From a virus, in IMG/VR virus record IMGVR_UViG_3300042691_019533, positions 1 to 64,000 of that record: 64,000 nucleotides of DNA. One strand, written 5' to 3'. Both the position numbers and the translations under genes were made by a program. Below are positions 1 through 64,000 of the stretch, in pieces. Under the pieces are notes generated by a model. That model ran no database searches. It had not been told where the DNA came from and saw only the letters and a list, made by a program, of their open reading frames with translations. The stretch's first letter is position 1. Each line of letters starts with the position of its first letter.

Positions 1-120
1 AGCCCCTGACTGCGGCGGTGCTCCAGCATCAGCAGTTGGAGAAAATGTGCCATTAGCAGCAGTTAACCAAGTTGTTGCTGAACTCCAAAGACCAGATTGT
101 TTAGAAATATAGATTGCCAT
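1..120 (-). CDS. Partial tail-fibre or structural protein (N-terminal 40 residues)
   Basis: The complement of 118-120 is an ATG, and the frame stays open for 40 codons to the window edge, so only the amino terminus is visible. It begins MAIYISKQSGLWSSATTW and continues with a Gly/Ala/Pro-rich stretch. It starts three bases after the stop of the upstream leftward gene (124-804), in line with the fibre genes behind it. The Ser/Thr/Ala-rich, low-charge composition fits a structural protein. The family cannot be named from this fragment; assignment to the fibre cluster is inference from position. Confidence 0.6.
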   Translation of the reverse strand, partial: MAIYISKQSGLWSSATTWLTAANGTFSPTADAGAPPQSGA

Positions 121-123
121 TTG

Positions 124-804
124 TTATAAAATTATTTTTTTGGTTGCTATAAGATTACTTAGCGTAGGATTAGTGAAATTTCCATAGAAAGAATCTTCAC
201 TTCCATTGGTTGCTATGTATCTATAATATGTTTTGTCTGTTGTAGCTGTTGAATATACATATGTATATACATCTCCAGTACCTATTGTTGCTAATAGTGT
301 TGGAGTTGTTTTAGTACCTCTTACGAGTGTCATCCAATCTATTAGAGTACCTTGATAGTATTTTGCTGATACTGTATCAGTAACTGTTAAGTCATTTGTT
401 ACAAATATATTAGTAGCTGTTAAATTTACAGAGTTTGCAGCAACATAACTATAAGCAGAATCCCAATTTGCAGAATTGGATTGAGTTGTTGTGTATGTAG
501 AATCCCAGTTAGATGACAATGAACTTAATGTTGAATATGTGGATTCCCAATTTGATGTTAGTGATCGGACTTCAGTATCGGTCGAACTAGAACCAGATCC
601 AGAACCAATTTCAATCCAAGTATCTTTTGCCGTATTTAGTTGATATATTTTTTGCGTTTGTAAATCTGATACGATTTGACCCGCATATCTAAGAGGGTTT
701 GTTAAATAGGTTAGTCTATCAGATGTAGTTGTAAACACTTGATCTTGATCAAGTGGTCCGCTATACTGTCTTTCAAATTGAAGTGGAAATAGTAAACTAG
801 CCAT
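124..804 (-). CDS. Tail fibre-like structural protein with SNWxSTY repeats
   Basis: This is a 226-residue virion-type protein. Residues 1-70 form a compact domain (PLRYAGQIVSDL, then IYQLN and DTWIEIG), a type seen at the amino end of phage structural and fibre proteins. A Gly/Ser linker follows, then about three degenerate repeats of the form SNWxSTYxTxxS (residues 80-125), which the 969-residue fibre next door also carries. The C-terminal part is beta-rich and ends TKKIIL. It starts directly after the long fibre gene (one base gap), so the two are likely co-transcribed leftward. A TATAAATA box lies on the minus strand at 858-865, 54 bases upstream, inside the neighbouring gene. The exact role (fibre, fibre adaptor or collar) is not resolved. 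Confidence 0.7.
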   Translation of the reverse strand: MASLLFPLQFERQYSGPLDQDQVFTTTSDRLTYLTNPLRYAGQIVSDLQTQKIYQLNTAKDTWIEIGSGSGSSSTDTEVRSLTSNWESTYSTLSSLSSNWDSTYTTTQSNSANWDSAYSYVAANSVNLTATNIFVTNDLTVTDTVSAKYYQGTLIDWMTLVRGTKTTPTLLATIGTGDVYTYVYSTATTDKTYYRYIATNGSEDSFYGNFTNPTLSNLIATKKIIL

Positions 805-805
805 A

Positions 806-3715
806 TTATATTGTTACGTTATATGTTGCTGCTTGTGTGAAAGCCGCAACTGGTGTATATTTATAAACCTTATAGTTTGTAGCACTATATCCATTTGCAC
901 CTTCAACAGAAACTGTAGTTTGCGTAAAGTTTGCTTTAACATCAGCATCAAATCCTTCTTGATATAAAACAGAATTTACATTTCTTAGTGAGCTTGGATA
1001 TGCAAATACAACATTAACTGTTCCTATCGGAATAGATATTGTAAAAGTTGATCCATTTGATGGGTTTAATAATGATCCAGCCAGACTTCTTATATCCGAA
1101 CTATTTGCTGCTGTATTATCAACACCATAAAATGCTTTTCTTCTTCCATAAACTGGAGTTGATACCGCTATTGTATTAGATGCAAGTGGTGATAGATAGT
1201 TTTGACCTTTGCTGTCAACTGGTTGAGGTCCGGTTGCATAAGTTACGCTTCCATTGAAAGTGTTTGTGCCTTCTTGTATTATTGCAGTAGCTGATGTATA
1301 AGCTGACGTTGTCCCATTATTTACACCAAGTATTATATATTGAGTTGCCGTACCAGATCTGTAATCTTGTAATGTATTTGGATCCCAAATACTAGCAACC
1401 GTTTTACCTGTTATTGCACCTCTATTAAGATTTACCGTTAATGTAATTCCTTCAGTTCCTGCTTCAACATTTGTACCAATACTGGAAGACATTGTTGCAG
1501 ATGGTGCTGTTATTGTTGGATAATATATTTTAGTTAACAATGTTTCTACAAATTGTTGGAATGATGTGTTTTGCGGAACAATTTGTGCGATTTCAATACC
1601 ACCAACTTCAACATCAGATGTTACTGCGCTTATTAAGGTAGTGTTAGATGATGTTCCCCATGTTGCCGATTGTGATTGAACTGTACTGGTTGTATTATCC
1701 CAAATTGATGATAATGAACTTAAAGTGGAATATGTAGAGTTCCAATTAGATGTTAAACTTCTGACTTCAGTATCAGTGGAATTATCTAAATTCCATGCAG
1801 CACTATTAGATTGAATTGTTGTATATGCAAGATTACCATTTATCCAATCACCAGTAAGAGCTTTTATATCTGTTCCTTGATAATTCCAATTAACGGAGCT
1901 ATTAGCAAGAACTGTGTTATATGTGGAATTCCAATCACCAGTAAGAGCTTTTATATCTGTTCCTTGATAATTCCAATTAACGGAGCTATTAGCAAGAACG
2001 GTGTTATATGTGGAATTCCAATCACCAGTGAGTGCTTTGATATCTGTTCCTTGATAATTCCAAGTAGAGGAATTAGTTTGAACATTTGTATATGTGTTTT
2101 CCCAATTTGATGTTAGTGATCTGACTTCAGTATCGGTGGAATTATCTAAATTCCATGCGGCACTATTAGATTGAATTGTTGTGTATGCAAGATTACCATT
2201 TATCCAATCGCCTGTAAGAGCTTTTATATCGGTTCCTTGATAATTCCAAACCGAAGAAGAATTGCTTTGAACGGTTGTATAAACAGAATTAGCCTTACTA
2301 GCAACATCAGTTAATCCATTAATCTTAGATTGATCAATAGCAGCATTAGCTGCAACATCAGTATTAACTAATAAAGAAGCGGGAGTCTGATAAACACCAT
2401 CAATTACTTTTAATAAACCAGAACCACCCACGCTTGGAAAAGTTGTATGAACGTGTGTTGGGGATGTTCCACCAAAGTAAATTGTAACGTTTTTGTTGCT
2501 TTGTGTTCCCTTAGCTCTTAATTCGATGTATATTCGATCTGTTGTTAAAAGTGTAGTTTGTGGAAATACAACAGAAGCAATATATTGAGAAGGTGTATTC
2601 GGATCGTATAGATATATATCACCAGAAGATGCAAGTAATGTTGGAACATTTGAACCATCGTATTTGTATACATCCAACTTTAAAATCATTTGATCTTTTG
2701 TAGTTGCTGTAGAATCTGCCCAAATATTAAAATCCCACAAACCAGCAGGAATTACTGTTGTTTGTGGACTTGCTGTTAAAGAAACAAATCCGCAAATTAA
2801 ATCATAATTTGTTGTTGATACATTGGTTAGTGTATAAGAAGAACCTCCAACAACACCCGTTATTCCAAGTTCCTTTGGTGTATTTGGAGTAGCTGGAAGA
2901 TTTGTTGTTGGTGTTTGGGCTGCATTTGCATAGTTTAAATAATAAACTAAACCGCCGCCACCGGAGCCGCCATTTGGAATTGCTCCAGGAGTCCAAGCTG
3001 TTCCTGTCCATTGTAATGTTTGACCATTGACTGGGGATTGGGTGGAAATTGGACTACCTTGAATAGCTACTACTTTTGCACTTACAGAACCAGTATTACT
3101 AACAGTTGTTGTTATATCACCATTAAATACTGGTAGTCTAGCAGCACCAAGAGTTCCACTAGTAATATCAGAAGCATTAATCTGAAATTGTCCATATATA
3201 TTACCTTGAGAGCTTAAATTATTTACATATGTAAAGTTAGCCGAATGAGAACTTAATCCAGATCCCAATATAAAACTATTTGTATGTGAAATTAAATTAC
3301 TGGATCCCGCAGCAATAAAAGAATAATCCCCATTCGCAGTTATTTTATTTTTTAATCCAGATCCGATTAATGAAAAATCTCCAGCTATGTCATTATCTTC
3401 ACCATTTATTACAGAAGAACCGCCTCCCGTAATATCATTATTATATCCATTTAAAACACTAGCAAATACTTGATTTACTGTATTATTACCATATTTAAAA
3501 TTAACAGAGCTGTAGTAATGATTTAAAGTATAAGGATAATCATTATCATTTAAAAAAGAAACGATTGATGTTAATGATCCATTAACGGTTTTAGTAAAAA
3601 TTTTACCATCAGCCGTATTCAATGATAACTCACCAACATCTATAGATGATAGCAACGGAATACTATTAGTATTGCTATTTCTTTTTATTAAAATTTTATT
3701 ATATCCCAATGACAT
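806..3715 (-). CDS. Long tail fibre / adhesin protein
   Basis: A 969-residue, low-complexity, Ser/Thr/Asn-rich protein with few charged residues. The amino end (NKILIKRNSNTNSIPLL, then VGELSLNTADGKIF) has the short domain typical of phage fibres and is shared with the 3989-4933 protein. Residues about 75-145 carry short repeats (VINGEDNDIAG, LIGSGLKNKITANG) resembling the beta-roll heads of trimeric adhesins. The middle holds 29-residue repeats (YQGTDIKALTGDWNSTYNTV) nested in a 120-residue duplication, probably a coiled or beta shaft. The C-terminus (about 700-969) is a distinct beta-rich region and could be the receptor-binding tip. It is probably a trimeric host-recognition fibre; receptor and chaperone are unknown. 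Confidence 0.75.
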   Translation of the reverse strand: MSLGYNKILIKRNSNTNSIPLLSSIDVGELSLNTADGKIFTKTVNGSLTSIVSFLNDNDYPYTLNHYYSSVNFKYGNNTVNQVFASVLNGYNNDITGGGSSVINGEDNDIAGDFSLIGSGLKNKITANGDYSFIAAGSSNLISHTNSFILGSGLSSHSANFTYVNNLSSQGNIYGQFQINASDITSGTLGAARLPVFNGDITTTVSNTGSVSAKVVAIQGSPISTQSPVNGQTLQWTGTAWTPGAIPNGGSGGGGLVYYLNYANAAQTPTTNLPATPNTPKELGITGVVGGSSYTLTNVSTTNYDLICGFVSLTASPQTTVIPAGLWDFNIWADSTATTKDQMILKLDVYKYDGSNVPTLLASSGDIYLYDPNTPSQYIASVVFPQTTLLTTDRIYIELRAKGTQSNKNVTIYFGGTSPTHVHTTFPSVGGSGLLKVIDGVYQTPASLLVNTDVAANAAIDQSKINGLTDVASKANSVYTTVQSNSSSVWNYQGTDIKALTGDWINGNLAYTTIQSNSAAWNLDNSTDTEVRSLTSNWENTYTNVQTNSSTWNYQGTDIKALTGDWNSTYNTVLANSSVNWNYQGTDIKALTGDWNSTYNTVLANSSVNWNYQGTDIKALTGDWINGNLAYTTIQSNSAAWNLDNSTDTEVRSLTSNWNSTYSTLSSLSSIWDNTTSTVQSQSATWGTSSNTTLISAVTSDVEVGGIEIAQIVPQNTSFQQFVETLLTKIYYPTITAPSATMSSSIGTNVEAGTEGITLTVNLNRGAITGKTVASIWDPNTLQDYRSGTATQYIILGVNNGTTSAYTSATAIIQEGTNTFNGSVTYATGPQPVDSKGQNYLSPLASNTIAVSTPVYGRRKAFYGVDNTAANSSDIRSLAGSLLNPSNGSTFTISIPIGTVNVVFAYPSSLRNVNSVLYQEGFDADVKANFTQTTVSVEGANGYSATNYKVYKYTPVAAFTQAATYNVTI
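1741..2270 (-). repeat. In-frame tandem repeats in the fibre gene (87-bp unit, 360-bp duplication)
   Basis: The segment ccagtaagagcttttata recurs at 1851 and 1938, with a diverged third copy at 2025: an 87-bp (29-codon) period with near-identical DNA between the first two units. A longer block beginning ctgacttcagtatc at 1761 recurs at 2121, exactly 360 bp (120 codons) away, differing at only a few positions. Both periods are multiples of three, so copy-number change keeps the frame. Encoded units read YQGTDIKALTGDW plus NSTYNTVLANSSVNWN. High DNA identity suggests recent expansion or recombination. Confidence 0.9.
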
Positions 3716-3717
3716 AA

Positions 3718-3855
3718 TTATTTTTTAAGTTGTTTTATTTTTGATATATTTGTCGTAACTATTTCTTTGTTTTCAAACGAAATTACTTTTTTTTCCCGTT
3801 TGAAACGCTTTTTATATAAACTATAAAATATATCTTTTATTTTTTTAAAAAACAT
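3718..3855 (-). CDS. Small basic protein, 45 residues, unknown
   Basis: The complement of 3853-3855 gives an ATG opening a 45-codon frame that begins MFFKKIKDIFYSLYKKRF and ends KIKQLKK, stopping at 3718, two bases before the fibre start codon. It is strongly basic (Lys/Arg) with an amphipathic amino end. It fills most of an otherwise empty gap between the terminator near 3931 and the fibre gene, and its end is spaced like the other packed genes here. No family was recognised; a chance open frame in AT-rich DNA is possible. Confidence 0.45.
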   Translation of the reverse strand: MFFKKIKDIFYSLYKKRFKREKKVISFENKEIVTTNISKIKQLKK

Positions 3856-3930
3856 GTAATTACTTATACAAAAAATATAAATTTCAAACCTATATTTCTT
3901 TATAATTAGTTTGTTTTTAATTTAGATGTA

Positions 3931-3967
3931 AAAAAGAAAACTCTAGATTTATAAATCTAGAGTTTTC
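3931..3967 (-). terminator. Rho-independent terminator (perfect 32-bp palindrome plus U-tract)
   Basis: Positions 3936-3967 are a perfect palindrome, GAAAACTCTAGATTTA and its complement. Read leftward it is followed by five T (complement of aaaaa at 3931-3935). It lies 21 bases beyond the stop codon of the leftward gene ending at 3989, the expected place for its terminator. The stem is AT-rich, so termination may be partial. The fibre genes further left would then need a promoter between 3856 and 3930 or read-through. Confidence 0.75.
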
Positions 3968-3988
3968 TAATTTTATTTAGTTTATTTT

Positions 3989-4933
3989 TTAGAATGAACC
4001 ACCATCAACAATAAACCCTATGATTGAAGATGTTACATAATTACCGGATAGGTTATTATTTAAAGTTACTGTAGAATCTACATATAAGGTGCCTGTTAAA
4101 TTAGCACTTACTCCATATAAATTTCCAGTAGCAGAAATATTACCACTAACTGTTAACTTTTCATTTGGGGTTGCGGTATTAATACCAACATTACCACCAT
4201 CTTTAATGATTAATGCTGTAGTAGAATCATCTAAAAAGGTAGCAATATCATTAGCACCGGTCTGAGTAATTGTTAATGCTGGACCGGAACCACTATTAGT
4301 GACTGAAAATGCACTTGTTGCGGTTACGGTAGTTTCTATTACTGAACTAGCACCATAGACTTTAAAATCACCTTGAACAGTTAAATTACCAGAAGCATCG
4401 ATATTTGCGAAACTTGCATTTTTATCGTTATCAATGACTACGGTGCTATCTATTTTATATGCACTAGTAGAAACGTAGTCGGTTACGTCTATGTACTTTT
4501 GGAAAATTGCATTATCAAAAAAGGTTTTAACTCCGGAAATAGTTTGTGCGGTAGTACGATCAACGAAATCGGCATTAATGTTAGCGGCTAAATCGTCTAC
4601 GTATACTTTCGAAGCTGCGTCATTGTTCGCGCTTGGATATGCAACGTTTGTTAATAAATTACCTCCAACATCAATTAATGAATTAGTTGAAAATGTTGTT
4701 GATGATAATGTGGTATATCCTAAGAATACTTTATCACCAAGAATATTTTGATTTAGGGTTCTACTAACGAATGCTCCATCGCCCCCGATAGCGAGCGCAC
4801 CCCCAGTTGCTCCATAATATAGAGTGTTATTTTTTTCGCTGAAAGCTAATTCACCACCAGACAGTACTGGTAAGGAGTTTAATACGCTATCCGCAAGACG
4901 ACGTTTGATTAAGATTGTATTGATAGTAGACAT
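3989..4933 (-). CDS. Tail fibre-like structural protein
   Basis: A 314-residue virion-type protein. I chose the second in-frame ATG (4933) because it gives MSTINTILIKRR, matching the amino end of the long fibre at 3715; an ATG at 4945 would add only four residues. The amino domain continues LPVLSGGELAFSEKNNTLYYG, a fibre N-terminal pattern. The middle and C-terminal parts are beta-rich, with the GINTATPNEKLTVSGNISATG-type segment (about residues 245-265) common in phage fibres and chaperone-cleaved tail proteins, but no S74-type chaperone domain follows. It ends in IVDGGSF. The gene sits just upstream of a strong terminator, so it closes the transcript from the portal region. Confidence 0.7.
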   Translation of the reverse strand: MSTINTILIKRRLADSVLNSLPVLSGGELAFSEKNNTLYYGATGGALAIGGDGAFVSRTLNQNILGDKVFLGYTTLSSTTFSTNSLIDVGGNLLTNVAYPSANNDAASKVYVDDLAANINADFVDRTTAQTISGVKTFFDNAIFQKYIDVTDYVSTSAYKIDSTVVIDNDKNASFANIDASGNLTVQGDFKVYGASSVIETTVTATSAFSVTNSGSGPALTITQTGANDIATFLDDSTTALIIKDGGNVGINTATPNEKLTVSGNISATGNLYGVSANLTGTLYVDSTVTLNNNLSGNYVTSSIIGFIVDGGSF

Positions 4934-4985
4934 AAATGTATGCAAAAATACTTACCTTTAATTTATTCCATTTTTATTTTTTTTA

Positions 4986-5312
4986 TTAAAAATAACCAGC
5001 ATCAATAATTCCTTTATTGATATATTCTGTCGTTTCTTGCCATCCCCCACTGAAGCCAATCTGTAAAGTGTCTAGCTCTAAAGCGGTTTCTATCCATTTA
5101 GCCGTTGTTGCGTCTTGCAAAGTATCCATTTCTAAAGCAGTTTCTATCCATTTACCTGATAATATCATCATATTATTAGTTGCGTTAGAAATATTACTAT
5201 AATTTGAACTTAAATTCGATAGTATTGCATAATAAAATCCTAAGTTTGGACTTTTATCATCTATTATGACGCTTATATTTTGTATGTTGTCGTTTATAGT
5301 GATATTACTCAT
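4986..5312 (-). CDS. Small structural protein with duplicated KWIETALExDTLQ motif
   Basis: The ATG at 5312 overlaps the stop of the upstream gene as ATGA and was preferred over the ATG at 5339, which lies inside that gene. The product is about 108 residues. The central part has the tandem pair KWIETALEMDTLQ and KWIETALELDTLQ followed by a third, diverged copy (GGWQETTEYI), resembling the SNW-type repeats of the neighbouring fibres. It ends INKGIIDAGYF, similar to the IVDGGSF end of the next protein. It is probably a fibre-associated or tail accessory protein; no named family was recognised. Confidence 0.65.
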   Translation of the reverse strand: MSNITINDNIQNISVIIDDKSPNLGFYYAILSNLSSNYSNISNATNNMMILSGKWIETALEMDTLQDATTAKWIETALELDTLQIGFSGGWQETTEYINKGIIDAGYF

Positions 5313-5653
5313 CTGGTTATGCTTGGTAATATTTCCCAATCTCCTTTTAGATACGTTTTAATATTTCCTGTTGGAAATTTAACTTTTAAATCATATTTGT
5401 ATAAACCAGTAGGAATATCAACTATTTGAGGTGGGATATTTATAGTTCCATTATTTGGTTGTATAATTAATATGCTATTATTTAAATTTGAAAACTCAAA
5501 AAATACCGGAGATGCTAAATTTTGCCAAGATCTAACTTGTATTGATACTTCACAATTATTTAAATTAATAGCGGACCCCTGAGAAAGTATCGTTATAGTC
5601 GATATTCCATCCCATGTGTCTCCAGCTATATGTTTAGGAAAATTATAAGTCAT
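5309..5653 (-). CDS. Predicted beta-sandwich baseplate/tail accessory protein
   Basis: A 114-residue protein with a strand-rich pattern: AGDTWDG, NNCEVSIQVRSW, SILIIQPNNGTINIPP, GLYKYDLKVKFPTG and TYLKGDWEILPSIT. Short Ig-like phage proteins and BppU-type baseplate N-domains have the same order: a strand pair, the charged-residue-poor QVR strand, then a G-x-Y-x-YDL strand and a final TYL-G-W. It lies between portal and fibre genes and overlaps the next gene by four bases (ATGA). The structural role is inferred from fold pattern and neighbourhood. Confidence 0.6.
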   Translation of the reverse strand: MTYNFPKHIAGDTWDGISTITILSQGSAINLNNCEVSIQVRSWQNLASPVFFEFSNLNNSILIIQPNNGTINIPPQIVDIPTGLYKYDLKVKFPTGNIKTYLKGDWEILPSITR

Positions 5654-5665
5654 ATTTTAAAGAAA

Positions 5666-7507
5666 TTAAACTGGTGTTGGAGTTTCTCCTCCAGTGGGTT
5701 GTTGTTCAGTCTCGGCTCCTTCTGGGGTTTCTTCTGATGCTGTTGCTGTTTCAGCTGTTCCAAATTCTGGGATTGCTGAAGCTCCACCTCCTCCAGCCCC
5801 TCCAAATTCGCTGGATGGTGCTGATGGTGCTTCACCGCCCATAGCTTGTTCTGCTGCGTTTTCTGTAGCTTCTATTTGTTCTCTCCAATTTGGTCCTAAT
5901 TGAGCTATCTTATCAAGTTCCCATTTAAATGCTGCGTCTTTTCTAAGCCACTCCATGTTTTCGCTAATTTTACTATCTCCAAATGAAAGATAATGTCTTT
6001 GTGCAAAAGTTTTAGATATAGAATCGGTCTGTGATATATCAGAAAATATTTTATATTTTAACTCAAATTCTTGATTTTTTCTAATTGCAAAAAAATTAGA
6101 GGGTGGATTAAATTCTAAATTAAACATTATTTCATTTAATTTAAATTCTTTCCAAATATTTTTTAATTTTAAATGTGTAATAAATGAATTTTTAAACGCT
6201 TCAGCAAATTGATTTTGTATTCTAATTACAAATTTTGCAAATTTTAATTCTTCTCTTAGTATTTCAGCCCCATCTTTAAATCCAGATTCCGGATTTATTC
6301 TAGTTAATGGAACTTTTAATGCTTTATATAATTTATTTACGAAATACATTAAATCTTCCAGTTTTCCTAAATTTTGTCCTCCCTGCAACATTTCCACATC
6401 AGAACCAGTTTCTCCTGTTCTTTTAGCAAACCAAAAAGAATCAAGCATTGATTGTGGATCGTAAACGTTTCCTGCTCCTTGCGTAGATCCCGAATCGTAT
6501 GTTTTCTTTGACCAATATGCTTGCATTAGTTGTTTTAAATATGCTTCTGCTTTTGCTGGCGGCATATTACCAACGTCTATTTTAAATTTAAGTCTTTCTG
6601 GTGCTCTAACCATTCTATAAATAACTATAGCATCTTCTAGAAGCGATAATTGTTTATATGCTCTTCTTGCTTGTTCTATAAATGGAGTTCTTATAGTTAG
6701 ATCTTCACTCCATGATCCCGAATGAATATATGTTACTTGATTGCCTTCTAATGTAATTAATTGTTGCTGTAAAGTATTTGCTGGATTTTGTTGATTATTA
6801 ATATTTTTTCTATCTTTATCTTGTAAATTTATAGGTTTTTGAAATATAAAATTTTGAATTATTTCGTTTTGGATATTATCATATATAGGATTAATTAACT
6901 CTCCCGGTATAGTTAATGCTCCAATTATACCTAGTTCTTTTTTTTCTTCATGTACGATATTTTCAAAAAATAATTCTCCTTCGGTTAAGAATTGTCTACA
7001 ATAACCCCATCCACGTGATTCTAAATCGAAATTTTTTATAAATTTATAAAATTCTTTTTCTATAGTGGTTCTAGTTTCAGAATCCGTTTTTCCAATTCCA
7101 GTAAAATTAATTTTAATTATTTTACCATTTTCATCTTTTGTTAAGAACTCATCGCAAATCTCATCCAAACAATCTGATATTTCAGCATAAGATGCCATTC
7201 TTCTATATTCTGATAATCTTCTTGTTTTATCTGAATCCACATTTGCATAAATATATTTATGATATGCTTTATCTGATGCGAAAGTTCCCGCTGATGCATC
7301 ATCTTGATAGAAAGGTCCGGTTATTACGGACTGTTTCATTACTCTTAACTGTCTATTCTTTGAAATTCTTTCAAACAACTCATATTTTGGATTATTAACG
7401 TCTGCTTCTGTAGTAGCTTGTACATATGGAAGTTTTTGCAGTATAGATGATACGAAACTTCTACCTGTATCTAATTGTTTATTTGGAGTTGGAATTATAG
7501 AAGGCAT
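5666..7507 (-). CDS. 20: Portal vertex protein (T4 gp20-like)
   Basis: A 613-residue portal protein, which forms the dodecameric ring at one capsid vertex through which DNA is packaged and to which the neck attaches. The amino region RRMASYAEISDCLDEICDEF (about residue 100) is the characteristic portal segment of T4-type phages. It is followed by the WGYCRQFLTEGELFFENI stretch, the AIVIYRMVRAPERLKFKIDVG region (crown/wing) and the LTRINPESGF segment near residue 405. The length compares with 524 in T4. The extra C-terminal tail is rich in Ala, Gly, Pro, Thr and Glu (TEQQPTGGETPTPV) and looks disordered. No capsid protease or scaffold gene follows here as it does in T4. Confidence 0.92.
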   Translation of the reverse strand: MPSIIPTPNKQLDTGRSFVSSILQKLPYVQATTEADVNNPKYELFERISKNRQLRVMKQSVITGPFYQDDASAGTFASDKAYHKYIYANVDSDKTRRLSEYRRMASYAEISDCLDEICDEFLTKDENGKIIKINFTGIGKTDSETRTTIEKEFYKFIKNFDLESRGWGYCRQFLTEGELFFENIVHEEKKELGIIGALTIPGELINPIYDNIQNEIIQNFIFQKPINLQDKDRKNINNQQNPANTLQQQLITLEGNQVTYIHSGSWSEDLTIRTPFIEQARRAYKQLSLLEDAIVIYRMVRAPERLKFKIDVGNMPPAKAEAYLKQLMQAYWSKKTYDSGSTQGAGNVYDPQSMLDSFWFAKRTGETGSDVEMLQGGQNLGKLEDLMYFVNKLYKALKVPLTRINPESGFKDGAEILREELKFAKFVIRIQNQFAEAFKNSFITHLKLKNIWKEFKLNEIMFNLEFNPPSNFFAIRKNQEFELKYKIFSDISQTDSISKTFAQRHYLSFGDSKISENMEWLRKDAAFKWELDKIAQLGPNWREQIEATENAAEQAMGGEAPSAPSSEFGGAGGGGASAIPEFGTAETATASEETPEGAETEQQPTGGETPTPV

Positions 7508-7560
7508 TTTTATTAATTTATTTATTACTTATTAGAATTAAAAATAAAATCATTATATTT

Positions 7561-8094
7561 TTATATATATATTCTATCATCATTTTCTTGTAAAAGATAC
7601 CCTTCATAATTTTGCAAGATAATAAACGGAAATATTAAATTTATATATATTCCAGAAATTGTAGGATTAAAATATTCAAATTGCTGAACACATGTTGTTT
7701 TTAATATAGAATCATTTGTTAATTTCGTATATCCCGCTTCGTTTTCTATTATTATATCTACAAATCCACTCGAATTAATAGATTGTGGAATGTCGAATAT
7801 TAAAAAATTATCAGTAAAACTAAAATTTTGTATTTTTTTAGCATAAAACATTAAATTTTTAGCTGATAAATTTTGTACTCCAGAAAAAGGGTTATAAAAA
7901 GTAGCATCTAAAAACATGTTTATTTCAGAAGAACTTAAATATACATTTGAAATATTTAAAAAACTACCATCTAATATTATTTCAAAACTGTTTTTAGAAG
8001 ATAATTCCGATTTAAATATAGTTAATTTATTTTTATTAACTTTATATATTTTGGGTTTTGCTGATATTGTTTTTGTTTCTTTTTTACATTTCAT
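7561..8094 (-). CDS. Structural protein with IPT/TIG-like beta pattern, unknown
   Basis: A 177-residue protein lying between the gp15-like gene and the portal gene, one base after the former. After a Lys-rich start, residues 20-120 show alternating strands (NSFEIILDGSFLNISNVYLSS, then GFVDIIIENEAGYTKLT) with the rhythm of an IPT/TIG-type immunoglobulin-like domain. No transmembrane segment or signal peptide is seen. Position between portal and tail-completion genes suggests a neck or head-tail accessory protein, but the family is not identified and this is inference. Confidence 0.6.
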   Translation of the reverse strand: MKCKKETKTISAKPKIYKVNKNKLTIFKSELSSKNSFEIILDGSFLNISNVYLSSSEINMFLDATFYNPFSGVQNLSAKNLMFYAKKIQNFSFTDNFLIFDIPQSINSSGFVDIIIENEAGYTKLTNDSILKTTCVQQFEYFNPTISGIYINLIFPFIILQNYEGYLLQENDDRIYI

Positions 8095-8095
8095 A

Positions 8096-8860
8096 CTATT
8101 CGCAACATTTTTCTTCTTCTGTACTATTTTCTATTAATTCATCTATATCTATGAATGGATTTTCGTTTAAATTTTTTTCTATGCAATTTAAATCTAAAAA
8201 TTCTGAATCTATAGTATAAATTTTTTTGTATATATCATTAGTGTTTTTAAACATCCAACCTTTTATTATAAAAGATGTATCAGCCACTACTCTAAATGGT
8301 TGATTTCCTTGTAAATCTATTGGGTATTGCATATTAATATCTCCTGTCCATAATATTTCAGTTCTTATTTCATAATCTATATTAGATTTATCTAAAGCTG
8401 GAATTTTCCAAGATATTATTATATAAGGATCGCAATATGGAACAAAATTTGTTATTATTTGATCCATGTCAGATTGATATTTTGTCAAAATTGACATATT
8501 TATGCCTATATTAATTGGTATTGGTGGTGGAATTCTTTTAACTAATTGTTCAGTGTTTATTTTTGGGTTATAATTTATGTTAAACCCTTCAATTTTATTA
8601 AAAACTCTAGTTTGATCTCTAGATATTCTACTAATATTAATAGATACTATGGGTAAAGTTAATCCTCCGGGGGCTTTATTAGTTAGAGACGAAAATACTC
8701 TTTGTTTTGGAGCATAAACAAAAGATACTTTATGTTGAGATATAGCAGAATCTGATGTTTTTTTATTAGGTTCGTATCTTTTTATTATTATATCATTAAA
8801 TGCAGACGTAAATTGTTCTACAAGAGTTTGTATTTCCCAATTATAAGTATATCTTTTCAC
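8096..8860 (-). CDS. 15: Tail sheath stabiliser / completion protein (T4 gp15-like)
   Basis: A 254-residue protein that would cap the tail tube and sheath and join the tail to the neck. Order and spacing of motifs match T4 gp15: TLVEQFTSAFNDIIIKR near the start, KVSFVYAPKQRVF, LTLPIVSINISRIS, then PINIGINMSILTKYQSDMDQ followed by ITNFVPYCDPYIII, and the closing FIIKGWMF. T4 has the equivalents GDLFSNIQIKR, PITYASKEH, LPRINLHL, MIYELSIFTRYEDDMFQI, ILPYFQPHF and FEVNGWMY. The start is GTG at 8860, with TATAAT three bases upstream on the minus strand. The match was made from memory of gp15, not by alignment. Confidence 0.75.
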   Translation of the reverse strand: MKRYTYNWEIQTLVEQFTSAFNDIIIKRYEPNKKTSDSAISQHKVSFVYAPKQRVFSSLTNKAPGGLTLPIVSINISRISRDQTRVFNKIEGFNINYNPKINTEQLVKRIPPPIPINIGINMSILTKYQSDMDQIITNFVPYCDPYIIISWKIPALDKSNIDYEIRTEILWTGDINMQYPIDLQGNQPFRVVADTSFIIKGWMFKNTNDIYKKIYTIDSEFLDLNCIEKNLNENPFIDIDELIENSTEEEKCCE

Positions 8861-8903
8861 GGCTATTATATTTACCGAAAAAAATATTCTTATTGGTTAG
8901 TAT

Positions 8904-9140
8904 TTAATTTTTAATTAAATTAAAATCTATATTTTTTTTAATGCAATTACATACAGTAAAAGTAAAATTATTAGAATCTCTTCCGCAATGTCCTCTACCG
9001 AAACATTTTTTGCAGTTTTGTTTTGGTTTATTTAAAAGAGGAATTTGTCCTTGATTTAATAACGGAAAATCTTTTTCCGGTATAGAATAAAAAGTTCCAG
9101 AAAATGCACTATATATAAATTTTTCGTTTTTAGTTTGCAT
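8904..9140 (-). CDS. Small CxxC zinc-binding-type protein
   Basis: A 78-residue protein with a Cys cluster NCKKCFGRGHCGRDSNNFTF followed by VCNC, four or five cysteines in a CxxCxGRG...CxC arrangement reminiscent of DnaJ-type zinc ribbons. The amino half (FIYSAFSGTFYSIPEKDFP) is non-Cys and conserved-looking. It overlaps the upstream gene by 11 bases. It presumably binds zinc, but the partner is unknown; small proteins with this pattern occur near structural genes of marine T4-like phages. Confidence 0.65.
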   Translation of the reverse strand: MQTKNEKFIYSAFSGTFYSIPEKDFPLLNQGQIPLLNKPKQNCKKCFGRGHCGRDSNNFTFTVCNCIKKNIDFNLIKN

Positions 9141-9483
9141 AAATTGTTAATATCGTATTCCAAAATTTATTACCTGATAATTTTTGAGGATAAGACAATA
9201 AATTTGGTTCTATCTCAGGAGTTTGTTTACTTAAAGTTTTAATTCTATAATCAAAATATATCAACTTATCGTCTATGTGAGTTTCAACATTATAAGGTAT
9301 TGGTATCTCCACTTTAATATTACTCTTTTTTTCGTTACTAATAATAAAAGTTATATAAAAATTTTTTTGATGAAAAATTATTAATTTTCCTCTTTTAAAA
9401 ATTTTATTATTAATTTCAAATGAAATATCTTTTTGTAAAAGATATTTGCAAATATTTTCTAATTCTGTTCCTGCTATAGACAT
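9130..9483 (-). CDS. Conserved-looking hypothetical protein
   Basis: A 117-residue protein beginning MSIAGTELENICKYLLQK. A helical amino end is followed by strands (GKLIIFHQKNFYITFIIS, KVEIPIPYNVETHID, KLIYFDYRIKTL). It starts one base inside the stop region of the upstream gene and overlaps the small zinc protein, so it is part of a tightly coupled leftward string from the co-chaperonin to the portal. No motif or family was recognised. Confidence 0.6.
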   Translation of the reverse strand: MSIAGTELENICKYLLQKDISFEINNKIFKRGKLIIFHQKNFYITFIISNEKKSNIKVEIPIPYNVETHIDDKLIYFDYRIKTLSKQTPEIEPNLLSYPQKLSGNKFWNTILTIYAN

Positions 9484-9947
9484 TATTTAACTTTGTAAAA
9501 TTTACCTCCATAACTTCTTATGTTATAGTATTTTTGACCTGTTGGTTTAGTTCCATATGAAGTAGTTTGTGCTTCTTTAATAAAAGAATCTTTAGCTGAA
9601 GATGTCATTGGTCTTATTTTTAGATCAAACCATTTCCAAAATCTTGTTTGTGGTTCTACTGGAACTGCCATTATAACATTACATGATTCTGCTGGTAAAT
9701 TTCTCCAATCTTGCATTAAAATATCCCAAGCAGTTACTAATCCTCTACTTGCAGCATTATATGGGTGTGCCATTGTTGGTTTTTTAAAATTTAAAATTTC
9801 TTTTCCGAGAGTAGAATTTAATAAACTTTCGTTTCTGGTGCATAGAATTCTTCTTTTAGGTGGATACCCTAATTTTAAATTTCTTCTATTGAAATTTATT
9901 TCAACTACATGAGTATTGCATATTTGCTCTAAAGAAGAAACTGTCAT
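9483..9947 (-). CDS. WYL_2/SH3-like beta-barrel domain phage protein
   Basis: A 154-residue protein whose order of motifs resembles the WYL_2 (formerly DUF2693) phage family: THVVEINFNRRN at the start, KRRILCTRNESLLNSTLGKEI, then HPYNAASRGLVTAWDILMQD followed by WRNLPAESCNVI. Those proteins are short SH3-like barrels of unknown role in T4-like phages. The C-terminal 35 residues are Tyr/Gly/Lys-rich (YGTKPTGQKYYNIRSYGG) and may bind nucleic acid or another protein. It lies seven bases downstream of the co-chaperonin gene. The assignment is from remembered pattern and is moderate. Confidence 0.6.
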   Translation of the reverse strand: MTVSSLEQICNTHVVEINFNRRNLKLGYPPKRRILCTRNESLLNSTLGKEILNFKKPTMAHPYNAASRGLVTAWDILMQDWRNLPAESCNVIMAVPVEPQTRFWKWFDLKIRPMTSSAKDSFIKEAQTTSYGTKPTGQKYYNIRSYGGKFYKVK

Positions 9948-9954
9948 TTAAGTA

Positions 9955-10332
9955 TTATTTAGGTTCGCAAACTCCAAAAATTCTTGATTCGTTTAAAAAT
10001 ACTATATTTTTTAAATCATTTAAGTTTGCAATTTGTATACCTTTATCGTTAGGAAATATTATAATATCTCCTTCTTTGACTGTTTTAGCGTCTGGACCAG
10101 CGAGCAATACTTTAGCTAGTCTCCAAGTAAAATTAACAGTATTAACTGGAACCCATATACTTCCCCTTTTTACTTCTGTTCCGTCATCGTTAACATCTAT
10201 ATATTGGCACATTAGAATATCATCCAATACTTTAGTTAATTTCCAATCCTCTAGATTCATAGTGCTTCCTATGTAATGATCTAGTTGAACTTTTCCGCCG
10301 ATTTTATCTTCTTGTGGTGGTCTTGGTATCAT
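9955..10332 (-). CDS. GroES / T4 gp31-like co-chaperonin
   Basis: A 125-residue co-chaperonin-like protein. The central part shows the GroES barrel rhythm: VLDDILMCQYIDVN, a loop DGTEVKRGSIWVPVN equivalent to the GroEL-binding mobile loop, AKVLLAGPDAKTVKEGDIIIF, and a final NESRIFGVCE. In T4, gp31 replaces GroES so that GroEL can fold the major capsid protein. An N-terminal extension of about 25 residues precedes the barrel. It begins the leftward structural string ten bases from the stop of the gp62-like gene. The role in capsid folding is inferred from the T4 parallel. Confidence 0.75.
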   Translation of the reverse strand: MIPRPPQEDKIGGKVQLDHYIGSTMNLEDWKLTKVLDDILMCQYIDVNDDGTEVKRGSIWVPVNTVNFTWRLAKVLLAGPDAKTVKEGDIIIFPNDKGIQIANLNDLKNIVFLNESRIFGVCEPK

Positions 10333-10341
10333 ATATTTTTA

Positions 10342-10704
10342 TTAATTATTTTTTTTACCTAAAAAATCAATCATCTCTTCGTATTGTTCTACTTCTCTAG
10401 TTGAGAGTTCTAAGTTATTTGCTAATTTGTATACGTCTACGTTTTTTTGTTCTTTATTTTTCTTTTTAATATATTGAAATTTTTTATTATTTTTAGGTAA
10501 AAATATTCTATAAAAATTTAAAATGTTTATGTTATTATTTTTTAATAACCATCTATTTGCTAATGAATTAATTATAATGCATATATTATTATCAGTCATA
10601 GATAACCATCTATTAAAAAGATAATAATTTTTAATATTAATTTCGGATATATCTATATCCTTTTTCTTTAAACAAAAATCAATAAGTTTATATATATTAT
10701 CCAT
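10342..10704 (-). CDS. 62: Sliding-clamp loader small subunit, gp62-like
   Basis: The start was set at the ATG at 10704 (MDNIYKLIDFCLKKKD), giving 120 residues and an eight-base overlap with the upstream gene; a start at 10776 would lie deep inside that gene. The pattern fits phage clamp-loader subunit A: a Lys/Asp-rich helix, the NYYLFNRWLSM block (T4 DYSKFMVENALS), a long helical region, FYRIFLPKNNKKFQYIKKK (T4 FNYLMAAVPRGKRYGKWAK), then a C-terminal helix. Such subunits act with gp44 ATPase to load the gp45 clamp; gp44 is not in this window. It is shorter than T4 gp62 (187 residues). Confidence 0.62.
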   Translation of the reverse strand: MDNIYKLIDFCLKKKDIDISEINIKNYYLFNRWLSMTDNNICIIINSLANRWLLKNNNINILNFYRIFLPKNNKKFQYIKKKNKEQKNVDVYKLANNLELSTREVEQYEEMIDFLGKKNN

Positions 10705-11377
10705 TAGTATAGTTTTTTTTAAAAATATGAGATGATATCTCCCATTCTTTTGACCGCATACTATCTCCCAATCCAAAATGTATTACTCGTATTGGATATA
10801 CTCCCATTTTTAATTTATTTTTATTAGCATTCAAGCAAAAAGATATATCATAATGATGAAAATCAAAATTTTCATCAAATTTTGTTCCTGTATCAAGTAA
10901 TTTTGATACGTTAACTGCCAAGAAAAGACCATCTAATATCAATGCTCTAGAATCAGTTTCTCCGAAACATGTGGTCCATACCTTTTTGTCTTTACTGTGT
11001 GCGACTTCCCCAATCATATCTTGTTTATCACACATTAAATGCCAAGCTGGTATGTGTGAATTTATTTTACATTTTTTAGATCCTGCTAATCCTATAATAT
11101 CATATTTTTCAAATGCTACATCTAGTTTTTCAAAAATAAAAATATCTTCAATTAAAACGTCATCATGAATGAAAATTATTTTTTTGTTTCTATTTTCTTC
11201 AGTTAGAAAAGAATTGTATATTTTAGGTAATCCAGTTTTATTATCATAGATAATATTTGAAATATCATTAAAATTGCCTTTATCTAAAAATAATCCTAAT
11301 TGACTTTTTTCTTTAAAAGAATCTTTTGTATGTGTAGTTGCAGAAACTATTTTATAAGTATTGTTGTTATTTGACAT
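10697..11377 (-). CDS. StrF-type glycosyltransferase (GT-A fold)
   Basis: A 226-residue protein with the StrF/Glyco_tranf_2_5 pattern: a chain ending KIIFIHDDVLIEDIFIF (about residues 65-82), a middle EKYDIIGLAGSKK segment, a DGLFLAVNVSKL segment (about 148) and NFDFHHYDISFCLNANK (about 168), closing with VIHFGLGDSM. HDD is the probable metal/nucleotide-sugar site, and HHYD the conserved acceptor/base region of the family. It would transfer a sugar to an unknown acceptor. It stands apart from the glycan island at 20-33 kb and overlaps the gp62-like gene. A TTGCTT-17-TATTAT promoter lies upstream on its strand. Confidence 0.8.
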   Translation of the reverse strand: MSNNNNTYKIVSATTHTKDSFKEKSQLGLFLDKGNFNDISNIIYDNKTGLPKIYNSFLTEENRNKKIIFIHDDVLIEDIFIFEKLDVAFEKYDIIGLAGSKKCKINSHIPAWHLMCDKQDMIGEVAHSKDKKVWTTCFGETDSRALILDGLFLAVNVSKLLDTGTKFDENFDFHHYDISFCLNANKNKLKMGVYPIRVIHFGLGDSMRSKEWEISSHIFKKNYTNG

Positions 11378-11399
11378 ATCTAAAGGTAAATAATACTAT
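11371..11399 (+). promoter_or_regulatory. Sigma70-type promoter for the 11408 gene
   Basis: TTGACA at 11371-11376, a 17-bp spacer and TACTAT at 11394-11399. The -10 ends eight bases before the ATG at 11408, so the transcript would be leaderless or nearly so. The -35 lies inside the first codons of the divergent gene. Confidence 0.65.
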
Positions 11400-11418
11400 A
11401 TATTTGTATGAAAAGCAA
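11390..11418 (-). promoter_or_regulatory. Sigma70-type promoter for the StrF-like gene
   Basis: Read on the minus strand, TTGCTT (11418-11413), a 17-bp spacer and TATTAT (11395-11390), ending 12 bases before the ATG at 11377. It overlaps the divergent rightward promoter, so the two probably compete for polymerase. Confidence 0.45.
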
Positions 11419-12010
11419 CAATTTTAAAGCTAAAAACATTTTAAATAAAAATTTAAAAAAATGCAATATAAAAGAAGATACAGAAATACCTTATATTTCT
11501 AGATTTTTATATTGTCTTCTGAAAGAACAAGAAGATTTACCAAAATCTGAAGATGTTACTCCCTCAGATGAGGTTTCTAGCAATATAGAATCAGAAGAAA
11601 TGAAATCTCCTGATAAATTTACTCCAGAATTAAATAAAAAAGATTTTGAAAATTCTTTAGATAAAGAAACTAAGCCTGATCAGTTTGATACTGAAGGGTT
11701 ATCTCCGGAATCGACAGCAGAAACAATAAGTACTATAAGAGAATGGTCTAAAAAATTAGATGAATTTGCTGAATTTTTAAATGATCCATCGAGCACTACT
11801 AGCGAGGGAAAACCGTCCTTACATAAAATATTATCTGATGGTGATAGATCTGGAAGTTTATTAAGAGGGGTAACGAGAAAAGCTTCCGATTCGATTACTA
11901 GAATAGCTGGTGAAGTTGAAAAATTAAAAGAAATTCTTAATACTTATATTATAACTGCTCCTAAAAAACTTAGAGACACTGAAGGTCAACCAGGCTGGAA
12001 TCAATTCTAA
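11408..12010 (+). CDS. Acidic protein of unknown function, possible virion-internal protein
   Basis: A 200-residue protein. A basic, helical amino end (NFKAKNILNKNLKKCNIKE, ISRFLYCLLKEQE) precedes an acidic Ser/Pro/Glu-rich low-complexity middle (about residues 45-100), then a helical C-terminal half (TIREWSKKLDEFAEFLNDP, RIAGEVEKLKEILNTYI). A charged, disordered middle with helical ends is common in prohead core or internal head proteins, but no family was recognised. It has its own sigma70-like promoter, is alone on the plus strand here, and its stop overlaps the 3' end of the primase gene by four bases. Confidence 0.65.
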   Translation: MKSNNFKAKNILNKNLKKCNIKEDTEIPYISRFLYCLLKEQEDLPKSEDVTPSDEVSSNIESEEMKSPDKFTPELNKKDFENSLDKETKPDQFDTEGLSPESTAETISTIREWSKKLDEFAEFLNDPSSTTSEGKPSLHKILSDGDRSGSLLRGVTRKASDSITRIAGEVEKLKEILNTYIITAPKKLRDTEGQPGWNQF

Positions 12011-12966
12011 TATAAAGAATTAAGAATAAAATCACTTTTGATTTCATCTAATTCTTCAAACATAGCCATTTCATTGAAGTCTTTATATGATCCTATATTC
12101 CATCTAAAAACCGATTCTCCTTTTTCTAAAAGTTCCTCTATCTTATTTCTGGCTGATTCATCAACCATAGGATTATCCAATACCCATATTCTTTTATGTA
12201 ATGGAAACTCCGACAATTGTACGTTTTGAGACTTTGTTAGATTTAATCCTGCGGTAGAAACTCCATTTTTAACAAACATAGAATCTATTGGACCTTCAAA
12301 TATAAAAATATAAGGAAAAGAAGAATCTAACTTATCTAAATTAAAAATTGTTTTTTCGTATCCACTTTTTCCCAAATATTTTGGATTTGAGTTATCCAAA
12401 CTTCTAGTTTGATAGAATACTATTTTCTTATTTCTATCATAAAATGGTATACATAATCTATTTTTATGTAAAAAATCAGATAAAGATATATATAAATTAT
12501 TAGGTCTATTAATAGCAGTAAAAATTCTTCTAGATTTTATATATTTTAAAGCGTTATTAAAATTTGAATTTGTAGAATAATATTTTACTTGTAATTCATC
12601 AAAAAGATTAATTGAATCGTGTGGTAAATCGGGTAATTGTTTTTTGTTTTCGGATAAAACTCCAATTAATCTTTTGTCGATATTTATGAAATTGTCGTTT
12701 GTAGATATTTCAGAATCAATTTCGTCTTTTGACATTCCACAAACTTTAGAAATCCATTTAAATGCTGACCAAGTTTTAGAACAATTAAAACAGTGAAATG
12801 TATTACTCTCAGGATAAAAAAATAACCTTTTCTTTTTCCCTAAACTCTTACCTTCTCGACAAACGGGACATCCAGCATTATATGTGTTATCTGATTTCCT
12901 ATGTGTAGGATCTATAGAATACGATAAAAATTTATTTATAACGTATTGTGTTGGTATTTTTGACAT
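12007..12966 (-). CDS. 61: DNA primase, T4 gp61-like
   Basis: A 319-residue primase that would make RNA primers for lagging-strand synthesis with the gp41 helicase at 40461. I chose ATG 12966 (MSKIPTQYVINKF). Residues 33-62 form a zinc-binding domain with CPVC and CFNC pairs. The catalytic Toprim-like half has IPFYDRNKKIVFYQTRSL and the signature IFIFEGPIDSMF (about residue 220), whose Glu is the conserved Toprim acid, followed by GVSTAGLNLT and KRIWVLDNPM (second acidic site). The length is close to T4 gp61 (342). It ends a leftward unit with the P-loop gene and the 91-residue gene upstream. Confidence 0.85.
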   Translation of the reverse strand: MSKIPTQYVINKFLSYSIDPTHRKSDNTYNAGCPVCREGKSLGKKKRLFFYPESNTFHCFNCSKTWSAFKWISKVCGMSKDEIDSEISTNDNFINIDKRLIGVLSENKKQLPDLPHDSINLFDELQVKYYSTNSNFNNALKYIKSRRIFTAINRPNNLYISLSDFLHKNRLCIPFYDRNKKIVFYQTRSLDNSNPKYLGKSGYEKTIFNLDKLDSSFPYIFIFEGPIDSMFVKNGVSTAGLNLTKSQNVQLSEFPLHKRIWVLDNPMVDESARNKIEELLEKGESVFRWNIGSYKDFNEMAMFEELDEIKSDFILNSLY

Positions 12967-12984
12967 ACTAACATACAATCTATA

Positions 12985-13671
12985 TTAATTTTCTTTCGAG
13001 TCAAGTGAATTTTTAGGAATGATTATTTTCGGTTTGGCTTGAACTATATCTGACAACAGACTATTATCATCGCCAAATGATGATCCATCTTCCTTCAGAT
13101 ACATTTCTGTCATTATAATTCTTTCTTGTTGATTTCCATATATCTCTATCAGTGCGGGAGTATCATCCGTTGGGAAAACTCTACCATCAGCTTTATTATA
13201 AGATATTTGAAATACTTTAAATAATAAATCTATTTCTTCTCTATAAACTTTATCGATACTTCTAGTGCCATTTTCTTCTATTTTTATATTCGAAAATTTT
13301 GTTAATGGTAAAAAGAAAATAATATCGTATAACTTTAAAGTTTCTTTAACTATTAATCTGGTTTTTTCAAAAAACTCATCAGAAACTCTTCCTTCTTCAT
13401 TCAACCAAGCAGTATAAGCTAAATTATCTAGTACACATCTATCGAATATTACGTTTTCGCTTTTAGAATGTTCGATTATTTGGTCCACTAAAGAATCAAG
13501 TATTAATTGTTGTGAAGTTTCATCGCCCAATTCATTACAATTAATTTTTCCTTCTTTTATTAAAGTTCTGTAGTTAGTTTCTGGCGATGAATACATCGGC
13601 CATTTTTTAATAAAATCTTTTATATAAGTACTTTTACCTATACATTGGGTTCCGGTTACTGCTATTTTCAT
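12985..13671 (-). CDS. P-loop NTPase, NadR/AAA_28 kinase-like
   Basis: A 228-residue P-loop protein: Walker A GTQCIGKST at residues 7-15, then PETNYRTL, a helical QQLILDSLVDQIIEH segment, and FDRCVLDNLAYTAWL (about residue 75), the DR-containing motif of the NadR/AAA_28 kinase-like group. IIFFLPL is the next strand, and VYREEIDLLF fits the LID region. It may phosphorylate a nucleotide, nucleoside or cofactor; the substrate cannot be read. It overlaps the preceding gene by four bases and lies 18 bases before the primase gene, so it is probably co-expressed with primase. Confidence 0.75.
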   Translation of the reverse strand: MKIAVTGTQCIGKSTYIKDFIKKWPMYSSPETNYRTLIKEGKINCNELGDETSQQLILDSLVDQIIEHSKSENVIFDRCVLDNLAYTAWLNEEGRVSDEFFEKTRLIVKETLKLYDIIFFLPLTKFSNIKIEENGTRSIDKVYREEIDLLFKVFQISYNKADGRVFPTDDTPALIEIYGNQQERIIMTEMYLKEDGSSFGDDNSLLSDIVQAKPKIIIPKNSLDSKEN

Positions 13672-13943
13672 TCTTCTATTTCTTCTACTACTATTTCAGG
13701 AAAAACTTTTGAAATGTCTTCTGAATGTTCATCTTCATATTTAACACCCTTAAATAATTCTAAATTTTCAAGAATTATATCAGTATTTGAGTATCTTATT
13801 TTTTTTGCTAAATTAAAAAATTCTTTACAATGACCAATATCAAACTGCCCAGTAACATCCACGCTGGATGAATATAGTAAGGATTCTAATACTAATTTTA
13901 TTTCTTCTTTGTTTAAATTTAAAATATAATCTTTTTGATTCAT
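13668..13943 (-). CDS. Small conserved-looking protein, unknown
   Basis: A 91-residue acidic protein, helical at the amino end (EEIKLVLESLLYSSSVDVTG), with one Cys in GHCKEFFNLAKKIRYS, and an acidic tail. It is the first gene of the leftward unit continuing into the P-loop ATPase (four-base overlap) and primase. A TTGATT-16-TATAAT promoter ends seven bases before its ATG. No family was named; replication-related function is only guilt by association. Confidence 0.6.
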   Translation of the reverse strand: MNQKDYILNLNKEEIKLVLESLLYSSSVDVTGQFDIGHCKEFFNLAKKIRYSNTDIILENLELFKGVKYEDEHSEDISKVFPEIVVEEIEE

Positions 13944-13950
13944 ATAAAAA

Positions 13951-13978
13951 ATTATATTATAATAAAATTAAAAATCAA
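13951..13978 (-). promoter_or_regulatory. Sigma70-type promoter for the primase unit
   Basis: On the minus strand, TTGATT (13978-13973), a 16-bp spacer and TATAAT (13956-13951). Seven bases separate the -10 from the ATG at 13943, the same short spacing as at other promoters in this window. Confidence 0.6.
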
Positions 13979-13989
13979 CTTTATTTATT

Positions 13990-14427
13990 TTAAAACCTTG
14001 AATCTGGTATTTCTTTTGGAGTTTCTATTACGTTTGTATCTACTTTTTTTGTAGGATCAAATATTTGAGTTAAAGTTGTTACTATTTGAATAGCGTTGTT
14101 ATCGGAAACCGTATCGGGTAACATTTTTATCTTATTAAAAGAATCTTCATCTAAAATATCTTCTTTCTTTAAGAAATTTTTAATTTTGTCATTATCTAAA
14201 AATAGTTTAAATGATTTTAATAAAGAAACTATTTGATCATTTGGAACTATTTGAGTTTCTGATTCTAACTTATCAGAAAGTTTAGTTTCTTCAGCTGGTT
14301 TAATTTCTTGGTTTAAATCTTGTTGATTATCATTTTGATTACTAAGCAAAGGATTATAAGTGTCTTCATTTGCTTCGTTTAATTTTTTTCTTATTTGTTC
14401 ACAAATTCTTAAAAATTTACTATTCAT
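13990..14427 (-). CDS. Acidic helical protein, unknown
   Basis: A 145-residue protein. The amino end MNSKFLRICEQIRKKLNEAN is amphipathic, the middle is Gln/Asn/Glu-rich and disordered-looking (about residues 25-70), and the end is helical. Its layout resembles the acidic protein at 11408, so both could be internal head proteins whose amino segment is a targeting helix. A TATAAATA box on the minus strand (14484-14477) lies 49 bases upstream. No family was recognised. Confidence 0.6.
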   Translation of the reverse strand: MNSKFLRICEQIRKKLNEANEDTYNPLLSNQNDNQQDLNQEIKPAEETKLSDKLESETQIVPNDQIVSLLKSFKLFLDNDKIKNFLKKEDILDEDSFNKIKMLPDTVSDNNAIQIVTTLTQIFDPTKKVDTNVIETPKEIPDSRF

Positions 14428-14476
14428 TAATATTATTTACCTTTTTAATTTAAAAATAAATACTAAATTATGTAAT

Positions 14477-14484
14477 TATTTATA
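14477..14484 (-). promoter_or_regulatory. Possible T4-type late promoter
   Basis: The minus strand reads TATAAATA, an exact match to the T4 late -10 element used by gp55, 49 bases upstream of the ATG at 14427. Most other leftward genes lack an exact copy, so this single match in AT-rich DNA is weak support. Confidence 0.35.
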
Positions 14485-14909
14485 TGGTAAATAATTTATT
14501 AAAAATTTTTAAAGAAACTACTTGGTTTTTACATAGCGGTGTAGCACCTAAAAACGCTTCAAGTAGAATAAAGTCAAATCTTGAAGATATGAACCATATG
14601 ACATCTAAAAAATTTGCTATGACTATGATAGCTATAAGTGTTATAGCGTTTATGTATTTTTCTTCTGTTGCCTGTTTATTTTTATTCAAATCTGATCCTC
14701 ATGTTAGTGCATTAGTATCGATGTATAAAGATATGATTGTAGCAGTAGCTAGTATAGCAGCAACTTTAGTTGGTATTCAGGGATTAGTAGACTGGAAATA
14801 CAATTCTAATTCTGATGTAAATTTAAAATCAAATACAGAAAATATAAATGAAACATTAACATCTAATATCAAAGAAGATGATTATGATATATCAAAATTT
14901 TTATTATGA
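14484..14909 (+). CDS. Probable holin (two membrane segments)
   Basis: A 141-residue membrane protein with two hydrophobic helices, about residues 44-68 (FAMTMIAISVIAFMYFSSVA) and 84-104 (MIVAVASIAATLVGIQGLV), separated by a short polar loop, with a basic amino end and a hydrophilic C-terminal tail of about 35 residues. Its stop overlaps the endolysin start (ATGA at 14906), the standard holin-endolysin arrangement. It would open the inner membrane at lysis. The function rests on topology plus neighbour; no holin family was recognised, and T4 holin t has a different plan (one membrane segment and a periplasmic domain). Confidence 0.68.
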   Translation: MVNNLLKIFKETTWFLHSGVAPKNASSRIKSNLEDMNHMTSKKFAMTMIAISVIAFMYFSSVACLFLFKSDPHVSALVSMYKDMIVAVASIAATLVGIQGLVDWKYNSNSDVNLKSNTENINETLTSNIKEDDYDISKFLL

Positions 14910-15517
14910 ATACTCCATCTCCAAAAACATTAGATTTAATTTTAAAATATGAAGTAGGCGGTGGGAAAGCATACTATGAAAAATTCTTATCGAAACCAAC
15001 TTGGCCTGGTGGAGCTAGTGGTATGACGTTAGGTATAGGAATAGATTGTGCTTATTACACTCCACAAGAATTAAAAAAAATATTTAATTTTTTACCAGAA
15101 GATCAATTATATATTATAGTAAATGCTTCCGGAAAAACTGGATTAAAAGGAAAAGAATATACCATACAAAATAAAAATGGTGGAATTTATATTTCTTGGG
15201 AAAGAGCTATTGAATTATTTAATAAATTAATATGGTTCAAATTTTCAAAAATAGCAGAAAATACATTCCCAAAATTAAATGAATTAAAAGATGATGCTTA
15301 TGGAGCCATAGTATCTTTAGTGTTTAATAGAGGAGGGTCTTTAATAGGTGATTCTAGATTAGAAATGAGAAACATAAAAAAATTAATACCATTAAAAAAA
15401 TATAAAGATATTGCTACAGAAATAAGAAAAATGAAACGACTTTGGATTGGGAAAAATTTAGATGGATTAATCTCAAGAAGAGAAGATGAAGCCAAATTGA
15501 TTGAATCATGCATTTAA
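14906..15517 (+). CDS. Endolysin, pesticin/GH24-type muramidase
   Basis: A 203-residue peptidoglycan hydrolase that would cut the glycan strands at lysis. The start LDLILKYEVGGGKAYYEK places the catalytic Glu at residue 16. PTWPGGASGMTLGIGIDCAY supplies Thr41 and Asp47, matching the E...T(x5)D pattern of T4 lysozyme and pesticin. AYGAIVSLVFNRGGS (about residue 131) is the conserved second-lobe helix, followed by ISRREDEAKLIE, which corresponds to the substrate-lobe Arg region. There is no signal peptide, so release depends on the holin encoded just upstream. Confidence 0.85.
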   Translation: MNTPSPKTLDLILKYEVGGGKAYYEKFLSKPTWPGGASGMTLGIGIDCAYYTPQELKKIFNFLPEDQLYIIVNASGKTGLKGKEYTIQNKNGGIYISWERAIELFNKLIWFKFSKIAENTFPKLNELKDDAYGAIVSLVFNRGGSLIGDSRLEMRNIKKLIPLKKYKDIATEIRKMKRLWIGKNLDGLISRREDEAKLIESCI

Positions 15518-15699
15518 ATAAATTTTTAAATGGAATAGAAAAAGAAAGAGATCCATTTTTTTCAAAATTAGAAGAAAAAGTATTTTCTCAATTAAAAGAA
15601 TTAACAAAAGATGATGTATTTGTAAAAATAGAACAAAATAAATTTGTTTCTTTTGAAGAAGCAATTAAAGAACTCTTAGAAATGAGAAAAAAAAACTAA
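15508..15699 (+). CDS. Small charged helical protein after the endolysin
   Basis: A 63-residue protein, nearly all helix-forming and charged (MHLNKFLNGIEKERDPFFSK, then FEEAIKELLEMRKKN), overlapping the endolysin end by ten bases. It lacks a signal peptide, lipobox or membrane segment, so it is not an obvious spanin. It could be a lysis accessory or an unrelated small regulator; unknown. Confidence 0.55.
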   Translation: MHLNKFLNGIEKERDPFFSKLEEKVFSQLKELTKDDVFVKIEQNKFVSFEEAIKELLEMRKKN

Positions 15700-15707
15700 G
15701 AATAATA

Positions 15708-15822
15708 TTAAGTGTATTATAGTATTTTAATATATTAGATAATTAAAATAACTTAAAAAATAACTAAAATAACACTTAAATGTTGACATTTATATCTTAC
15801 ACACTTGAGATCAAGATGTCAA
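15708..15822. other. Intergenic dyad region between convergent genes
   Basis: The 127-bp gap between convergent genes holds nested inverted repeats: TTAAGTGT (15708-15715) with ACACTTAA (15772-15779), and TTGACAT (15783-15789) with ATGTCAA (15816-15822), the latter enclosing CTTGAGATCAAG, itself a small hairpin. They could act as a two-sided transcription terminator or as a protein-binding site. No T-run follows directly, so a classical terminator is not evident. Confidence 0.4.
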
Positions 15823-15826
15823 TAGT

Positions 15827-16309
15827 TTATTTTAATTTTTTAATAAGACCTTGTAAGAATTCTTCATCTTCCCCCGAAGGAATTAAGCATGGAATATCAA
15901 AAAAAGTACCTTTTTTTGTTTGAAAAGTATTTAAAATATTTTTATTTTCAATAAAATTAGGTAAATTTTTCTTACATACTTTTTTACATAAATCTAAAAA
16001 TTTAAAAGGATTATCAAAATACATTGACCATTCAGTTAAATTTTGTTTTTTAGAAAAAAAACACAGAACTGAACAATTTATTTTGTTTGAATAGGTTAAA
16101 ACTTTTTTAATATCATTTTTAATTTTATTTTCTAAAAAATTTTTAATTATTTTTTGTTTGAAAACAACTTTATCTTGATTAAAAAGATTCCATTCATACA
16201 TAAAATCTATAGTGTCAGCACCTAACTGTTCTATATATTCAAATATATCAAAAATAATAATATTTTCTTTTATATAATAAGAAAAATATACCTTATCTTT
16301 TATATTCAT
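15827..16309 (-). CDS. Hypothetical protein, Lys/Asn-rich
   Basis: A 160-residue soluble-looking protein beginning MNIKDKVYFSYYIKENIIIF with a SGEDEEFLQGLIKKLK C-terminus. Several cysteines occur (CSVLCFFSK, DLCKKVCKK) without a clear zinc pattern. It has its own upstream promoter (TTGAAT-16-TATCAT). It is followed on the left by the convergent lysis cassette. No family was recognised. Confidence 0.6.
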   Translation of the reverse strand: MNIKDKVYFSYYIKENIIIFDIFEYIEQLGADTIDFMYEWNLFNQDKVVFKQKIIKNFLENKIKNDIKKVLTYSNKINCSVLCFFSKKQNLTEWSMYFDNPFKFLDLCKKVCKKNLPNFIENKNILNTFQTKKGTFFDIPCLIPSGEDEEFLQGLIKKLK

Positions 16310-16315
16310 AGTAAT

Positions 16316-16343
16316 ATGATACTATATTTGAATTATAATTCAA
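16316..16343 (-). promoter_or_regulatory. Sigma70-type promoter for the 16309 gene
   Basis: On the minus strand, TTGAAT (16343-16338), a 16-bp spacer and TATCAT (16321-16316). The -10 ends six bases before the start codon at 16309. The -35 lies inside the last codons of the SegE-like gene. Confidence 0.55.
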
Positions 16344-16758
16344 TACCTATAAATGATTTTGGAACTTTTCCTATTCTTACGTTTATAATTCCGTTATAAT
16401 AATCTTCTCTAAGAAGAACATTTTGTTCCATTTGTATTTTACATTCAAAATATGCTAATTCCCATTTAGAATTACATAATTTAATTATAATAAATGTAAA
16501 ATTTTCTTTTCCGTATTTTTGTATGTCTTCATTTAATTCATTTGAAGATCCAGTATAAGATTTCCAATCGGATTCTTTAAAATCTATTCTAATTCTTTTT
16601 TTCCCTTTTAATGGTTTTCTTCTTATTTTTGATTTTATTTGTTTTTTACCTATATATTTTTTATTTGTAATATTATTTTTTATTTCGTATATAAATCCAA
16701 AAGTTTCATCTGTAATAGAAATATCTTCAGATAATAACCAATGCCCAAAATTATTCAT
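16333..16758 (-). CDS. SegE-like GIY-YIG endonuclease
   Basis: A 141-residue protein with the GIY-YIG nuclease core in its first half: GFIYEIKNNITNKKYIGKKQ (about residues 21-40) gives the Y...YIGK motif, then a Lys/Arg-rich segment, SDWKSYTGSSNELNEDIQKY (about 73-92) and the AYFECKIQMEQNVLL helix (about 107) that carries the catalytic Glu. YNGIINVRIG closes the domain. This matches the SegE-like phage nucleases, free-standing homing-type enzymes of T4. The nuclease core seems intact, so it is probably active; its target is unknown. It overlaps the upstream 68-residue gene by four bases. Confidence 0.78.
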   Translation of the reverse strand: MNNFGHWLLSEDISITDETFGFIYEIKNNITNKKYIGKKQIKSKIRRKPLKGKKRIRIDFKESDWKSYTGSSNELNEDIQKYGKENFTFIIIKLCNSKWELAYFECKIQMEQNVLLREDYYNGIINVRIGKVPKSFIGIEL

Positions 16759-16961
16759 AATGATTTTTTTTGTAACTTTCTTTTAAATATTTTAATTTTT
16801 TTCTTTTTCTTTTTAGGAGTTCCGCTTATAGCCATGGCCATTTTAATGTTAGGGTCTGTCGCCACATTTCCAGTTGCTTGCCCTCCACTCATAAGAGCGT
16901 CTCCTACAGAATTCATATTCTCTAAAATATTATTAACTAAAGTTTGATATTTATTAAACAT
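16755..16961 (-). CDS. Small basic-tailed protein, unknown
   Basis: A 68-residue protein: helical amino end MFNKYQTLVNNILENMNSVG, a Gly/Ala-rich middle (SGGQATGNVATDPN) and a strongly basic tail (PKKKKKKIKIFKRKLQKK). The tail could bind nucleic acid. The amino helix resembles those of the acidic proteins at 11408 and 14427, perhaps a shared head-targeting segment. An AT-rich promoter (TTGATA-16-TATATA) lies just upstream. Confidence 0.55.
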   Translation of the reverse strand: MFNKYQTLVNNILENMNSVGDALMSGGQATGNVATDPNIKMAMAISGTPKKKKKKIKIFKRKLQKKSL

Positions 16962-16968
16962 ATGTTAC

Positions 16969-16996
16969 TATATAATACTTATGGATGTTATATCAA
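16969..16996 (-). promoter_or_regulatory. Possible sigma70-type promoter for the 16961 gene
   Basis: On the minus strand, TTGATA (16996-16991), a 16-bp spacer and TATATA (16974-16969), seven bases before the ATG at 16961. It overlaps the start of the divergent uvsY-like gene at 16981. Confidence 0.4.
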
Positions 16997-17379
16997 AATA
17001 TAACGAAGAATTAATAGAAGATCTAAAATTAGATCAGATTAATATTTTAGATAAGCAATTGATGTTGCCATCTATTAAGCATAAGTGGGTAGCCAGATTG
17101 ATACATACCAAAAGAGAAAAAAATGATTTAGAAAAAAAGAAAAAGTCGTTAAGAGAAGAAGTCTTTAAAAAGTTCGAAGCAAACGGTATTCCAAAAGGAG
17201 TTCCCAAAGTTTCTATAAAAGAAAAAGTGGACGCGACTAAAACCATAACCGACATAAGTTCTTCTATTGAGGATTGTAATTTATTAATAGAATATTTAGA
17301 AAAAATTGAAAAAATTCTAAGTTCTATGACTTTTGATGTTGGAAACGCAACAAAACTATTAACATTAGAAATAACATAA
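16981..17379 (+). CDS. uvsY: UvsY-like recombination mediator
   Basis: A 132-residue protein with the profile of phage UvsY: an amino LKLDQINILDKQLMLPSIKHK segment (Asp followed by a Pro-His-Lys-Trp helix), a Lys/Glu-rich helical region NDLEKKKKSLREEVFKKFE, a Gly/Pro spacer, and a C-terminal LLIEYLEKIEKILSSMTFD helix. UvsY helps UvsX displace gp32 from single-stranded DNA. It sits one base before the uvsW gene, the same pairing as in T4. Sequence similarity to T4 UvsY is low, so position contributes much of the support. Confidence 0.68.
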   Translation: MDVISKYNEELIEDLKLDQINILDKQLMLPSIKHKWVARLIHTKREKNDLEKKKKSLREEVFKKFEANGIPKGVPKVSIKEKVDATKTITDISSSIEDCNLLIEYLEKIEKILSSMTFDVGNATKLLTLEIT

Positions 17380-17380
17380 G

Positions 17381-18799
17381 ATGGTATCTTTAGAATTATC
17401 TCAAAATAAAAAACAAGCGCAAATATTATCTTCTGATAATAGCATTTTTCTTTTAATTCGAGAAAATTTTTCAATTCCATTTAAATCTTTTTCAAAAAAT
17501 AGAAGATTTATACCTCAAAGAAAATATGCAATAACCCCTTCGGGTAAATTTGATATAGGATTACTAAAAGAAATTAAAAATTTTTTGATTATAAATCAAA
17601 TCAAATTTAATATTAGTGAAGATTTAGAACAAAAATTTAATGTAGGATTTAAAACGCCTTATATTAAAGAATATAGCCTTATATATAGAGATCACCAAAA
17701 AAATTCTATACATCAAGCGATGATTAACGGCAGAGGCGTTGTTGTAATTCCTACTGCCGGAGGAAAAACATTAATAATGTGTTCTATAATAGAAAGTTTA
17801 AGAAAAAATATAAAGGATAACGACGCAAAAGCATTAGTTATAGTTCCATCTATACAATTAGTAGAGCAAACGGCAGAAGATTTTAAATCGTATGGTATGG
17901 ATAAAGTAACAAAATGGTCAGGAAACAATAAGCCAGACCCCGAAGCTACCACTATAATAGCGGGTTCTCAAATATTATTATCAGAAAAGACAGATTTATC
18001 ATTTTTAAGTGATGTTAAGATATTTTTAGGTGATGAATGTCACGGTAATAAAAAAGCAAACCAAATAAATAACATATTTAATTTTTTAACTACCGATTAT
18101 AGATTTGGATTTACTGGAACGATGCCATCGTGTAAGCTCGATTGTTGGAATATTATTGGAAAATTCGGACCAGTAATATATGAAGAAAAAACAGAACAAT
18201 TAAAACAAAAAAAATATATATCTAATTTTAAAATTTTTGTTTTAAATATAAAACATTTAAACGTTCCAAAAACTTATATTAATAAAAATAAACCAACTGA
18301 AGCGTACGAAAGCGAATTAACTTTTTTGATAAACAACCAAAAAAGAAATGATATAATATGCAATTTATCTAAAAAATTAATAAATAATACTATTATAATG
18401 GTGGATCGAATAGATCACGGAATTAATATTTTTGATCATTTACAAAAAACTTCCGAAAGACCATGTTATTTTATTAGAGGTTCGACCGAAATCGAAGAAA
18501 GAGAAAAAATAAGAAGCCTAATGGAAGAAAGAAATGATATTATAGTGGTCGCTATATCTAAAATTTTTAGTACTGGTATCAATATTCCAAATTTACACAA
18601 TATAATTTTCGCTACTGCTGGAAAAGCAAAAATAAAAATAATGCAATCTATAGGGAGAGCATTACGTTTACATCCAACTAAAAGTATGGCATATATTTTT
18701 GATATAGCAGATAATACTTTTTATGGTAAAAAACATTTAAGCGAAAGAGAAGAATTATATATTAAAGAAAAATACAATTATGAGAAAAAAGAAATTTAA
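17381..18799 (+). CDS. uvsW: UvsW-like DNA/RNA helicase (SF2)
   Basis: A 472-residue SF2 helicase that in T4 unwinds R-loops and branched intermediates and shifts replication from origin- to recombination-dependent initiation. Motif I VIPTAGGKTLIM is near residue 124, motif II LGDECHG (DECH) near 217, motif III FGFTGTMP near 243, motif V ISKIFSTGINIPNLHNIIFA near 390, and motif VI QSIGRALRLHP near 420. The amino 100 residues form the small N-terminal domain found in UvsW. The 3' end overlaps the gp55 gene by 20 bases, so translation is coupled. Confidence 0.9.
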   Translation: MVSLELSQNKKQAQILSSDNSIFLLIRENFSIPFKSFSKNRRFIPQRKYAITPSGKFDIGLLKEIKNFLIINQIKFNISEDLEQKFNVGFKTPYIKEYSLIYRDHQKNSIHQAMINGRGVVVIPTAGGKTLIMCSIIESLRKNIKDNDAKALVIVPSIQLVEQTAEDFKSYGMDKVTKWSGNNKPDPEATTIIAGSQILLSEKTDLSFLSDVKIFLGDECHGNKKANQINNIFNFLTTDYRFGFTGTMPSCKLDCWNIIGKFGPVIYEEKTEQLKQKKYISNFKIFVLNIKHLNVPKTYINKNKPTEAYESELTFLINNQKRNDIICNLSKKLINNTIIMVDRIDHGINIFDHLQKTSERPCYFIRGSTEIEEREKIRSLMEERNDIIVVAISKIFSTGINIPNLHNIIFATAGKAKIKIMQSIGRALRLHPTKSMAYIFDIADNTFYGKKHLSEREELYIKEKYNYEKKEI

Positions 18800-19382
18800 A
18801 AATGATGATGATTTTGGTTTTGAAGAATTAATTCAAGAATCACATATTGAAGAGCAAGAATTTGATGAGGATGATCCTTATTCATTATTAAATTCTTCAG
18901 TACGAGAATACGAAGAATACGAAGAATCGGAAGAAGAAGATGATATCGTCATACCAAAAAAGCAAAAAGTAGATAAAAAGAAATTTTACGTTGACCCGAA
19001 AGAATTTGACACTGAAATAATGAATTATTATGATACTGGTATTATGTCTAATAATTTAGCTGAGATGGTAAGCAAAATATCCCATAAGTTAAGTTATGCT
19101 AGTAATTTTATAAATTATAGTTATCGTGAAGAAATGGCCGGTGACGGAATCATAAGAATGATGAAAGCATTGATTTCAAAAAAATACAACAAAGAAAAAG
19201 GAACAAATCCATTTTCATATTTTACAAGAATAGCTTTTAATGCATTTAGAAATAGAATAAAAAAAGAAAAACATATACATGAAACACACGAGAAATATAA
19301 AGAAGAACTAGAACTACTATCTTCAAATTATAACAATATAGTTAAAAATAAAAATATATCAGCTAATAAAAAATATAATTGA
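18780..19382 (+). CDS. 55: Late-transcription sigma factor, T4 gp55-like
   Basis: A 200-residue protein matching gp55 in order of motifs: an acidic amino extension (about residues 1-60), EIMNYYDTGIMSNNLAEM, SYREEMAGDGIIRMMKALI (T4 has SWKQEMIADGIEASIKGL), KGTNPFSYFTRIAFNAFRNR (T4 NPHAYITQACFNAFVQR) and a basic helix IKKEKH. gp55 directs host RNA polymerase to late promoters. The C-terminus (NISANKKYN) lacks the hydrophobic-acidic clamp-binding tail of T4 gp55, so clamp coupling may differ. It is translationally coupled to uvsW. Confidence 0.82.
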   Translation: MRKKKFKNDDDFGFEELIQESHIEEQEFDEDDPYSLLNSSVREYEEYEESEEEDDIVIPKKQKVDKKKFYVDPKEFDTEIMNYYDTGIMSNNLAEMVSKISHKLSYASNFINYSYREEMAGDGIIRMMKALISKKYNKEKGTNPFSYFTRIAFNAFRNRIKKEKHIHETHEKYKEELELLSSNYNNIVKNKNISANKKYN

Positions 19383-19416
19383 TGTATATTATAAAAAATA
19401 TGTTATATTACCACTA

Positions 19417-20460
19417 ATGAAGTTAGACAGAAAAATAGGAATATTTTCGGATATTCACCTTGGATTATATCAAGATAATGAACTTTGGCATGATACTGCT
19501 TTAAATTTTGCAAAATGGGCTAGTCGAGTTTATTCTGAAAGAGATATCAATCAAATATTAATACCGGGTGATATATTTCATAATAGAAATGAAATAAATG
19601 TTAATACATTATCGGTTGCCAAAAAATTTTTTGATTATTTTAAAAATTTTGAGATATTTATTTCAACTGGAAATCATTGTTGTTTTTTTAAAAACAACAG
19701 CACAGTTAACTCGATATCTATTTTAGATGGGTGGAATAATATCAAAATATTTGATAATGAACCCATAATATTAACATATAAAAATAAAAAAATATCAATG
19801 ATTCCGTGGGGTACTTCAGTCGATAAAATACCAGAAACTGATATTTGTATTGGTCATTTCGAAATATCTTCATTTTATATGAATTCATATAAGGCATGCG
19901 AGCATGGAATCAACTCTGGAGACATTTTAAAGAAGTCTCCATACGTCATATCCGGTCATTTTCATAGAAAAGACCACAGAACATACTCAAACGGTCAAAT
20001 CTTGTATGTAGGTAGTCCATATCAACAAAATTTTGGAGACACTTTGGACGAAAGAGGAATATATACTTTTGATTTGGATGAAAACACTTTTGATTTCATT
20101 AAAAATGACATTTCACCACAATATTTTAAGTTTTCTGCAAAAAAAATCAAAAATAATGAACTTAATGACGATATTTTAACAGATTTAAGTAAAAATAACA
20201 TAATAAGTTTAATTATAGATGAAAAATTAACTCCAGAAGAGATTTTATCAATAAAAGACAAGATAAACAAGCTCGAACCTCAAATATTAAGAGTGGATTA
20301 TGAAGATAATGATACAGAATTAGAGTCTTCGTCAGTTGAAAATGACTATAACTTATCTAATATATTAAAATCTATTGAAGATTTTATCGAAACGTTAGAT
20401 ATAGAGCACAAAAAAGAAGTTGAAGAATATATAAAACAATTATATAATAAATTAACATGA
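19417..20460 (+). CDS. 47: Recombination nuclease subunit, T4 gp47/Mre11-like
   Basis: A 347-residue metallophosphoesterase that pairs with the SMC-like gp46 to resect DNA ends. Metal-binding motifs are in order: FSDIHLG (residues 9-15), PGDIFHN (about 50), TGNHCCF (about 88), IGHFE (about 147) and SGHFHRKDH (about 178). The GNH motif is followed by Cys where Asp or Glu is usual. The C-terminal third (about 230-347) is charged and helical, fitting the gp46-interaction region. An extended -10 (TGtTATATT at 19401-19409) lies seven bases before the ATG. The gene ends in an ATGA overlap with the first glycan gene instead of leading into gp46. Confidence 0.88.
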   Translation: MKLDRKIGIFSDIHLGLYQDNELWHDTALNFAKWASRVYSERDINQILIPGDIFHNRNEINVNTLSVAKKFFDYFKNFEIFISTGNHCCFFKNNSTVNSISILDGWNNIKIFDNEPIILTYKNKKISMIPWGTSVDKIPETDICIGHFEISSFYMNSYKACEHGINSGDILKKSPYVISGHFHRKDHRTYSNGQILYVGSPYQQNFGDTLDERGIYTFDLDENTFDFIKNDISPQYFKFSAKKIKNNELNDDILTDLSKNNIISLIIDEKLTPEEILSIKDKINKLEPQILRVDYEDNDTELESSSVENDYNLSNILKSIEDFIETLDIEHKKEVEEYIKQLYNKLT

Positions 20461-21209
20461 ATAACGAAATAGGAATAGGAATTTTAGATTTATACGATCA
20501 AGATAGTCTGTCTAAATGTTTAGATAGTATAAATTTTCCACATAATGATATAATAATATCATCTTTAACTAAAAATAAATCATATTTGGATAATCATAGA
20601 AGTTATACATCACAAACTTCATTAGCAACATTAAGAAATCATATTATTTCTCAATTTAGACTTAAAAAAATAAAATATTTTTTTATTTTACATTCAAATC
20701 AAATAGTGATTAATAAAAATATTTGGAATGATACTATAAAAATCGCAGAAACGTTCGGAACGTGGTTTTTAAGTAAGTTTGATACTAAATCTTTATCTAT
20801 AGAAGACGATTCCGGATTGGAATTGAATATAAGTTCAAAATTAAATAGTGAATTTTTATTTTTTAACTCTGGAATCATAAAAAATAATGGATATTTTGAT
20901 GATAGATTCTTTAACGGTAAAGAACTAGACGTTATAGACTATATAATAAATTTAAGAAATAAAAAATTAACATTACCAACTGGATTTTACCCATCAATTC
21001 AAGATAAATGGTTAGAATCAACTAATTCTAAGATAGAAGCTATAGATTTTAATGATTTTCCTAATAACGATAAAATAGTTCAGATATCTTACGGTTATTT
21101 CATGCATATTCATAAGTATATTCCAAACCAAAACGAACCTAAAGCAGTATCAAATGACGAGTTACTAAAAACTGCTGAACATTTACAGAAAAATTATGCA
21201 AGAAAATAA
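20457..21209 (+). CDS. GT-A glycosyltransferase-like protein, acidic motif lost
   Basis: A 250-residue protein. The amino end IGIGILDLYDQDSLSKCLDSI parallels the starts of the next two genes. The strand that should carry the DxD/EDD metal site reads FFILHSNQIVINKNIW (about residue 76), so the acidic triad is replaced by HSNQ. A later LFFNSGIIKNNGYFDDRFFNG segment looks like the acceptor/base-bearing region of family 2 enzymes. It may be an inactive paralogue, or use another site. It starts inside the gp47 stop codon (ATGA) and overlaps the following gene by 14 bases. Confidence 0.7.
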   Translation: MNNEIGIGILDLYDQDSLSKCLDSINFPHNDIIISSLTKNKSYLDNHRSYTSQTSLATLRNHIISQFRLKKIKYFFILHSNQIVINKNIWNDTIKIAETFGTWFLSKFDTKSLSIEDDSGLELNISSKLNSEFLFFNSGIIKNNGYFDDRFFNGKELDVIDYIINLRNKKLTLPTGFYPSIQDKWLESTNSKIEAIDFNDFPNNDKIVQISYGYFMHIHKYIPNQNEPKAVSNDELLKTAEHLQKNYARK

Positions 21210-21987
21210 GATAGGCGTAGGCGTTATAACATATAATAGACCAGATTTCTTTGAAAAATGTTTTAATTCTATTCCAAAAGATAAAATAAAAGAACTTGTC
21301 GTAGTTAATGATGGGAAAAAAATCGATTTTAATTTTCAAAATTCACATTTAATACAACATGAAACAAATAAAAATGTAGGAGAGAGCAAAAATGACGCAA
21401 TGCGTTATCTTTTAGATAAAAATTGTGATTATATTTTTACTTTAGAGGATGATATTATCATAAAAGATCCTTTAATATTTCAAAATTATATTAATGCATA
21501 TAAAGAAACAGGAATTCAACATTTTAATTTTGGATTTTCTCAAAGAGAAAACTTAGACGAAAATTTAAAACCAATTTGGAGAAAAATAATCAATTATAAA
21601 AATACTAAATTAGTATTAAATAATAATATTTTAGGAGCGTTTACGTTCTATACTAGAAAAGCATTACAAACGATAGGGTTGCATCATAAAGATTTTAATA
21701 AAGGTCATGGAGATCATTTAGAATTAACATACCGAGCTTATAAACATGGATTTACAACCCCGTTTTGGTGGTTTGCTGATCTATACGAAAGTTGGAATAT
21801 GATTGAAAATCAAAGTGATTTTGTTACAGACTCTAAAGTTAGAGATCCAAAAACATTTAATAATAATTTTAATGACGCGAGAGCGATATTTAAAAGATTA
21901 CATGGTATAGATATATTTGAAATACCAAATTTATCAGAAGCTGAAATTATTAAAAATTTAAAAGAACTTAAAAATGGAATACATTAA
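21196..21987 (+). CDS. GT2-type glycosyltransferase
   Basis: A 263-residue GT-A enzyme: IGVGVITYNRPDFFEKCFNSI (nucleotide-binding start), LVVVNDGKK (about residue 37), NVGESKNDAMRYLLD, and the metal site YIFTLEDDIIIKD (about 79-91). NILGAFTFYTRKALQTIG and the HGDHLELTYRAYK-like segment (about 172) supply the acceptor-side and catalytic region. TTPFWWFADLYESW near 190 is shared with the next gene, so the two are tandem paralogues. Donor sugar and acceptor are unknown. Confidence 0.82.
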   Translation: MQENKIGVGVITYNRPDFFEKCFNSIPKDKIKELVVVNDGKKIDFNFQNSHLIQHETNKNVGESKNDAMRYLLDKNCDYIFTLEDDIIIKDPLIFQNYINAYKETGIQHFNFGFSQRENLDENLKPIWRKIINYKNTKLVLNNNILGAFTFYTRKALQTIGLHHKDFNKGHGDHLELTYRAYKHGFTTPFWWFADLYESWNMIENQSDFVTDSKVRDPKTFNNNFNDARAIFKRLHGIDIFEIPNLSEAEIIKNLKELKNGIH

Positions 21988-22783
21988 AGATAAAATAGGA
22001 GTTGGTATAACTACATATAATAGTGAAAACTATTTTAAAGAATTATATAACAGTATAGATAATTCAGTCGTAAACGAATTGGTAGTTGTTAATGGAGGTC
22101 AAGATTATCAAGATATTTATGATTGTGATTGGATTCAACATAGAAAAAACCATTATCCAGCACAATCTAGAAATGATTGCGTTTCTTATTTGATGAATAG
22201 AAAATGTGAACATATCTTTTTAATTGAGGATGATATGATAATTAAAAACTCTGATATATTTAATCAATATATTTTAGCATCTAAAGTGTCAGGGATAAAA
22301 TATTTTTCATATGTCAGTATGGGGGGAGAATGTGGTTCCCCCGAAAATAGAACACCTAGAACTATGGTAGATTATGGTAATAATATAAAAGTTAATTTAT
22401 ATTTGAATATGTGCAATGAGTTTACGTATCATCATTATACTACATTTAAAGAAGTTGGTTTATACGATCCAGTAAATGAGATGAGAAATGCTTTTGATGT
22501 TGATATGGCATATAGAGAAACTAAAATAAACAAATGGACTACTCCATTTTGGTGGTTTGCTGATATATATAACTCTGATCAATATATAAAAAACAACCCA
22601 AATGCTACTAGTAGATTACAGGCAGAAAGACCTGATGGATCAAGACAAGAATTAGTAATTCAAACTTTAAATTATTTCAAACAAAAACATAATTTGTCTG
22701 TAAACCAAATTCCAGATGTGGATAGAGACACGGTAATGAGCACCTTAAAAAGATTAAAAAATGAAAATAGCAATAGGAATTAA
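21974..22783 (+). CDS. GT2-type glycosyltransferase (paralogue of the preceding gene)
   Basis: A 269-residue GT-A enzyme: IGVGITTYNSENYFKELYNSI at the start, LVVVNGGQD, SRNDCVSYLMNRKCEHIF (about residue 68), metal site FLIEDDMIIKN (about 80-90), and NAFDVDMAYRETK near 178 as the likely catalytic-base region. TTPFWWFADIYNSDQY matches the preceding protein. The C-terminal part (NPNATSRLQAERPDGSRQEL) is unique. It overlaps both neighbours (14 and 23 bases), consistent with one translationally coupled message. Confidence 0.82.
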   Translation: MEYIKDKIGVGITTYNSENYFKELYNSIDNSVVNELVVVNGGQDYQDIYDCDWIQHRKNHYPAQSRNDCVSYLMNRKCEHIFLIEDDMIIKNSDIFNQYILASKVSGIKYFSYVSMGGECGSPENRTPRTMVDYGNNIKVNLYLNMCNEFTYHHYTTFKEVGLYDPVNEMRNAFDVDMAYRETKINKWTTPFWWFADIYNSDQYIKNNPNATSRLQAERPDGSRQELVIQTLNYFKQKHNLSVNQIPDVDRDTVMSTLKRLKNENSNRN

Positions 22784-23531
22784 TATATTTAAATCTTATA
22801 AAAGACAAGATTTATGTATTAAGGTTTTAAAAAAACTTAAATCTAAATATAAAGAGATAGATTTATATAATATTACATTTCCAAACGAAAAAAACTTAGA
22901 TTGTGATTTTATACATTTACCGATATTAAAAACCAAAGCAAAAGATGTAGTATCAAATTCGAAATCTGAAAAGCCAATATCTAAAGAATTTTTTGATATA
23001 TTATCAAATCAAAACTGTGATTATTTTATATTTTTAAATAGTGATATACTATTATCTCCAAAATTTATAGATTTAATATTAAATCAAGAATATGAAACCT
23101 ATTGTGTATCTAGGCATGATACTTTACCGATAGAATCAATCGATAAAATAATTCCATTTAGAATTGAAATAGCAGGATTTGATGTTTGGGCGGTTAAAAA
23201 TAAATGGTGGAAAGAAAATAATACTTTATTCAAATCCTACATATACGCAGAGCATCTTTGGGATGTTGATTTTTCTTTAAATATGTTTAATCATAGTTTA
23301 TGTTTATTATGTAATAAAAATTTTTATGCCGCACACGAAAAACACGAATTAAATTGGAACGAAACCTCATTAGAAGCTAAATATAATTCTTTCTTATGGC
23401 AAGAAACACCATATCACAAAAAATGGCATGAATTTATATTCTCTAATTTAGTTAAGAGAAAACCATATGGTCAATTTTTAGAACCATTACCAAACGAAAA
23501 AGAATTGGAACAAAAATATTTAAAAATATGA
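22761..23531 (+). CDS. Glycosyltransferase-like protein (GT-A fold)
   Basis: A 256-residue protein: start MKIAIGINIFKSYKRQDLCI, metal-site strand YFIFLNSDILLSPKFIDLIL (about residues 86-105) with the SD pair, then the VSRHDTLP and FDVWAVKNKWWKEN segments (about 115-155), the latter the acceptor-side region of a GT-A protein. AEHLWDVDFSLNMF carries a likely catalytic acid. It differs clearly from the preceding three genes and is a separate specificity. It overlaps the previous gene by 23 bases and the next by four (ATGA). Confidence 0.72.
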   Translation: MKIAIGINIFKSYKRQDLCIKVLKKLKSKYKEIDLYNITFPNEKNLDCDFIHLPILKTKAKDVVSNSKSEKPISKEFFDILSNQNCDYFIFLNSDILLSPKFIDLILNQEYETYCVSRHDTLPIESIDKIIPFRIEIAGFDVWAVKNKWWKENNTLFKSYIYAEHLWDVDFSLNMFNHSLCLLCNKNFYAAHEKHELNWNETSLEAKYNSFLWQETPYHKKWHEFIFSNLVKRKPYGQFLEPLPNEKELEQKYLKI

Positions 23532-24214
23532 AATTATATACTGTCTTTACAGAATCTCATTATGAAATGTTTAAAGAATATTTCATAAAATCTTTTCCAT
23601 TCGAAACTGATTTAGAACTAGTAGTAAAATTCAAACCTCAAGTGTGTAAATCTTCAGAATTTCACAGTGAAGGGTGGAGAGATACTATGATGTATAAAGT
23701 TCAATGTTTCATAGATGCAGCATATGAAACAAAAGACGGAGATTGTTTTATTTTTTCAGATCCAGATATTCAATTTTTTAAACCATTTTATAAAGATTTA
23801 TTAAATCAAATAAATGGATTCGATGCTGCTTTTCAAAATGATTATATAGGAGGAGTAAATACTGGTTTTTTTATAATGAGATCTACGTCTAAAACTCGTG
23901 CTTTTTTACAAACAGTAAAAGGAAATTTGCATTTATTTCCAGAAGAACAAGTATGTTTTAATAATTTAATATCAAATTTTCACAGATACCAAAAAATAGC
24001 ATTTAATGCTAAATTATTAACTCCAAATTATTGGACTTATGGTGAAATAGCATTACAAAGACCTAGAGATGGACAACCAATGTCACATTGGAATGGTGTG
24101 GAAGATTTCGATATACCAAAAGATATAGTTATGCATCATGCTAATTGGGTTAAATGTTTTAAAGATAAAATTAAAATAATGGAAGTGGTTAAACAAAAAG
24201 TTAAACATTTATGA
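23528..24214 (+). CDS. Nucleotide-diphospho-sugar transferase-like protein
   Basis: A 228-residue GT-A-like protein with the pattern of the nucleotide-diphospho-sugar transferase family (PF03407-type): MYKVQCFIDAAYE, then FIFSDPDIQFFKPFYKDL (about residues 75-92) with DPD as the metal site, AFQNDYIGGVNTGFFIMRST (about 102-121), FPEEQVCFNNLI, and a closing VMHHANWVKC with paired His. It starts with MKLYTVFTESHYEMF. Acceptor unknown. ATGA overlaps link it to both neighbours. Confidence 0.75.
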   Translation: MKLYTVFTESHYEMFKEYFIKSFPFETDLELVVKFKPQVCKSSEFHSEGWRDTMMYKVQCFIDAAYETKDGDCFIFSDPDIQFFKPFYKDLLNQINGFDAAFQNDYIGGVNTGFFIMRSTSKTRAFLQTVKGNLHLFPEEQVCFNNLISNFHRYQKIAFNAKLLTPNYWTYGEIALQRPRDGQPMSHWNGVEDFDIPKDIVMHHANWVKCFKDKIKIMEVVKQKVKHL

Positions 24215-24912
24215 ATGTAAGTTTAGGGTTTTTAAATTATAATAGTTTTTTATATATAGAAAAACAGTTACAAAAAGATTATTTCAATCTATCAAATGGA
24301 GTTATAAACGAAATAATCATACAAGATGATTGTAGCGAAGATGATTTTGAAAAATTAAAAAAAATAGAAACTCAAAATATTAAAGTTTTTAAAAATGAAA
24401 AAAGAATTAAACCATTATTAGGAAGAATAAATTTAGTTAATAATTGCAATAACGATTGGGTTTTATTGATGGATTCTGATAATTTTTTAGATAAAAAATC
24501 TTTTGATTCATTATTTAATAATGATATTATTTTTAATTCTAATACGATTTATGCTCCAGATTTTGCTAGGCCAAAATTTAATTATAAAGCTATTTCTAAT
24601 TTTAATTTAGATTTAAATATAGTTAAAAATAATTTTAATTATTTAATTTGTTTTTTAAATATTGGAAATTATTTAATACCAAAAAAAGAGTATTTAAATA
24701 TAGCTAAAAAAATAGACAAAAAGTTTTCTGAATATACAATGGAAGTATTGTATTACAATTATTTATGGTTAAGTAGTGGAAATTTAATTAAATGTGTTAA
24801 AGATTATGAATACGATCATACCATGAGAGATGATTGCTTTTCATACGCAAACGATAAAAATTTTAATGAAATTTTACCATTAATAACAAAATTATATTTA
24901 AATAATATATGA
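24211..24912 (+). CDS. GT2-like glycosyltransferase
   Basis: A 233-residue protein: start MNVSLGFLNYNSFLYIEKQL, EIIIQDDCSEDDFEKLKK (about residue 35), LLGRINLVNNCNNDWVLLMD (about 70-89) and the metal site DSDNFLD (about 87). This is the normal GT2 order. Acceptor-side residues lie in YLICFLNIGNYLIPKKEY (about 147), and the C-terminus is EYDHTMRDDCFSYAND. It is followed directly (ATGA) by the DUF268 gene. Confidence 0.78.
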   Translation: MNVSLGFLNYNSFLYIEKQLQKDYFNLSNGVINEIIIQDDCSEDDFEKLKKIETQNIKVFKNEKRIKPLLGRINLVNNCNNDWVLLMDSDNFLDKKSFDSLFNNDIIFNSNTIYAPDFARPKFNYKAISNFNLDLNIVKNNFNYLICFLNIGNYLIPKKEYLNIAKKIDKKFSEYTMEVLYYNYLWLSSGNLIKCVKDYEYDHTMRDDCFSYANDKNFNEILPLITKLYLNNI

Positions 24913-25640
24913 ATTCTCCAAAATTAAAAGATTTAACAGAAGAACAAATTAAAAATTTTACTTTAGACTCTAAAATACCAATAAGAGAATGGTATTTTAA
25001 TGAGTCTGAAGTTCGAGTTTCACATTTATACGAACAAAATGTTATAATGCATCTTAAACAGATGGCCAAATATAGACAAACTAATTATTACGGACAAACT
25101 GATAATTGGTTATATCAAGCATTGACAGACTTCTCTATACGCGGTAAAGATGTCCTAATAATAGGATCATTAATGCCTTGGTACGAATCTATAGCTTTAG
25201 AATTTGGATGTAACACATGTACAGTGGTAGAATATAGAATACAAGATAAAATAGTTCCGAATGTAAAATATATACAACCACATGAATTATTAGATTTAAA
25301 ATTTGATGTTGTTTTTTCAATATCTTCATATGAACATGATGGTTTAGGTAGGTATGGAGATCCTATAAATCCAAATGCTGATATCGAAGCAATGAGAAAC
25401 ATTAAAAATAATTTAAAACCTAATGGAATTTTATATTTAGCCGTCCCAGTTGGAGTAGATGAGATAGTGTGGAATGCCCATAGGGTATATGGTAAAATTA
25501 GATTACCAATGTTAATACATTCTTGGGATTTAATTGGAAAATATGGAATAACTAAAGACATTTGGAACACCCCATACACTAATGACTGTCCGGCTCAACC
25601 AATTTTAGTATTAAAAAATAATGAAACTAAAACAATTTAA
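24909..25640 (+). CDS. DUF268-family protein (methyltransferase-like fold)
   Basis: A 243-residue protein matching DUF268: VLIIGSLMPWYESIALEFG (about residues 81-99, a nucleotide/SAM-binding start), then TCTVVEYR, the signature SSYEHDGLGRYGDPINPNAD (about 139-158), NLKPNGILYLAVPVG (about 173-187) and WNAHRVYGKIRLPML. The family has a Rossmann methyltransferase-like layout, but its reaction is unproven as far as I know. It occurs with sugar-modifying genes, so a sugar methylation or similar step is a plausible inference. It overlaps the exostosin-like gene by 20 bases. Confidence 0.78.
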   Translation: MNSPKLKDLTEEQIKNFTLDSKIPIREWYFNESEVRVSHLYEQNVIMHLKQMAKYRQTNYYGQTDNWLYQALTDFSIRGKDVLIIGSLMPWYESIALEFGCNTCTVVEYRIQDKIVPNVKYIQPHELLDLKFDVVFSISSYEHDGLGRYGDPINPNADIEAMRNIKNNLKPNGILYLAVPVGVDEIVWNAHRVYGKIRLPMLIHSWDLIGKYGITKDIWNTPYTNDCPAQPILVLKNNETKTI

Positions 25641-26511
25641 TGAATTTATATTAGAAATTGAACAATCTCCATATCCACCATATCATAAAGGATATTATTT
25701 AGAGAGATATTTTATAGACTTTTATATAAAAAATAGAAAAATTATAGACGATACGGGATATCAATTTTTACCTATAACTTGGACTGATATTTATATACAT
25801 AAACCACATTTAAGAGGTAAATTACAAGAAATAATAAATTCTTTAGATAAAGAAAAAAAATATTTTACAGTATCACAACATGACGATGCACCTTTAGAAA
25901 TTTTACCACCACATACAGTTAAATTTTCCGCAGGAGGAAACGCATCAAACTGTGTACCCATACCTTTAATATGTAGTCCAATTGAAAATATTGAAAAGAA
26001 AGAAAAAGATATATTTTGCAGTTTTGTAGGAAGTGTAAACGCTCCAGTTAATGTTTTTGGAGAAATGGGACATAATACCAGAATGAAGATGTTAAACAAT
26101 CTTAAAGATAAGCCTGAATATATATTAAAACCAAGAGTATGGCAAACTAGTATAGAAGAAAGTCGAAAAAATTTATTTCTTGATCTTACATCAAGAAGTA
26201 AATTTACTCTATGTCCCAGAGGATATGGAGCAACAAGTTTTAGATTATACGAGGCTATGCAATTAAATTCTATTCCGGTTTATATTTATTATGACAAACC
26301 ATATCTACCATATAAAGACAAAATAGATTGGAATAGTTTTTGTGTATTAATTAATTTTAATGATATTGATAAATTGGATGAAAAATTAAAATCAATAACT
26401 GAGGAAACTTATGATAAGATGTTAAATAAAATAAGTGAAATATATCAAAAATACTTTACTTTTGAAGGTATGTGCAATAGAATAATCGAAACATTACAAG
26501 AATCAATATGA
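25621..26511 (+). CDS. Exostosin-like glycosyltransferase (GT47-type)
   Basis: A 296-residue protein with the exostosin-family C-terminal signature: SKFTLCPRGYGATSFRLYEA (about residues 193-212), AMQLNSIPVYIYYDKPYLPY, then IDWNSFCVLI. The DIFCSFVGSVN and NTRMKMLNNLK segments (about 137 and 155) match the family core. These enzymes transfer sugars such as glucuronic acid, galactose or arabinose in eukaryotes and some bacteria; the substrate here is unknown. No membrane anchor is present. Confidence 0.85.
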   Translation: MKLKQFNEFILEIEQSPYPPYHKGYYLERYFIDFYIKNRKIIDDTGYQFLPITWTDIYIHKPHLRGKLQEIINSLDKEKKYFTVSQHDDAPLEILPPHTVKFSAGGNASNCVPIPLICSPIENIEKKEKDIFCSFVGSVNAPVNVFGEMGHNTRMKMLNNLKDKPEYILKPRVWQTSIEESRKNLFLDLTSRSKFTLCPRGYGATSFRLYEAMQLNSIPVYIYYDKPYLPYKDKIDWNSFCVLINFNDIDKLDEKLKSITEETYDKMLNKISEIYQKYFTFEGMCNRIIETLQESI

Positions 26512-27122
26512 AAAAAATATTTTTAGATTGCGGAACTAATCTATGCCAAGGACTACAAGAAATATCAAAAAAACACAACATTACAGATGAATGGGAGGTT
26601 TATTCTTTCGAAGCTAATCCGTTAACATATAGTATAATAAATAAAAATAAATTTTCAAATGTTAAATTTATCAATAAAGCAGTATGGAATGAAAATTGCA
26701 CAAAAAATCTTACGGTAGAAATATGGCCTGGTGAAGTTAAAAAAAGCGATATTTATAATATCAAAGATGATATAGTAACTGATTTACCAATTGGTGGAGG
26801 ATGCAATATCATGGATGAAAATTTTATATTTATTCACTCAAAAGAAGAAAATATTACTAAAAAAGCTCATATAGTAGAATGTTTTGATTTCAGTAATTTT
26901 ATTTTAAATAATTTTAAAAAAGAAGATTTTATAATAATAAAATTGGATATTGAAGGTGCGGAATATCCCGTTTTAGAGAAAATGATAAAAGATGACACAT
27001 TAAAATATGTCGATATATTATATGTCGAATGGCATAACCATATGTTGATAAATAAATATGATGAAATTTCAATAATTAACGCTATAAAAAAAGAAAATAT
27101 AAATTTAAATATCTGGTTTTAA
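26508..27122 (+). CDS. FkbM-family methyltransferase
   Basis: A 204-residue SAM-dependent methyltransferase: IFLDCGTNLCQGLQEI (glycine motif, residues 4-19), VYSFEANPLTYSIINKN (about 31-47), VKFINKAVW (about 53), FILNNFKKEDFIIIKLDIEG (about 130-149) and the closing YVDILYVEWHNHM. This order is diagnostic of FkbM-type O-methyltransferases. It would methylate a sugar hydroxyl or small molecule. A second FkbM protein closes the island at 32186. Confidence 0.85.
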   Translation: MKKIFLDCGTNLCQGLQEISKKHNITDEWEVYSFEANPLTYSIINKNKFSNVKFINKAVWNENCTKNLTVEIWPGEVKKSDIYNIKDDIVTDLPIGGGCNIMDENFIFIHSKEENITKKAHIVECFDFSNFILNNFKKEDFIIIKLDIEGAEYPVLEKMIKDDTLKYVDILYVEWHNHMLINKYDEISIINAIKKENINLNIWF

Positions 27123-27134
27123 TATAAAAAATAT

Positions 27135-27908
27135 ATGAAAAAAATATTATTCGTTATAGCAAAATATAAAGACGAAAAAGAAAAAATATTTAAAGAGATT
27201 ATCTCTCCGAAAAATAAAAATTATTGTGATAAACATGGATTTAAATATGTGGTTATAGATTCTAAAACAGAAATTCCAATATTTAGAAATAACACAACTT
27301 GGAATAAATTAACAGTAATACGAGATCTTATAGATTCTGGAAAATTACAGAACGGGGACGTAATAATCAATCAAGATGCGGATATGATTTGGTATAATGA
27401 TAATTTTTCGTATGAGCCTGCTGATAATAAAAGTTTTTCAATATCGATTGATAGCGGAAATACTTTTTGTTTCGGATCTATAGGATTTAAAATAAATGAT
27501 TGGTCTAAACGACTAATTACAGATATTTTAGATGAAAATTTGTGGAATAGTACGTTACCATTATTATATAATGATGAAAGTTTTCCAGAAAAACCTCCAT
27601 TTTCATTTGCAAATTTATTTAGAGAACAAGCGATGTTTTATTATTTATTTGGTATAAAAAAACATTCTTGGAAGCCATTTAAAGATATTGAGAATTTTGG
27701 TATACATTCAGATGTAACAGAATTTACAAAATATTCATTAGAAGAAGCGCATGAAAATCTAGATATTAAACCAACAAATTTTAATGTTACTTGTTGGGAA
27801 AACGAATCAGACTTGACGTATTACATAAATTTATTAAATAATAAATCAGATGTATATCTCAGACATTTTACTGGATGTGATTGGAATGTAGTTAAAAATT
27901 GGATTTAA
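27135..27908 (+). CDS. GT34-like glycosyltransferase (GMA12/MNN10 type)
   Basis: A 257-residue protein: start ILFVIAKYKDEKE, NYCDKHGFKYVVID (about residue 34), WNKLTVIRDLIDSGKLQNGD (about 56-75), and the metal site INQDADMIWYND (about 78-89), then CFGSIGFKINDWSKRLITDI and the closing LRHFTGCDWN with HFTGC. This matches the galactosyl/mannosyl transferase family related to GMA12/MNN10. It is 12 bases after the FkbM gene and four before the next. Confidence 0.78.
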   Translation: MKKILFVIAKYKDEKEKIFKEIISPKNKNYCDKHGFKYVVIDSKTEIPIFRNNTTWNKLTVIRDLIDSGKLQNGDVIINQDADMIWYNDNFSYEPADNKSFSISIDSGNTFCFGSIGFKINDWSKRLITDILDENLWNSTLPLLYNDESFPEKPPFSFANLFREQAMFYYLFGIKKHSWKPFKDIENFGIHSDVTEFTKYSLEEAHENLDIKPTNFNVTCWENESDLTYYINLLNNKSDVYLRHFTGCDWNVVKNWI

Positions 27909-27912
27909 TCTT

Positions 27913-28983
27913 ATGAAAATATGTGTAATAGGTAATGATTATAAACAGCAATTTCCACTATGTAGTTATGGTGGAATAGAATCATGCGTTGAAAATTTAT
28001 GTATAGGTATGAGAGATTACCTACCGAAAGATAATAAATTTAGTGTTATAGTACCAAAAATTTTGACTGGAGAAAAAGACTATGGATTTAAAATAATTCA
28101 AACTAATTATATAGAGTCTTCCATCTCCGGCGTTTCTTTTTATGAATTCGGACGAGAGATTAATCAAGCAATTAGAAATTCAAAATCAAAACCAGATATT
28201 ATTTGGTCGCAAAGTGCTTGGTCTGCTAAATCTTTTTGTGATTTAAATATACCAGTTATAGTAACTATTCATGATAGTTGCGGATGGGAAGAAAATAAAT
28301 TTATTTTTAACGAAAATGTATATTATAGATTTGTTTCTAAATTTTTATACGATCATGTTTTACAAGATGCAAATAATAACGAATTCGTTGCTAAGATAAA
28401 ATCTAAAAGCTTTTGGGGTCATTCCGGATTAATAGATGATGAATATGATTTTGAACCTAATAAGGAAGATTATGTATTATGGGTAGCGGGATTTAATTGG
28501 GGAATGCATAGTAAAGGATTAGATATATTAATAGATTTAGCTAAAAAAATACCAGAACAAAAATTTGTGGTTTATGGTATGGGGGATGACAATATTGAAA
28601 ATTATTTAAAAGATTTAAATAACAAAATATTAAATTTTGAATTTAAAGGAAAATTAAATAGAGGAGAAGATCATAAAAAAGCATTTAAAAAAGCTAGATT
28701 ATTTGCGATGTTAAGTAGAGTACCAGAAGCTTTCGGTAGAACTGGATTAGAGGCTATATCTAAAGGAACTCCGGTGATTGGAACAAGTATAGGATCTATA
28801 CCAGAACAAGTAAACCACGAAAATGTTGGTTACTGCTCTAACAATATAGACGAATTAGCACAAGCTATTAAATTTAAAAAATTTGATAATTTAAAATGTT
28901 TTGAATATTCAAAATCCAACTATCATATTAAAAATGAAATTAATTTTTTACTGGAAAAAAGCAATTTAATTTTAAATAAATGA
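27913..28983 (+). CDS. GT4-type (GT-B fold) glycosyltransferase
   Basis: A 356-residue retaining glycosyltransferase: the amino domain begins MKICVIGNDYKQQFPLCSYG with the GGIES acceptor loop. The C-terminal donor domain has YVLWVAGFNWGMHSKGLDIL (about residue 191), FVVYGMGDDNIENYL, EFKGKLNRGEDHKKAFKKAR and the nucleotide-sugar site EAFGRTGLEAISKGTPVIGT (about 270-289) with the E-x7-E pair. The only clearly GT-B enzyme in the island. It overlaps the UGM gene by four bases. Confidence 0.88.
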   Translation: MKICVIGNDYKQQFPLCSYGGIESCVENLCIGMRDYLPKDNKFSVIVPKILTGEKDYGFKIIQTNYIESSISGVSFYEFGREINQAIRNSKSKPDIIWSQSAWSAKSFCDLNIPVIVTIHDSCGWEENKFIFNENVYYRFVSKFLYDHVLQDANNNEFVAKIKSKSFWGHSGLIDDEYDFEPNKEDYVLWVAGFNWGMHSKGLDILIDLAKKIPEQKFVVYGMGDDNIENYLKDLNNKILNFEFKGKLNRGEDHKKAFKKARLFAMLSRVPEAFGRTGLEAISKGTPVIGTSIGSIPEQVNHENVGYCSNNIDELAQAIKFKKFDNLKCFEYSKSNYHIKNEINFLLEKSNLILNK

Positions 28984-29978
28984 AAGCTAATATAATTGGA
29001 TGTGGATTATCAGGAATTACATCAGCTATTTTATTAAAAGATAAAGGATATGATGTAACTATTTTCGAAACTAGATCTCATATTGGTGGAAATTGTTATG
29101 ATAGTAATTTATGCGGAACATTAGTTCATAATTACGGTCCTCATATATTTCATACTAGCGATGATGAAGTATATGAATTTTTAAGTAGATATACTGAATG
29201 GATAGAATTTAAAAACAAACCTAAAGGAAATACTAAAGTTGGTCTAATATCATTACCATATAGTAAAAAAACTATAAAAGAAATAGGAAAAGAATTATCT
29301 CAAGAAGAAATAGTAGATTTAATTTTTAAAGATTACTCAGAAAAACAATGGGGAGTATCTTTTGAAGATATTCCAAAATCTATTACAAATAGAATACCAA
29401 AAACTAAAGATTGCGAAGATCCCACATGGTACGAAGGAGAAAAATATCAATGTTTACCTAAGAATGGGTATACAAAAATGATGGAAAATATGTTGAGTGG
29501 ATTAAACGTGAAGCTAAATTGTAATGATACGGATTGGAAAAACTACAATTCAGATATAACGATTTACACTGGTAAAATAGATGAATATTTCAATTGCTGT
29601 TATGGTAAATTACCATATAGATCTCTTAATTTTATACACGAAATAACTCCAAATAAGTTAGATTATCCAATAATTAATCAAAATAACAAAGAAACAAATT
29701 ATACAAGAATTTACGACCATAGTTATTTTTCGGAAAAACATAAAGGATTAACAGTAATAACAAAAGAATACCCAAAAAATTCAGAACCACAAGATGTTCC
29801 TTTCTATCCTATTCCGTTCGGAGAAGGATTAAAATTGTATTCTAAATATAAGGAATTAGCAGATAAAGAAAAACATATTGTTTTTGTTGGTAGACTTGCT
29901 ACTTATACATATTTAGACATGTGGATGGCCGTTAAACAGGCTATGATTAAAATAAAAAATATTGAAAAAACAAAATAA
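28980..29978 (+). CDS. glf: UDP-galactopyranose mutase
   Basis: A 332-residue flavoenzyme converting UDP-galactopyranose to UDP-galactofuranose, the donor for galactofuranose residues. The dinucleotide fold starts MKANIIGCGLSGITSAILL. HIGGNCYDS and HNYGPHIFHTSDDEVYEFL (residues about 40-62) are UGM signatures. KDYSEKQWG and NYTRIYDHSYF follow. FVGRLATYTYLDMWMAVKQA at the end is the FAD-binding C-terminal motif. Because only galactofuranose pathways need this enzyme, the island very likely makes or attaches galactofuranose. It overlaps the preceding GT4 gene by four bases. Confidence 0.92.
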   Translation: MKANIIGCGLSGITSAILLKDKGYDVTIFETRSHIGGNCYDSNLCGTLVHNYGPHIFHTSDDEVYEFLSRYTEWIEFKNKPKGNTKVGLISLPYSKKTIKEIGKELSQEEIVDLIFKDYSEKQWGVSFEDIPKSITNRIPKTKDCEDPTWYEGEKYQCLPKNGYTKMMENMLSGLNVKLNCNDTDWKNYNSDITIYTGKIDEYFNCCYGKLPYRSLNFIHEITPNKLDYPIINQNNKETNYTRIYDHSYFSEKHKGLTVITKEYPKNSEPQDVPFYPIPFGEGLKLYSKYKELADKEKHIVFVGRLATYTYLDMWMAVKQAMIKIKNIEKTK

Positions 29979-29990
29979 TAATAATATAAT
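29962..29990 (+). promoter_or_regulatory. Sigma70-type promoter inside the island
   Basis: TTGAAA (29962-29967), a 17-bp spacer and TATAAT (29985-29990), five bases before the ATG at 29996. The -35 overlaps the last codons of the UGM gene. It would give independent expression of the last four island genes. Confidence 0.65.
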
Positions 29991-29995
29991 TGTTT

Positions 29996-30751
29996 ATGAA
30001 AAAAAATAAATTAGGTATATTTATGACTTTTTTCGATGAAACAAAGGCTATAAAATATGCAATTTCATCGCTGAGACGCTTTTACCCCGAATCTCCACTT
30101 TATATAGTATATGAAAGTGATGAAGATTTTAGTTTCTTAAAAAAAGATACTAATAATGTTTATTATAAAGTTGATGATACGATGGGTTCCGTATTAGGTA
30201 TCAACGATCAAAATTTTCGAACTGAAAAAAATCAAAAAAATATTAAAATTGCAACATTAGCTGTTATAGAAAGAGTATCAAAAGCTATAGAATATTTTGA
30301 TTCTGAATATATATTACAACACTGTCCAGACTCGTTAATTAGAGGAAAATTGACAATCCCAGAAAACACTGGCCTTTTAGGTTCGAGAGTAAATCAATAT
30401 TTCTCAGATGACGTTAATAAAGTATTAATAAAGTATGGCGGAATTCCAATAACTGCTTTTGGTGCTGTACCAGCTATTTATAATAGTGATGATTTTTTAA
30501 AAGCAAAAAATATCTTTTTAAAAAATGAAACTCTATTAGATGAATTATGTAATGCGTGGTACCCAATTTTTTCTCATGATATTTTATTACCTATATTATT
30601 TTCATTAATAGGAAAAATGGAAACGTTTAATCCTGAAATTACAGAATGTGGTAGAAATCCAAATTGGACTAATTCTGGACATCCACTATTACATCAATTC
30701 CGGTTTAACTATCCACATAGAACTTCAAAATATAAAGTAAATGAAAATTAA
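29996..30751 (+). CDS. Glycosyltransferase-like protein, unknown
   Basis: The ATG at 29996 was chosen over an upstream TTG at 29990. The product has 251 residues. The start KLGIFMTFFDETKAIKYAIS and SLRRFYPESPLYIVYESDED resemble GT-A proteins. The middle YFDSEYILQHCPDSLIRGKL (about residue 103) occupies the place of the metal-site strand but has CPD, not DxD. ITAFGAVPAIYNSDDFLKAK (about 150) fits an acceptor loop, and a HDILLPILFSLIG helix follows. A GT assignment is likely from context, but the reaction is not established. Confidence 0.62.
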   Translation: MKKNKLGIFMTFFDETKAIKYAISSLRRFYPESPLYIVYESDEDFSFLKKDTNNVYYKVDDTMGSVLGINDQNFRTEKNQKNIKIATLAVIERVSKAIEYFDSEYILQHCPDSLIRGKLTIPENTGLLGSRVNQYFSDDVNKVLIKYGGIPITAFGAVPAIYNSDDFLKAKNIFLKNETLLDELCNAWYPIFSHDILLPILFSLIGKMETFNPEITECGRNPNWTNSGHPLLHQFRFNYPHRTSKYKVNEN

Positions 30752-30760
30752 ATTAAAATT

Positions 30761-31354
30761 ATGATAAACGAATATATAGAAAAAACAATAACAGGAACAA
30801 GAGACTCGGATAGGCATTTATTAGTACTATTCAGCATAGCGTTAGCGACTAAAGGTAAAAATTATATAGAACTAGGAGTAAGATCAGGAGATAGTACAAC
30901 TCCATTAAAATTAGCGGCTAAATTAAATTCAGGTAAATTATATTCTGTTGATATTGATGAAAACCCTTTTAAAACTAAAAAAGACGAAAATTGGGAATTT
31001 TTTCAAAGCGATGCTGTTGAATTTTTATCGAACTGGGAGGATTCAAAAAAACCTACTCCCGATTTTATATATGTTGACGATTGGCATAGTTATGATCACG
31101 TAAAAAAAGAATTAGATATTATCGATAGAATAGTAACACCGTCAACAATTATATTATTACATGATAGCATGTATGGAAATACATGTCCATATTATCACTC
31201 CGACTTAACCTTAAAGGATGGACAATGGGCTAATGGAGGCCCATATAGAGCTATTGCAGAATTGAATCCTCAATTTTGGGAGTTTTCTACGTTACCTTGG
31301 AGTCATGGTTTGACGATTTTAAGAAAAAAATATTCAAACAGGACAACTACATAA
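30761..31354 (+). CDS. Class I SAM-dependent methyltransferase
   Basis: A 197-residue protein with the Methyltransf_24/CmcI-type pattern: NYIELGVRSGDSTTPLKLAA (residues about 34-53, SAM-binding start), KLYSVDIDENPF (about 60), WEFFQSDAVEFL, and DFIYVDDWHSYDHVKKELDI (about 101-120) with the DDxHxYDxV motif typical of this group, then PSTIILLHDSMYG. It is probably an O-methyltransferase acting on a sugar or polyketide-like acceptor. Its stop overlaps the next start by one base (TAATG). Confidence 0.82.
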   Translation: MINEYIEKTITGTRDSDRHLLVLFSIALATKGKNYIELGVRSGDSTTPLKLAAKLNSGKLYSVDIDENPFKTKKDENWEFFQSDAVEFLSNWEDSKKPTPDFIYVDDWHSYDHVKKELDIIDRIVTPSTIILLHDSMYGNTCPYYHSDLTLKDGQWANGGPYRAIAELNPQFWEFSTLPWSHGLTILRKKYSNRTTT

Positions 31355-32169
31355 TGAAAATATTAGTTTTAGGTTCAAGTGGACAGATAGGAAAACCAAC
31401 TATTAAATATCTAAAAGATAATAATCACGATATTATCGAATGGGATATTCTAAAAGATCCATCAAACGATTTAAGAATACCAAACAAGGAATTATACAAA
31501 ACAATCAACACGTCTGATTTTGTTTATTATTTAGCATCTGATGTTGGAGGTGCAAAATATTTAGAAAAAAAACAAGATTCTTTCGAATTTATTAATAATA
31601 ACATGTTAATAATGTCCAACACATTTAAAGCTCTTAAAGAATGTAATAAACCTTTCATATTTACATCATCGCAAATGGCTGATTTAAAACATTCGACTTA
31701 TGGACAATTAAAATTATTAGGAGAAAAAATTACAAATGATATTGGAGGATTAGTTGTTAGACTTTGGAATGTATATGCTGAAGAAACGGATATTGAAAAA
31801 TCACATGTTATAACCGATTTTATTAAAATGGCGAAAACTTATAATAAAATTAACATGAGAACGGATGGTATGGAATCTAGACAATTTTTATATGCTGAAG
31901 ATTGTGCCAAGTGTTTATTAACACTAACAAAAAAATACAATCAATTAGATAAAACTAAACCATATCATATTACTAGTTTTAAATGGACTACAATAAAAGA
32001 CATAGCATTAATAATATCTAAATTAACAGGATGTGAGATTATATTTAATAAAAATAAAGATAAAACGCAAATGAACGCTATGAATCCGCCTAATAAATAT
32101 ATATTAAATTTTTGGGAACCTACGATTTCTTTAGAAGAGGGTATAAAAATATTAATTGATTCAAAATAA
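31354..32169 (+). CDS. NAD-dependent sugar epimerase/dehydratase (extended SDR)
   Basis: The start was set at ATG 31354 (MKILVLGSSGQIG), not an in-frame upstream ATG inside the previous gene, giving 271 residues. The dinucleotide motif GSSGQIG is at residues 7-13. DFVYYLASDVGGAKYLEKK follows, then the TSSQMAD region and the catalytic YGQLK (Y-x3-K, about residue 111). RQFLYAEDCAKCLL (about 170) is the substrate-side segment of NDP-sugar epimerases and dehydratases. It probably makes a modified nucleotide sugar for the island; the product cannot be read. Confidence 0.85.
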   Translation: MKILVLGSSGQIGKPTIKYLKDNNHDIIEWDILKDPSNDLRIPNKELYKTINTSDFVYYLASDVGGAKYLEKKQDSFEFINNNMLIMSNTFKALKECNKPFIFTSSQMADLKHSTYGQLKLLGEKITNDIGGLVVRLWNVYAEETDIEKSHVITDFIKMAKTYNKINMRTDGMESRQFLYAEDCAKCLLTLTKKYNQLDKTKPYHITSFKWTTIKDIALIISKLTGCEIIFNKNKDKTQMNAMNPPNKYILNFWEPTISLEEGIKILIDSK

Positions 32170-32185
32170 AATAAATTAAAAATTT

Positions 32186-32761
32186 ATGCAAAAAAAAATA
32201 TACATAGAAGCTGGAGCTAATGACGGGGTTAATGGTTCAAGAGGAATACAGTTTAAAGATAATTCTGAATATATGGGAATTCTAATAGAACCTCATCCTG
32301 TGATATTTAATTATTGTTTGAATTCTAGAAAAAACGATAATACATTATTATATAATGTAGCATTAGTATCAAGAAATCATAAAGAACCTACAATTGAATT
32401 ACAATTACATTCTTTACATCATCCTATGAATTCTATTAAAAAATCCATAGGACAGGCTTATAATAATTCGATTACAGTTCAAGCTAGAACTCTACAATCT
32501 ATCGTAGATGAAAATAATATATCTGAGGTGGATTATTTATATTTAGATGTTGAAGGTTATGAAAATGAAGTTTTAATGGGGATAGATTTTAATAAGACTA
32601 AGTTTAAATATATAGAAGTAGAATGCCATGCAGAATTTATAGGTATGTCTACAGAAGATGAAATTAAAATGCATAGCGATCATTTAGAAAAATATAATTA
32701 TAAAGTAATTGAAAAAAATACAAATGAAGGATCTTTAAAGTTAGTTTTTATTCAAAATTGA
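32186..32761 (+). CDS. FkbM-family methyltransferase (second copy)
   Basis: A 191-residue SAM-dependent methyltransferase: IYIEAGANDGVNGSRG (residues 5-20, glycine motif), YMGILIEPHPVIFNYCLNSR (about 30-49), LYNVALVS, ARTLQSIVDENNISEVDYLY and LDVEGYENEVLMGI (about 119-132), ending in a FKYIEVECH strand. It is FkbM-type but clearly different from the 26508 copy, so it likely has another acceptor. It is the last island gene before the gp46 gene. Confidence 0.83.
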   Translation: MQKKIYIEAGANDGVNGSRGIQFKDNSEYMGILIEPHPVIFNYCLNSRKNDNTLLYNVALVSRNHKEPTIELQLHSLHHPMNSIKKSIGQAYNNSITVQARTLQSIVDENNISEVDYLYLDVEGYENEVLMGIDFNKTKFKYIEVECHAEFIGMSTEDEIKMHSDHLEKYNYKVIEKNTNEGSLKLVFIQN

Positions 32762-32786
32762 AAAATTTAAATTTATATGTTATAAT
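32758..32786 (+). promoter_or_regulatory. Sigma70-type promoter for gp46
   Basis: TTGAAA (32758-32763), a 17-bp spacer and TATAAT (32781-32786), with an extended -10 (TGtTATAAT). Seven bases separate it from the GTG at 32794, so the message would start at or next to the initiation codon. The -35 lies across the last codons of the FkbM gene. Confidence 0.7.
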
Positions 32787-32793
32787 ATAAGTT

Positions 32794-34587
32794 GTGAAAA
32801 AAATAATATTTAATTCCGTTAAAATTCAAAATTTTCTTTCTGTCGGTAAAGATCAAATAAAATTAAATTTTAATTCTGGAATAAATCTTATAACAGGAGA
32901 AAATAAAGATAATGGTGGGAAAAATGGCGTTGGTAAAAGCACTATAGCCGATTCTATATATTGGTGTTTATTTGGAAACACAATTAGAGAACTTAAAAAA
33001 GATAAAATAATACATTCTAAAAGTAGTGGAAATTGTGAGGTAAGTTTAGATGTTAATATAGAAACAGAAAATGATAATAAAAATTATATTATCACTAGAA
33101 CGATAGATCCATCAAAAATAAGTTTATTATGTGATAATGTAGACATAACACCATCTACTATACCAGCTACCGATGATTTAATTAAACATTTAATTGGAGG
33201 AACAGAAGAAGTATTTCAAAATTCAGTTATAATGTCTTCTAATAATACCTTGCCTTTCATGGCGCAAAAAAAGATAGACAAAAGAAAATTTGTAGAAGGA
33301 ATTTTAAAACTTAATATTTTTAGCGAGATGCTTCTAAAAATAAGATCTGATTATAACGATTATAAAAAAGAAAATGACTTATTAAGTAATGATTTTATAA
33401 ATCAGCAAAAAAATTTAGAAATATTCGAAAAACAAAAAGAAAACGGAGAAGAAATTAAAAGTTTAAAAATAAAGACCATAAATGAAAAAATAGAAACAAA
33501 TAAAAAAACTATTTCAGATTTAAAAAATATAAATTTAAATTTTAATAAAATTAAAATTGACGTTAAAAATATAGAAAATAAATTAAAAATTTTAGATTCT
33601 GGATATAAAAAATTACAATCTGAAAATTTAAAAATAGTAAATGCTAAGGCTGAAATATCAGCCGAAATAAATCAATTTAAAAAAGAAAAACAAAAATTTT
33701 TAGATAAAGGGAATACATGTCCAGTTTGTAACAGAGATTATTGTAAAGAAGATTTAGAAGTTTTAAATGAAAAACTGAAAGAAATAGACATTAACATACG
33801 AAATCATTCCAAATCTTTAGAGGATATCTTGAATAAGAAAGAAGATAATGATAAAAAAATAAATGATGTAAATTCGGGGATTACAAAATTAAAAAATAAA
33901 CATAAAGAACTTTTAGCGGAATCTACAAAAATAGAAATTACAAACGAAAAAATTAAAAATCTAATAGATAAAAATAAAGAATATGATGATGATATTCTAA
34001 AGATTAAAAATGAAAAATACGATTATGATAAAAATATAATAGAGTGTAATAAAAAAATCAAAAATCTAAACGAAAAACTTATAAATATTAAAAAATATTT
34101 ACAAATACTTGATTCTTGTAAGTTTATAGTGTCAGAAGATGGAGTAAAAACCTATATAATAAAGAAAATACTGAAAATTATAAATGAAAGATTAAATTTT
34201 TATTTAAAAACTTTTGATGCTCCATGTAAATGTGAGTTTAATGAATTGTTTGAAGAAACTATATATAATGAACAAGGTAAAGAATGTTCGTATCACAATT
34301 TTAGTGGTGGAGAAAGAAAAAGAATAGATGTTGCTATTTTGTTTATGTTTCAAGATGTTTTACGATTACATTCAGGGATATCATATTCTTTAAATATTTA
34401 TGACGAATTATTTGATTCTGCATTAGATGATAATGGTATTGATAAAATTTTAAATATTTTAAGATTAAAAGTTGAAAAATATAAAGAATCGGTTTATATT
34501 ATATCTCATAAGACATCAACTAAATCAAATATTGATAATGTTATTTTTTTGGAAAAAACAAACGGCGAAACCAAAATGATTAATTGA
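32794..34587 (+). CDS. 46: Recombination nuclease ATPase subunit, T4 gp46/Rad50-like
   Basis: A 597-residue SMC-like ATPase that pairs with gp47 to resect ends. Walker A GGKNGVGKST is at about residues 42-51, followed by a DSIYWCLFG segment. The coiled coil (about 170-480) is rich in Lys/Glu/Asn and holds a CPVC zinc-hook pair near 308 (NTCPVCNRDYC). The ABC signature FSGGERKRIDVAI is near 503 and Walker B LNIYDELFDSALDDNG near 533, followed by the YIISHKT His-switch. The start is GTG at 32794. In T4 it directly follows gp47; here the glycan island separates them. Confidence 0.92.
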   Translation: MKKIIFNSVKIQNFLSVGKDQIKLNFNSGINLITGENKDNGGKNGVGKSTIADSIYWCLFGNTIRELKKDKIIHSKSSGNCEVSLDVNIETENDNKNYIITRTIDPSKISLLCDNVDITPSTIPATDDLIKHLIGGTEEVFQNSVIMSSNNTLPFMAQKKIDKRKFVEGILKLNIFSEMLLKIRSDYNDYKKENDLLSNDFINQQKNLEIFEKQKENGEEIKSLKIKTINEKIETNKKTISDLKNINLNFNKIKIDVKNIENKLKILDSGYKKLQSENLKIVNAKAEISAEINQFKKEKQKFLDKGNTCPVCNRDYCKEDLEVLNEKLKEIDINIRNHSKSLEDILNKKEDNDKKINDVNSGITKLKNKHKELLAESTKIEITNEKIKNLIDKNKEYDDDILKIKNEKYDYDKNIIECNKKIKNLNEKLINIKKYLQILDSCKFIVSEDGVKTYIIKKILKIINERLNFYLKTFDAPCKCEFNELFEETIYNEQGKECSYHNFSGGERKRIDVAILFMFQDVLRLHSGISYSLNIYDELFDSALDDNGIDKILNILRLKVEKYKESVYIISHKTSTKSNIDNVIFLEKTNGETKMIN

Positions 34588-34624
34588 TTTTTATATTATA
34601 AAAAATAAGTTTAAATAAAAAATT

Positions 34625-35923
34625 ATGGCTTTAAAAATAAAAGAAGATATTAGTAATAGTATTGTATATAAAACAATACCGGTAAATATTGGTATTCCAC
34701 ATCAACCAAACGGTTTACCTATAGGAAGTCCAGTATATAGTTACATGAATCTACAGCCTATCAGCATACCGAAAGCTCCAGCGTTAGATATGCCAGAAGC
34801 ATCATTACCTAGAGCACTTAACTATTATGCTGATTATGGTGGATGTGGATTTTGGAGAATGATATGGCCAGAATTTTTATTAAATGGTTATCAAAAAGCG
34901 TGTATATCTGGACTTACATGTATGGTATTAGATCCTAGATTTTATAGAGATATAAAAGCAATTAGAGTTCAAAGACAAGCCACTCCAGCACAAAGAGATT
35001 TTATTAAAGAATTAAGAAAACTTAGTCACGAATTAAAATTTAGAATGATTTATGAAGTTGATGATATTGTTTTTAAGGATGATATTCCAGACTACAATAG
35101 ATGTAAGGAACCATTTTGTGATAAAGCTATAACCGAAAGCATAGTCGATATAATGAAAAATATGGATGAAATTACTGTTACTTGTAATTTCATGAAAGAA
35201 TATTATAAAGACAAAATAGGAACAGATAGAGTAACTGTAATTCCAAACTACGCTCCAAAATTTTGGTTGGATCGTTTTTATGATATAGATAAAATTAAAA
35301 ATAATTTTGAAAAAAATAAGAAAAGACCAAGAATTTTATATGCAGGATCGGGAACTCACATAGATGTAATGAATAAAACAAACGGAAAAGATGATTTCGG
35401 ACATGTTTTAGAATCTATAATAAAAGCTAGAAAGAAATTTAAGTTTGTATTCAAAGGTTGCTATCCTATAGCACTAAAACCATTTATAGATTCAGGAGAA
35501 ATGGAATTTATACAATGGTCACAGCTTTTTGATTTACCAAGAGGTCTTTATGAAGCAAACTGTAATGCAGTTTATGCTCCATTAGCTGATAATACTTTTA
35601 ATAAATCAAAGAGTAATATTAAAATGATAGAATCTGGAGCATTGGGAATTCCTGGAGTTTTCCAAGATCTCTGCACTTATGAAACAGCAGATTTAAAGTT
35701 TAAATCTGGAGATGATCTTATAAATCAGTTAGAGTATTTAACTTCTGATTTTGATAAATATATTAAATTATCTGAAAAATCTAGAAAATACGTCGAAGGA
35801 ATGTGGTTAGAAGATCATATCGACGAGTACGAAGCAATTTATTTTACAGAGTGGGGATCTAAAGAGAGAAAAGAAAAAGCTCCAAATCTTATAAATTTAA
35901 ATCCTGAGCAAAATAAATCTTGA
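34625..35923 (+). CDS. GT-B glycosyltransferase of phage type
   Basis: A 432-residue protein outside the island: the amino part ALNYYADYGGCGFWRMIWPE (about residue 64) and FRMIYEVDDIVFKDD (about 139), then TVTCNFMKEYYKDK and DRVTVIPNYAPKFW (about 200), the donor domain PRILYAGSGTHIDVMNKTNG (about 236) and KSNIKMIESGALGIPGVFQD (about 337). The order EVDD, IPNYAP, YAGSGTH, K(S/N)xxKxxE(S/A)GA resembles GT4-like enzymes seen in marine T4-like phages. Acceptor unknown. It lies between gp46 and polymerase. Confidence 0.8.
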   Translation: MALKIKEDISNSIVYKTIPVNIGIPHQPNGLPIGSPVYSYMNLQPISIPKAPALDMPEASLPRALNYYADYGGCGFWRMIWPEFLLNGYQKACISGLTCMVLDPRFYRDIKAIRVQRQATPAQRDFIKELRKLSHELKFRMIYEVDDIVFKDDIPDYNRCKEPFCDKAITESIVDIMKNMDEITVTCNFMKEYYKDKIGTDRVTVIPNYAPKFWLDRFYDIDKIKNNFEKNKKRPRILYAGSGTHIDVMNKTNGKDDFGHVLESIIKARKKFKFVFKGCYPIALKPFIDSGEMEFIQWSQLFDLPRGLYEANCNAVYAPLADNTFNKSKSNIKMIESGALGIPGVFQDLCTYETADLKFKSGDDLINQLEYLTSDFDKYIKLSEKSRKYVEGMWLEDHIDEYEAIYFTEWGSKERKEKAPNLINLNPEQNKS

Positions 35924-35955
35924 TATAACTATCAACGCATATTAAAATATAATAG

Positions 35956-38535
35956 ATGTGGAGAAATATCTATTATGATTATAAAAAGTCCATAATTCAC
36001 TTGTGGACTTGGAATGAATTTGGAGAAAGAGTAAAGGCGGAAGTAGATTTTGAGCCTTTTCTTTACCTAGAAGATAAAAATGTTCACGATGCTACATCTA
36101 TTTTTAATACGAAATTAAAAAAATTATCTTTTCCTAACAATTTTAGGAGAATGTCTTTTGTAAAGGACTCTCCAAACAAAAGAATATTTTTCAACTTAAA
36201 TACAGAACAACAATACCTATTAACTACCTTTAAAGATTTTTCTGGTTCAGATTATAATATCCAAAATCCATTAAGAATATTCTTTTTGGATATAGAAACA
36301 TATAAAGCTAATGAATTAGATCCATTCTCTAGTGCTGAAGAGGCAAGAGATATGATAAACGTAATAACGGTATATGATTCTTTACTTCAAAAATATTATG
36401 TTTGGGGATTAAAGCCTTATTCTACTATAGAAGAAGACGTAACGTATGTTAAATGTTTTTCAGAAAAAGAATTGCTTTCTACGTTTCTTAAATTTTGGAG
36501 AAAGAATACTCCAGATATAGTATCCGGATGGAATTTCCACGGATATGATCTTCCGTATATAATGAATAGGTTAACTATTCTATTTGATGAAGAAAAAAAT
36601 AAAAAAATGTCTCCGATAGATAGAGTAGAATATAGAGTTGGAGTGTCAGTAAACAAATTAGGACAAAAGAAAAATCAATGGATACTTCACGGCATTAGTT
36701 GTTTGGATTATATGGATATATATAAAACTTTCTCTATGGGAGAAAGGGAATCATATTCTTTAGGGTTCATAGGTGAATATGAATTAGGAGAGTCCAAATT
36801 AACATATAATTCTTCATCTTTAACTAAATTAGCTGATGAAGATTGGACTACTTTTGTAGATTATAATATTCAAGACGTAAGATTGTTGGTTAAACTTGAT
36901 GATAAATTAAAATATATGGATCTTATAAGAAATTTATCATATAAAGGATTTATTCCTTTTGAAAAATCTTTAGGAAAAGTATCAATGATTACTGGAGCAG
37001 TTGCACATCAAGCATTGTTACAGAATTTAATTATACCTACATTTACTTACGAGAATATAAAACAAAAATTTGAAGGTGGTTATGTACTACAACCAAAACC
37101 TAATCTGTATGAAGATGTCGTAACATACGATGCTAATAGTCTATATCCAAACACTATCATCACGCTTAATATTTCTCCAGAAACAAAAATAGGAAAAATT
37201 ATAGAAATAAAGGATAATATTTTTAATTTAAAGTTAGTTAATGGTAAAATTGTTTCTTTATCAAAAGAACAGTTTTTAAAATTTATTAGAGATGAAGATA
37301 TAGCAATAACAAAAGCTAATATATTATATACTCAAAAATTTAAAGGTGTAGTTCCAACCTTGATTGATAAAATCTATAACCAAAGAGTTTTATGTAAAAA
37401 TAAAACATTAGAAGCGAATAAAAAATTACAAGAATGCACAGATAAAGATGAAAGGAAAAAATTATTAACTATAGCAAATGATAACGATTCATTATCTAAT
37501 GTTTATAAAACATTAATTAATTCTATTTATGGAATTTTTTCACAGCAATATTCTCCGTTTTTTGATATCGATCATGCAAAAAGCGTAACATTAACTGGGC
37601 AATCAGTAGTAAAAAGAGGTTCCCAGCTATTTTTTGAATATCTAAAAAATAAAGGATTTACCGGAGATTATGAAGATATAGTTAAATATATAGATACTGA
37701 TAGTGCATTCTTATCATTCAGCGATTTTTTTAAACAAAACAGTATAAAATTAAAAGATGAAAAAGGAAATATTTCAAAAGAAGCTAAAACGTTTATTAAA
37801 GATTTAGGAGATTCAGTAAATATTGAAATTAATATTTGGGCTAAACAAGAATTAAACTCTAAAGATCCTAGATATCATTTTAAGAGAGAAAAAATATGTG
37901 ATGTAGCATTATTACAAGCAAAAAAGTTTTATATATTACATGTATTAGATAATGAAGGCATTAAGAAAAACGATTTTATATATAAAGGAATAGAAATAGT
38001 AAAGGCGGCAATGTCTAAAGAAGTTAAAAAGTTAGTTAAAAACGTTATAGAATCAGCTATTCTCGCAAAAGATAGAAAAAAGGCTACAGAATTATTTCAT
38101 AAGGCATATGAAGAATATTGCAATATGCCAACTGAATCTATCGCAGTTAGAAAAAACGCAAAAAGTTATAGCAAATGGAGTTCTTTATTTGATGATGGTA
38201 AATTCGGAAAGGGAACGCCAAATCATTATCAAGGAGCATTATTTTATAATAAACTTCTAGAAGATGAAAATATAAAACATTTATATTCTAATATTCAAAA
38301 TGGAACCAAAATAAAATATTTTTATTGTGAAAAAAATAAATTCAATATAAAAACTATGGCTTTTATAGATGAATATCCAAAAGAATTTAAAAAGTTTATA
38401 AAGATGGACTATAAAATGATGTTTGAAAAAAACGTAGTTCCAGTTATAAGTAGAATTTATTATATAATTGGTTGGCCTTTACCTGAAATTGGTTGCGAAC
38501 AAGTTACAGATTTAATGGAATTATTTTCAAAATAA
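35956..38535 (+). CDS. 43: DNA polymerase, family B (T4 gp43-like)
   Basis: An 859-residue replicative polymerase with proofreading exonuclease. Exo I FFLDIETYK is near residue 110, Exo II DIVSGWNFHGYDLPYIMNRL near 186, Exo III YNIQDVRLL near 308. Polymerase motif A YDANSLYPNTI is near 391, motif B YKTLINSIYGIFSQQ near 516, and motif C YIDTDSAF near 578. The C-terminus DLMELFSK is a hydrophobic-acidic tail that may bind the sliding clamp. The length is near T4 gp43 (898). The 3' end is overlapped by an antisense gene (38460-38834). Confidence 0.95.
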   Translation: MWRNIYYDYKKSIIHLWTWNEFGERVKAEVDFEPFLYLEDKNVHDATSIFNTKLKKLSFPNNFRRMSFVKDSPNKRIFFNLNTEQQYLLTTFKDFSGSDYNIQNPLRIFFLDIETYKANELDPFSSAEEARDMINVITVYDSLLQKYYVWGLKPYSTIEEDVTYVKCFSEKELLSTFLKFWRKNTPDIVSGWNFHGYDLPYIMNRLTILFDEEKNKKMSPIDRVEYRVGVSVNKLGQKKNQWILHGISCLDYMDIYKTFSMGERESYSLGFIGEYELGESKLTYNSSSLTKLADEDWTTFVDYNIQDVRLLVKLDDKLKYMDLIRNLSYKGFIPFEKSLGKVSMITGAVAHQALLQNLIIPTFTYENIKQKFEGGYVLQPKPNLYEDVVTYDANSLYPNTIITLNISPETKIGKIIEIKDNIFNLKLVNGKIVSLSKEQFLKFIRDEDIAITKANILYTQKFKGVVPTLIDKIYNQRVLCKNKTLEANKKLQECTDKDERKKLLTIANDNDSLSNVYKTLINSIYGIFSQQYSPFFDIDHAKSVTLTGQSVVKRGSQLFFEYLKNKGFTGDYEDIVKYIDTDSAFLSFSDFFKQNSIKLKDEKGNISKEAKTFIKDLGDSVNIEINIWAKQELNSKDPRYHFKREKICDVALLQAKKFYILHVLDNEGIKKNDFIYKGIEIVKAAMSKEVKKLVKNVIESAILAKDRKKATELFHKAYEEYCNMPTESIAVRKNAKSYSKWSSLFDDGKFGKGTPNHYQGALFYNKLLEDENIKHLYSNIQNGTKIKYFYCEKNKFNIKTMAFIDEYPKEFKKFIKMDYKMMFEKNVVPVISRIYYIIGWPLPEIGCEQVTDLMELFSK

Positions 38536-38834
38536 AATTTTTTAAAACTTTCCATTTTTAATTTATTTCTTAAATCGGATAAATGTTTTATAATTTCTTC
38601 TGCGCTCAAATAAGAATTATTTCTTTTATTTTTAACAATATTTGAAATTTTTTCGTTTCCATTTTTAACTCTAGATTTGATAATTGAATTTATTATATTA
38701 TCTACATTTAAGTCTGTTATTTCTTGATTAAATGTATCATTGTCAAATCTTATACTATCATCTTCAATTAAAATATATTCATTACTAAACTTATTATATT
38801 TAAAATAATAATTTCCTTTTTTAAAAATTTTCAT
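38460..38834 (-). CDS. Hypothetical antisense protein overlapping polymerase 3' end
   Basis: A 124-residue frame on the minus strand from ATG 38834. The first 99 codons lie in a stretch with no plus-strand gene and read like a normal protein (KIFKKGNYYFKYNKFSNEYI, then NNSYLSAEEIIKHLSDLRNK). The last 25 codons overlap the polymerase end by 76 bases. Without this gene the gap of 355 bases would be empty, unusual for this genome. No family was recognised; an overlap of this size is uncommon, so support is moderate. Confidence 0.55.
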   Translation of the reverse strand: MKIFKKGNYYFKYNKFSNEYILIEDDSIRFDNDTFNQEITDLNVDNIINSIIKSRVKNGNEKISNIVKNKRNNSYLSAEEIIKHLSDLRNKLKMESFKKFYFENNSIKSVTCSQPISGKGQPII

Positions 38835-38890
38835 ATTTTCTTATACTTACAATGTTGCTTTTTATTAAATATATGATAATATATTTTCTG

Positions 38891-39277
38891 ATGAGTAATA
38901 CTAATCAAAAAATAGCTGTGTTTTTAGACTATGTAGGTAGAACCGTGTTTGGTGAAATCGTAGAGTCTAACGACGTTAACGAATTGAAAATTAAAAATCC
39001 TGTAATTCTCCACGTACCACCAGTGGATCAATCTGGAAGAATGGCAGTACAATTATTTCCTTTATTTTTTAGGGAATTTTTAGCGGATAAATCCGAAGAT
39101 GTCGTTTTCGCATATCAAAAGGATAAGATTACGCTTACGAATATCGAGTCTATCGATTTTAGATTGTTAGCTCAATATGGTCAATTATTTAATAAAAATA
39201 ATGTAATCGTAAACTCAGAACAACAAGCGCAAAATAATCAATCGTCAGATGCGGTTATAAACCTTTTTGACGAATAG
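38891..39277 (+). CDS. Conserved-looking small protein, possible Sm-like barrel
   Basis: The start at ATG 38891 (MSNTNQKIAVFLDYVGRTVF) was preferred over 38852, whose first 13 residues look like chance hydrophobic sequence. The 128-residue product has a strand pattern VFLDYVGRTVFGEIVESN, ELKIKNPVILHVPPVDQSG, MAVQLFPLFFREFLADKS and VFAYQKDKITLTNIES, a rhythm like an SH3/Sm barrel. The tail is Gln/Asn-rich and acidic (SSDAVINLFDE), ending in a hydrophobic-acidic motif that could touch the clamp. A strong terminator follows. Similar proteins occur near uvsX in marine T4-like phages, as I recall. Confidence 0.65.
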   Translation: MSNTNQKIAVFLDYVGRTVFGEIVESNDVNELKIKNPVILHVPPVDQSGRMAVQLFPLFFREFLADKSEDVVFAYQKDKITLTNIESIDFRLLAQYGQLFNKNNVIVNSEQQAQNNQSSDAVINLFDE

Positions 39278-39300
39278 TATAAATTAAAAACAACATTCAA

Positions 39301-39332
39301 GCCTCAAAAGTTTTGACTTTTGAGGCTTTTTT
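39301..39332 (+). terminator. Rho-independent terminator upstream of uvsX
   Basis: A perfect 10-bp stem GCCTCAAAAG / CTTTTGAGGC (39301-39310 and 39317-39326), a six-base loop TTTTGA, and six T at 39327-39332. It follows the stop at 39277 by 23 bases. This is the clearest terminator in the window. It overlaps the uvsX promoter. Confidence 0.92.
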
Positions 39333-39340
39333 GTTATCAT
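39313..39340 (+). promoter_or_regulatory. Sigma70-type promoter for uvsX, embedded in the terminator
   Basis: TTGACT (39313-39318) in the loop and right arm of the terminator, a 16-bp spacer that includes the T-run, and TATCAT (39335-39340) preceded by TG (extended -10). Six bases remain before the ATG at 39347, so the uvsX transcript would be leaderless or nearly so. Confidence 0.65.
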
Positions 39341-39346
39341 ATTTTT

Positions 39347-40468
39347 ATGGCTAAAAAAACAAAAGACACACAAGACACACAAGACACACAACTCGGAAAC
39401 ATAGATGAAGCATTCAAAATTTTAGATGAGCTAAATCCAGATGCTGCGTTTCTAGATGAAAATACATTATCTACAGTAGACGAATGGGTAGACACAGGAT
39501 GTATGGCATTAAACGCTATTATTTCAGGTTCTCTATACGGTGGTATTCCTATGGGTAGGATTACTGGTTTTGCTGGACCGCAAGCATGTGGAAAAACATT
39601 AATGGTTAATAAAATAATGGCAAACGCCCAAAAGAAAGGAATGCATGTTGTATATTTTGATACTGAAAATGCTCTTGATAGAGATACCGCAAAAAATTTA
39701 GGTTGCGATCCATCTAAAATTAAACACTGCCCAACAGAAATTATAGAGGAATGTAGAAATCAAATTGTAAAATTTTTAAAAACTATTATAGAAAAAGGAT
39801 TGCGAGGAAAAGTATTGTTAGCGATTGATTCTTTAGGAAATCTCATTTCAGCTAGAGAATCTAAAATAATAGACGACGGAAAGGATAGTGCGGATATGGG
39901 TGCTAGAGCAGTAGCTCTAAAAAGTATGCTTAGAGCTATTACACATACAGCAGCAAAAGCAAATTGTCCAATAGTTTTCACAAATCATATATATGAAAAT
40001 CCAGGTGCTATGTATCCAACATTGATTAAGAGTCAATCTGGTGGATCTGGTCCGTTGTATATGTCTTCAGTACTAGTTCAAATGTCAACAAAACAAGAAC
40101 GAGTAGGTAAATCTGATAATAAAAATGCTTCTGATGAAGTTACTCCTCTATCTAAAGATGTTAATGGATTAACCATGAGGGCTTTAACTACTAAGAATAG
40201 ATTTGTTCCGCCATTTTTAGAATGTGAAATGTATCTTAATTTTAGAACTGGACTATCGAAATACTCTGGCTTATTAGAAATGGCAGAAGGATATGGAGTA
40301 ATAACAAAGCAAGGTCATAGATATGTATTGGGCGAGGAAGTGTTAGGGTTCTATAAAGATTTCAAAGATAATGATCAAGTATGGAATAAAATTCTACCGG
40401 AATTAGAAAAGAAACTAAAATCACATTTGAAATTTAAAAACGAAACTTCACAAGAAGTAAATGAATAA
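39347..40468 (+). CDS. uvsX: UvsX recombinase (RecA-like)
   Basis: The start was placed at ATG 39347 (MAKKTKDTQ), not an upstream TTG within the terminator; 373 residues. It forms filaments on single-stranded DNA and drives strand exchange and recombination-dependent replication. Walker A GPQACGKT is at residues 77-84, Walker B KVLLAIDSLGNL near 158, and IVFTNHIYENPG near 208 is the L2 region, followed by GGSGPLYMSSV. The N-terminal DTQDTQDTQ is a 9-bp microsatellite. The 3' end overlaps the helicase gene by eight bases. Confidence 0.93.
   Translation: MAKKTKDTQDTQDTQLGNIDEAFKILDELNPDAAFLDENTLSTVDEWVDTGCMALNAIISGSLYGGIPMGRITGFAGPQACGKTLMVNKIMANAQKKGMHVVYFDTENALDRDTAKNLGCDPSKIKHCPTEIIEECRNQIVKFLKTIIEKGLRGKVLLAIDSLGNLISARESKIIDDGKDSADMGARAVALKSMLRAITHTAAKANCPIVFTNHIYENPGAMYPTLIKSQSGGSGPLYMSSVLVQMSTKQERVGKSDNKNASDEVTPLSKDVNGLTMRALTTKNRFVPPFLECEMYLNFRTGLSKYSGLLEMAEGYGVITKQGHRYVLGEEVLGFYKDFKDNDQVWNKILPELEKKLKSHLKFKNETSQEVNE
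39365..39391 (+). repeat. 9-bp microsatellite in uvsX (gacacacaa x3)
   Basis: Three exact tandem copies of gacacacaa encode the (DTQ) run in the amino-terminal linker of UvsX. Unit length keeps the frame, so slippage would only alter linker length. Confidence 0.85.
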
Positions 40469-41885
40469 TAATTTATCTATAGATTTTGAATTGTTTGAAA
40501 AAATTATTTTCTATAATTCTATTATGGATAATGATTATTTAGAAACAATTCTTGAATATATAAAACCTTCTTTTTTTAAAGATAAAAAGATAAAAAGGCT
40601 GTTTGAAGTTTTAAAGGATTATTATGAAGAATTTGATTGTGCTCCGAATTTAACAGAATTAAAAACTCATTTAATTACAGAGGATGATAAACAAGCTTTT
40701 AAGGAAACTGTATTATCTTTTCAGTCTTTGGATAAAAAATATAATAAAGACGTTCTTTTAAAAAACACCGAGAGATTTTTAAAAGAAAAGTCAGTTATAG
40801 ATACAGTACAAAAAACATCTCTTAATTTACAGTCTGGAAATATAGACAGCACAAAAATATTAGATGATTTTGAAAAAGCTTGCAGTATCTCGTTAATTGA
40901 GAATATAGGATTTGATTATTTGGAATCCATAGATGAGCATTGTGAAGATTTGCAAAAAGTTTTCAAAGTTATTCCTACTGGTTGGAAGTGGCTTGATAAT
41001 AAAATAGGCGGCGGCTTCATGTCAGAAGGACGAGCTTTGTATGTATTTTTTGGAGTCACAAACGTTGGAAAATCTATATTTTTAGGTAATATAGCAACTA
41101 ATATTTTGAATCAAGATAAAACAGTACTATTAATTACTTTAGAAATGCCAGAACAAGTTTACGCTAAAAGAATATCTTCGCAGTTGAGTCAGATACCTTT
41201 TGATGGTCTTAGTTCTAGTTTAGTAAAATTAAAAAATACTATAAACGAATATAAAATTAAAAATAGAAAATCTAAATTAATAATTAAAGAGTTTCCACCA
41301 AAAGGAGTTTCCGTTTTAAATATTAAAACGTATATAAATAAATTAGTTAAAAAAGGTATAAAACCTGATGCTATTGTTGTTGATTATATTAACTTGATAT
41401 CACCAAATACTTCAGCGTCTACTAATTCTTACGAATCAATTAAAACTATAACAGAAAGTTTAAGAGCTTTATCGTATACTTTTTCATGTCCTGTAATTTC
41501 AGCAACTCAAGCTACTAGAAGTGCAGTAAATTCTGGAGAATTAGATCTGGATAAAACCAGTGAATCTATGGGGTTATCGCATACTGTAGATGCTCAATTT
41601 TCAATATGGACTGAAGACGGAGATACTGATTTAGGAATCATCCATATGGGAATAGTTAAAAATAGATTTGGTCCTAGAAAACACACTACTATTTTAGGAA
41701 TTGATTATCCAACGTTAACATTAAAAGAAATAGATGAAGATGGTATTTTGAAAGATAATTCTGATTCTAAAATGCCAAATATAACGGATGACATCGAAAA
41801 AGCTTTATTATGTGAAGAATCATCGGATTCTAATGATATAAGTCAAACTTTAAATAAATTAAATTTTTTATCTGATAATAATTAA
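40461..41885 (+). CDS. 41: Replicative DNA helicase, T4 gp41/DnaB-like
   Basis: A 474-residue hexameric helicase that unwinds DNA at the fork and works with the gp61 primase. An amino alpha-helical domain (about residues 1-120) precedes the RecA-like core: Walker A GVTNVGKSIFLG (198-209), LLITLEMPEQVYAKRI (about 222, DnaB motif H1a), IVVDYINLISP (Walker B, about 310), PVISATQATRSA (about 348) and KNRFGPRKHTTILGIDY near 412. The C-terminus is acidic and Ser-rich. Confidence 0.93.
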   Translation: MNNNLSIDFELFEKIIFYNSIMDNDYLETILEYIKPSFFKDKKIKRLFEVLKDYYEEFDCAPNLTELKTHLITEDDKQAFKETVLSFQSLDKKYNKDVLLKNTERFLKEKSVIDTVQKTSLNLQSGNIDSTKILDDFEKACSISLIENIGFDYLESIDEHCEDLQKVFKVIPTGWKWLDNKIGGGFMSEGRALYVFFGVTNVGKSIFLGNIATNILNQDKTVLLITLEMPEQVYAKRISSQLSQIPFDGLSSSLVKLKNTINEYKIKNRKSKLIIKEFPPKGVSVLNIKTYINKLVKKGIKPDAIVVDYINLISPNTSASTNSYESIKTITESLRALSYTFSCPVISATQATRSAVNSGELDLDKTSESMGLSHTVDAQFSIWTEDGDTDLGIIHMGIVKNRFGPRKHTTILGIDYPTLTLKEIDEDGILKDNSDSKMPNITDDIEKALLCEESSDSNDISQTLNKLNFLSDNN

Positions 41886-41922
41886 TATAGTGACTTTTTA
41901 ATATGTTAGTGTAAATAATTTG

Positions 41923-42813
41923 GTGCATAGTAAAGCATATCATATTTTTACACATAAAGATTTAGACGGGGCGGTTAGTTTATTAACTTTTATCTGGTCG
42001 CATCCAGATAGTATTATTTCGTATGAAGAAATAACAAATCTGGAATTAAATAAGATAAAAGATTTTATTAAAAAAACTATTAACCCTCCTAATATATTAA
42101 TATTAGATTTATCTATACGAGAAGAATTTATAAACGATTTAGATCATAGTTTCGTATCTATAATAGATCATCACGAAAGATCAATTCCATTAGCTAATAA
42201 ATTTAAAAAAGCTAAAGTGTTTTTTAAAAATTTAACTTCTAATTCTTTATTAGTTAGAAAATTATATCAAAATTCTTCTCCAGAATTAACTGAAAACCAA
42301 AAAAAATTAATTTTATATGCGGATGATTATGATTGTTTAAGATTAAAATATGAACAATCTTTTGATTTAAATATTATTTTTTGGAATGAATTTAAAAACG
42401 ATTTTTCAAATTTTATTAAAAAATATAAAAATGGATTTTTTGATTTCGAAGAAAAACAAAAAAGAATAATTTCAGAAATTAAACAAAAAATAAAAAAAGA
42501 AGTTAATAATTTAAAAATTTTTAAAGGTGAAATAAAAATAAATTCCGAGTATAAAAAAGCTTTGGCTATTTCCATAGAAAACTCAAATCCTTTACTGGTT
42601 GATTATTTAATATATAAATATGATTATGAGTTATTTATAATCATAAATACTAAAAATGAAAAGGTAAAAATAAGACAAAAAATAACAGATACCCCAATAG
42701 ATTTAAAAAACTTTTGTGAAAAATATTGTGATGGTAACGCAACAACATTTTTAGGTGTAGGAAAACTAACACCATTATTTTTAGAATTGACTAAAAACTT
42801 TACTCCATTATGA
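41923..42813 (+). CDS. DHH-family phosphoesterase
   Basis: A 296-residue protein (GTG start at 41923, with an alternative TTG at 41920). DHH motifs: FTHKDLDGAVSLL (about residues 9-21, the D-x-D metal site), LDLSIREEF (about 61) and SIIDHHERSIPLA (about 79-91, the DHH signature). The C-terminal half ends in CDGNATTFLGVGKLTPLFLE, corresponding to a shortened DHHA1-like nucleic-acid binding end. It could be a nanoRNase or oligonucleotide/cyclic dinucleotide phosphodiesterase. It lies between helicase and gp32, suggesting a nucleic-acid job. Confidence 0.82.
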   Translation: MHSKAYHIFTHKDLDGAVSLLTFIWSHPDSIISYEEITNLELNKIKDFIKKTINPPNILILDLSIREEFINDLDHSFVSIIDHHERSIPLANKFKKAKVFFKNLTSNSLLVRKLYQNSSPELTENQKKLILYADDYDCLRLKYEQSFDLNIIFWNEFKNDFSNFIKKYKNGFFDFEEKQKRIISEIKQKIKKEVNNLKIFKGEIKINSEYKKALAISIENSNPLLVDYLIYKYDYELFIIINTKNEKVKIRQKITDTPIDLKNFCEKYCDGNATTFLGVGKLTPLFLELTKNFTPL

Positions 42814-43136
42814 TAATAACATCTTCACAACAATTAGAAGAACTTTATAATCCGTCCGAAAAAATAAATATGGATGAATTTGAAGAATTAACACTTAAAG
42901 TTGGATCTTTTATATGCATTTCAAAAAGAAAAAAAATTAATTTTTTAAATCTATTAAAATTGATAATAGACGACAAAAAAACTCAAAAAATTTATTTCTC
43001 AATATTAGGAGAAAATAATTTACATTTAGTTTTGAAAGCGTATTTAAATTCTACTCCAAATTGTTATAAAAAAATATTCAGATCTAAAATGAATAAAAAT
43101 GCAAAATATAACAGAACACCAAAAGAAAATATATAA
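42810..43136 (+). CDS. Hypothetical protein between helicase and gp32
   Basis: A 108-residue protein starting in an ATGA overlap with the DHH gene. It has an acidic amino end (YNPSEKINMDEFEELTLKVG) followed by a basic Lys-rich helix (ISKRKKINFLNLLKLIIDDK) and a basic tail (RSKMNKNAKYNRTPKENI). Basic residues would suit nucleic-acid binding. It is coupled to the next gene by a 38-base overlap. No family was recognised. Confidence 0.6.
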   Translation: MIITSSQQLEELYNPSEKINMDEFEELTLKVGSFICISKRKKINFLNLLKLIIDDKKTQKIYFSILGENNLHLVLKAYLNSTPNCYKKIFRSKMNKNAKYNRTPKENI

Positions 43137-43755
43137 CATATATTTAAAAAACTCTAGACAAGGGAAACCATACAAATATAGAAAAGATTTTGATGAAATA
43201 TCAGAGTATGTAAGTTTAAATTTAAAAAAATTAGATACTTTTTTTTCTAAATTTAAAAATATTAAGATAGAAGATTTTTTCGAATCTCCTAATTTAATAT
43301 ATGATAATCAACCATATCCAAAATTAGATTATTTCAATACTAGATCTGCTATAAGAGCTTATTCTATAAGTAGTAAACAAAAAGAAGATCAAAATCCAGA
43401 AAAACAATTTGATGATATTAAACAAAGTTTTTTGTTTATAATGAAATTTTGTTTACATCAAAAAATTGAAGTCGAAAATTATATAAATTATAAAACCGGA
43501 TTAGTATATAGCTGGATGAATCACTATAGAGAAAGACAAATAAACATATATAGTTTAATGGAATTTTCTAATCTAATTAAAACTATAGACGAAACTCAAA
43601 TAGATATTCTGGATATGTTTTCTAGTGACTTATCAAATAAAATAATAAAATTTAAAACTAGATATAATTCATCTCCTAAAACTATAGAGTTTGTTAAAAG
43701 GGGAACAGAGAAAATAAAAGATTACGTAAAAAAAGAGTTGCAAAAAAACAAATAA
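43099..43755 (+). CDS. Conserved-looking phage protein, possible helicase-loader analogue
   Basis: A 218-residue mainly helical protein: EHQKKIYNIYLKNSRQGKPY near the start, DTFFSKFKNIKIEDFFESPN (about residue 46), PYPKLDYFNTRSAIRAYSI and a FLFIMKFCLHQK helix. Position between helicase gp41 and gp32 is where T4 places helicase-loader gp59 (gp59 sits next to gp32), so a loading role is a plausible guess; I do not see a clear gp59 signature. The amino part overlaps the preceding gene by 38 bases. Confidence 0.62.
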   Translation: MQNITEHQKKIYNIYLKNSRQGKPYKYRKDFDEISEYVSLNLKKLDTFFSKFKNIKIEDFFESPNLIYDNQPYPKLDYFNTRSAIRAYSISSKQKEDQNPEKQFDDIKQSFLFIMKFCLHQKIEVENYINYKTGLVYSWMNHYRERQINIYSLMEFSNLIKTIDETQIDILDMFSSDLSNKIIKFKTRYNSSPKTIEFVKRGTEKIKDYVKKELQKNK

Positions 43756-43765
43756 TTGATATCAT
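43738..43765 (+). promoter_or_regulatory. Sigma70-type promoter for gp32
   Basis: TTGCAA (43738-43743), a 16-bp spacer and TATCAT (43760-43765) preceded by TGa (extended -10). Ten bases lie before the ATG at 43776. The -10 sequence and spacer are the same as for uvsX. Confidence 0.6.
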
Positions 43766-43775
43766 TAATTTCGAT

Positions 43776-44621
43776 ATGAGTAAATACACATCAACATTGT
43801 TCGAATCCTTGAAGGATTCGTTAAGCGCAAAAACAAACACGGAATCATCTTTTAAGGATTTCTTAAAATGTGAACCAGATAAAACATACGTAGTTCGACT
43901 ACTTCCAAACCTAGAGGATAATTCAAAAACTAGATTTCATTATTGGCAGCATATTTTCGACAGCTGTGTAAGCGGGAAGAAAATTTCTATCCTCTGTCCA
44001 AATACATATGGAGAAAAATGCCCAATTGATGAATATAGATCCAAGGTTTGGGCTTCCAAGAATCAAGCATTAATTGAACAATCGAAACCACTAAGGAAGA
44101 CTGAGAAATGGCTTTATAACGTTTACGTAATAAGCGATCCTACAAATCCAGAAAATAACGGAAAGGTTAAGATTTTGAATTCAGGAACACAGCTACAGAA
44201 AATAATTCAAAGTGCAATCGACGGAGACGATAGTCAAGAGTTTGGATTTAGAATTTTTGATTTATCTGAAAATGGTTGCAATTTAAGAGTTAAAGTTGAG
44301 AAGAATGAAGGTGGATATCCAACTTATGTAAGCTCTAGATTCATGTCTCCTTCAAAGATCGAAGGACTCGATGACGTAGATTCTATTTATGAATCCGTAA
44401 AACCACTAGATTCTTTCTTTCAGAGAAAGACATATGATGAGATTAAAAAACTCATGGATTTACACTTCTTCGGTAAAGAAGAATCAGAATCTACATCTTC
44501 TGTCATCGAAGAAGTCGAAGAAGACGAAGAACAGAATATCACCAAGTCATCTTCTGACGTTGAAGATAATAATCTATCAGATGAAGATCAAAGAATGCAA
44601 GATATTCTAAAAGATCTATAA
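43776..44621 (+). CDS. 32: Single-stranded DNA-binding protein, T4 gp32-like
   Basis: A 281-residue protein that coats single-stranded DNA and coordinates replication and recombination. The core has CEPDKTYVVRLLPN, then a Tyr/Trp-rich segment HYWQHIFDSCVSG and zinc-type residues C64, C74 and C82 with a nearby His (SILCPNTYGEKCPIDEY), matching the zinc-binding DNA-binding domain of gp32. The C-terminus is a long acidic, disordered tail (EEVEEDEEQN, DEDQRMQDILKDL) used for partner contacts. Codons are noticeably richer in G and C than in neighbours, as expected for a highly expressed gene. A 9-bp hairpin lies at codons 9-15. Confidence 0.9.
   Translation: MSKYTSTLFESLKDSLSAKTNTESSFKDFLKCEPDKTYVVRLLPNLEDNSKTRFHYWQHIFDSCVSGKKISILCPNTYGEKCPIDEYRSKVWASKNQALIEQSKPLRKTEKWLYNVYVISDPTNPENNGKVKILNSGTQLQKIIQSAIDGDDSQEFGFRIFDLSENGCNLRVKVEKNEGGYPTYVSSRFMSPSKIEGLDDVDSIYESVKPLDSFFQRKTYDEIKKLMDLHFFGKEESESTSSVIEEVEEDEEQNITKSSSDVEDNNLSDEDQRMQDILKDL
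43802..43820 (+). promoter_or_regulatory. Hairpin in the 5' coding region of gp32
   Basis: CGAATCCTT and AAGGATTCG flank a single G (43802-43820), a 9-bp inverted repeat that would fold as a 7-bp stem with a five-base loop, 26 bases after the start codon. In T4, gp32 controls its own translation through leader structures. A role here is inference. Confidence 0.5.
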
Positions 44622-44624
44622 TAT

Positions 44625-45026
44625 ATGACTGAATCACAAGAAGACGCTTTGCAAGCAGCAATGCTTGCAAAGTTCGTCGGCTCAAGCCTCAATCAAATAG
44701 ACTCTTTATCAATAGATAGAAGATCTGTACCAGCAAATAGATTAAACGTTAATGATTTTGTATCTAAAGTAACAAATTCTAATCCAAATCAAAATAGAAA
44801 TAACGTATATAATCAACATCAAGCTAATAGCTCTGGATTTGCTGCTCCGCCACCGGAAGAAGTAATTCAAAGATTGATACCTGATCCGATTCCTAGATCA
44901 TATTCTGATAATCAGCCGCAGATATCTAATCCGAATACAGTTCAAAATTCAGAAAAAATAGAAAATATTTTAGAAAATATTAATAAAAATTTAGAGCTAT
45001 TAATTTCTCTCATAAAAAATGGATGA
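44625..45026 (+). CDS. Conserved-looking protein downstream of gp32
   Basis: A 133-residue protein: helical start MTESQEDALQAAMLAKFVGS, a SLSIDRRSVPANRLNVNDFV segment, a Pro/Gln/Asn-rich disordered middle (about residues 45-100) and a C-terminal helix KIENILENINKNLELLISLI. It begins three bases after gp32 and its end overlaps the clamp gene by eight bases. Possibly a virion or replication adaptor; no named family. Confidence 0.6.
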   Translation: MTESQEDALQAAMLAKFVGSSLNQIDSLSIDRRSVPANRLNVNDFVSKVTNSNPNQNRNNVYNQHQANSSGFAAPPPEEVIQRLIPDPIPRSYSDNQPQISNPNTVQNSEKIENILENINKNLELLISLIKNG

Positions 45027-45774
45027 CATTATTATACCCATTCCAAAAACATCATTAGAAAAGTTTTTAAAACCTATAAATAGAGCCTCAGACTCTTGTG
45101 TATTGAAAACTTATAAAAATTCAATGTATACAGTATGCACATCAGACGATAAATCTGTTATATTGTATGCATCATGTGATTTACCAGTAGAGATTTCAGA
45201 TTTAAAACTTAATATAATTAGTATTAAAAAGTTTCTAACTGGTTTAGAATGTTTGGGTGATAATGGAGAATTTTCAATAGTTTTAAATAAAAACCATCTA
45301 AGATGCCAGAGTAAAAGCGATTTAGAAACAGAAAATATATTTTTTAAATATCATTTAGTTGATGATGGGATTATCACAGAATCAAGTGTTAACGTAGATG
45401 CTATTAAAAAATTAAATTTTGATACTGAGTTTGAAATACCAATACCCAAATTAAAACAAATAATGTCAGCATATTCATTTTCTACTGATGTTTCTAAAAT
45501 ATATTTTTATAGTAAAAATAATAGTATCTATGTAGATATAGATGATAAAACGATGAGTAACGTAGATAATATGACATTTTCAATTAATGATAAGTTTATA
45601 GGTGATCTTTTACATAAACCTATAGCTATTAAAATAGAAGTTTTTAAAAATTTAATATCTAGTAAACTCCCAGTTAAAGTAAAAATAAATAATTCTCATC
45701 AAGTTTTTGTTTTTCAGACTAAAGAACATCAAGACGTAGAAATAAAATATATAGTTTCCGCACTTGTTAAATAG
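45019..45774 (+). CDS. 45: Sliding clamp, T4 gp45-like
   Basis: A 251-residue processivity clamp. The strand-rich pattern fits a PCNA-type clamp: LEKFLKPINRASDSCVLKTY at the start, CTSDDKSVILYASCDLP, LNIISIKKFLTGLECLG (residues about 64-80), FSIVLNKNHLRCQSKSD, then in the second half FEIPIPKLKQIMSAYSFSTD, VSKIYFYSKNNSIYVDIDD and a closing IKYIVSALVK. The closing region matches the C-terminal strands of gp45-like clamps. It is the partner of the polymerase and of the gp62-like subunit at 10342. The gp44 loader ATPase is not in the window. Confidence 0.8.
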   Translation: MDDIIIPIPKTSLEKFLKPINRASDSCVLKTYKNSMYTVCTSDDKSVILYASCDLPVEISDLKLNIISIKKFLTGLECLGDNGEFSIVLNKNHLRCQSKSDLETENIFFKYHLVDDGIITESSVNVDAIKKLNFDTEFEIPIPKLKQIMSAYSFSTDVSKIYFYSKNNSIYVDIDDKTMSNVDNMTFSINDKFIGDLLHKPIAIKIEVFKNLISSKLPVKVKINNSHQVFVFQTKEHQDVEIKYIVSALVK

Positions 45775-45797
45775 AATATAAAATATAAATTAATTAT

Positions 45798-46118
45798 ATG
45801 GGTATTAATAAAATCACATCACTAAGTTATTTCATTAAACGTCTAAGGGATTCTGGATACGTAACTGATAAGTTATATTCGGATTATTCCAATTCGGATG
45901 CTAGATCATGGACCGTAATAGTAGATCCTAAAGGACTTTCTGTGTTTATAACATGTTTTAATAATCATAATTTTTTTGGAGAAGAATATTTTGCCATATA
46001 TGATGGTGGACAATATATCCCAGACAATTTTAAACTAAAAACAAGTTCTATAGAAGTTGTAGTTGAATATCTTTCAAAATTTAACATAAATAATAAATCT
46101 CCATCATATTCTAAATAA
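45798..46118 (+). CDS. Conserved-looking hypothetical protein
   Basis: A 106-residue protein: MGINKITSLSYFIKRLRDSG and YVTDKLYSDYSNSDARSWTV, then VIVDPKGLSVFITCFNNHNF and EYFAIYDGGQYIPDNFKLKT. The balanced strand/helix composition suggests a single compact domain. Similar short proteins occur in T4-like phages of marine bacteria, as I recall, without known function. It lies in a row after the clamp with a 23-base gap. Confidence 0.6.
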   Translation: MGINKITSLSYFIKRLRDSGYVTDKLYSDYSNSDARSWTVIVDPKGLSVFITCFNNHNFFGEEYFAIYDGGQYIPDNFKLKTSSIEVVVEYLSKFNINNKSPSYSK

Positions 46119-46119
46119 A

Positions 46120-46509
46120 ATGGAACCAAAAAAACAAAAATATAAAAGTAAAAAACAAACTAATATAAATTCATTATCTGGAGACAATAAAAATGATATT
46201 ATTAGTGTTTCTACTATGATGGAAATACAACAAAAAGTTTTCGAAGAAATAGATAATTTAGAACTACAAAAAAGTTTATTAGATTGGGAAAAAAAACTTA
46301 AACAAAAACAAAAAATAGGAAAAAGAGATTTGTCAATACTAAAAGATACCATAAGTGAATATATGAATACATTTTTACTTTTTGGTTACAATTTAGATGA
46401 TGACAGAGTTATAATTCAAAAATTTGAAAATCCAAGAGATAGAGATGCTATGATGGAATTTTTAAAAAATATATTTATAAAACAACAAAGTGAAAATTTT
46501 TTAGATTAA
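46120..46509 (+). CDS. Coiled-coil protein, unknown
   Basis: A 129-residue protein with a basic start (MEPKKQKYKSKKQTN) and a helical Lys/Glu/Gln-rich middle (MMEIQQKVFEEIDNLELQKS, LLDWEKKLKQKQKIGKRDLS) that looks like a coiled coil. It ends with NPRDRDAMMEFLKNIFIKQQ and SENFLD, a weakly hydrophobic-acidic end of the type that binds sliding clamps. A late-transcription co-activator (gp33 analogue) is conceivable because it sits next to the clamp, but no sequence match supports it. Confidence 0.6.
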   Translation: MEPKKQKYKSKKQTNINSLSGDNKNDIISVSTMMEIQQKVFEEIDNLELQKSLLDWEKKLKQKQKIGKRDLSILKDTISEYMNTFLLFGYNLDDDRVIIQKFENPRDRDAMMEFLKNIFIKQQSENFLD

Positions 46510-46510
46510 T

Positions 46511-47572
46511 ATGGACATAGAAGAAATTTGCAAACAAAAAATATTTAATTCAACGGTATTTAAATCAAATAGTTCTAAACTTTTAGATCCCGATTTTGAT
46601 TTAAAGGGATTCGTTTGCGAAGTACTAAAAGTAGTAAACATACCAAATATAGATCCAGTTTTAAATGATCCGGAACCATTTTATACACCATCTCAAGATT
46701 TTTCAACATTATTAACTGTTGGTGATCCTAGAATGCCTTTAGGATTAGTGTTATCTGCATCATATATAAATTTCTTACCTAGAAATATAGTTAAAGTTGA
46801 AGCTATTAAATTAGGAGGAACTCAGATAATAGAAGGTATTATTTGTAATAGTGATGGAATACCAGTTAAAGAAACGACTTTAGATTCTTTTGCTGATAAA
46901 GATCCAAAACAAAAAGAAATATACGTAAGAGGAATTTTAGAAAATCCGGATCTTAAAAAAATCTATCCTCAATATAATTTTTACGAATCTATATGTTTTG
47001 AACAACCCCCAATTACAATAGCACCTTTACTAAAAACAATAGATCAAATCGAAAATCTACCCCCGTTAAATATTATTGCACATAGCAAAGAATATAATGA
47101 TTTATTTTCATACTCATATCAAGTTGATATGTGCTCAAAACCACTAGATTTTAATACTATATTAGATATAGAATCAACAGCACAAGAATATCAAAATTTT
47201 ACAAATGAAATGTTATCTTTTGGTAAAAAACAAAATACATTATATTTTATAGAGTTCTTAAAAAGATTTTTTATAACAAGAGGTTGGAAAATATATTTAA
47301 ATAAATTTGAAGTTCCTCCGGTATTTTTTATAGTTGCATCTAAAAACAATTCAAAAATTTATTTAAAATATTGGTATGATCAACTTGATAATATATCTGT
47401 GTTATTAGGAATTGATACTATAACTTCAAATATTTCTAAAACTGGAATATCAATGGATGCTAAATTAGCAAGAACTGTGGTTGATCCATTACCAGATTAT
47501 AGAAAGATAATGAAAAGTTCGGAATTACAAGAAACATTCTATAAGTACGTTTTAGAAAATTATTTATTATAG
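46511..47572 (+). CDS. Hypothetical 353-residue protein
   Basis: Two bases after the preceding gene. Begins MDIEEICKQKIFNSTVF; contains LTVGDPRMPLGLVLSASYIN (about residue 68), LPRNIVKVEAIKLGGTQIIE, FFITRGWKIYLNKFEVPPVF (about 254) and a long helical C-terminus. No signal peptide, membrane segment or P-loop is visible. It ends the rightward replication block, 14 bases before the convergent spike gene. Function unknown; a virion-assembly role is possible because it borders hub genes. Confidence 0.55.
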   Translation: MDIEEICKQKIFNSTVFKSNSSKLLDPDFDLKGFVCEVLKVVNIPNIDPVLNDPEPFYTPSQDFSTLLTVGDPRMPLGLVLSASYINFLPRNIVKVEAIKLGGTQIIEGIICNSDGIPVKETTLDSFADKDPKQKEIYVRGILENPDLKKIYPQYNFYESICFEQPPITIAPLLKTIDQIENLPPLNIIAHSKEYNDLFSYSYQVDMCSKPLDFNTILDIESTAQEYQNFTNEMLSFGKKQNTLYFIEFLKRFFITRGWKIYLNKFEVPPVFFIVASKNNSKIYLKYWYDQLDNISVLLGIDTITSNISKTGISMDAKLARTVVDPLPDYRKIMKSSELQETFYKYVLENYLL

Positions 47573-47586
47573 TATCTTATAATAAA

Positions 47587-49710
47587 TTATTCGCATTCAA
47601 ATAAATTAAATGTAGGTTCTGGTATTAATTCTCCATCTGGAGTAAACTTAACTGGTGCGTCTACATAATCCTTATCACCAAAAGCATTATCAGAATTTAT
47701 ACCATATGATTGATTTCTTTTTATTCTAGCAGCTCTAATTCTAGATGCATTTCCGAATGGAGATCCTCCACCTCCACACGGTCCTAAATCTCCCAAGCTA
47801 GGATAGTTACCAGTTTGATTACCCATACCAGTAGCTCTAGCAGGAGTAGGAATAACGGAAGGTTCATCCCGTGAAGCCGTCGCCGCCGCAGCACTATCAT
47901 AACCAAGCATTCTAGGCATTATATAACTATGAGAATGTTGATCCCCCGGAGATCCATGATTATGAGTGTATGTATAAATCGGTATCATAGAAGGTGTTAC
48001 GAAAGCAGTACCATTTAATGAACTTATTCCTCCATAACTACATGTTCCAAATCCATAAACCGTAATTGGCATATATGTAGTATAATCATATATCATCGCA
48101 TATCCAGTCGGTAAAAAAGTATTATCAACAACTTGACTTATTTGTGCAGTTGAATATGTTTCTTCAGTAATAGTTTTAATAAAATCTGGACGCAATATTG
48201 CCAATAAAAGACTAACAACTGGAATTCTTTCTATATTTTTCCAAATTTTATCGAACACATCCATCGTAGTAGCATCCGGTTTTATTGGATTATTCCAATT
48301 TGATCCGGAATGTACATTATGTGGAGAACTAGATAATGTGGTTTGTGTATTTTCAATTGGTGTTATTAAATGATTACATTGAATACCCCCATCCATTACG
48401 ATTGAACCTTTAACTGCTAGATCTGCTTTTACGCTTAATTTTCCTCCAACCCAAACTCTATCAGATTCTAAACATATCGCATCACCATCTGCTTGCCTAG
48501 CTTCTATGACTACGTTTGCTCCGGATATTATAGTTTTATTTTTAGATGCCATCACTAATTCACCTTCAGTCGCATTAACTAAAGTTGTAGCTCCTACCAA
48601 TGCAGCTTTTCCAGATGTTTCTATAGTATAACCTCCAGACCCAACCGTTACATTATAACGCTGTCCTATATCCCAAGTTTTACTTCCGGCCAATAAAGTA
48701 GGAGGACTATATATAGCTCTTTTACATGCTCCAGCTGATGATGGAATTAAACACCAGTCTGGCTTCCCCTTTACTAATCCTGTAATTATAGGATTCTTTT
48801 CTCCAAAAGAAATTACTTTAGATTCGTTTCTAACTAATCCAATTTTTGTTATATAATCTGAAGAATAAGTTTTGATATGACTTTCTGCTGGTATTTGTTT
48901 TTGTAATTTTTCAATTTGTTTTTTATTTTTTTCGTATTCATCAGCAGCTGCTTTATTTCCTTGTTGTATTGCATAAAGAGGAGATGATATGGATCCATTT
49001 TTACAACCACTACATCCGCACGAACCTCCAGTTAATGCGGCTATTATTATATCATCAAGAAAAAACCCCAATACGGTTCGCAATACTGCTTGCGCCTTTT
49101 CCATTAAACTACCAAATGAAGAATTTGGTTTTATATTAAAAAGTGCATTTATATATTTAAACGCAGTATTAACCATTGTGGAAGCTCTATCTATGTCAAC
49201 TTTATTTGTTCCACAAACAGGGCATACAATTTTTTCATCATTCTTTGCGTTTTTTTCTATTTCTTCTACGCATTTATTATCTATCTGACTTGTTATTTTT
49301 TGTAATTTTTGAGCTGCTTCTACAGTTTTTTTATCGTGCGTTCCACTAATATAGTGATGAGATCCTCTTATAGTTTCATATTTGTCTCCGTAATAATAAT
49401 ATTGGGCGTCATTACCTACAAACTTATAATAATTAGCGGTAATATAATCAGATTTATCACTTGTTGTTTTGGATATTATTTTTCCTCCTCTAAAACTAAT
49501 AAAAGATTTATTTTTATCCTGTAACTGAATGAATGAAGTATCTTCAGGGATAAAAGATCCGAACTCGTCTTTCCTTACTTTATTACAAAATACTAAAGCT
49601 CCAGCTTCATTTCCTAATCTACTTTTTTCATATGACACATCTTGAGTTATTGTCGGTGGAACCAAACCTCCACTTAAATTTTGAAAAATACTAGTATCAA
49701 CTGCAATCAT
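47587..49710 (-). CDS. Baseplate spike-like protein with zinc-type Cys pairs
   Basis: A 707-residue protein just downstream of the gp5-like hub gene (33-base gap). A strand-rich amino part (about residues 1-120) precedes a helical insert with CPVCGTNK (about 163) and SCGCSGCKNG (about 232), two Cys pairs that could bind one zinc. Next comes a repeated beta segment, GGYTIETSGKAALVGATTLV and NKTIISGANVVIEARQADGD, typical of the beta-helix of a puncturing device, with GSIVMDGGIQCNHL. The C-terminal part has a His-rich YTYTHNHGSPGDQHSHSY and a Gly-rich stretch. It is probably the central spike or tip assembly; no exact T4 homologue was identified. Confidence 0.65.
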   Translation of the reverse strand: MIAVDTSIFQNLSGGLVPPTITQDVSYEKSRLGNEAGALVFCNKVRKDEFGSFIPEDTSFIQLQDKNKSFISFRGGKIISKTTSDKSDYITANYYKFVGNDAQYYYYGDKYETIRGSHHYISGTHDKKTVEAAQKLQKITSQIDNKCVEEIEKNAKNDEKIVCPVCGTNKVDIDRASTMVNTAFKYINALFNIKPNSSFGSLMEKAQAVLRTVLGFFLDDIIIAALTGGSCGCSGCKNGSISSPLYAIQQGNKAAADEYEKNKKQIEKLQKQIPAESHIKTYSSDYITKIGLVRNESKVISFGEKNPIITGLVKGKPDWCLIPSSAGACKRAIYSPPTLLAGSKTWDIGQRYNVTVGSGGYTIETSGKAALVGATTLVNATEGELVMASKNKTIISGANVVIEARQADGDAICLESDRVWVGGKLSVKADLAVKGSIVMDGGIQCNHLITPIENTQTTLSSSPHNVHSGSNWNNPIKPDATTMDVFDKIWKNIERIPVVSLLLAILRPDFIKTITEETYSTAQISQVVDNTFLPTGYAMIYDYTTYMPITVYGFGTCSYGGISSLNGTAFVTPSMIPIYTYTHNHGSPGDQHSHSYIMPRMLGYDSAAAATASRDEPSVIPTPARATGMGNQTGNYPSLGDLGPCGGGGSPFGNASRIRAARIKRNQSYGINSDNAFGDKDYVDAPVKFTPDGELIPEPTFNLFECE

Positions 49711-49743
49711 AATATATATTTAGTTTTTATATAAAAAATACAA

Positions 49744-50895
49744 CTATATATAGGTATTAGATGGTTCTATAAAAGCACCAATAACTATAGGACTTAAATG
49801 ATTTCCATCCAAAAACATAACATATGCTTTTGCTCCCACTTGAGGAGCACTTATAAATCCAATAGAGCTTCCCGCATTTCCAATATACGACGACCCATCC
49901 CCTGAGGAGCCGTTAAAATCTGTACATATTCTTGGTACTAGTTCTGGTGGTTTGGTTACTACTATGGGATCAGTAGATGGTTGCATTTCCGGAAGAGGAG
50001 TTTCAAAATCAATTCTCTCTATTTCAGATGAAAGAGTCCCTTGGCGATTATTAATACCATTAGCTTTTTGAGCTAATTTTTCAGATTCTATATTGTTTTT
50101 AGCTATTGTAAACCATTTTGGTTCAGAAACTAACGATTTAATTTCTGGTTTATCAGTAACTTCATCTGCTGATCTTGGCCATCCAACGTGAAGATGATCG
50201 CCTTCCCAGTATATTTTAGAAACCCCAGGCTGGTTAGCAAACCAATTAAGATATGCAGCCTTAGTTTGGTCTGTTATTGGGTTTTTATTTTTATCTAGAG
50301 CACTAATGTCTAATGCAAGACCACCTTTAGCGTAAGGACCACTTTCATTTTTATTATTATCGGGATAATGAGCACTACCAGCACTATGACCAGTTGATTC
50401 AGCCGCGCCGGATATCCTAGCATCCGGAAAATTAGAAAGAAAATGCGTTGCGTTATTATATACAGATGAATTTAAATTAGCTACATTTGTTCTATTTGGA
50501 TCGGGAGTATTTAAATTTTCTAATGGAATTTCATCAGTTGGTGTACTTGGTGATTCTCCATCAAGATTCAAATACAATGTATCTGATTCTGATTCTACTT
50601 CTGTAGGTATTGGGGTTGGATTGTTGTTATTATCAACCGGAGCACCAGTTCCACCACCAAAAAATGGCATAGCTACTTCAGCCCAAGGTAATACATCAAT
50701 TAATCTTTGAGTTATTTCAGGTGTAAAAACATCAGAATCCAAAGTTCTAAATCTTATATTTTTATTAGATTCATTCCAACCGGAATATAAAGTATTTGTC
50801 AAATGAGGAATATATACTTGAACTCTTCCTTTTTGCTTTGGGTCTTTATTATTTACAACAAGTCCTATATAAATATTATTTAAAGATGTAGTCAT
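49744..50895 (-). CDS. gp5-like baseplate hub protein with M15-type peptidase-like domain
   Basis: A 383-residue hub protein. The amino part (residues 1-85) has the OB-fold start YIGLVVNNKDPKQKGRVQVY and PWAEVAMPFFGGG of T4 gp5-type hubs. A Pro/Thr/Asn-rich linker follows, then residues about 145-240 look like a zinc peptidase of M15 type: STGHSAGSAHYPDN (His170, His176), GLALDIS (Asp196) and EGDHLHVGW (Asp233, His234, His236). The C-terminus returns to the OB/strand pattern GFISAPQVGAKAYVMF and GNHLSPIVIGAFI. T4 gp5 carries lysozyme in the hub; here a peptidase would act on stem peptides during injection. It follows the 519-residue gene and precedes the spike gene. Confidence 0.72.
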   Translation of the reverse strand: MTTSLNNIYIGLVVNNKDPKQKGRVQVYIPHLTNTLYSGWNESNKNIRFRTLDSDVFTPEITQRLIDVLPWAEVAMPFFGGGTGAPVDNNNNPTPIPTEVESESDTLYLNLDGESPSTPTDEIPLENLNTPDPNRTNVANLNSSVYNNATHFLSNFPDARISGAAESTGHSAGSAHYPDNNKNESGPYAKGGLALDISALDKNKNPITDQTKAAYLNWFANQPGVSKIYWEGDHLHVGWPRSADEVTDKPEIKSLVSEPKWFTIAKNNIESEKLAQKANGINNRQGTLSSEIERIDFETPLPEMQPSTDPIVVTKPPELVPRICTDFNGSSGDGSSYIGNAGSSIGFISAPQVGAKAYVMFLDGNHLSPIVIGAFIEPSNTYI

Positions 50896-50900
50896 TTATA

Positions 50901-52460
50901 TTATGTAGCTGGAAGTCTTTGTTGATTAGGATTTATGCTATCCGTTAATCCCTCATCTTCATCTGGCTTTGCACTATTAATATTTTTATTAGATTTAAAT
51001 GGATTTATAGAATTTAAAAAATCACCAGCACCAGCTAAATCTTTTGGTAAATCAGTTTGTAATCCTTTGAATTCTTTAGTTAATATTTTGAAGTTTTGTT
51101 TTAAATTAGCTCCTATATCATATGGATCTTTTGGATTTCCTAAAACATCTTCTGTTCCACCATTGTAATAATTAGCATCCATCAAATCATTAACATCCGG
51201 TATACTAGAATCATCTGAATTGTATCTCTCCCAAATTGATTTAGCTTTACTCATCACATCACTTAGAGGAGTAACGCCAGAAGAATATTTAGAACCATAT
51301 TTTTCAACTAAAGCTCCGACAATATCTCCTTGTAGAGCAGTATTTATATAAGATAATCCAAAATTAGCCAAATTATCAGATATAAATCCTTCGGGATCTT
51401 CCCCGATACTATTAAAATTATCTATATATTTTTTAACGTCTTCCGGAAGAAATGCTGCTAATGTAGTAAATGGATTTTGTATAAAATTAGAAGTAGTATT
51501 TACATAGGTTTGAATGGTATTTAAATAATTTAACCACGGACCACTTGCGTTAAATAAAGAAGTAAAGAAATTTATATCATCTAAAACGATTTGAACTGTA
51601 TCTAGTATTAAACATAACAAATCTAAAGGGATGATTTGATTTATGAGATTTAAAAGAAATAATTTTATATTATTTATTATTATATTTATAGTGGCGTAAA
51701 CTTTTCTTATTAGTTTAGTTAACTGTTTATAAAAATCATTTATTAAAGTGTTTAAAGTTCTAACTACACCATTTATTAAATTCATAACTCTTCTGATGGA
51801 ACCAAAAGCACCAGTAGGCATTGATAAATAAGATCTAGTTCTTATAGTATTACAAAATTTTTCCAAGCTATTAACAGATCCGGGTGCTATTTTTTCCATA
51901 GCATTAGTAACTAAACTTGGAGTAAACCTATTAGGTCCAGTCATAGCGTTATTATCTCTCCTATCTCCATTAGCTTCGATGTTTCCAAATTGTCCAATAC
52001 TATCAAAAGATCCTTTACTATACGCTGGAGTTTTTTTTAAAATTTCAGTTAATTGTGGTATATTTATCATTCTTTGAAAATCTTTTATAAAGATTTCATC
52101 CGCTACATATTTTTCACCATTAACTTGTACTGTCATTACATTATTATCAAATCCTTCAGTTAAAAAATGTAAAAGAAGAAGATATTTTAATCTATTTAAA
52201 TCAGTAAATTGATGCTTTATTCTAGCTAATTCTCCACCTAAAATGTAAGGTAAAAGATTTAAATTTGTTTTTGATTCTAATGATCTAATTTCTTTTTTTA
52301 ATTCATTTAATTCTTCTTTTGATTGTATTACTTTAGAAGAAGGTGGTTCGACGCGAGATTTTTTAACTTTAGGTAAACCTGTTTCTTTAATGTCTTTCCC
52401 TACTGACTTAGGAGTAGTTTCTTTTTTTGTATTTTTAGCCGAAACTTTTTGAATTGCCAT
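50901..52460 (-). CDS. Large tail/baseplate protein, unknown
   Basis: A 519-residue protein. The amino 60 residues are basic, Lys/Ser/Thr/Pro-rich and probably disordered. Then come a helical block LKKEIRSLESKTNLNLLPYI, a folded region with YVADEIFIKDFQRMINIPQL, and a long hydrophobic helical stretch (about residues 240-295, with IRKVYATINIIINNIKLFLL and NLINQIIPLDLLCLILDTVQ). The C-terminus is acidic and ends NPNQQRLPAT. The hydrophobic stretch resembles a tape-measure or membrane-interacting segment. Position before the gp5-like gene suggests a hub or injected protein. Confidence 0.6.
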   Translation of the reverse strand: MAIQKVSAKNTKKETTPKSVGKDIKETGLPKVKKSRVEPPSSKVIQSKEELNELKKEIRSLESKTNLNLLPYILGGELARIKHQFTDLNRLKYLLLLHFLTEGFDNNVMTVQVNGEKYVADEIFIKDFQRMINIPQLTEILKKTPAYSKGSFDSIGQFGNIEANGDRRDNNAMTGPNRFTPSLVTNAMEKIAPGSVNSLEKFCNTIRTRSYLSMPTGAFGSIRRVMNLINGVVRTLNTLINDFYKQLTKLIRKVYATINIIINNIKLFLLNLINQIIPLDLLCLILDTVQIVLDDINFFTSLFNASGPWLNYLNTIQTYVNTTSNFIQNPFTTLAAFLPEDVKKYIDNFNSIGEDPEGFISDNLANFGLSYINTALQGDIVGALVEKYGSKYSSGVTPLSDVMSKAKSIWERYNSDDSSIPDVNDLMDANYYNGGTEDVLGNPKDPYDIGANLKQNFKILTKEFKGLQTDLPKDLAGAGDFLNSINPFKSNKNINSAKPDEDEGLTDSINPNQQRLPAT

Positions 52461-52502
52461 ATATAAAAACTTATCAAAATGTTCTATTTTTTCATTCTTT
52501 TG

Positions 52503-52531
52503 TTGATTTAAATAGTTTTATATAATATAAT
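52503..52531 (+). promoter_or_regulatory. Sigma70-type promoter for the dNMP kinase
   Basis: TTGATT (52503-52508), a 17-bp spacer and TATAAT (52526-52531), 15 bases before the ATG at 52547. This lone rightward gene among leftward virion genes thus appears to carry its own early-type promoter. Confidence 0.6.
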
Positions 52532-52546
52532 TTTATATAAACAAAT

Positions 52547-53152
52547 ATGAAATATCCATTAATTGGAATATCGGGAGCAGCCAGATCAGGAAAAGATACT
52601 TTATGCAGAGCTTTAATTAGATTTTTTAAAACTAAAGAAATAAACTCTCGAAGAGTTTCTATAGCTGGAGATATAATTAAAAATGATTTAAAAAATTTAA
52701 TATTCAAAAAGATAGGATTAGATACATTTACTGAACATACAAATGATAAAAAAATACTAAGACCGCTTCTAGTGGAGTATGGAAAACTAATGAGAACGAG
52801 TAGTGAAGGAAGATATTTTATAGATAAATTTCAAGAAAAAGATAATATAATAACTATTATACCAGATATAAGATATGCAGAATTTAAAAATGATGAATTA
52901 GATTGGATTAAAAACGAGAATAATGGATTTTTAATTTTTATAAATCACGAATATATTAAAGATGCTAATATAACAGAAAAAGTTAACAATAAAATTATTA
53001 AAAAACAATCAGATTTTAAATTAAAATGGTCAACATTAAACGAAAAAAATCCAATAGATATGCAAAAAATAAATGATATAGCAGAAAAAATTGGAAGTTT
53101 ATATCTTAATAATTACCATTTACCAATCGGACAAACCGATGCCTTTAAATAA
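52547..53152 (+). CDS. 1: Deoxynucleoside monophosphate kinase (T4 gp1-like)
   Basis: A 201-residue P-loop kinase that phosphorylates dNMPs for phage DNA synthesis. The P-loop GAARSGKDT is at residues 10-18; a SRRVSIAGDIIKNDLKNLIF segment follows, then KKILRPLLVEYGKLMRTSSE (about 75), a region resembling the substrate-binding stretch of phage dNMP kinases, and ITIIPDIRYAEFKNDELDWI (about 103), whose DxRY is characteristic. It has its own promoter, and its 3' end overlaps a convergent gene by 40 bases. Confidence 0.8.
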   Translation: MKYPLIGISGAARSGKDTLCRALIRFFKTKEINSRRVSIAGDIIKNDLKNLIFKKIGLDTFTEHTNDKKILRPLLVEYGKLMRTSSEGRYFIDKFQEKDNIITIIPDIRYAEFKNDELDWIKNENNGFLIFINHEYIKDANITEKVNNKIIKKQSDFKLKWSTLNEKNPIDMQKINDIAEKIGSLYLNNYHLPIGQTDAFK

Positions 53153-53421
53153 GTTTTTATAGCCATGTTACAACCACATTTTGAACATTTCTGAGAATCT
53201 TTTATAAAGAACTCACAAGAATTACATATATTTTTTCTACTTTCTATTTCAGAATTTTCAGATGTAATGGGATTACCTTCAGAAAAGCTTTTTACGTTTT
53301 TTATAAGATCTGATCCTAAATTTTTTGCCATCTGAAATGGAGAAGGTAACCTCTTATTAGAGGATTCTAATGTTCTAATTTTATTTTGCTGTATCATTTT
53401 TCTAAGATTATTTTTATCCAT
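53113..53421 (-). CDS. Zinc-ribbon-type small protein
   Basis: A 102-residue protein. A basic amino end (MDKNNLRKMIQQNKIRTLES, SSNKRLPSPFQMAKNL) leads to a C-terminal Cys cluster: RKNICNSCEFFIKDSQKCSK, then CGCNMAIKTYLKASVCPIGKW, with C-x2-C, C-x2-C-x-C and a final Cys. This metal-binding end looks like the DUF6171-type zinc ribbon found in T4-like phages. Partner unknown. It overlaps the dNMP kinase gene by 40 bases tail to tail and lies 15 bases after the gp27-like gene. Confidence 0.72.
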   Translation of the reverse strand: MDKNNLRKMIQQNKIRTLESSNKRLPSPFQMAKNLGSDLIKNVKSFSEGNPITSENSEIESRKNICNSCEFFIKDSQKCSKCGCNMAIKTYLKASVCPIGKW

Positions 53422-53436
53422 ATTAATATATTTAAA

Positions 53437-55026
53437 CTAATAGTTTTTATCTTCAATATCCCAAAGCTTAGAAAAAGTATCAATTTTATTTGCTACCACT
53501 TCTGTTTTATAATCATTTTTTGTAAAAAGATGAGTTACAGAAGTTATTAACCATTGACCCAAAAACCTATCATTAAATGGATTTAAATCTCCAGAATTTA
53601 TACTATCAACAAATATAAACTTTCCGGGTGTTCGGCACGTTAATCCTTTTTGCTGAAAAGACAACGTTTGATTTAAAAATAAAAAATCTCTAATCATTTG
53701 AATTGATGGTACATTTTCATCTATATAAGGATCAGCTGAAAATTTATTATTAATCATTAACCCGCTTGATTTTGTTTTATTTATATTTGTTAATATATGA
53801 GGTTTATTATTAACATTTTGAGGTGTAAAATTATATAAAGTTGCTTTTGACATTTCTTCAATTTTTTTTATGGTATTTTGTATTGAATTTGGTTCAAAAA
53901 CTATATTAAATTGTCCATTTATAGTATCAAAATAATGTAATGGAGAATTTATCATTCTACTAGTATCGTCTACTGGAGCCATAGGAGAAAATTTATAATT
54001 TGAAATTCTAGAATATCCAGATATTAAATTATTTCCTTCTTCTTCATCTTTATTTTCATCTAAATACGCTCTAGGTACATATGGTAATATATTGTCGTTA
54101 TTAGCAGAATTTTCATCCAATATAAGTCTTTCTATTTGTTTATTAGAATTTTCTAATATTTCAGTTAATGAAATTAATTCAAAATATTTATTTACACTAC
54201 TTCTTCCAAATTCTAAAAATACAGGATCATTATTATCACCAACGCAACGTGAAAGTAAAAAATTTATATCATCGATTACGTTAAATTGCGCAGGAGAAAC
54301 ATAAAATTTATTTACTGCATCTTTTGGTCCTAGATTCCAATTATAAATATCTCCAAGTTTTATATTAGGTTTATCTATACTTGATTCTTCAGTAAACCCT
54401 ACCGTTATTGATTTTTCATTATTCTGAGAAGCAAACTTTATTAATTCAAATAATGCAACATTTGCACTTAAATTTCGAAGGGACTCATCTCTTTCTATAT
54501 CTTCTCTTTTTATTGTGGTTCCTTCCATGTTTAAAGCGGCATACGTAGTAGACCATTCTATATTTTTTTCTAAAAATATTTGATATCTCTCATCTACAAA
54601 ATAATATCTTTTTAATTTATTTTGCATATTATCGGAAGGGAGATCTTCTACATCATATATAACTAAATCATAAGACATTTCCCATTTTAATTTATCTTTA
54701 AATTCATCATCATTTTCATCTACTGGTATTATTCTTATGTGAATTTTATTTCTACCATCATTTCTATCTATATATAGATGTTTTGTTTTTTTATTATTAT
54801 TATTTAAAAAATCTCTTTGTGTTATTTCAAACGTATTATTTAAGACGATATTTCCAGTAACCCACCAATTAATTAATGTTTCGTTTATAGTTAAAGAATC
54901 AACTATAAAAGCTGGAATTGGAACTGGATCCTCTATTAAATTATAAAAATATATTTCAATAATATATTTTTCATTATTTATTTGATGTGCAAAAAAACTT
55001 TTGTCTAATTTTTTCTTATCAGCCAT
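53437..55026 (-). CDS. 27: Baseplate hub protein, gp27-like
   Basis: A 529-residue protein. The amino part (FFAHQINNEKYIIEIYFYNL, FIVDSLTINETLINWWVTG, GNIVLNNTFEIT) matches the first tube-like domain of a hub protein. The C-terminal part has IQMIRDFLFLNQTLSFQQKG, LTCRTPGKFIFVDS and DRFLGQWLITSVTHLFTKND, the R-x-P-G...G-x-W pattern typical of gp27/late-control D-type hub proteins. It would form the trimeric ring that bridges baseplate and tube and holds gp5. It follows the tube-like gene with a one-base gap. Confidence 0.75.
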   Translation of the reverse strand: MADKKKLDKSFFAHQINNEKYIIEIYFYNLIEDPVPIPAFIVDSLTINETLINWWVTGNIVLNNTFEITQRDFLNNNNKKTKHLYIDRNDGRNKIHIRIIPVDENDDEFKDKLKWEMSYDLVIYDVEDLPSDNMQNKLKRYYFVDERYQIFLEKNIEWSTTYAALNMEGTTIKREDIERDESLRNLSANVALFELIKFASQNNEKSITVGFTEESSIDKPNIKLGDIYNWNLGPKDAVNKFYVSPAQFNVIDDINFLLSRCVGDNNDPVFLEFGRSSVNKYFELISLTEILENSNKQIERLILDENSANNDNILPYVPRAYLDENKDEEEGNNLISGYSRISNYKFSPMAPVDDTSRMINSPLHYFDTINGQFNIVFEPNSIQNTIKKIEEMSKATLYNFTPQNVNNKPHILTNINKTKSSGLMINNKFSADPYIDENVPSIQMIRDFLFLNQTLSFQQKGLTCRTPGKFIFVDSINSGDLNPFNDRFLGQWLITSVTHLFTKNDYKTEVVANKIDTFSKLWDIEDKNY

Positions 55027-55027
55027 A

Positions 55028-55636
55028 TTAACAATTTCTAGAAGAACTATTTATTAACATATCTATATGCAATTGATTAAATGAAAAAGTAGCGTTACAC
55101 GTAATCTCGTTTCCTTCTTGATTTGAAAAAATAATTTCACTTAAAGATGTAGGGAAAACATCTTTATAATTAAAACTTATTATTTTATTATTATATTCAT
55201 CCAATCCAAATATAGAAAATCTAGTAGTAAAATCTGACATAGGAGATGTTATGTTTGGTATCTCATCTCTTAGTATCGGAACGTTTGTAGCGTGAGTTAA
55301 CTCACTACCACCTTCTTTATAATCATTAAATAAATTTAACCAATTCCAAATTAACCAGTAGTTATAATAAGAATTATCAATTAAAAATTTTACAGTTAAT
55401 GGGTTATATGCTGGTCTACTTAAACTAGATGCTTTATATACTTGTCCACCATATGGTATATCAAGATCTGGAATTTTTACGTCTGGAACTGGAGAACCAT
55501 ATATTGTTATCTGTAAAGGATCTACTAAAAATTTACCTTTAAAATCATTATCATATTTATTTTTTAATGCTTTTGGTATATCTATAATTAATAGATATTT
55601 ATCATTTCTGGATCTATTCAATGATGATTGATACAT
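55028..55636 (-). CDS. Tail tube-like protein (gp54/gp19 fold)
   Basis: A 202-residue protein with the tube-fold order: DPLQITIYGSPVPDVKIPDL, then IPYGGQVYKASSLSRPAYNP, LTVKFLIDNSYYNYWLIWNW (about residue 80), LNLFNDYKEGG, FTTRFSIFGLDEYNNKIISF, DVFPTSLSEI and ITCNATFSFNQLHIDML. This is the pattern of gp19-like tube and gp54-type tube-initiator proteins. As another tube-like gene sits at 63536, one of the two may be the initiator or an alternate tube subunit. It lies between terminase and gp27-like hub. Confidence 0.7.
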   Translation of the reverse strand: MYQSSLNRSRNDKYLLIIDIPKALKNKYDNDFKGKFLVDPLQITIYGSPVPDVKIPDLDIPYGGQVYKASSLSRPAYNPLTVKFLIDNSYYNYWLIWNWLNLFNDYKEGGSELTHATNVPILRDEIPNITSPMSDFTTRFSIFGLDEYNNKIISFNYKDVFPTSLSEIIFSNQEGNEITCNATFSFNQLHIDMLINSSSRNC

Positions 55637-55638
55637 AA

Positions 55639-57495
55639 TTAAAAAACAATAGGATAAAAAGTTTCACTTATATTTACTTTTTCTTCACTTGGTTTTATGT
55701 CTGTTTGCTTATGTTTATCTCCCCATTTTAATAACCAAGACATTAATTCGTTAGAATCTTCTGTAGTTGGTGCTTCAGGATTAAATTTTCCAACGTGGGA
55801 ATAATTAGTGTTAACTTGAGTATTAGTTTTTTTAAAAGAAGTTGTTTTACCTTCAAATAATGGACTTTTTTTAATTAATTCTGAATTATCAGTTAATGGT
55901 GTAATTTTTAAAGGTCTACCTTGATCATCGACATCTCCAATTATATAATATTTTTCAGCAACAGAAGGATCTAATATAAATAAAGCCCAAATCATTGACA
56001 TTACTCTATCGTCTCTATCAGTATCTTTTCTTTTACTAAAAGTAAAATTCGGAAGTTTAACAAACGTTTCAAGTTCTAATAAGGTATCTAAATCATTATA
56101 ATTTACTGCATTTAAACTATTCGACCAATATCTAAAATTTACAACTCCTTTATATTTTGTATTAGTATGATTATAAATACCTAATCTATTTTCTTTATTG
56201 TAAAATTTACTACCTTGTATATCGTATGAAACGATAGATTCATAATTGTGAGTATGATGTAATACATCCAATACTTGTTGTCCATTATTATTATTCTCAA
56301 CCAATACAGGTGGTCTACCCCAATCTTCTAAAATACCCATTAATCTAGTTCCAAAATGATAAGGACTTATTGAGTTAGATGCGAATACTGCAACTTGTTC
56401 TATTTTAGTTAAATCCTGTATGTTTAATATTTGAGCAACTGTATTACTTCTTCCTATTCCTTCTCCAACATCCACTCCAACTACATACACACCATCTGGA
56501 GATGGAGTAGAATATATCTTATAATATCCATCATCCATTACGTATATAGGATCTCGACATTGCGATTGTAATGATTTTAAAAGATCAGCATCTATAGCAG
56601 TTTTACCCGGTTCATGGAATTTATTACAATATTCTTGTTCAAAATCATCCATGTTATTATTCAATAGACTTAAAGTTTCCTTTTTCCATTCTTCATCTCT
56701 ACCGGGAACATCATACCAATTAACAGTTTCTAAATGCCAAGAACTTTTTTCTTTTTGAGATTCTTTATATAATTCATAGAATTTATTGTCAGTTCCATTT
56801 GGAGTCGATATAACTACAATTTGTGATTTTTTAGATGATGAAATAATTGGGATAGCAGATTTCCAAAGTTCTTGCATGACTTCATTTGGACAATGTGCCA
56901 TCTCATCAATAATTAAAAGATTTGATGTACTTCCTCTAGGACCAGAAGAAGAAGAAGTACTGACTTTTATTTCTGAATCATTTCCAAGTTGAAACCCGTC
57001 TTTTCTCCAAGACTTAACACTAGGCTTCATCCATACTGGGAGTTCTTCAAACGACATTCTTATTCTTGAAAATATTTCTTTTGCGGTTGATTCTTTGTTA
57101 GCTACAATAGTTATTCTCTTATCGGCTTGAAAACAAACCATCCATAAAGCATAAATAGTTATCGTTGTAGTTTTTCCAGATTGTCTACTCGAAAGGATAA
57201 TATTAAACCTATTATCTCTAAACGCTCTTAATAATTTTTTTTGATATTTATATAGCTCTATTTTTTTCTTTCCATCATCTATTGTATTTATAAAGAAATA
57301 ATTCTCAGCAAAATGTAATATATTTTTTGCGCATTTTTCAAACTCCTCTATTAACTCTGGAGTCCATTTAATTTGTGCTTCATTTTTTAATAAATTTTCA
57401 TTTCCTTTATAATAAGAAGCATCAACTACAATATCCTTCTCATCTATTTTTGAAAAATCAATTCTATTATTTTCTTCTTTTTTCTTTCTTCCCAT
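55639..57495 (-). CDS. 17: Terminase large subunit (T4 gp17-like)
   Basis: A 618-residue packaging motor. ATPase: Walker A SSRQSGKTT at residues 102-110 and Walker B LLIIDEMAH at 193-201, followed by KSQIVVISTPNGTDNKF (coupling motif). Nuclease: VVGVDVGEGIGR (about residue 350, first acidic site), PPVLVENNNNGQQVLD (about 392) and RKDTDRDDRVMSMIWALFIL (about 483), consistent with the RNase H-type acid residues. It cuts the concatemer and pumps DNA through the portal. The length is close to T4 gp17 (610). Confidence 0.94.
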   Translation of the reverse strand: MGRKKKEENNRIDFSKIDEKDIVVDASYYKGNENLLKNEAQIKWTPELIEEFEKCAKNILHFAENYFFINTIDDGKKKIELYKYQKKLLRAFRDNRFNIILSSRQSGKTTTITIYALWMVCFQADKRITIVANKESTAKEIFSRIRMSFEELPVWMKPSVKSWRKDGFQLGNDSEIKVSTSSSSGPRGSTSNLLIIDEMAHCPNEVMQELWKSAIPIISSSKKSQIVVISTPNGTDNKFYELYKESQKEKSSWHLETVNWYDVPGRDEEWKKETLSLLNNNMDDFEQEYCNKFHEPGKTAIDADLLKSLQSQCRDPIYVMDDGYYKIYSTPSPDGVYVVGVDVGEGIGRSNTVAQILNIQDLTKIEQVAVFASNSISPYHFGTRLMGILEDWGRPPVLVENNNNGQQVLDVLHHTHNYESIVSYDIQGSKFYNKENRLGIYNHTNTKYKGVVNFRYWSNSLNAVNYNDLDTLLELETFVKLPNFTFSKRKDTDRDDRVMSMIWALFILDPSVAEKYYIIGDVDDQGRPLKITPLTDNSELIKKSPLFEGKTTSFKKTNTQVNTNYSHVGKFNPEAPTTEDSNELMSWLLKWGDKHKQTDIKPSEEKVNISETFYPIVF

Positions 57496-57497
57496 GA

Positions 57498-57505
57498 TAT
57501 AAATA
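57498..57505 (+). promoter_or_regulatory. Possible late promoter (TATAAATA)
   Basis: TATAAATA on the plus strand, 12 bases before the ATG at 57518, an exact match to the T4 late -10. It could serve the isolated rightward gene. Being AT-rich, the match may be chance. Confidence 0.35.
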
Positions 57506-57517
57506 TTTAGTAGTAAA

Positions 57518-57916
57518 ATGAAAAAAATAAATGATTCTCAAGAATTTAAAAAAATTAAAAACGGAGATTCGATATATAAATATGCATCAACTTGGTTAAT
57601 ATATAAAACTGATATTATAAATAAAAAAAGTATTTGGAATAAAATACAAAACATTTTTAAAATCATACAAAGTAATAATGAATTCAACGCGTTAACCGCA
57701 GAACAAATAGATAAATTTTTCTTCAAAAGACCGGAAATAGATTTTGAAATTAATTTTTTTTCAGATTTAATGTCTAAATGTTTAGTTTTTAAATATAAAA
57801 ATAAAATATATTGTTACACTTATAGTTTATTAAAAAGAAAAAACGGAAGAAAAATTTTCGTTAGATTTTATTTTGATTATGAAAAATTTATAAATGAATT
57901 TGAAATTAATTATTAA
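57518..57916 (+). CDS. Hypothetical protein, isolated on plus strand
   Basis: A 132-residue basic, Lys/Phe/Ile-rich protein (start MKKINDSQEFKKIKNGDSIY, middle YKYASTWLIYKTDIINKKSI, end FVRFYFDYEKFINEFEINY). It is flanked on both sides by leftward virion genes; its end overlaps gp53 tail to tail by 11 bases. No family was recognised; composition matches neighbours, so it is probably long resident. Confidence 0.6.
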   Translation: MKKINDSQEFKKIKNGDSIYKYASTWLIYKTDIINKKSIWNKIQNIFKIIQSNNEFNALTAEQIDKFFFKRPEIDFEINFFSDLMSKCLVFKYKNKIYCYTYSLLKRKNGRKIFVRFYFDYEKFINEFEINY

Positions 57917-58265
57917 ATTGTCTATTTAATTCATTAATTATAAACCATATATATTCAGATTTTAAAAGTTTCAACTTAGTACCCGGATTTGGTATTTTAG
58001 TCGCATCTTTAATATTATTATATTCGCAAACTATCCACCACAAATCAATTGTATTATAATATTTATAAGATATATATAACCATGTATCTTTTGGTTTAAC
58101 TATATATTCTTCTTCTATAGATGTATCATTAGCAGGAATTATATTTATATTTTTTAAAAGATTATAAAATTTAAATTTATTATCGTCTTCATATAAATTG
58201 AAAAATCTTTCATATCTATATATAGACATATTTTTTATATTTGGATTTTCTATTTTATTACTCAT
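57906..58265 (-). CDS. 53: Baseplate wedge protein, gp53-like
   Basis: A 119-residue protein: MSIYRYERFFNLYEDDNKF near the start, then EEYIVKPKDTWLYISYKYYN (about residues 52-71) and TIDLWWIVCEYNNIKDATKI with PNPGTKLKLL. The W-x-I-S-x-K-Y-Y...LWW-I...N-x-I...PxPGxxL pattern is the LysM-like core of gp53, which joins wedges into the hexagonal baseplate. It is coupled to the gp48-like gene (adjacent, no gap). Confidence 0.8.
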   Translation of the reverse strand: MSNKIENPNIKNMSIYRYERFFNLYEDDNKFKFYNLLKNINIIPANDTSIEEEYIVKPKDTWLYISYKYYNTIDLWWIVCEYNNIKDATKIPNPGTKLKLLKSEYIWFIINELNRQFNN

Positions 58266-59414
58266 TTATTCTATTTGGATAGGTTCAGTTTGCGTGGGTG
58301 CGTTTGGATTATAATTTCTTGGAGGTAATGTTCCGGACACATCGCCTTGTATCGGAACCCTTCGTCGATCGGATTCATCGAAAGCTTGTTGTGCTGCTGA
58401 ATTATCGGTTTGTGGTGCAGTAGAATTTTTATCTTTAGCTTCTCCTCTAACAGAACTGGAACCAGAGTTTGAAGTTACTTTTATTTTATCTCCACCCATA
58501 GCCCCTAAAAAAATATTTGCGCTTTGTGGTAGTAATTCAGTAAAAGATATTGTTACTTTGTATGCTTCTGGAATCAAAGCGTTATCTATTCCATATTTTT
58601 TAAGTTCGGAAACTCTTCTTGTTGTTCCTATACTTTCAACTTTTAAATCTGAAACATAAGCAACTGGCATATATATACCACCTATTGCTTTAGCATCAAC
58701 CGTATAAATTTTTGGAGGTATATACGTCATAATAGAAGTTCTATTTTTTAAATTTTGATATGTAAAAACATTTATAAAACTTAAATTTGTATATATATCT
58801 TCTATATCACCAGTATTATATAACGGAAAAGTAATAGGTAATGTTTGTCTTGCAGTATTATCGAATTTAAATAATTCTTCTAAACCCCAACCGGGACTTA
58901 AATATCCCATTCCAGTATTTATTCCAATTCCAACTAAAGAAGAAATTAATCCACCATCATTATTATTAGAACTGTCTTTTTTATTACCGGAAGACACTAA
59001 ATTATTAATAGCTTCATTTACTCCACTTTGAACTGAACTCCATTGATTTTGTACTTGCCTTATAGTATTTCCATTGGATACTAAATAAGGAAATACATAA
59101 TTAAATCCGGTTGGTTCAGATTTGTATAATTGAGAATATATATCCAATCCTTCATTCGAAAATAAATTTTTACCTTGCTCTAATAAAGTTAAAATTGAAT
59201 TCGTAAAAACGCTATATGAGAGTTCTCTTTCTTGAGCATATATAGCTGGAACTTCTTCTGCCTTACCCCAATTTTTCCATTTAAAATTATTTAAAATATC
59301 TATAACTGAAGATTTTGAACTCAGTTTGATATAAGAACCTGATATATTAAGTTTTCCGAACTTAATACTTTTAGAAAAAGTTCCCGCAAATTTATTAGAT
59401 GCTATTCCATTCAT
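58266..59414 (-). CDS. 48: Baseplate tube cap, gp48-like
   Basis: A 382-residue protein. The middle (residues about 205-300) has IEDIYTNLSFINVFTYQNL, MTYIPPKIYTVDAKAIGG and VAYVSDLKVESIGTTRRVSE, and IPEAYKVTISFTELLPQSANI (about 287), the pattern shared by gp48-type tube-cap proteins. The C-terminus is Pro/Gln/Ser-rich and disordered. It would cap the baseplate hub where the tail tube begins. It starts one base before the end of the tape measure gene. Confidence 0.65.
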   Translation of the reverse strand: MNGIASNKFAGTFSKSIKFGKLNISGSYIKLSSKSSVIDILNNFKWKNWGKAEEVPAIYAQERELSYSVFTNSILTLLEQGKNLFSNEGLDIYSQLYKSEPTGFNYVFPYLVSNGNTIRQVQNQWSSVQSGVNEAINNLVSSGNKKDSSNNNDGGLISSLVGIGINTGMGYLSPGWGLEELFKFDNTARQTLPITFPLYNTGDIEDIYTNLSFINVFTYQNLKNRTSIMTYIPPKIYTVDAKAIGGIYMPVAYVSDLKVESIGTTRRVSELKKYGIDNALIPEAYKVTISFTELLPQSANIFLGAMGGDKIKVTSNSGSSSVRGEAKDKNSTAPQTDNSAAQQAFDESDRRRVPIQGDVSGTLPPRNYNPNAPTQTEPIQIE

Positions 59415-59415
59415 A

Positions 59416-61704
59416 TTATACTACTTTTAGTTGGTTTGCCGATGAATAATAATTCATTCTATTTATCCAATTACTATCTCTTACTGGAGACATTAAATAT
59501 TCTTTGTTTGAATTCCCAGATTGAGTTACTGTGGAATTATTTACAACAACAGAAGATTGATTATTTTGATTTTTTATTAAAACAGATAATTTACTGTCAA
59601 CGCTAGACATGACATCAAAAAGATTTTTTAATCCTTTATCTAAAAATCCATTTGGTTTAGCACTAAAAGTTACATCTTCTGGATTTGTAGATTTTACAGT
59701 TTTACCATTAAAAATTTTAACTTCTCCTCTTTCTTCATTATCATCAACCTTTTCTTCTGGCCATTCGAGTTGTCCGCCTCGTGGATTTATTTTCCCGCTT
59801 TCATCGTATTTCGGAATAATTCTAGGAGTTGGTTCTTTTGGGCGATTTTTAAAATCTTCATCTAATTTTTTAGCGCGGTCCAATTCAGCTTGTACTCTCT
59901 CCTGACCTCTTTTTGTTGCTTTTTCTCCGCTTTCTTGTGCATAGGTATCTTGAAGTTTTTCTAGTTCTTTTTGTCTTTTATTTAAAAATTCTAAATCTTT
60001 TTCGGCTTGCATTCTATCCGAATCGAGTACGCCACCAGAATTTAATTGTTCTGTTTTTTTGCGCATTAAATGTTTATTCTCAAAAATTTTATTTTTTAAA
60101 TCTTTGCTAGATTCTATAGCTGGTATTTCTTCTACAGCAGAATCTATTCCAAAGAAAGGAGCAACAATAGATTTTAACCAATCAGGCATACCAGAAATTA
60201 TTTTCTTACCTAATGCTTTATATAAATTACCGAATGTTATTTTTTTATTTCCGCGAGAATCTGTAGATACTCCTTGTTCATAAAAAGGTAATAAAAATGA
60301 AGATAAAATGGAAAACGGAGTTCCTTCCATAGCTTTTAATGAGCTTATAACATCTCCCGCATTACCACCTGACATCATAGCATAAGAAAATTTAACATAC
60401 GCTTCTGCTCCTTTAACTATAGAACCAATTAAAGGTATTTCTTTTATAAAGTTATAAATTGCTGGTCCTATATTTTTTAATATATTTAATTTACTTTTTT
60501 GTTGTTCTTCTGGTGTTTTACCTTCTGCTTTATAATCTAAAAAACCATTTAATACTGCCGCACCAATAGAAAGTCCTATTCCTAAAGGTGCTAGAGGACT
60601 AAACTGTAAAAGGCTGCCTATACCACCAACTACGTCTATTAAAGATCCTATATAATCTCCTTTTGTATATCTATCATAAGCAAAATAAAAACTAATTAGT
60701 GCGCCTATTCCCGGAGCAGCTTTTAATGCTACTAATCCTAAACCTCTAAATAAATTTCCAGCTATACTAGGTAGTAATGTTTTAATTCCTACTTTTGAAG
60801 CTGCTTCAGCCCCGCTTCCTATTACTGCACCAACTCCACCTTTAAAAAATATACTTAATGATGTTTCTAAGAAGTTACCAAAAGTTTTAGAAACAATACC
60901 AAAAAGACTCAATCCACTAGTAGTAAAAAATTTACCTATTCCTTCTACTATACCCATAAATTTATCTAAAAAATCAAGTTTAGTCCCAAAAAAATCTTCT
61001 AACCAAGGTTTTACATTATCACTCCAATTAGCAGCTAATAAAGTAGCTCCAACACCACCTAATAATATAGTAGTTAGAGTACCAAGAAGACCATCAAAAA
61101 AACCACTACCCGTTCTTTTATCTAAAATAATATTATTATCTTTAGAAATCTCTTCTGCTTTATTATTTTTTTCTACTACTTTATTTAAATATGTATCAAA
61201 TAATCCGTCTACATATGAAGACGTTTCTTCTGAAAATTTTATAGTAGTTGTTTTTTCACCTAAAGTTTTCTGCTCACTTAAATTTTCATCCTTTTTAGTT
61301 GTAGAACTTTCTTTAATATTAGAAGTATTTTCATCGTTTTTAACTGTTGAAGTTTCTCTAAGATTAGAGATTGAAGATAGGTTGCTTAAATCATCTATAT
61401 CTTTATTTGCTTTTTTTAAAGATTGTTTTAGTTTTGATTTATAATCTTGTAAATCTTTTTTTAATTCATCTACGTTTCTAACTGTTTTTGATAATCCTAA
61501 AGGATCAAAAATTCTTTTAATATCTTCTGTTTCTAAAGATCTTAATTCCTTTTCAAATTTATTTAAGAATTTAGATTTAAACGTTTTTCTTAAATCATTT
61601 AAATAAGTTTCATCTTGCCCAAAAAAGATTTGATTAATAAATGATTTTGCATCTACCGTTCCGTTAAATTCTAATTTAGATAAAACTTCTAAAATATCAG
61701 ACAT
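59416..61704 (-). CDS. Tail tape measure protein
   Basis: A 762-residue protein. The amino part (residues 1-190) is a Lys/Glu-rich coiled region with LRKTFKSKFLNKFEKELRSL. The central part (about 205-470) has several hydrophobic segments (LLGTLTTILLGGVGATLLAA, GGVGAVIGSGAEAA, IPLIGSIVKGAEAYVKFSYA), as expected of tape measure proteins. The last third is charged with a Gln/Lys-rich coil (KKTEQLNSGGVLDSDRMQAE). It sets tail length and is probably injected. The N-terminal half resembles gp29-type proteins only by composition. Confidence 0.78.
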   Translation of the reverse strand: MSDILEVLSKLEFNGTVDAKSFINQIFFGQDETYLNDLRKTFKSKFLNKFEKELRSLETEDIKRIFDPLGLSKTVRNVDELKKDLQDYKSKLKQSLKKANKDIDDLSNLSSISNLRETSTVKNDENTSNIKESSTTKKDENLSEQKTLGEKTTTIKFSEETSSYVDGLFDTYLNKVVEKNNKAEEISKDNNIILDKRTGSGFFDGLLGTLTTILLGGVGATLLAANWSDNVKPWLEDFFGTKLDFLDKFMGIVEGIGKFFTTSGLSLFGIVSKTFGNFLETSLSIFFKGGVGAVIGSGAEAASKVGIKTLLPSIAGNLFRGLGLVALKAAPGIGALISFYFAYDRYTKGDYIGSLIDVVGGIGSLLQFSPLAPLGIGLSIGAAVLNGFLDYKAEGKTPEEQQKSKLNILKNIGPAIYNFIKEIPLIGSIVKGAEAYVKFSYAMMSGGNAGDVISSLKAMEGTPFSILSSFLLPFYEQGVSTDSRGNKKITFGNLYKALGKKIISGMPDWLKSIVAPFFGIDSAVEEIPAIESSKDLKNKIFENKHLMRKKTEQLNSGGVLDSDRMQAEKDLEFLNKRQKELEKLQDTYAQESGEKATKRGQERVQAELDRAKKLDEDFKNRPKEPTPRIIPKYDESGKINPRGGQLEWPEEKVDDNEERGEVKIFNGKTVKSTNPEDVTFSAKPNGFLDKGLKNLFDVMSSVDSKLSVLIKNQNNQSSVVVNNSTVTQSGNSNKEYLMSPVRDSNWINRMNYYSSANQLKVV

Positions 61705-61741
61705 ATATTATATACTTATATGTCTTAATCTTTTTTGATTA

Positions 61742-62554
61742 TCAATTCAAAAACAATAAGCTGTCAATGTTTATTATTTTTGAATAGTCTTCAAACTCAA
61801 CCTTTAATATATCATCCGATAATGTTTTCCATTTAGAAACATTTTCTAATATTTTTTGCATTATATTACTAGGTAATTTTTCTATTATTTGAACCTTTTG
61901 TTTTGGAATCAAAGCCATAAAAGATATTTCCTTATCACAAATCCAAATTTCATTTATATATTTTGTGGTTTCTGAAATAAATGCTTCAGTAATAATATCT
62001 TGAACATCCTCTTGAGTTTTAACTTGGTCTGCTTTTTTATTATTTTTAGTAAATTCTTTATCAAATTCTAATTCAGTTTTTATAGTAGGATATTTTAATA
62101 ATATTTTTATACTATTTTTTTCATTTTTAACTTCTACTATTTCATCTTTTGGAATATTGCATATTTTAAACTTTTCTAAAATTTCATTCAAATCAAAAGA
62201 TTTATTTATTTTATTTTTAGAATCAAATACAATATTTAAAGTTTCAGATATTTGTCTTCTTAATGTTATGGCTATAGACGCTTTATCTAATATATAAAGA
62301 TTGTCTATAAAATTTTCTTCTACGTCGTCTATTATATTATTTTTTAAAATTTCATAAAACGAATTAGTAAATCCCGTATTATATACAGAATTATCTATAG
62401 CAACTCCCAATAATTTTTTTTGTTGCTTTGCATCCATTTCTTTAAATTTTATTGTTTTTTGTTTTGATGGTATCCAAACATCAACAGTAAAACTTTCAGA
62501 TACAGAATTTACTAGATTTAATGCTTCATTAAAATTAATTATATTATCGTTCAT
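61742..62554 (-). CDS. Baseplate hub assembly protein, gp26-like
   Basis: A 270-residue protein: FTVDVWIPSKQKTIKFKEMD (about residue 22), then AKQQKKLLGVAIDNSVYNTG, FIDNLYILDKASIAITLRRQ (about 82) and ISETLNIVFDS. This order (a beta segment with xKxxxFKEMD, a helical QQKxLL, then LDKxxIAITLRxQxS) matches the T4 baseplate hub family of gp26. Middle strands: EVKNEKNSIKILLKYPTIKT. It follows the next gene's end with a six-base spacing and precedes the tape measure gene. The product probably acts in hub assembly. Confidence 0.66.
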   Translation of the reverse strand: MNDNIINFNEALNLVNSVSESFTVDVWIPSKQKTIKFKEMDAKQQKKLLGVAIDNSVYNTGFTNSFYEILKNNIIDDVEENFIDNLYILDKASIAITLRRQISETLNIVFDSKNKINKSFDLNEILEKFKICNIPKDEIVEVKNEKNSIKILLKYPTIKTELEFDKEFTKNNKKADQVKTQEDVQDIITEAFISETTKYINEIWICDKEISFMALIPKQKVQIIEKLPSNIMQKILENVSKWKTLSDDILKVEFEDYSKIINIDSLLFLN

Positions 62555-62559
62555 TTTTA

Positions 62560-63528
62560 TTATTTATTTGACATTTCGTTGAATTCAATCGCTAAATCTT
62601 CTAATGACTTATTGTTACCAACTTGTGATTCTTCAGAATTATTAGATTTATTATTTTCACTTATTATAGAAAAATATATTTTTCTTTCGTTTGGAGACAT
62701 ATTTAATATATAAGACGCATCCATTCCACTTCCGGATAATGTGTATATTTCTTTATATATAGATTTTATATCAAATGAGAAAAATATTTTAATAAACATT
62801 ATAAAATTTAAATTGTAAAAATTAAATTTATAATCTTTAAAAAAATCTATAGATAAAAAATCTTGATCTATTAATAAGTTTGATATTTCTAAAATTTTAT
62901 TTTCTATTTTATTTACAACTCTAGATGTTAATGAGTTTAAAACTTCTTTTTTTTCTTCTATTGAAAAATTTTTAAATGAAATTTTATTATTATTTATTTC
63001 TATAAAATCTATAAATTCATACATTATTTCATTTATAAAATTATAATTTAAATTACTTTTATTTAAAGCATTAAAAAATAATTCTATAGAACTTATAGAT
63101 GGCCATTTTAAAAAAACTTTAAAGTTTTTTTCTTCTATTATATTATTTTTAGTGCTAAAAATATATTCATTAAAATCCAATAATTTCTTTATAAAATTAT
63201 TTAGATTTAAAATTATTTTTTTCTTAGAAAAATTCTCATCATCCTGATTTATAGTCAATTCTAAAATATTACCATTACTAATACATCTTAATTTTGTCAT
63301 AAATAAAACATATTCAATAATATCTATAGTTTTAAAATCTTCATAATTTTTAACACAATTAGATATTACATCTAACGTTGATAGATAAAATTCATACAAA
63401 TCAGAATGAGAAGTTTGTAACGTTAAATTAACTTTAGATAAATATATTTGTTGTTCCGTAGTAATTTCTTTAAATTTTAAATTTATATTACTATAAGGAA
63501 GATATAGTATATGATCAAAATATATCAT
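62560..63528 (-). CDS. Baseplate hub assembly protein, gp26/gp51-type paralogue
   Basis: A 322-residue protein with the same plan as the next gene: NLKFKEITTEQQIYLSKVN (about residue 15), a helical FKTIDIIEYVLFMTKLRCIS (about 65-84) and GNILELTINQDD, then a strand-rich half VFLKWPSISSIELFFNAL. The C-terminal part ends with the conserved GSGMDASYILNMSPNERKIY (about residue 268). A distant paralogue of the 61742 gene. It lies seven bases after the tube gene's stop. Confidence 0.6.
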   Translation of the reverse strand: MIYFDHILYLPYSNINLKFKEITTEQQIYLSKVNLTLQTSHSDLYEFYLSTLDVISNCVKNYEDFKTIDIIEYVLFMTKLRCISNGNILELTINQDDENFSKKKIILNLNNFIKKLLDFNEYIFSTKNNIIEEKNFKVFLKWPSISSIELFFNALNKSNLNYNFINEIMYEFIDFIEINNNKISFKNFSIEEKKEVLNSLTSRVVNKIENKILEISNLLIDQDFLSIDFFKDYKFNFYNLNFIMFIKIFFSFDIKSIYKEIYTLSGSGMDASYILNMSPNERKIYFSIISENNKSNNSEESQVGNNKSLEDLAIEFNEMSNK

Positions 63529-63535
63529 TAACTAA

Positions 63536-64000
63536 TTATTTAAGATTTAACATAAATCTAGTATTTGAATCTGATATACTATAGTTATCATAACAGAAAG
63601 AAACGTTACTATATTTCATTCCATCCTCTGCATATGAATATGTCTCGCCTTCAATAGAAATAGGAGCAACATTAAAAAATCTATAAACTTTTCTTATTTG
63701 CATTTTATTATATTGTCCAGCTTTAGCTAACATTACAATATCAACATTATCTAATTTAACTCTTTTTGGTGAGTTTTTTTCTCTAGCCATTAATCCGTAA
63801 TATCCTACAGAAATTATCCAAGGTCTAATAACTAAATCTAAAAAAGAAGCATTTGTTTCTAACATAGTAATGCTTAAATTATCTGGCTGAGATCTAGCTG
63901 ATGCAGTAGTAGGAGCTTGATATCCACCATAAGATAAACCATCATGCGATGCCGATATCGTTTCTTTAGGTAAAACGACTTGTTTTGCAAAAACACAACC
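63536..64000 (-). CDS. Tail tube-like protein, partial (5' end outside window)
   Basis: The minus-strand frame stays open from its stop at 63536 to the window edge, giving 154 visible residues. The frame upstream of the ATG at 63865 reads GCVFAKQVVLPKETISASHD, GLSYGGYQAPTTASARSQPD, with no stop, so 63865 is an internal Met and not the start. The C-terminal part has LETNASFLDLVIRPWIISVG, VDIVMLAKAGQYNKMQIRKV, VAPISIEGETYSY and SNVSFCYDNYSI, the F-x-D-x-V-x-RPW...P tube pattern of T4-like tube or tube-initiator proteins. It is followed by the hub-assembly genes. Confidence 0.72.
   Translation of the reverse strand, partial: GCVFAKQVVLPKETISASHDGLSYGGYQAPTTASARSQPDNLSITMLETNASFLDLVIRPWIISVGYYGLMAREKNSPKRVKLDNVDIVMLAKAGQYNKMQIRKVYRFFNVAPISIEGETYSYAEDGMKYSNVSFCYDNYSISDSNTRFMLNLK

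Follow-up and report, generated by a model that had tools for sequence, protein, structure and literature searches.

The tail module described here appears to encode a gp5-type baseplate hub with an exchangeable hydrolase cassette in the loop of its OB domain, in this phage a LAS-type zinc peptidase that would act at entry, and we hold this reading to be fairly probable. The window, that is, the whole stretch of 64,000 nucleotides analysed, consists of positions 1 to 64,000 of the IMG/VR record IMGVR_UViG_3300042691_019533. What the analysis shows directly for this hub is that its OB domain is split, that the cassette has been exchanged, that the gene after it is separate and that the insert is homologous in sequence to LAS domains.

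Hub gene and its split OB domain

The hub gene is an intact ORF, and an identical ORF (100% identity) was found on a second IMG/VR contig. Its parts are as follows (residue numbers refer to the hub protein).

49744..50895, minus strand: hub gene, intact ORF with ATG start, 383 aa; split OB domain with an inserted putative hydrolase cassette
50635..50895, minus strand: N-terminal half of the OB domain, residues 1-87, ending in FFGGGTGAPV; PF04717 match; 70-86% identity with relatives
50515..50634, minus strand: linker, residues 88-127, rich in Pro, Asn, Ser and Glu; low pLDDT
50173..50508, minus strand: predicted LAS / Hedgehog-DD-peptidase-like domain, residues about 130-241, from pairwise z, helix-strand order and LAS structures among the fold matches
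49891..50172, minus strand: C-terminal cassette linker, residues 242-335, from sequence and low pLDDT
49747..49890, minus strand: C-terminal half of the OB domain, residues 336-383; PF06890/DUF6484 and VgrG-type OB matches; 60-63% identity with relatives

Comparison with PHROGs assigned the protein to phrog_430 (baseplate hub subunit/tail lysozyme; E 4.8e-7), and its only Pfam domain is the Phage_base_V OB domain PF04717 (42.5 bits; curated cutoff 23.8), matched in two stretches. The better of these covers hub residues 9-40 (profile positions 1-32), and OB-type profile matches (PF06890, VgrG) were obtained for residues 341-380; for the hub of the relative L003, it is the C-terminal stretch (profile 40-73) that matches PF04717 best. 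Once the insert was removed and the flanks were joined, the PF04717 score rose from 42.5 to 47.1 bits, and the joined residues 1-87 and 336-383 gave a full-length alignment with the OB domains of CP220, RHph_TM30, S-H38 and P-RSM6, which have no interruption. An earlier, sequence-only reading of this DNA had placed gp5-like OB-type segments at both ends of the protein; the PF04717, PF06890 and VgrG matches bear this out, but, as judged from these alignments, the segments make up a single OB domain, with one half at each end, rather than two separate ones. AlphaFold2 did not predict the OB halves with confidence, and the split OB domain rests on sequence.

The insert, 248 aa in length, comes directly after the LPW...PFFGGGTGAP segment. 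The equivalent LPW...PTFQGGSGKG of RHph_TM30 is nearly continuous with the next strand and represents a visible empty site; no enzyme was found in the OB loop of any of the T4-like gp5 proteins compared (CP220, RHph_TM30, P-RSM6 and S-H38).

The sequence-only reading had put the enzyme at the position of the T4 lysozyme. It interrupts the OB fold instead, the beta-helix-like spike has a gene of its own, and the Pfam search gave no PF00959 match within the hub protein. An ordinary T4-type gp5, in which a hydrolase simply replaces the lysozyme between OB and spike, would agree with the phrog_430 match and the gene neighbourhood; however, the hub ORF ends with OB sequence, its C-terminal 48 residues being the second OB half and not a beta-helix (the chain carries no triple-stranded beta-helix at its C-terminus), and the beta-helix-like protein is encoded separately in all relatives. 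We give this explanation hardly any credence.

Predicted spike gene and tail-module neighbours

The genes that matter for the reading of the hub are listed below.

47587..49710, minus strand: predicted spike gene, 707 aa; beta-helix-like/repeat-like segments and an HNHGSPGDxHSH motif; next gene in all relatives
50901..52460, minus strand: upstream tail gene; weak tape-measure-like match (phrog_5493, E 7e-5); 56-68% identity between the window and relatives
53437..55026, minus strand: probable gp27-like hub partner, assigned from position and C-terminal motif; only match phrog_52 tail protein (E 0.056)
55028..55636, minus strand: tail tube protein (phrog_45, E 3e-15)
14906..15517, plus strand: phage lysozyme-family endolysin (muramidase type); PF00959 E 3e-7 and 7.7e-9 in two profile searches

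From its sequence and position, we infer that the 707-aa gene encodes the beta-helix spike, the predicted counterpart of gp5C. In the window it starts 33 nt past the stop codon of the hub gene, and the order hub, then spike gene, is common to all five relatives (L002 to L006). The predicted spike has the Cys clusters CPVCG and GGSCGCSGC and a HNHGSPGDQHSH motif, conserved in all relatives, which are possible metal-binding segments. A further relative of the spike (L055) lacks the hub, its start lying within the spike gene. The muramidase endolysin that the sequence-only reading had attributed to the phage itself was recovered as the PF00959 protein listed above.

Three other genes of the window were noted. 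The gp27-like gene is separated from the hub operon by a gene for a 102-aa Cys-rich protein (53113-53421; DUF6171, E 8e-7), which is conserved at that place in the relatives. The 762-aa protein at 59416-61704 has a weak match to phrog_790 'endolysin', a label that is probably misleading, the sequence being tape-measure-like with no Pfam hydrolase match. A GroES/Cpn10-like protein is encoded at 9955-10332 (PF00166, 20.7 bits, slightly below cutoff).

Exchange of the insert among related phages

Across three related phage types, identity ranges from 39 to 91% for the tail genes and from 57 to 95% for the OB halves. Between the window and L002, identity amounts to 73% for the tube, 70% for the gp27-like protein, 67% for the upstream gene, 86% and 63% for the N- and C-terminal OB halves, respectively, and 64% for the spike, while the inserts of the same two hubs gave no BLAST match at E<10. 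The inserts of L002 and L006 are 76% identical to one another. The 467-aa insert of L003 shows a weak VanY match (E 1e-3) together with PF18013 Phage_lysozyme2 (E 2.5e-12), and the hubs of L004 and L005 are the same protein as that of L003. Three dissimilar inserts occupy one site over a constant backbone, and the exchange is seen in three phage types. Recognisable cell-wall hydrolase types among the three are those of the window and of L003. The VanY-like part of L003, which is LAS-type, scored z 4.6 against the window domain, which suggests some relation in fold between these two inserts.

The L003 hub (5992-7800) is a 602-aa protein with both its VanY-like and its Phage_lysozyme2 domain within the OB insert. 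The hubs of L002 (5998-7221) and L006 (5998-7197) carry an insert of about 270 aa with ANETG and DIGFAQNN motifs, for which no Pfam hydrolase match was obtained (nor any PDB match for the L002 hub), and which is a candidate new cell-wall hydrolase domain; to call it 'lysozyme-like', from one Glu and a GFAQ-type motif, would be a guess.

Sequence similarity of the insert to LAS domains

The motif set reported by the sequence-only reading is present as described, namely H170-x5-H176, GLALD (192-196) and DHLH (233-236), with Pro/Asn/Ser-rich stretches on either side. The motif S.H...G.A.D[ILVFM]...[DEH].H occurs a single time across all long frames of the window; when the domain was shuffled 200,000 times, 20 of the shuffles contained this pattern, which had been picked after the sequence had been seen. 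Searches of Pfam and NCBIfam gave no curated M15, VanY or HH_signal profile match for the window protein, a result that the sequence-only reading had itself named as speaking against an M15-like peptidase, and PF08291 had no match anywhere in the record.

A DHxHVGW scan of IMG/VR recovered genuine M15_3 proteins, which align with the window domain across SxH, GxAxD and DHxHVGW. Profiles made from those alignments had as their top PDB matches 1lbu (E 1.7e-4), VldE 9flh (0.017), M15C and Desert hedgehog (DHH). These profiles include members other than that of the window, and alone are no proof of its membership; the direct pairwise test described below is independent of them. An HMM of four independent M15_3 proteins gave no signal for the window domain (331 of 2000 shuffles were as good), and with another profile, from which DHLHVGW was masked, 21 of 2000 shuffles were as good.

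In the pairwise test, the window domain scored 72.5 against DHH, a fragment chosen since the profile search had pointed to Hedgehog, vs 27.6 for shuffles (z 8.1; 0 of 3000 as high), and none of 1000 shuffles was as high when DHLHVGW was masked. A z of 7.5, above all 3,000 shuffles, was obtained against the phage LAS domain L119 (found, like that of L101, by the pattern HYxGxAxDI, a mild selection), and a z of 7.6 against a microvirus LAS domain (L078). The control, the phage's own lysozyme-family endolysin, gave a z of 0.3. The likeness does not extend to every LAS domain: z was 0.7 with 1lbu and 0.1 with one M15_3 protein. L119 (12529-14445, minus strand) is a phage ORF of 639 aa whose LAS domain is of the Hedgehog type and which weakly matches PF07486 Hydrolase_2, and the L101 domain has PF13539 and PF01085 HH_signal matches below cutoff.

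These similarities argue for homology of the insert to LAS domains, its closest type apparently being the Hedgehog/DD-peptidase-like LAS group, without the calcium ligands of Hedgehog. On the strength of intermediates, pairwise similarity and predicted topology, the insert is likely a LAS-type zinc peptidase. The M15-like peptidase of the sequence-only reading is upheld to the extent that the domain is LAS/M15-like by pairwise similarity, but not as regards the curated M15 profiles, nor the zinc motif, which is H-x19-D and not H-x6-D.

Several other leads were discarded. A tblastn search of the whole hub against 50,697 phage records yielded no match at E 0.01. With the hub centre, tblastn matches to mycobacteriophage minor tail proteins, which are devoid of the motif set, and phmmer matches to antibody chains in the PDB were due to chance. 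A match to a Chitinophaga genome contig (L017), in which no ORF with the motif set was found, and three further genome matches, all weak (E 0.01-0.05) and two with internal stops, were treated likewise, as were two extra matches (L060 and L063) from a scan for the conserved OB motif.

Predicted fold of the insert

A model made without any homologue of the hub centre showed a helix (133-153), two strands (160-164 and 195-198), a second helix (209-220) and two further strands (227-231 and 234-238), with block pLDDT of up to 87 in the region of helix 209-220. The helix-strand order is of the LAS type, even with no centre homologue in the alignment. With four distant homologues the model reached a pLDDT of 65, the zinc loop being poor (39-48). 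In a fold search, the first AF2 model returned generic alpha/beta matches only. Hedgehog structures hold many of the top places in Foldseek, yet at E 0.13-0.3, the best LAS structure having E 0.13. VIA-align gave Z 5.5 for 1vhh over 100 residues, 5.3 for 1lbu over 99, 4.9 for VldE, 4.7 for LysB4 and 4.3 for MepA, and unrelated folds scored at similar Z, mostly over shorter alignments. The fold search thus seems enriched for LAS structures, an enrichment not significant alone. The structural comparison to LAS peptidases proposed in the sequence-only reading gave a mixed result: the topology fits and Hedgehog and 1lbu are among the top matches, but the best Foldseek E was 0.13 and unrelated folds ranked level.

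We consider it very improbable that the insert has some other metallo- or non-metal fold, of a generic ferredoxin-like kind, with coincidental LAS motifs. Such a fold would be consistent with the failure of M15 profiles to detect the insert and with the ranking of PulL and trehalose phosphatase, unrelated alpha/beta domains, level with LAS structures. It is at odds with the pairwise z of 7-8 to DHH, L119 and the microvirus domain, a similarity that persists with DHLHVGW masked, and with the length of the LAS alignments, which cover about 100 residues (105 for 1u10, besides 1vhh and 1lbu) vs 71-79 for the unrelated top rows.

Predicted active site

The site of Hedgehog (Hh) and DD-peptidases consists of the zinc ligands H141, D148 and H183, the catalytic E177, and the stacking H135 and H181 (PMC6027127, PMC8052667). 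In alignments, all six residues are matched one to one by the window domain, as listed below with the Shh equivalents.

50386..50388, minus strand: H170, equivalent of the stacking His H135 (alignments)
50368..50370, minus strand: H176, predicted zinc ligand 1 (H141); invariant in alignment A4
50323..50361, minus strand: 13-residue insert, residues 179-191, between zinc ligands 1 and 2 (alignments)
50308..50310, minus strand: D196, predicted zinc ligand 2 (D148); invariant in alignment A4
50203..50205, minus strand: E231, predicted catalytic base (E177); alignment to DHH and microvirus L078
50188..50196, minus strand: H234-L-H236, with H234 the predicted stacking His (H181) and H236 predicted zinc ligand 3 (H183); invariant in alignment A4

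The H-x-H with an upstream catalytic Glu is present (E231, H234-L-H236), and the canonical H-x(6)-D spacing is absent (H176-x19-D196). The 13 extra residues between the first two zinc ligands perhaps explain why M15 profiles missed the domain; because they break the H-x6-D signature, zinc binding stays a prediction. Shh E127, D130 and D132, which have roles in calcium binding (PMC8052667), correspond in the alignment to S162, A165 and S167, and the Hedgehog calcium site therefore appears absent.

Disruption of the H-x6-D zinc motif would also be expected of a LAS-like domain that is catalytically dead or non-enzymatic, its fold being kept to bind peptidoglycan or to stabilise the baseplate; Hedgehog itself is often termed a pseudo-peptidase (PMC8052667), and the zinc geometry did not come out in the model. 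Nevertheless, all six active-site positions are retained in the alignment, including the catalytic Glu E231, and in L003 and its near-copies the same slot still holds domains recognisable as cell-wall hydrolases. We regard a dead domain as unlikely and favour an active peptidase.

Proposed mechanism

According to the mechanism we propose for the hub peptidase, the OB loop after the LPW...FFGGGTG strand would have acquired an exchangeable cell-wall-hydrolase cassette, here a LAS-type (Hedgehog/DD-peptidase-like) zinc peptidase tethered by flexible linkers rich in Pro and Asn. At infection, a spike made as a separate chain would lead the hub into the periplasm, where every hub subunit would cleave the peptidoglycan, at its peptide stems or cross-bridges, to let the tail tube through; the lysozyme-family endolysin would act later, at lysis. 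Since that endolysin is encoded separately in the record, two different bonds would be attacked, one at entry by the hub peptidase and one at exit by the endolysin. Cleavage of the T4 gp5 kind, which frees the lysozyme, may be unneeded because spike and hub are separate chains. For this hub, we infer that it is part of the virion, forms a trimer, binds zinc and is catalytically active, as well as which bond it cuts and when.

More broadly, the OB loop may be a plug-in socket for hydrolases of unrelated families across the phage clade, with the membrane-piercing spike made as a separate chain, so that the enzyme could be fitted to the host wall without rebuilding of the baseplate or T4 cleavage; we put the chances of this at about even. 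The central hub of a contractile tail would then offer a natural domain-insertion site that takes different domain families while the surrounding machine remains constant, and phage change of wall-penetration chemistry becomes testable thereby. The candidate virion hydrolases also gain a member, a LAS peptidase of the Hedgehog-like kind whose zinc loop is altered.

Comparison with known systems

The window domain resembles the Hedgehog N-domain, BacHh and the M15A DD-peptidases in that the zinc ligands, the catalytic Glu and the two stacking His align; it differs in that the calcium ligands are missing and that 13 extra residues stand between zinc ligands 1 and 2. With the LAS domains of L119, L101 and microvirus OR148990 it shares the S-x-H-Y ... 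G-x-A-x-D-I ... H-x-H pattern (L119 also has GHSxGSxHY), although those domains lie in large ORFs (639 and 1,259 aa) or in a small microvirus ORF and show H-x6-D spacing. The nearest annotated OB domains are those of the gp5-like proteins of Campylobacter phage CP220 and Rhizobium phage RHph_TM30, whose OB loop, unlike that of the window, bears no enzyme.

In T4 gp5, the OB domain, the lysozyme and the triple-stranded beta-helix follow one another in one chain, which is cleaved (PMC3004832). The window hub is similarly an OB-type hub/spike adaptor that bears a predicted cell-wall hydrolase at the same place in the tail module, but here the OB domain itself houses the predicted enzyme, which is of LAS type, and the spike has its own gene. 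The hub gp15 of the Anabaena myophage A-1(L) has extra lysozyme, endoglucanase and peptidase domains, two of them active on host cells, the peptidase being among the active domains (PMC10966104). It is likewise a baseplate hub with added hydrolase; unlike in the window, however, the A-1(L) enzymes are on the hub barrel protein, and no enzyme is described for gp25, the OB-bearing spike of that phage (PMC10966104). A literature search, outside whose coverage many journals lie, found no hydrolase inside a gp5-type OB domain. For phages, the shuffling of lytic domains has been documented extensively (PMC10684548), and added hydrolases on tail hubs are already known; what is new here is not the principle but the insertion site and the exchange.
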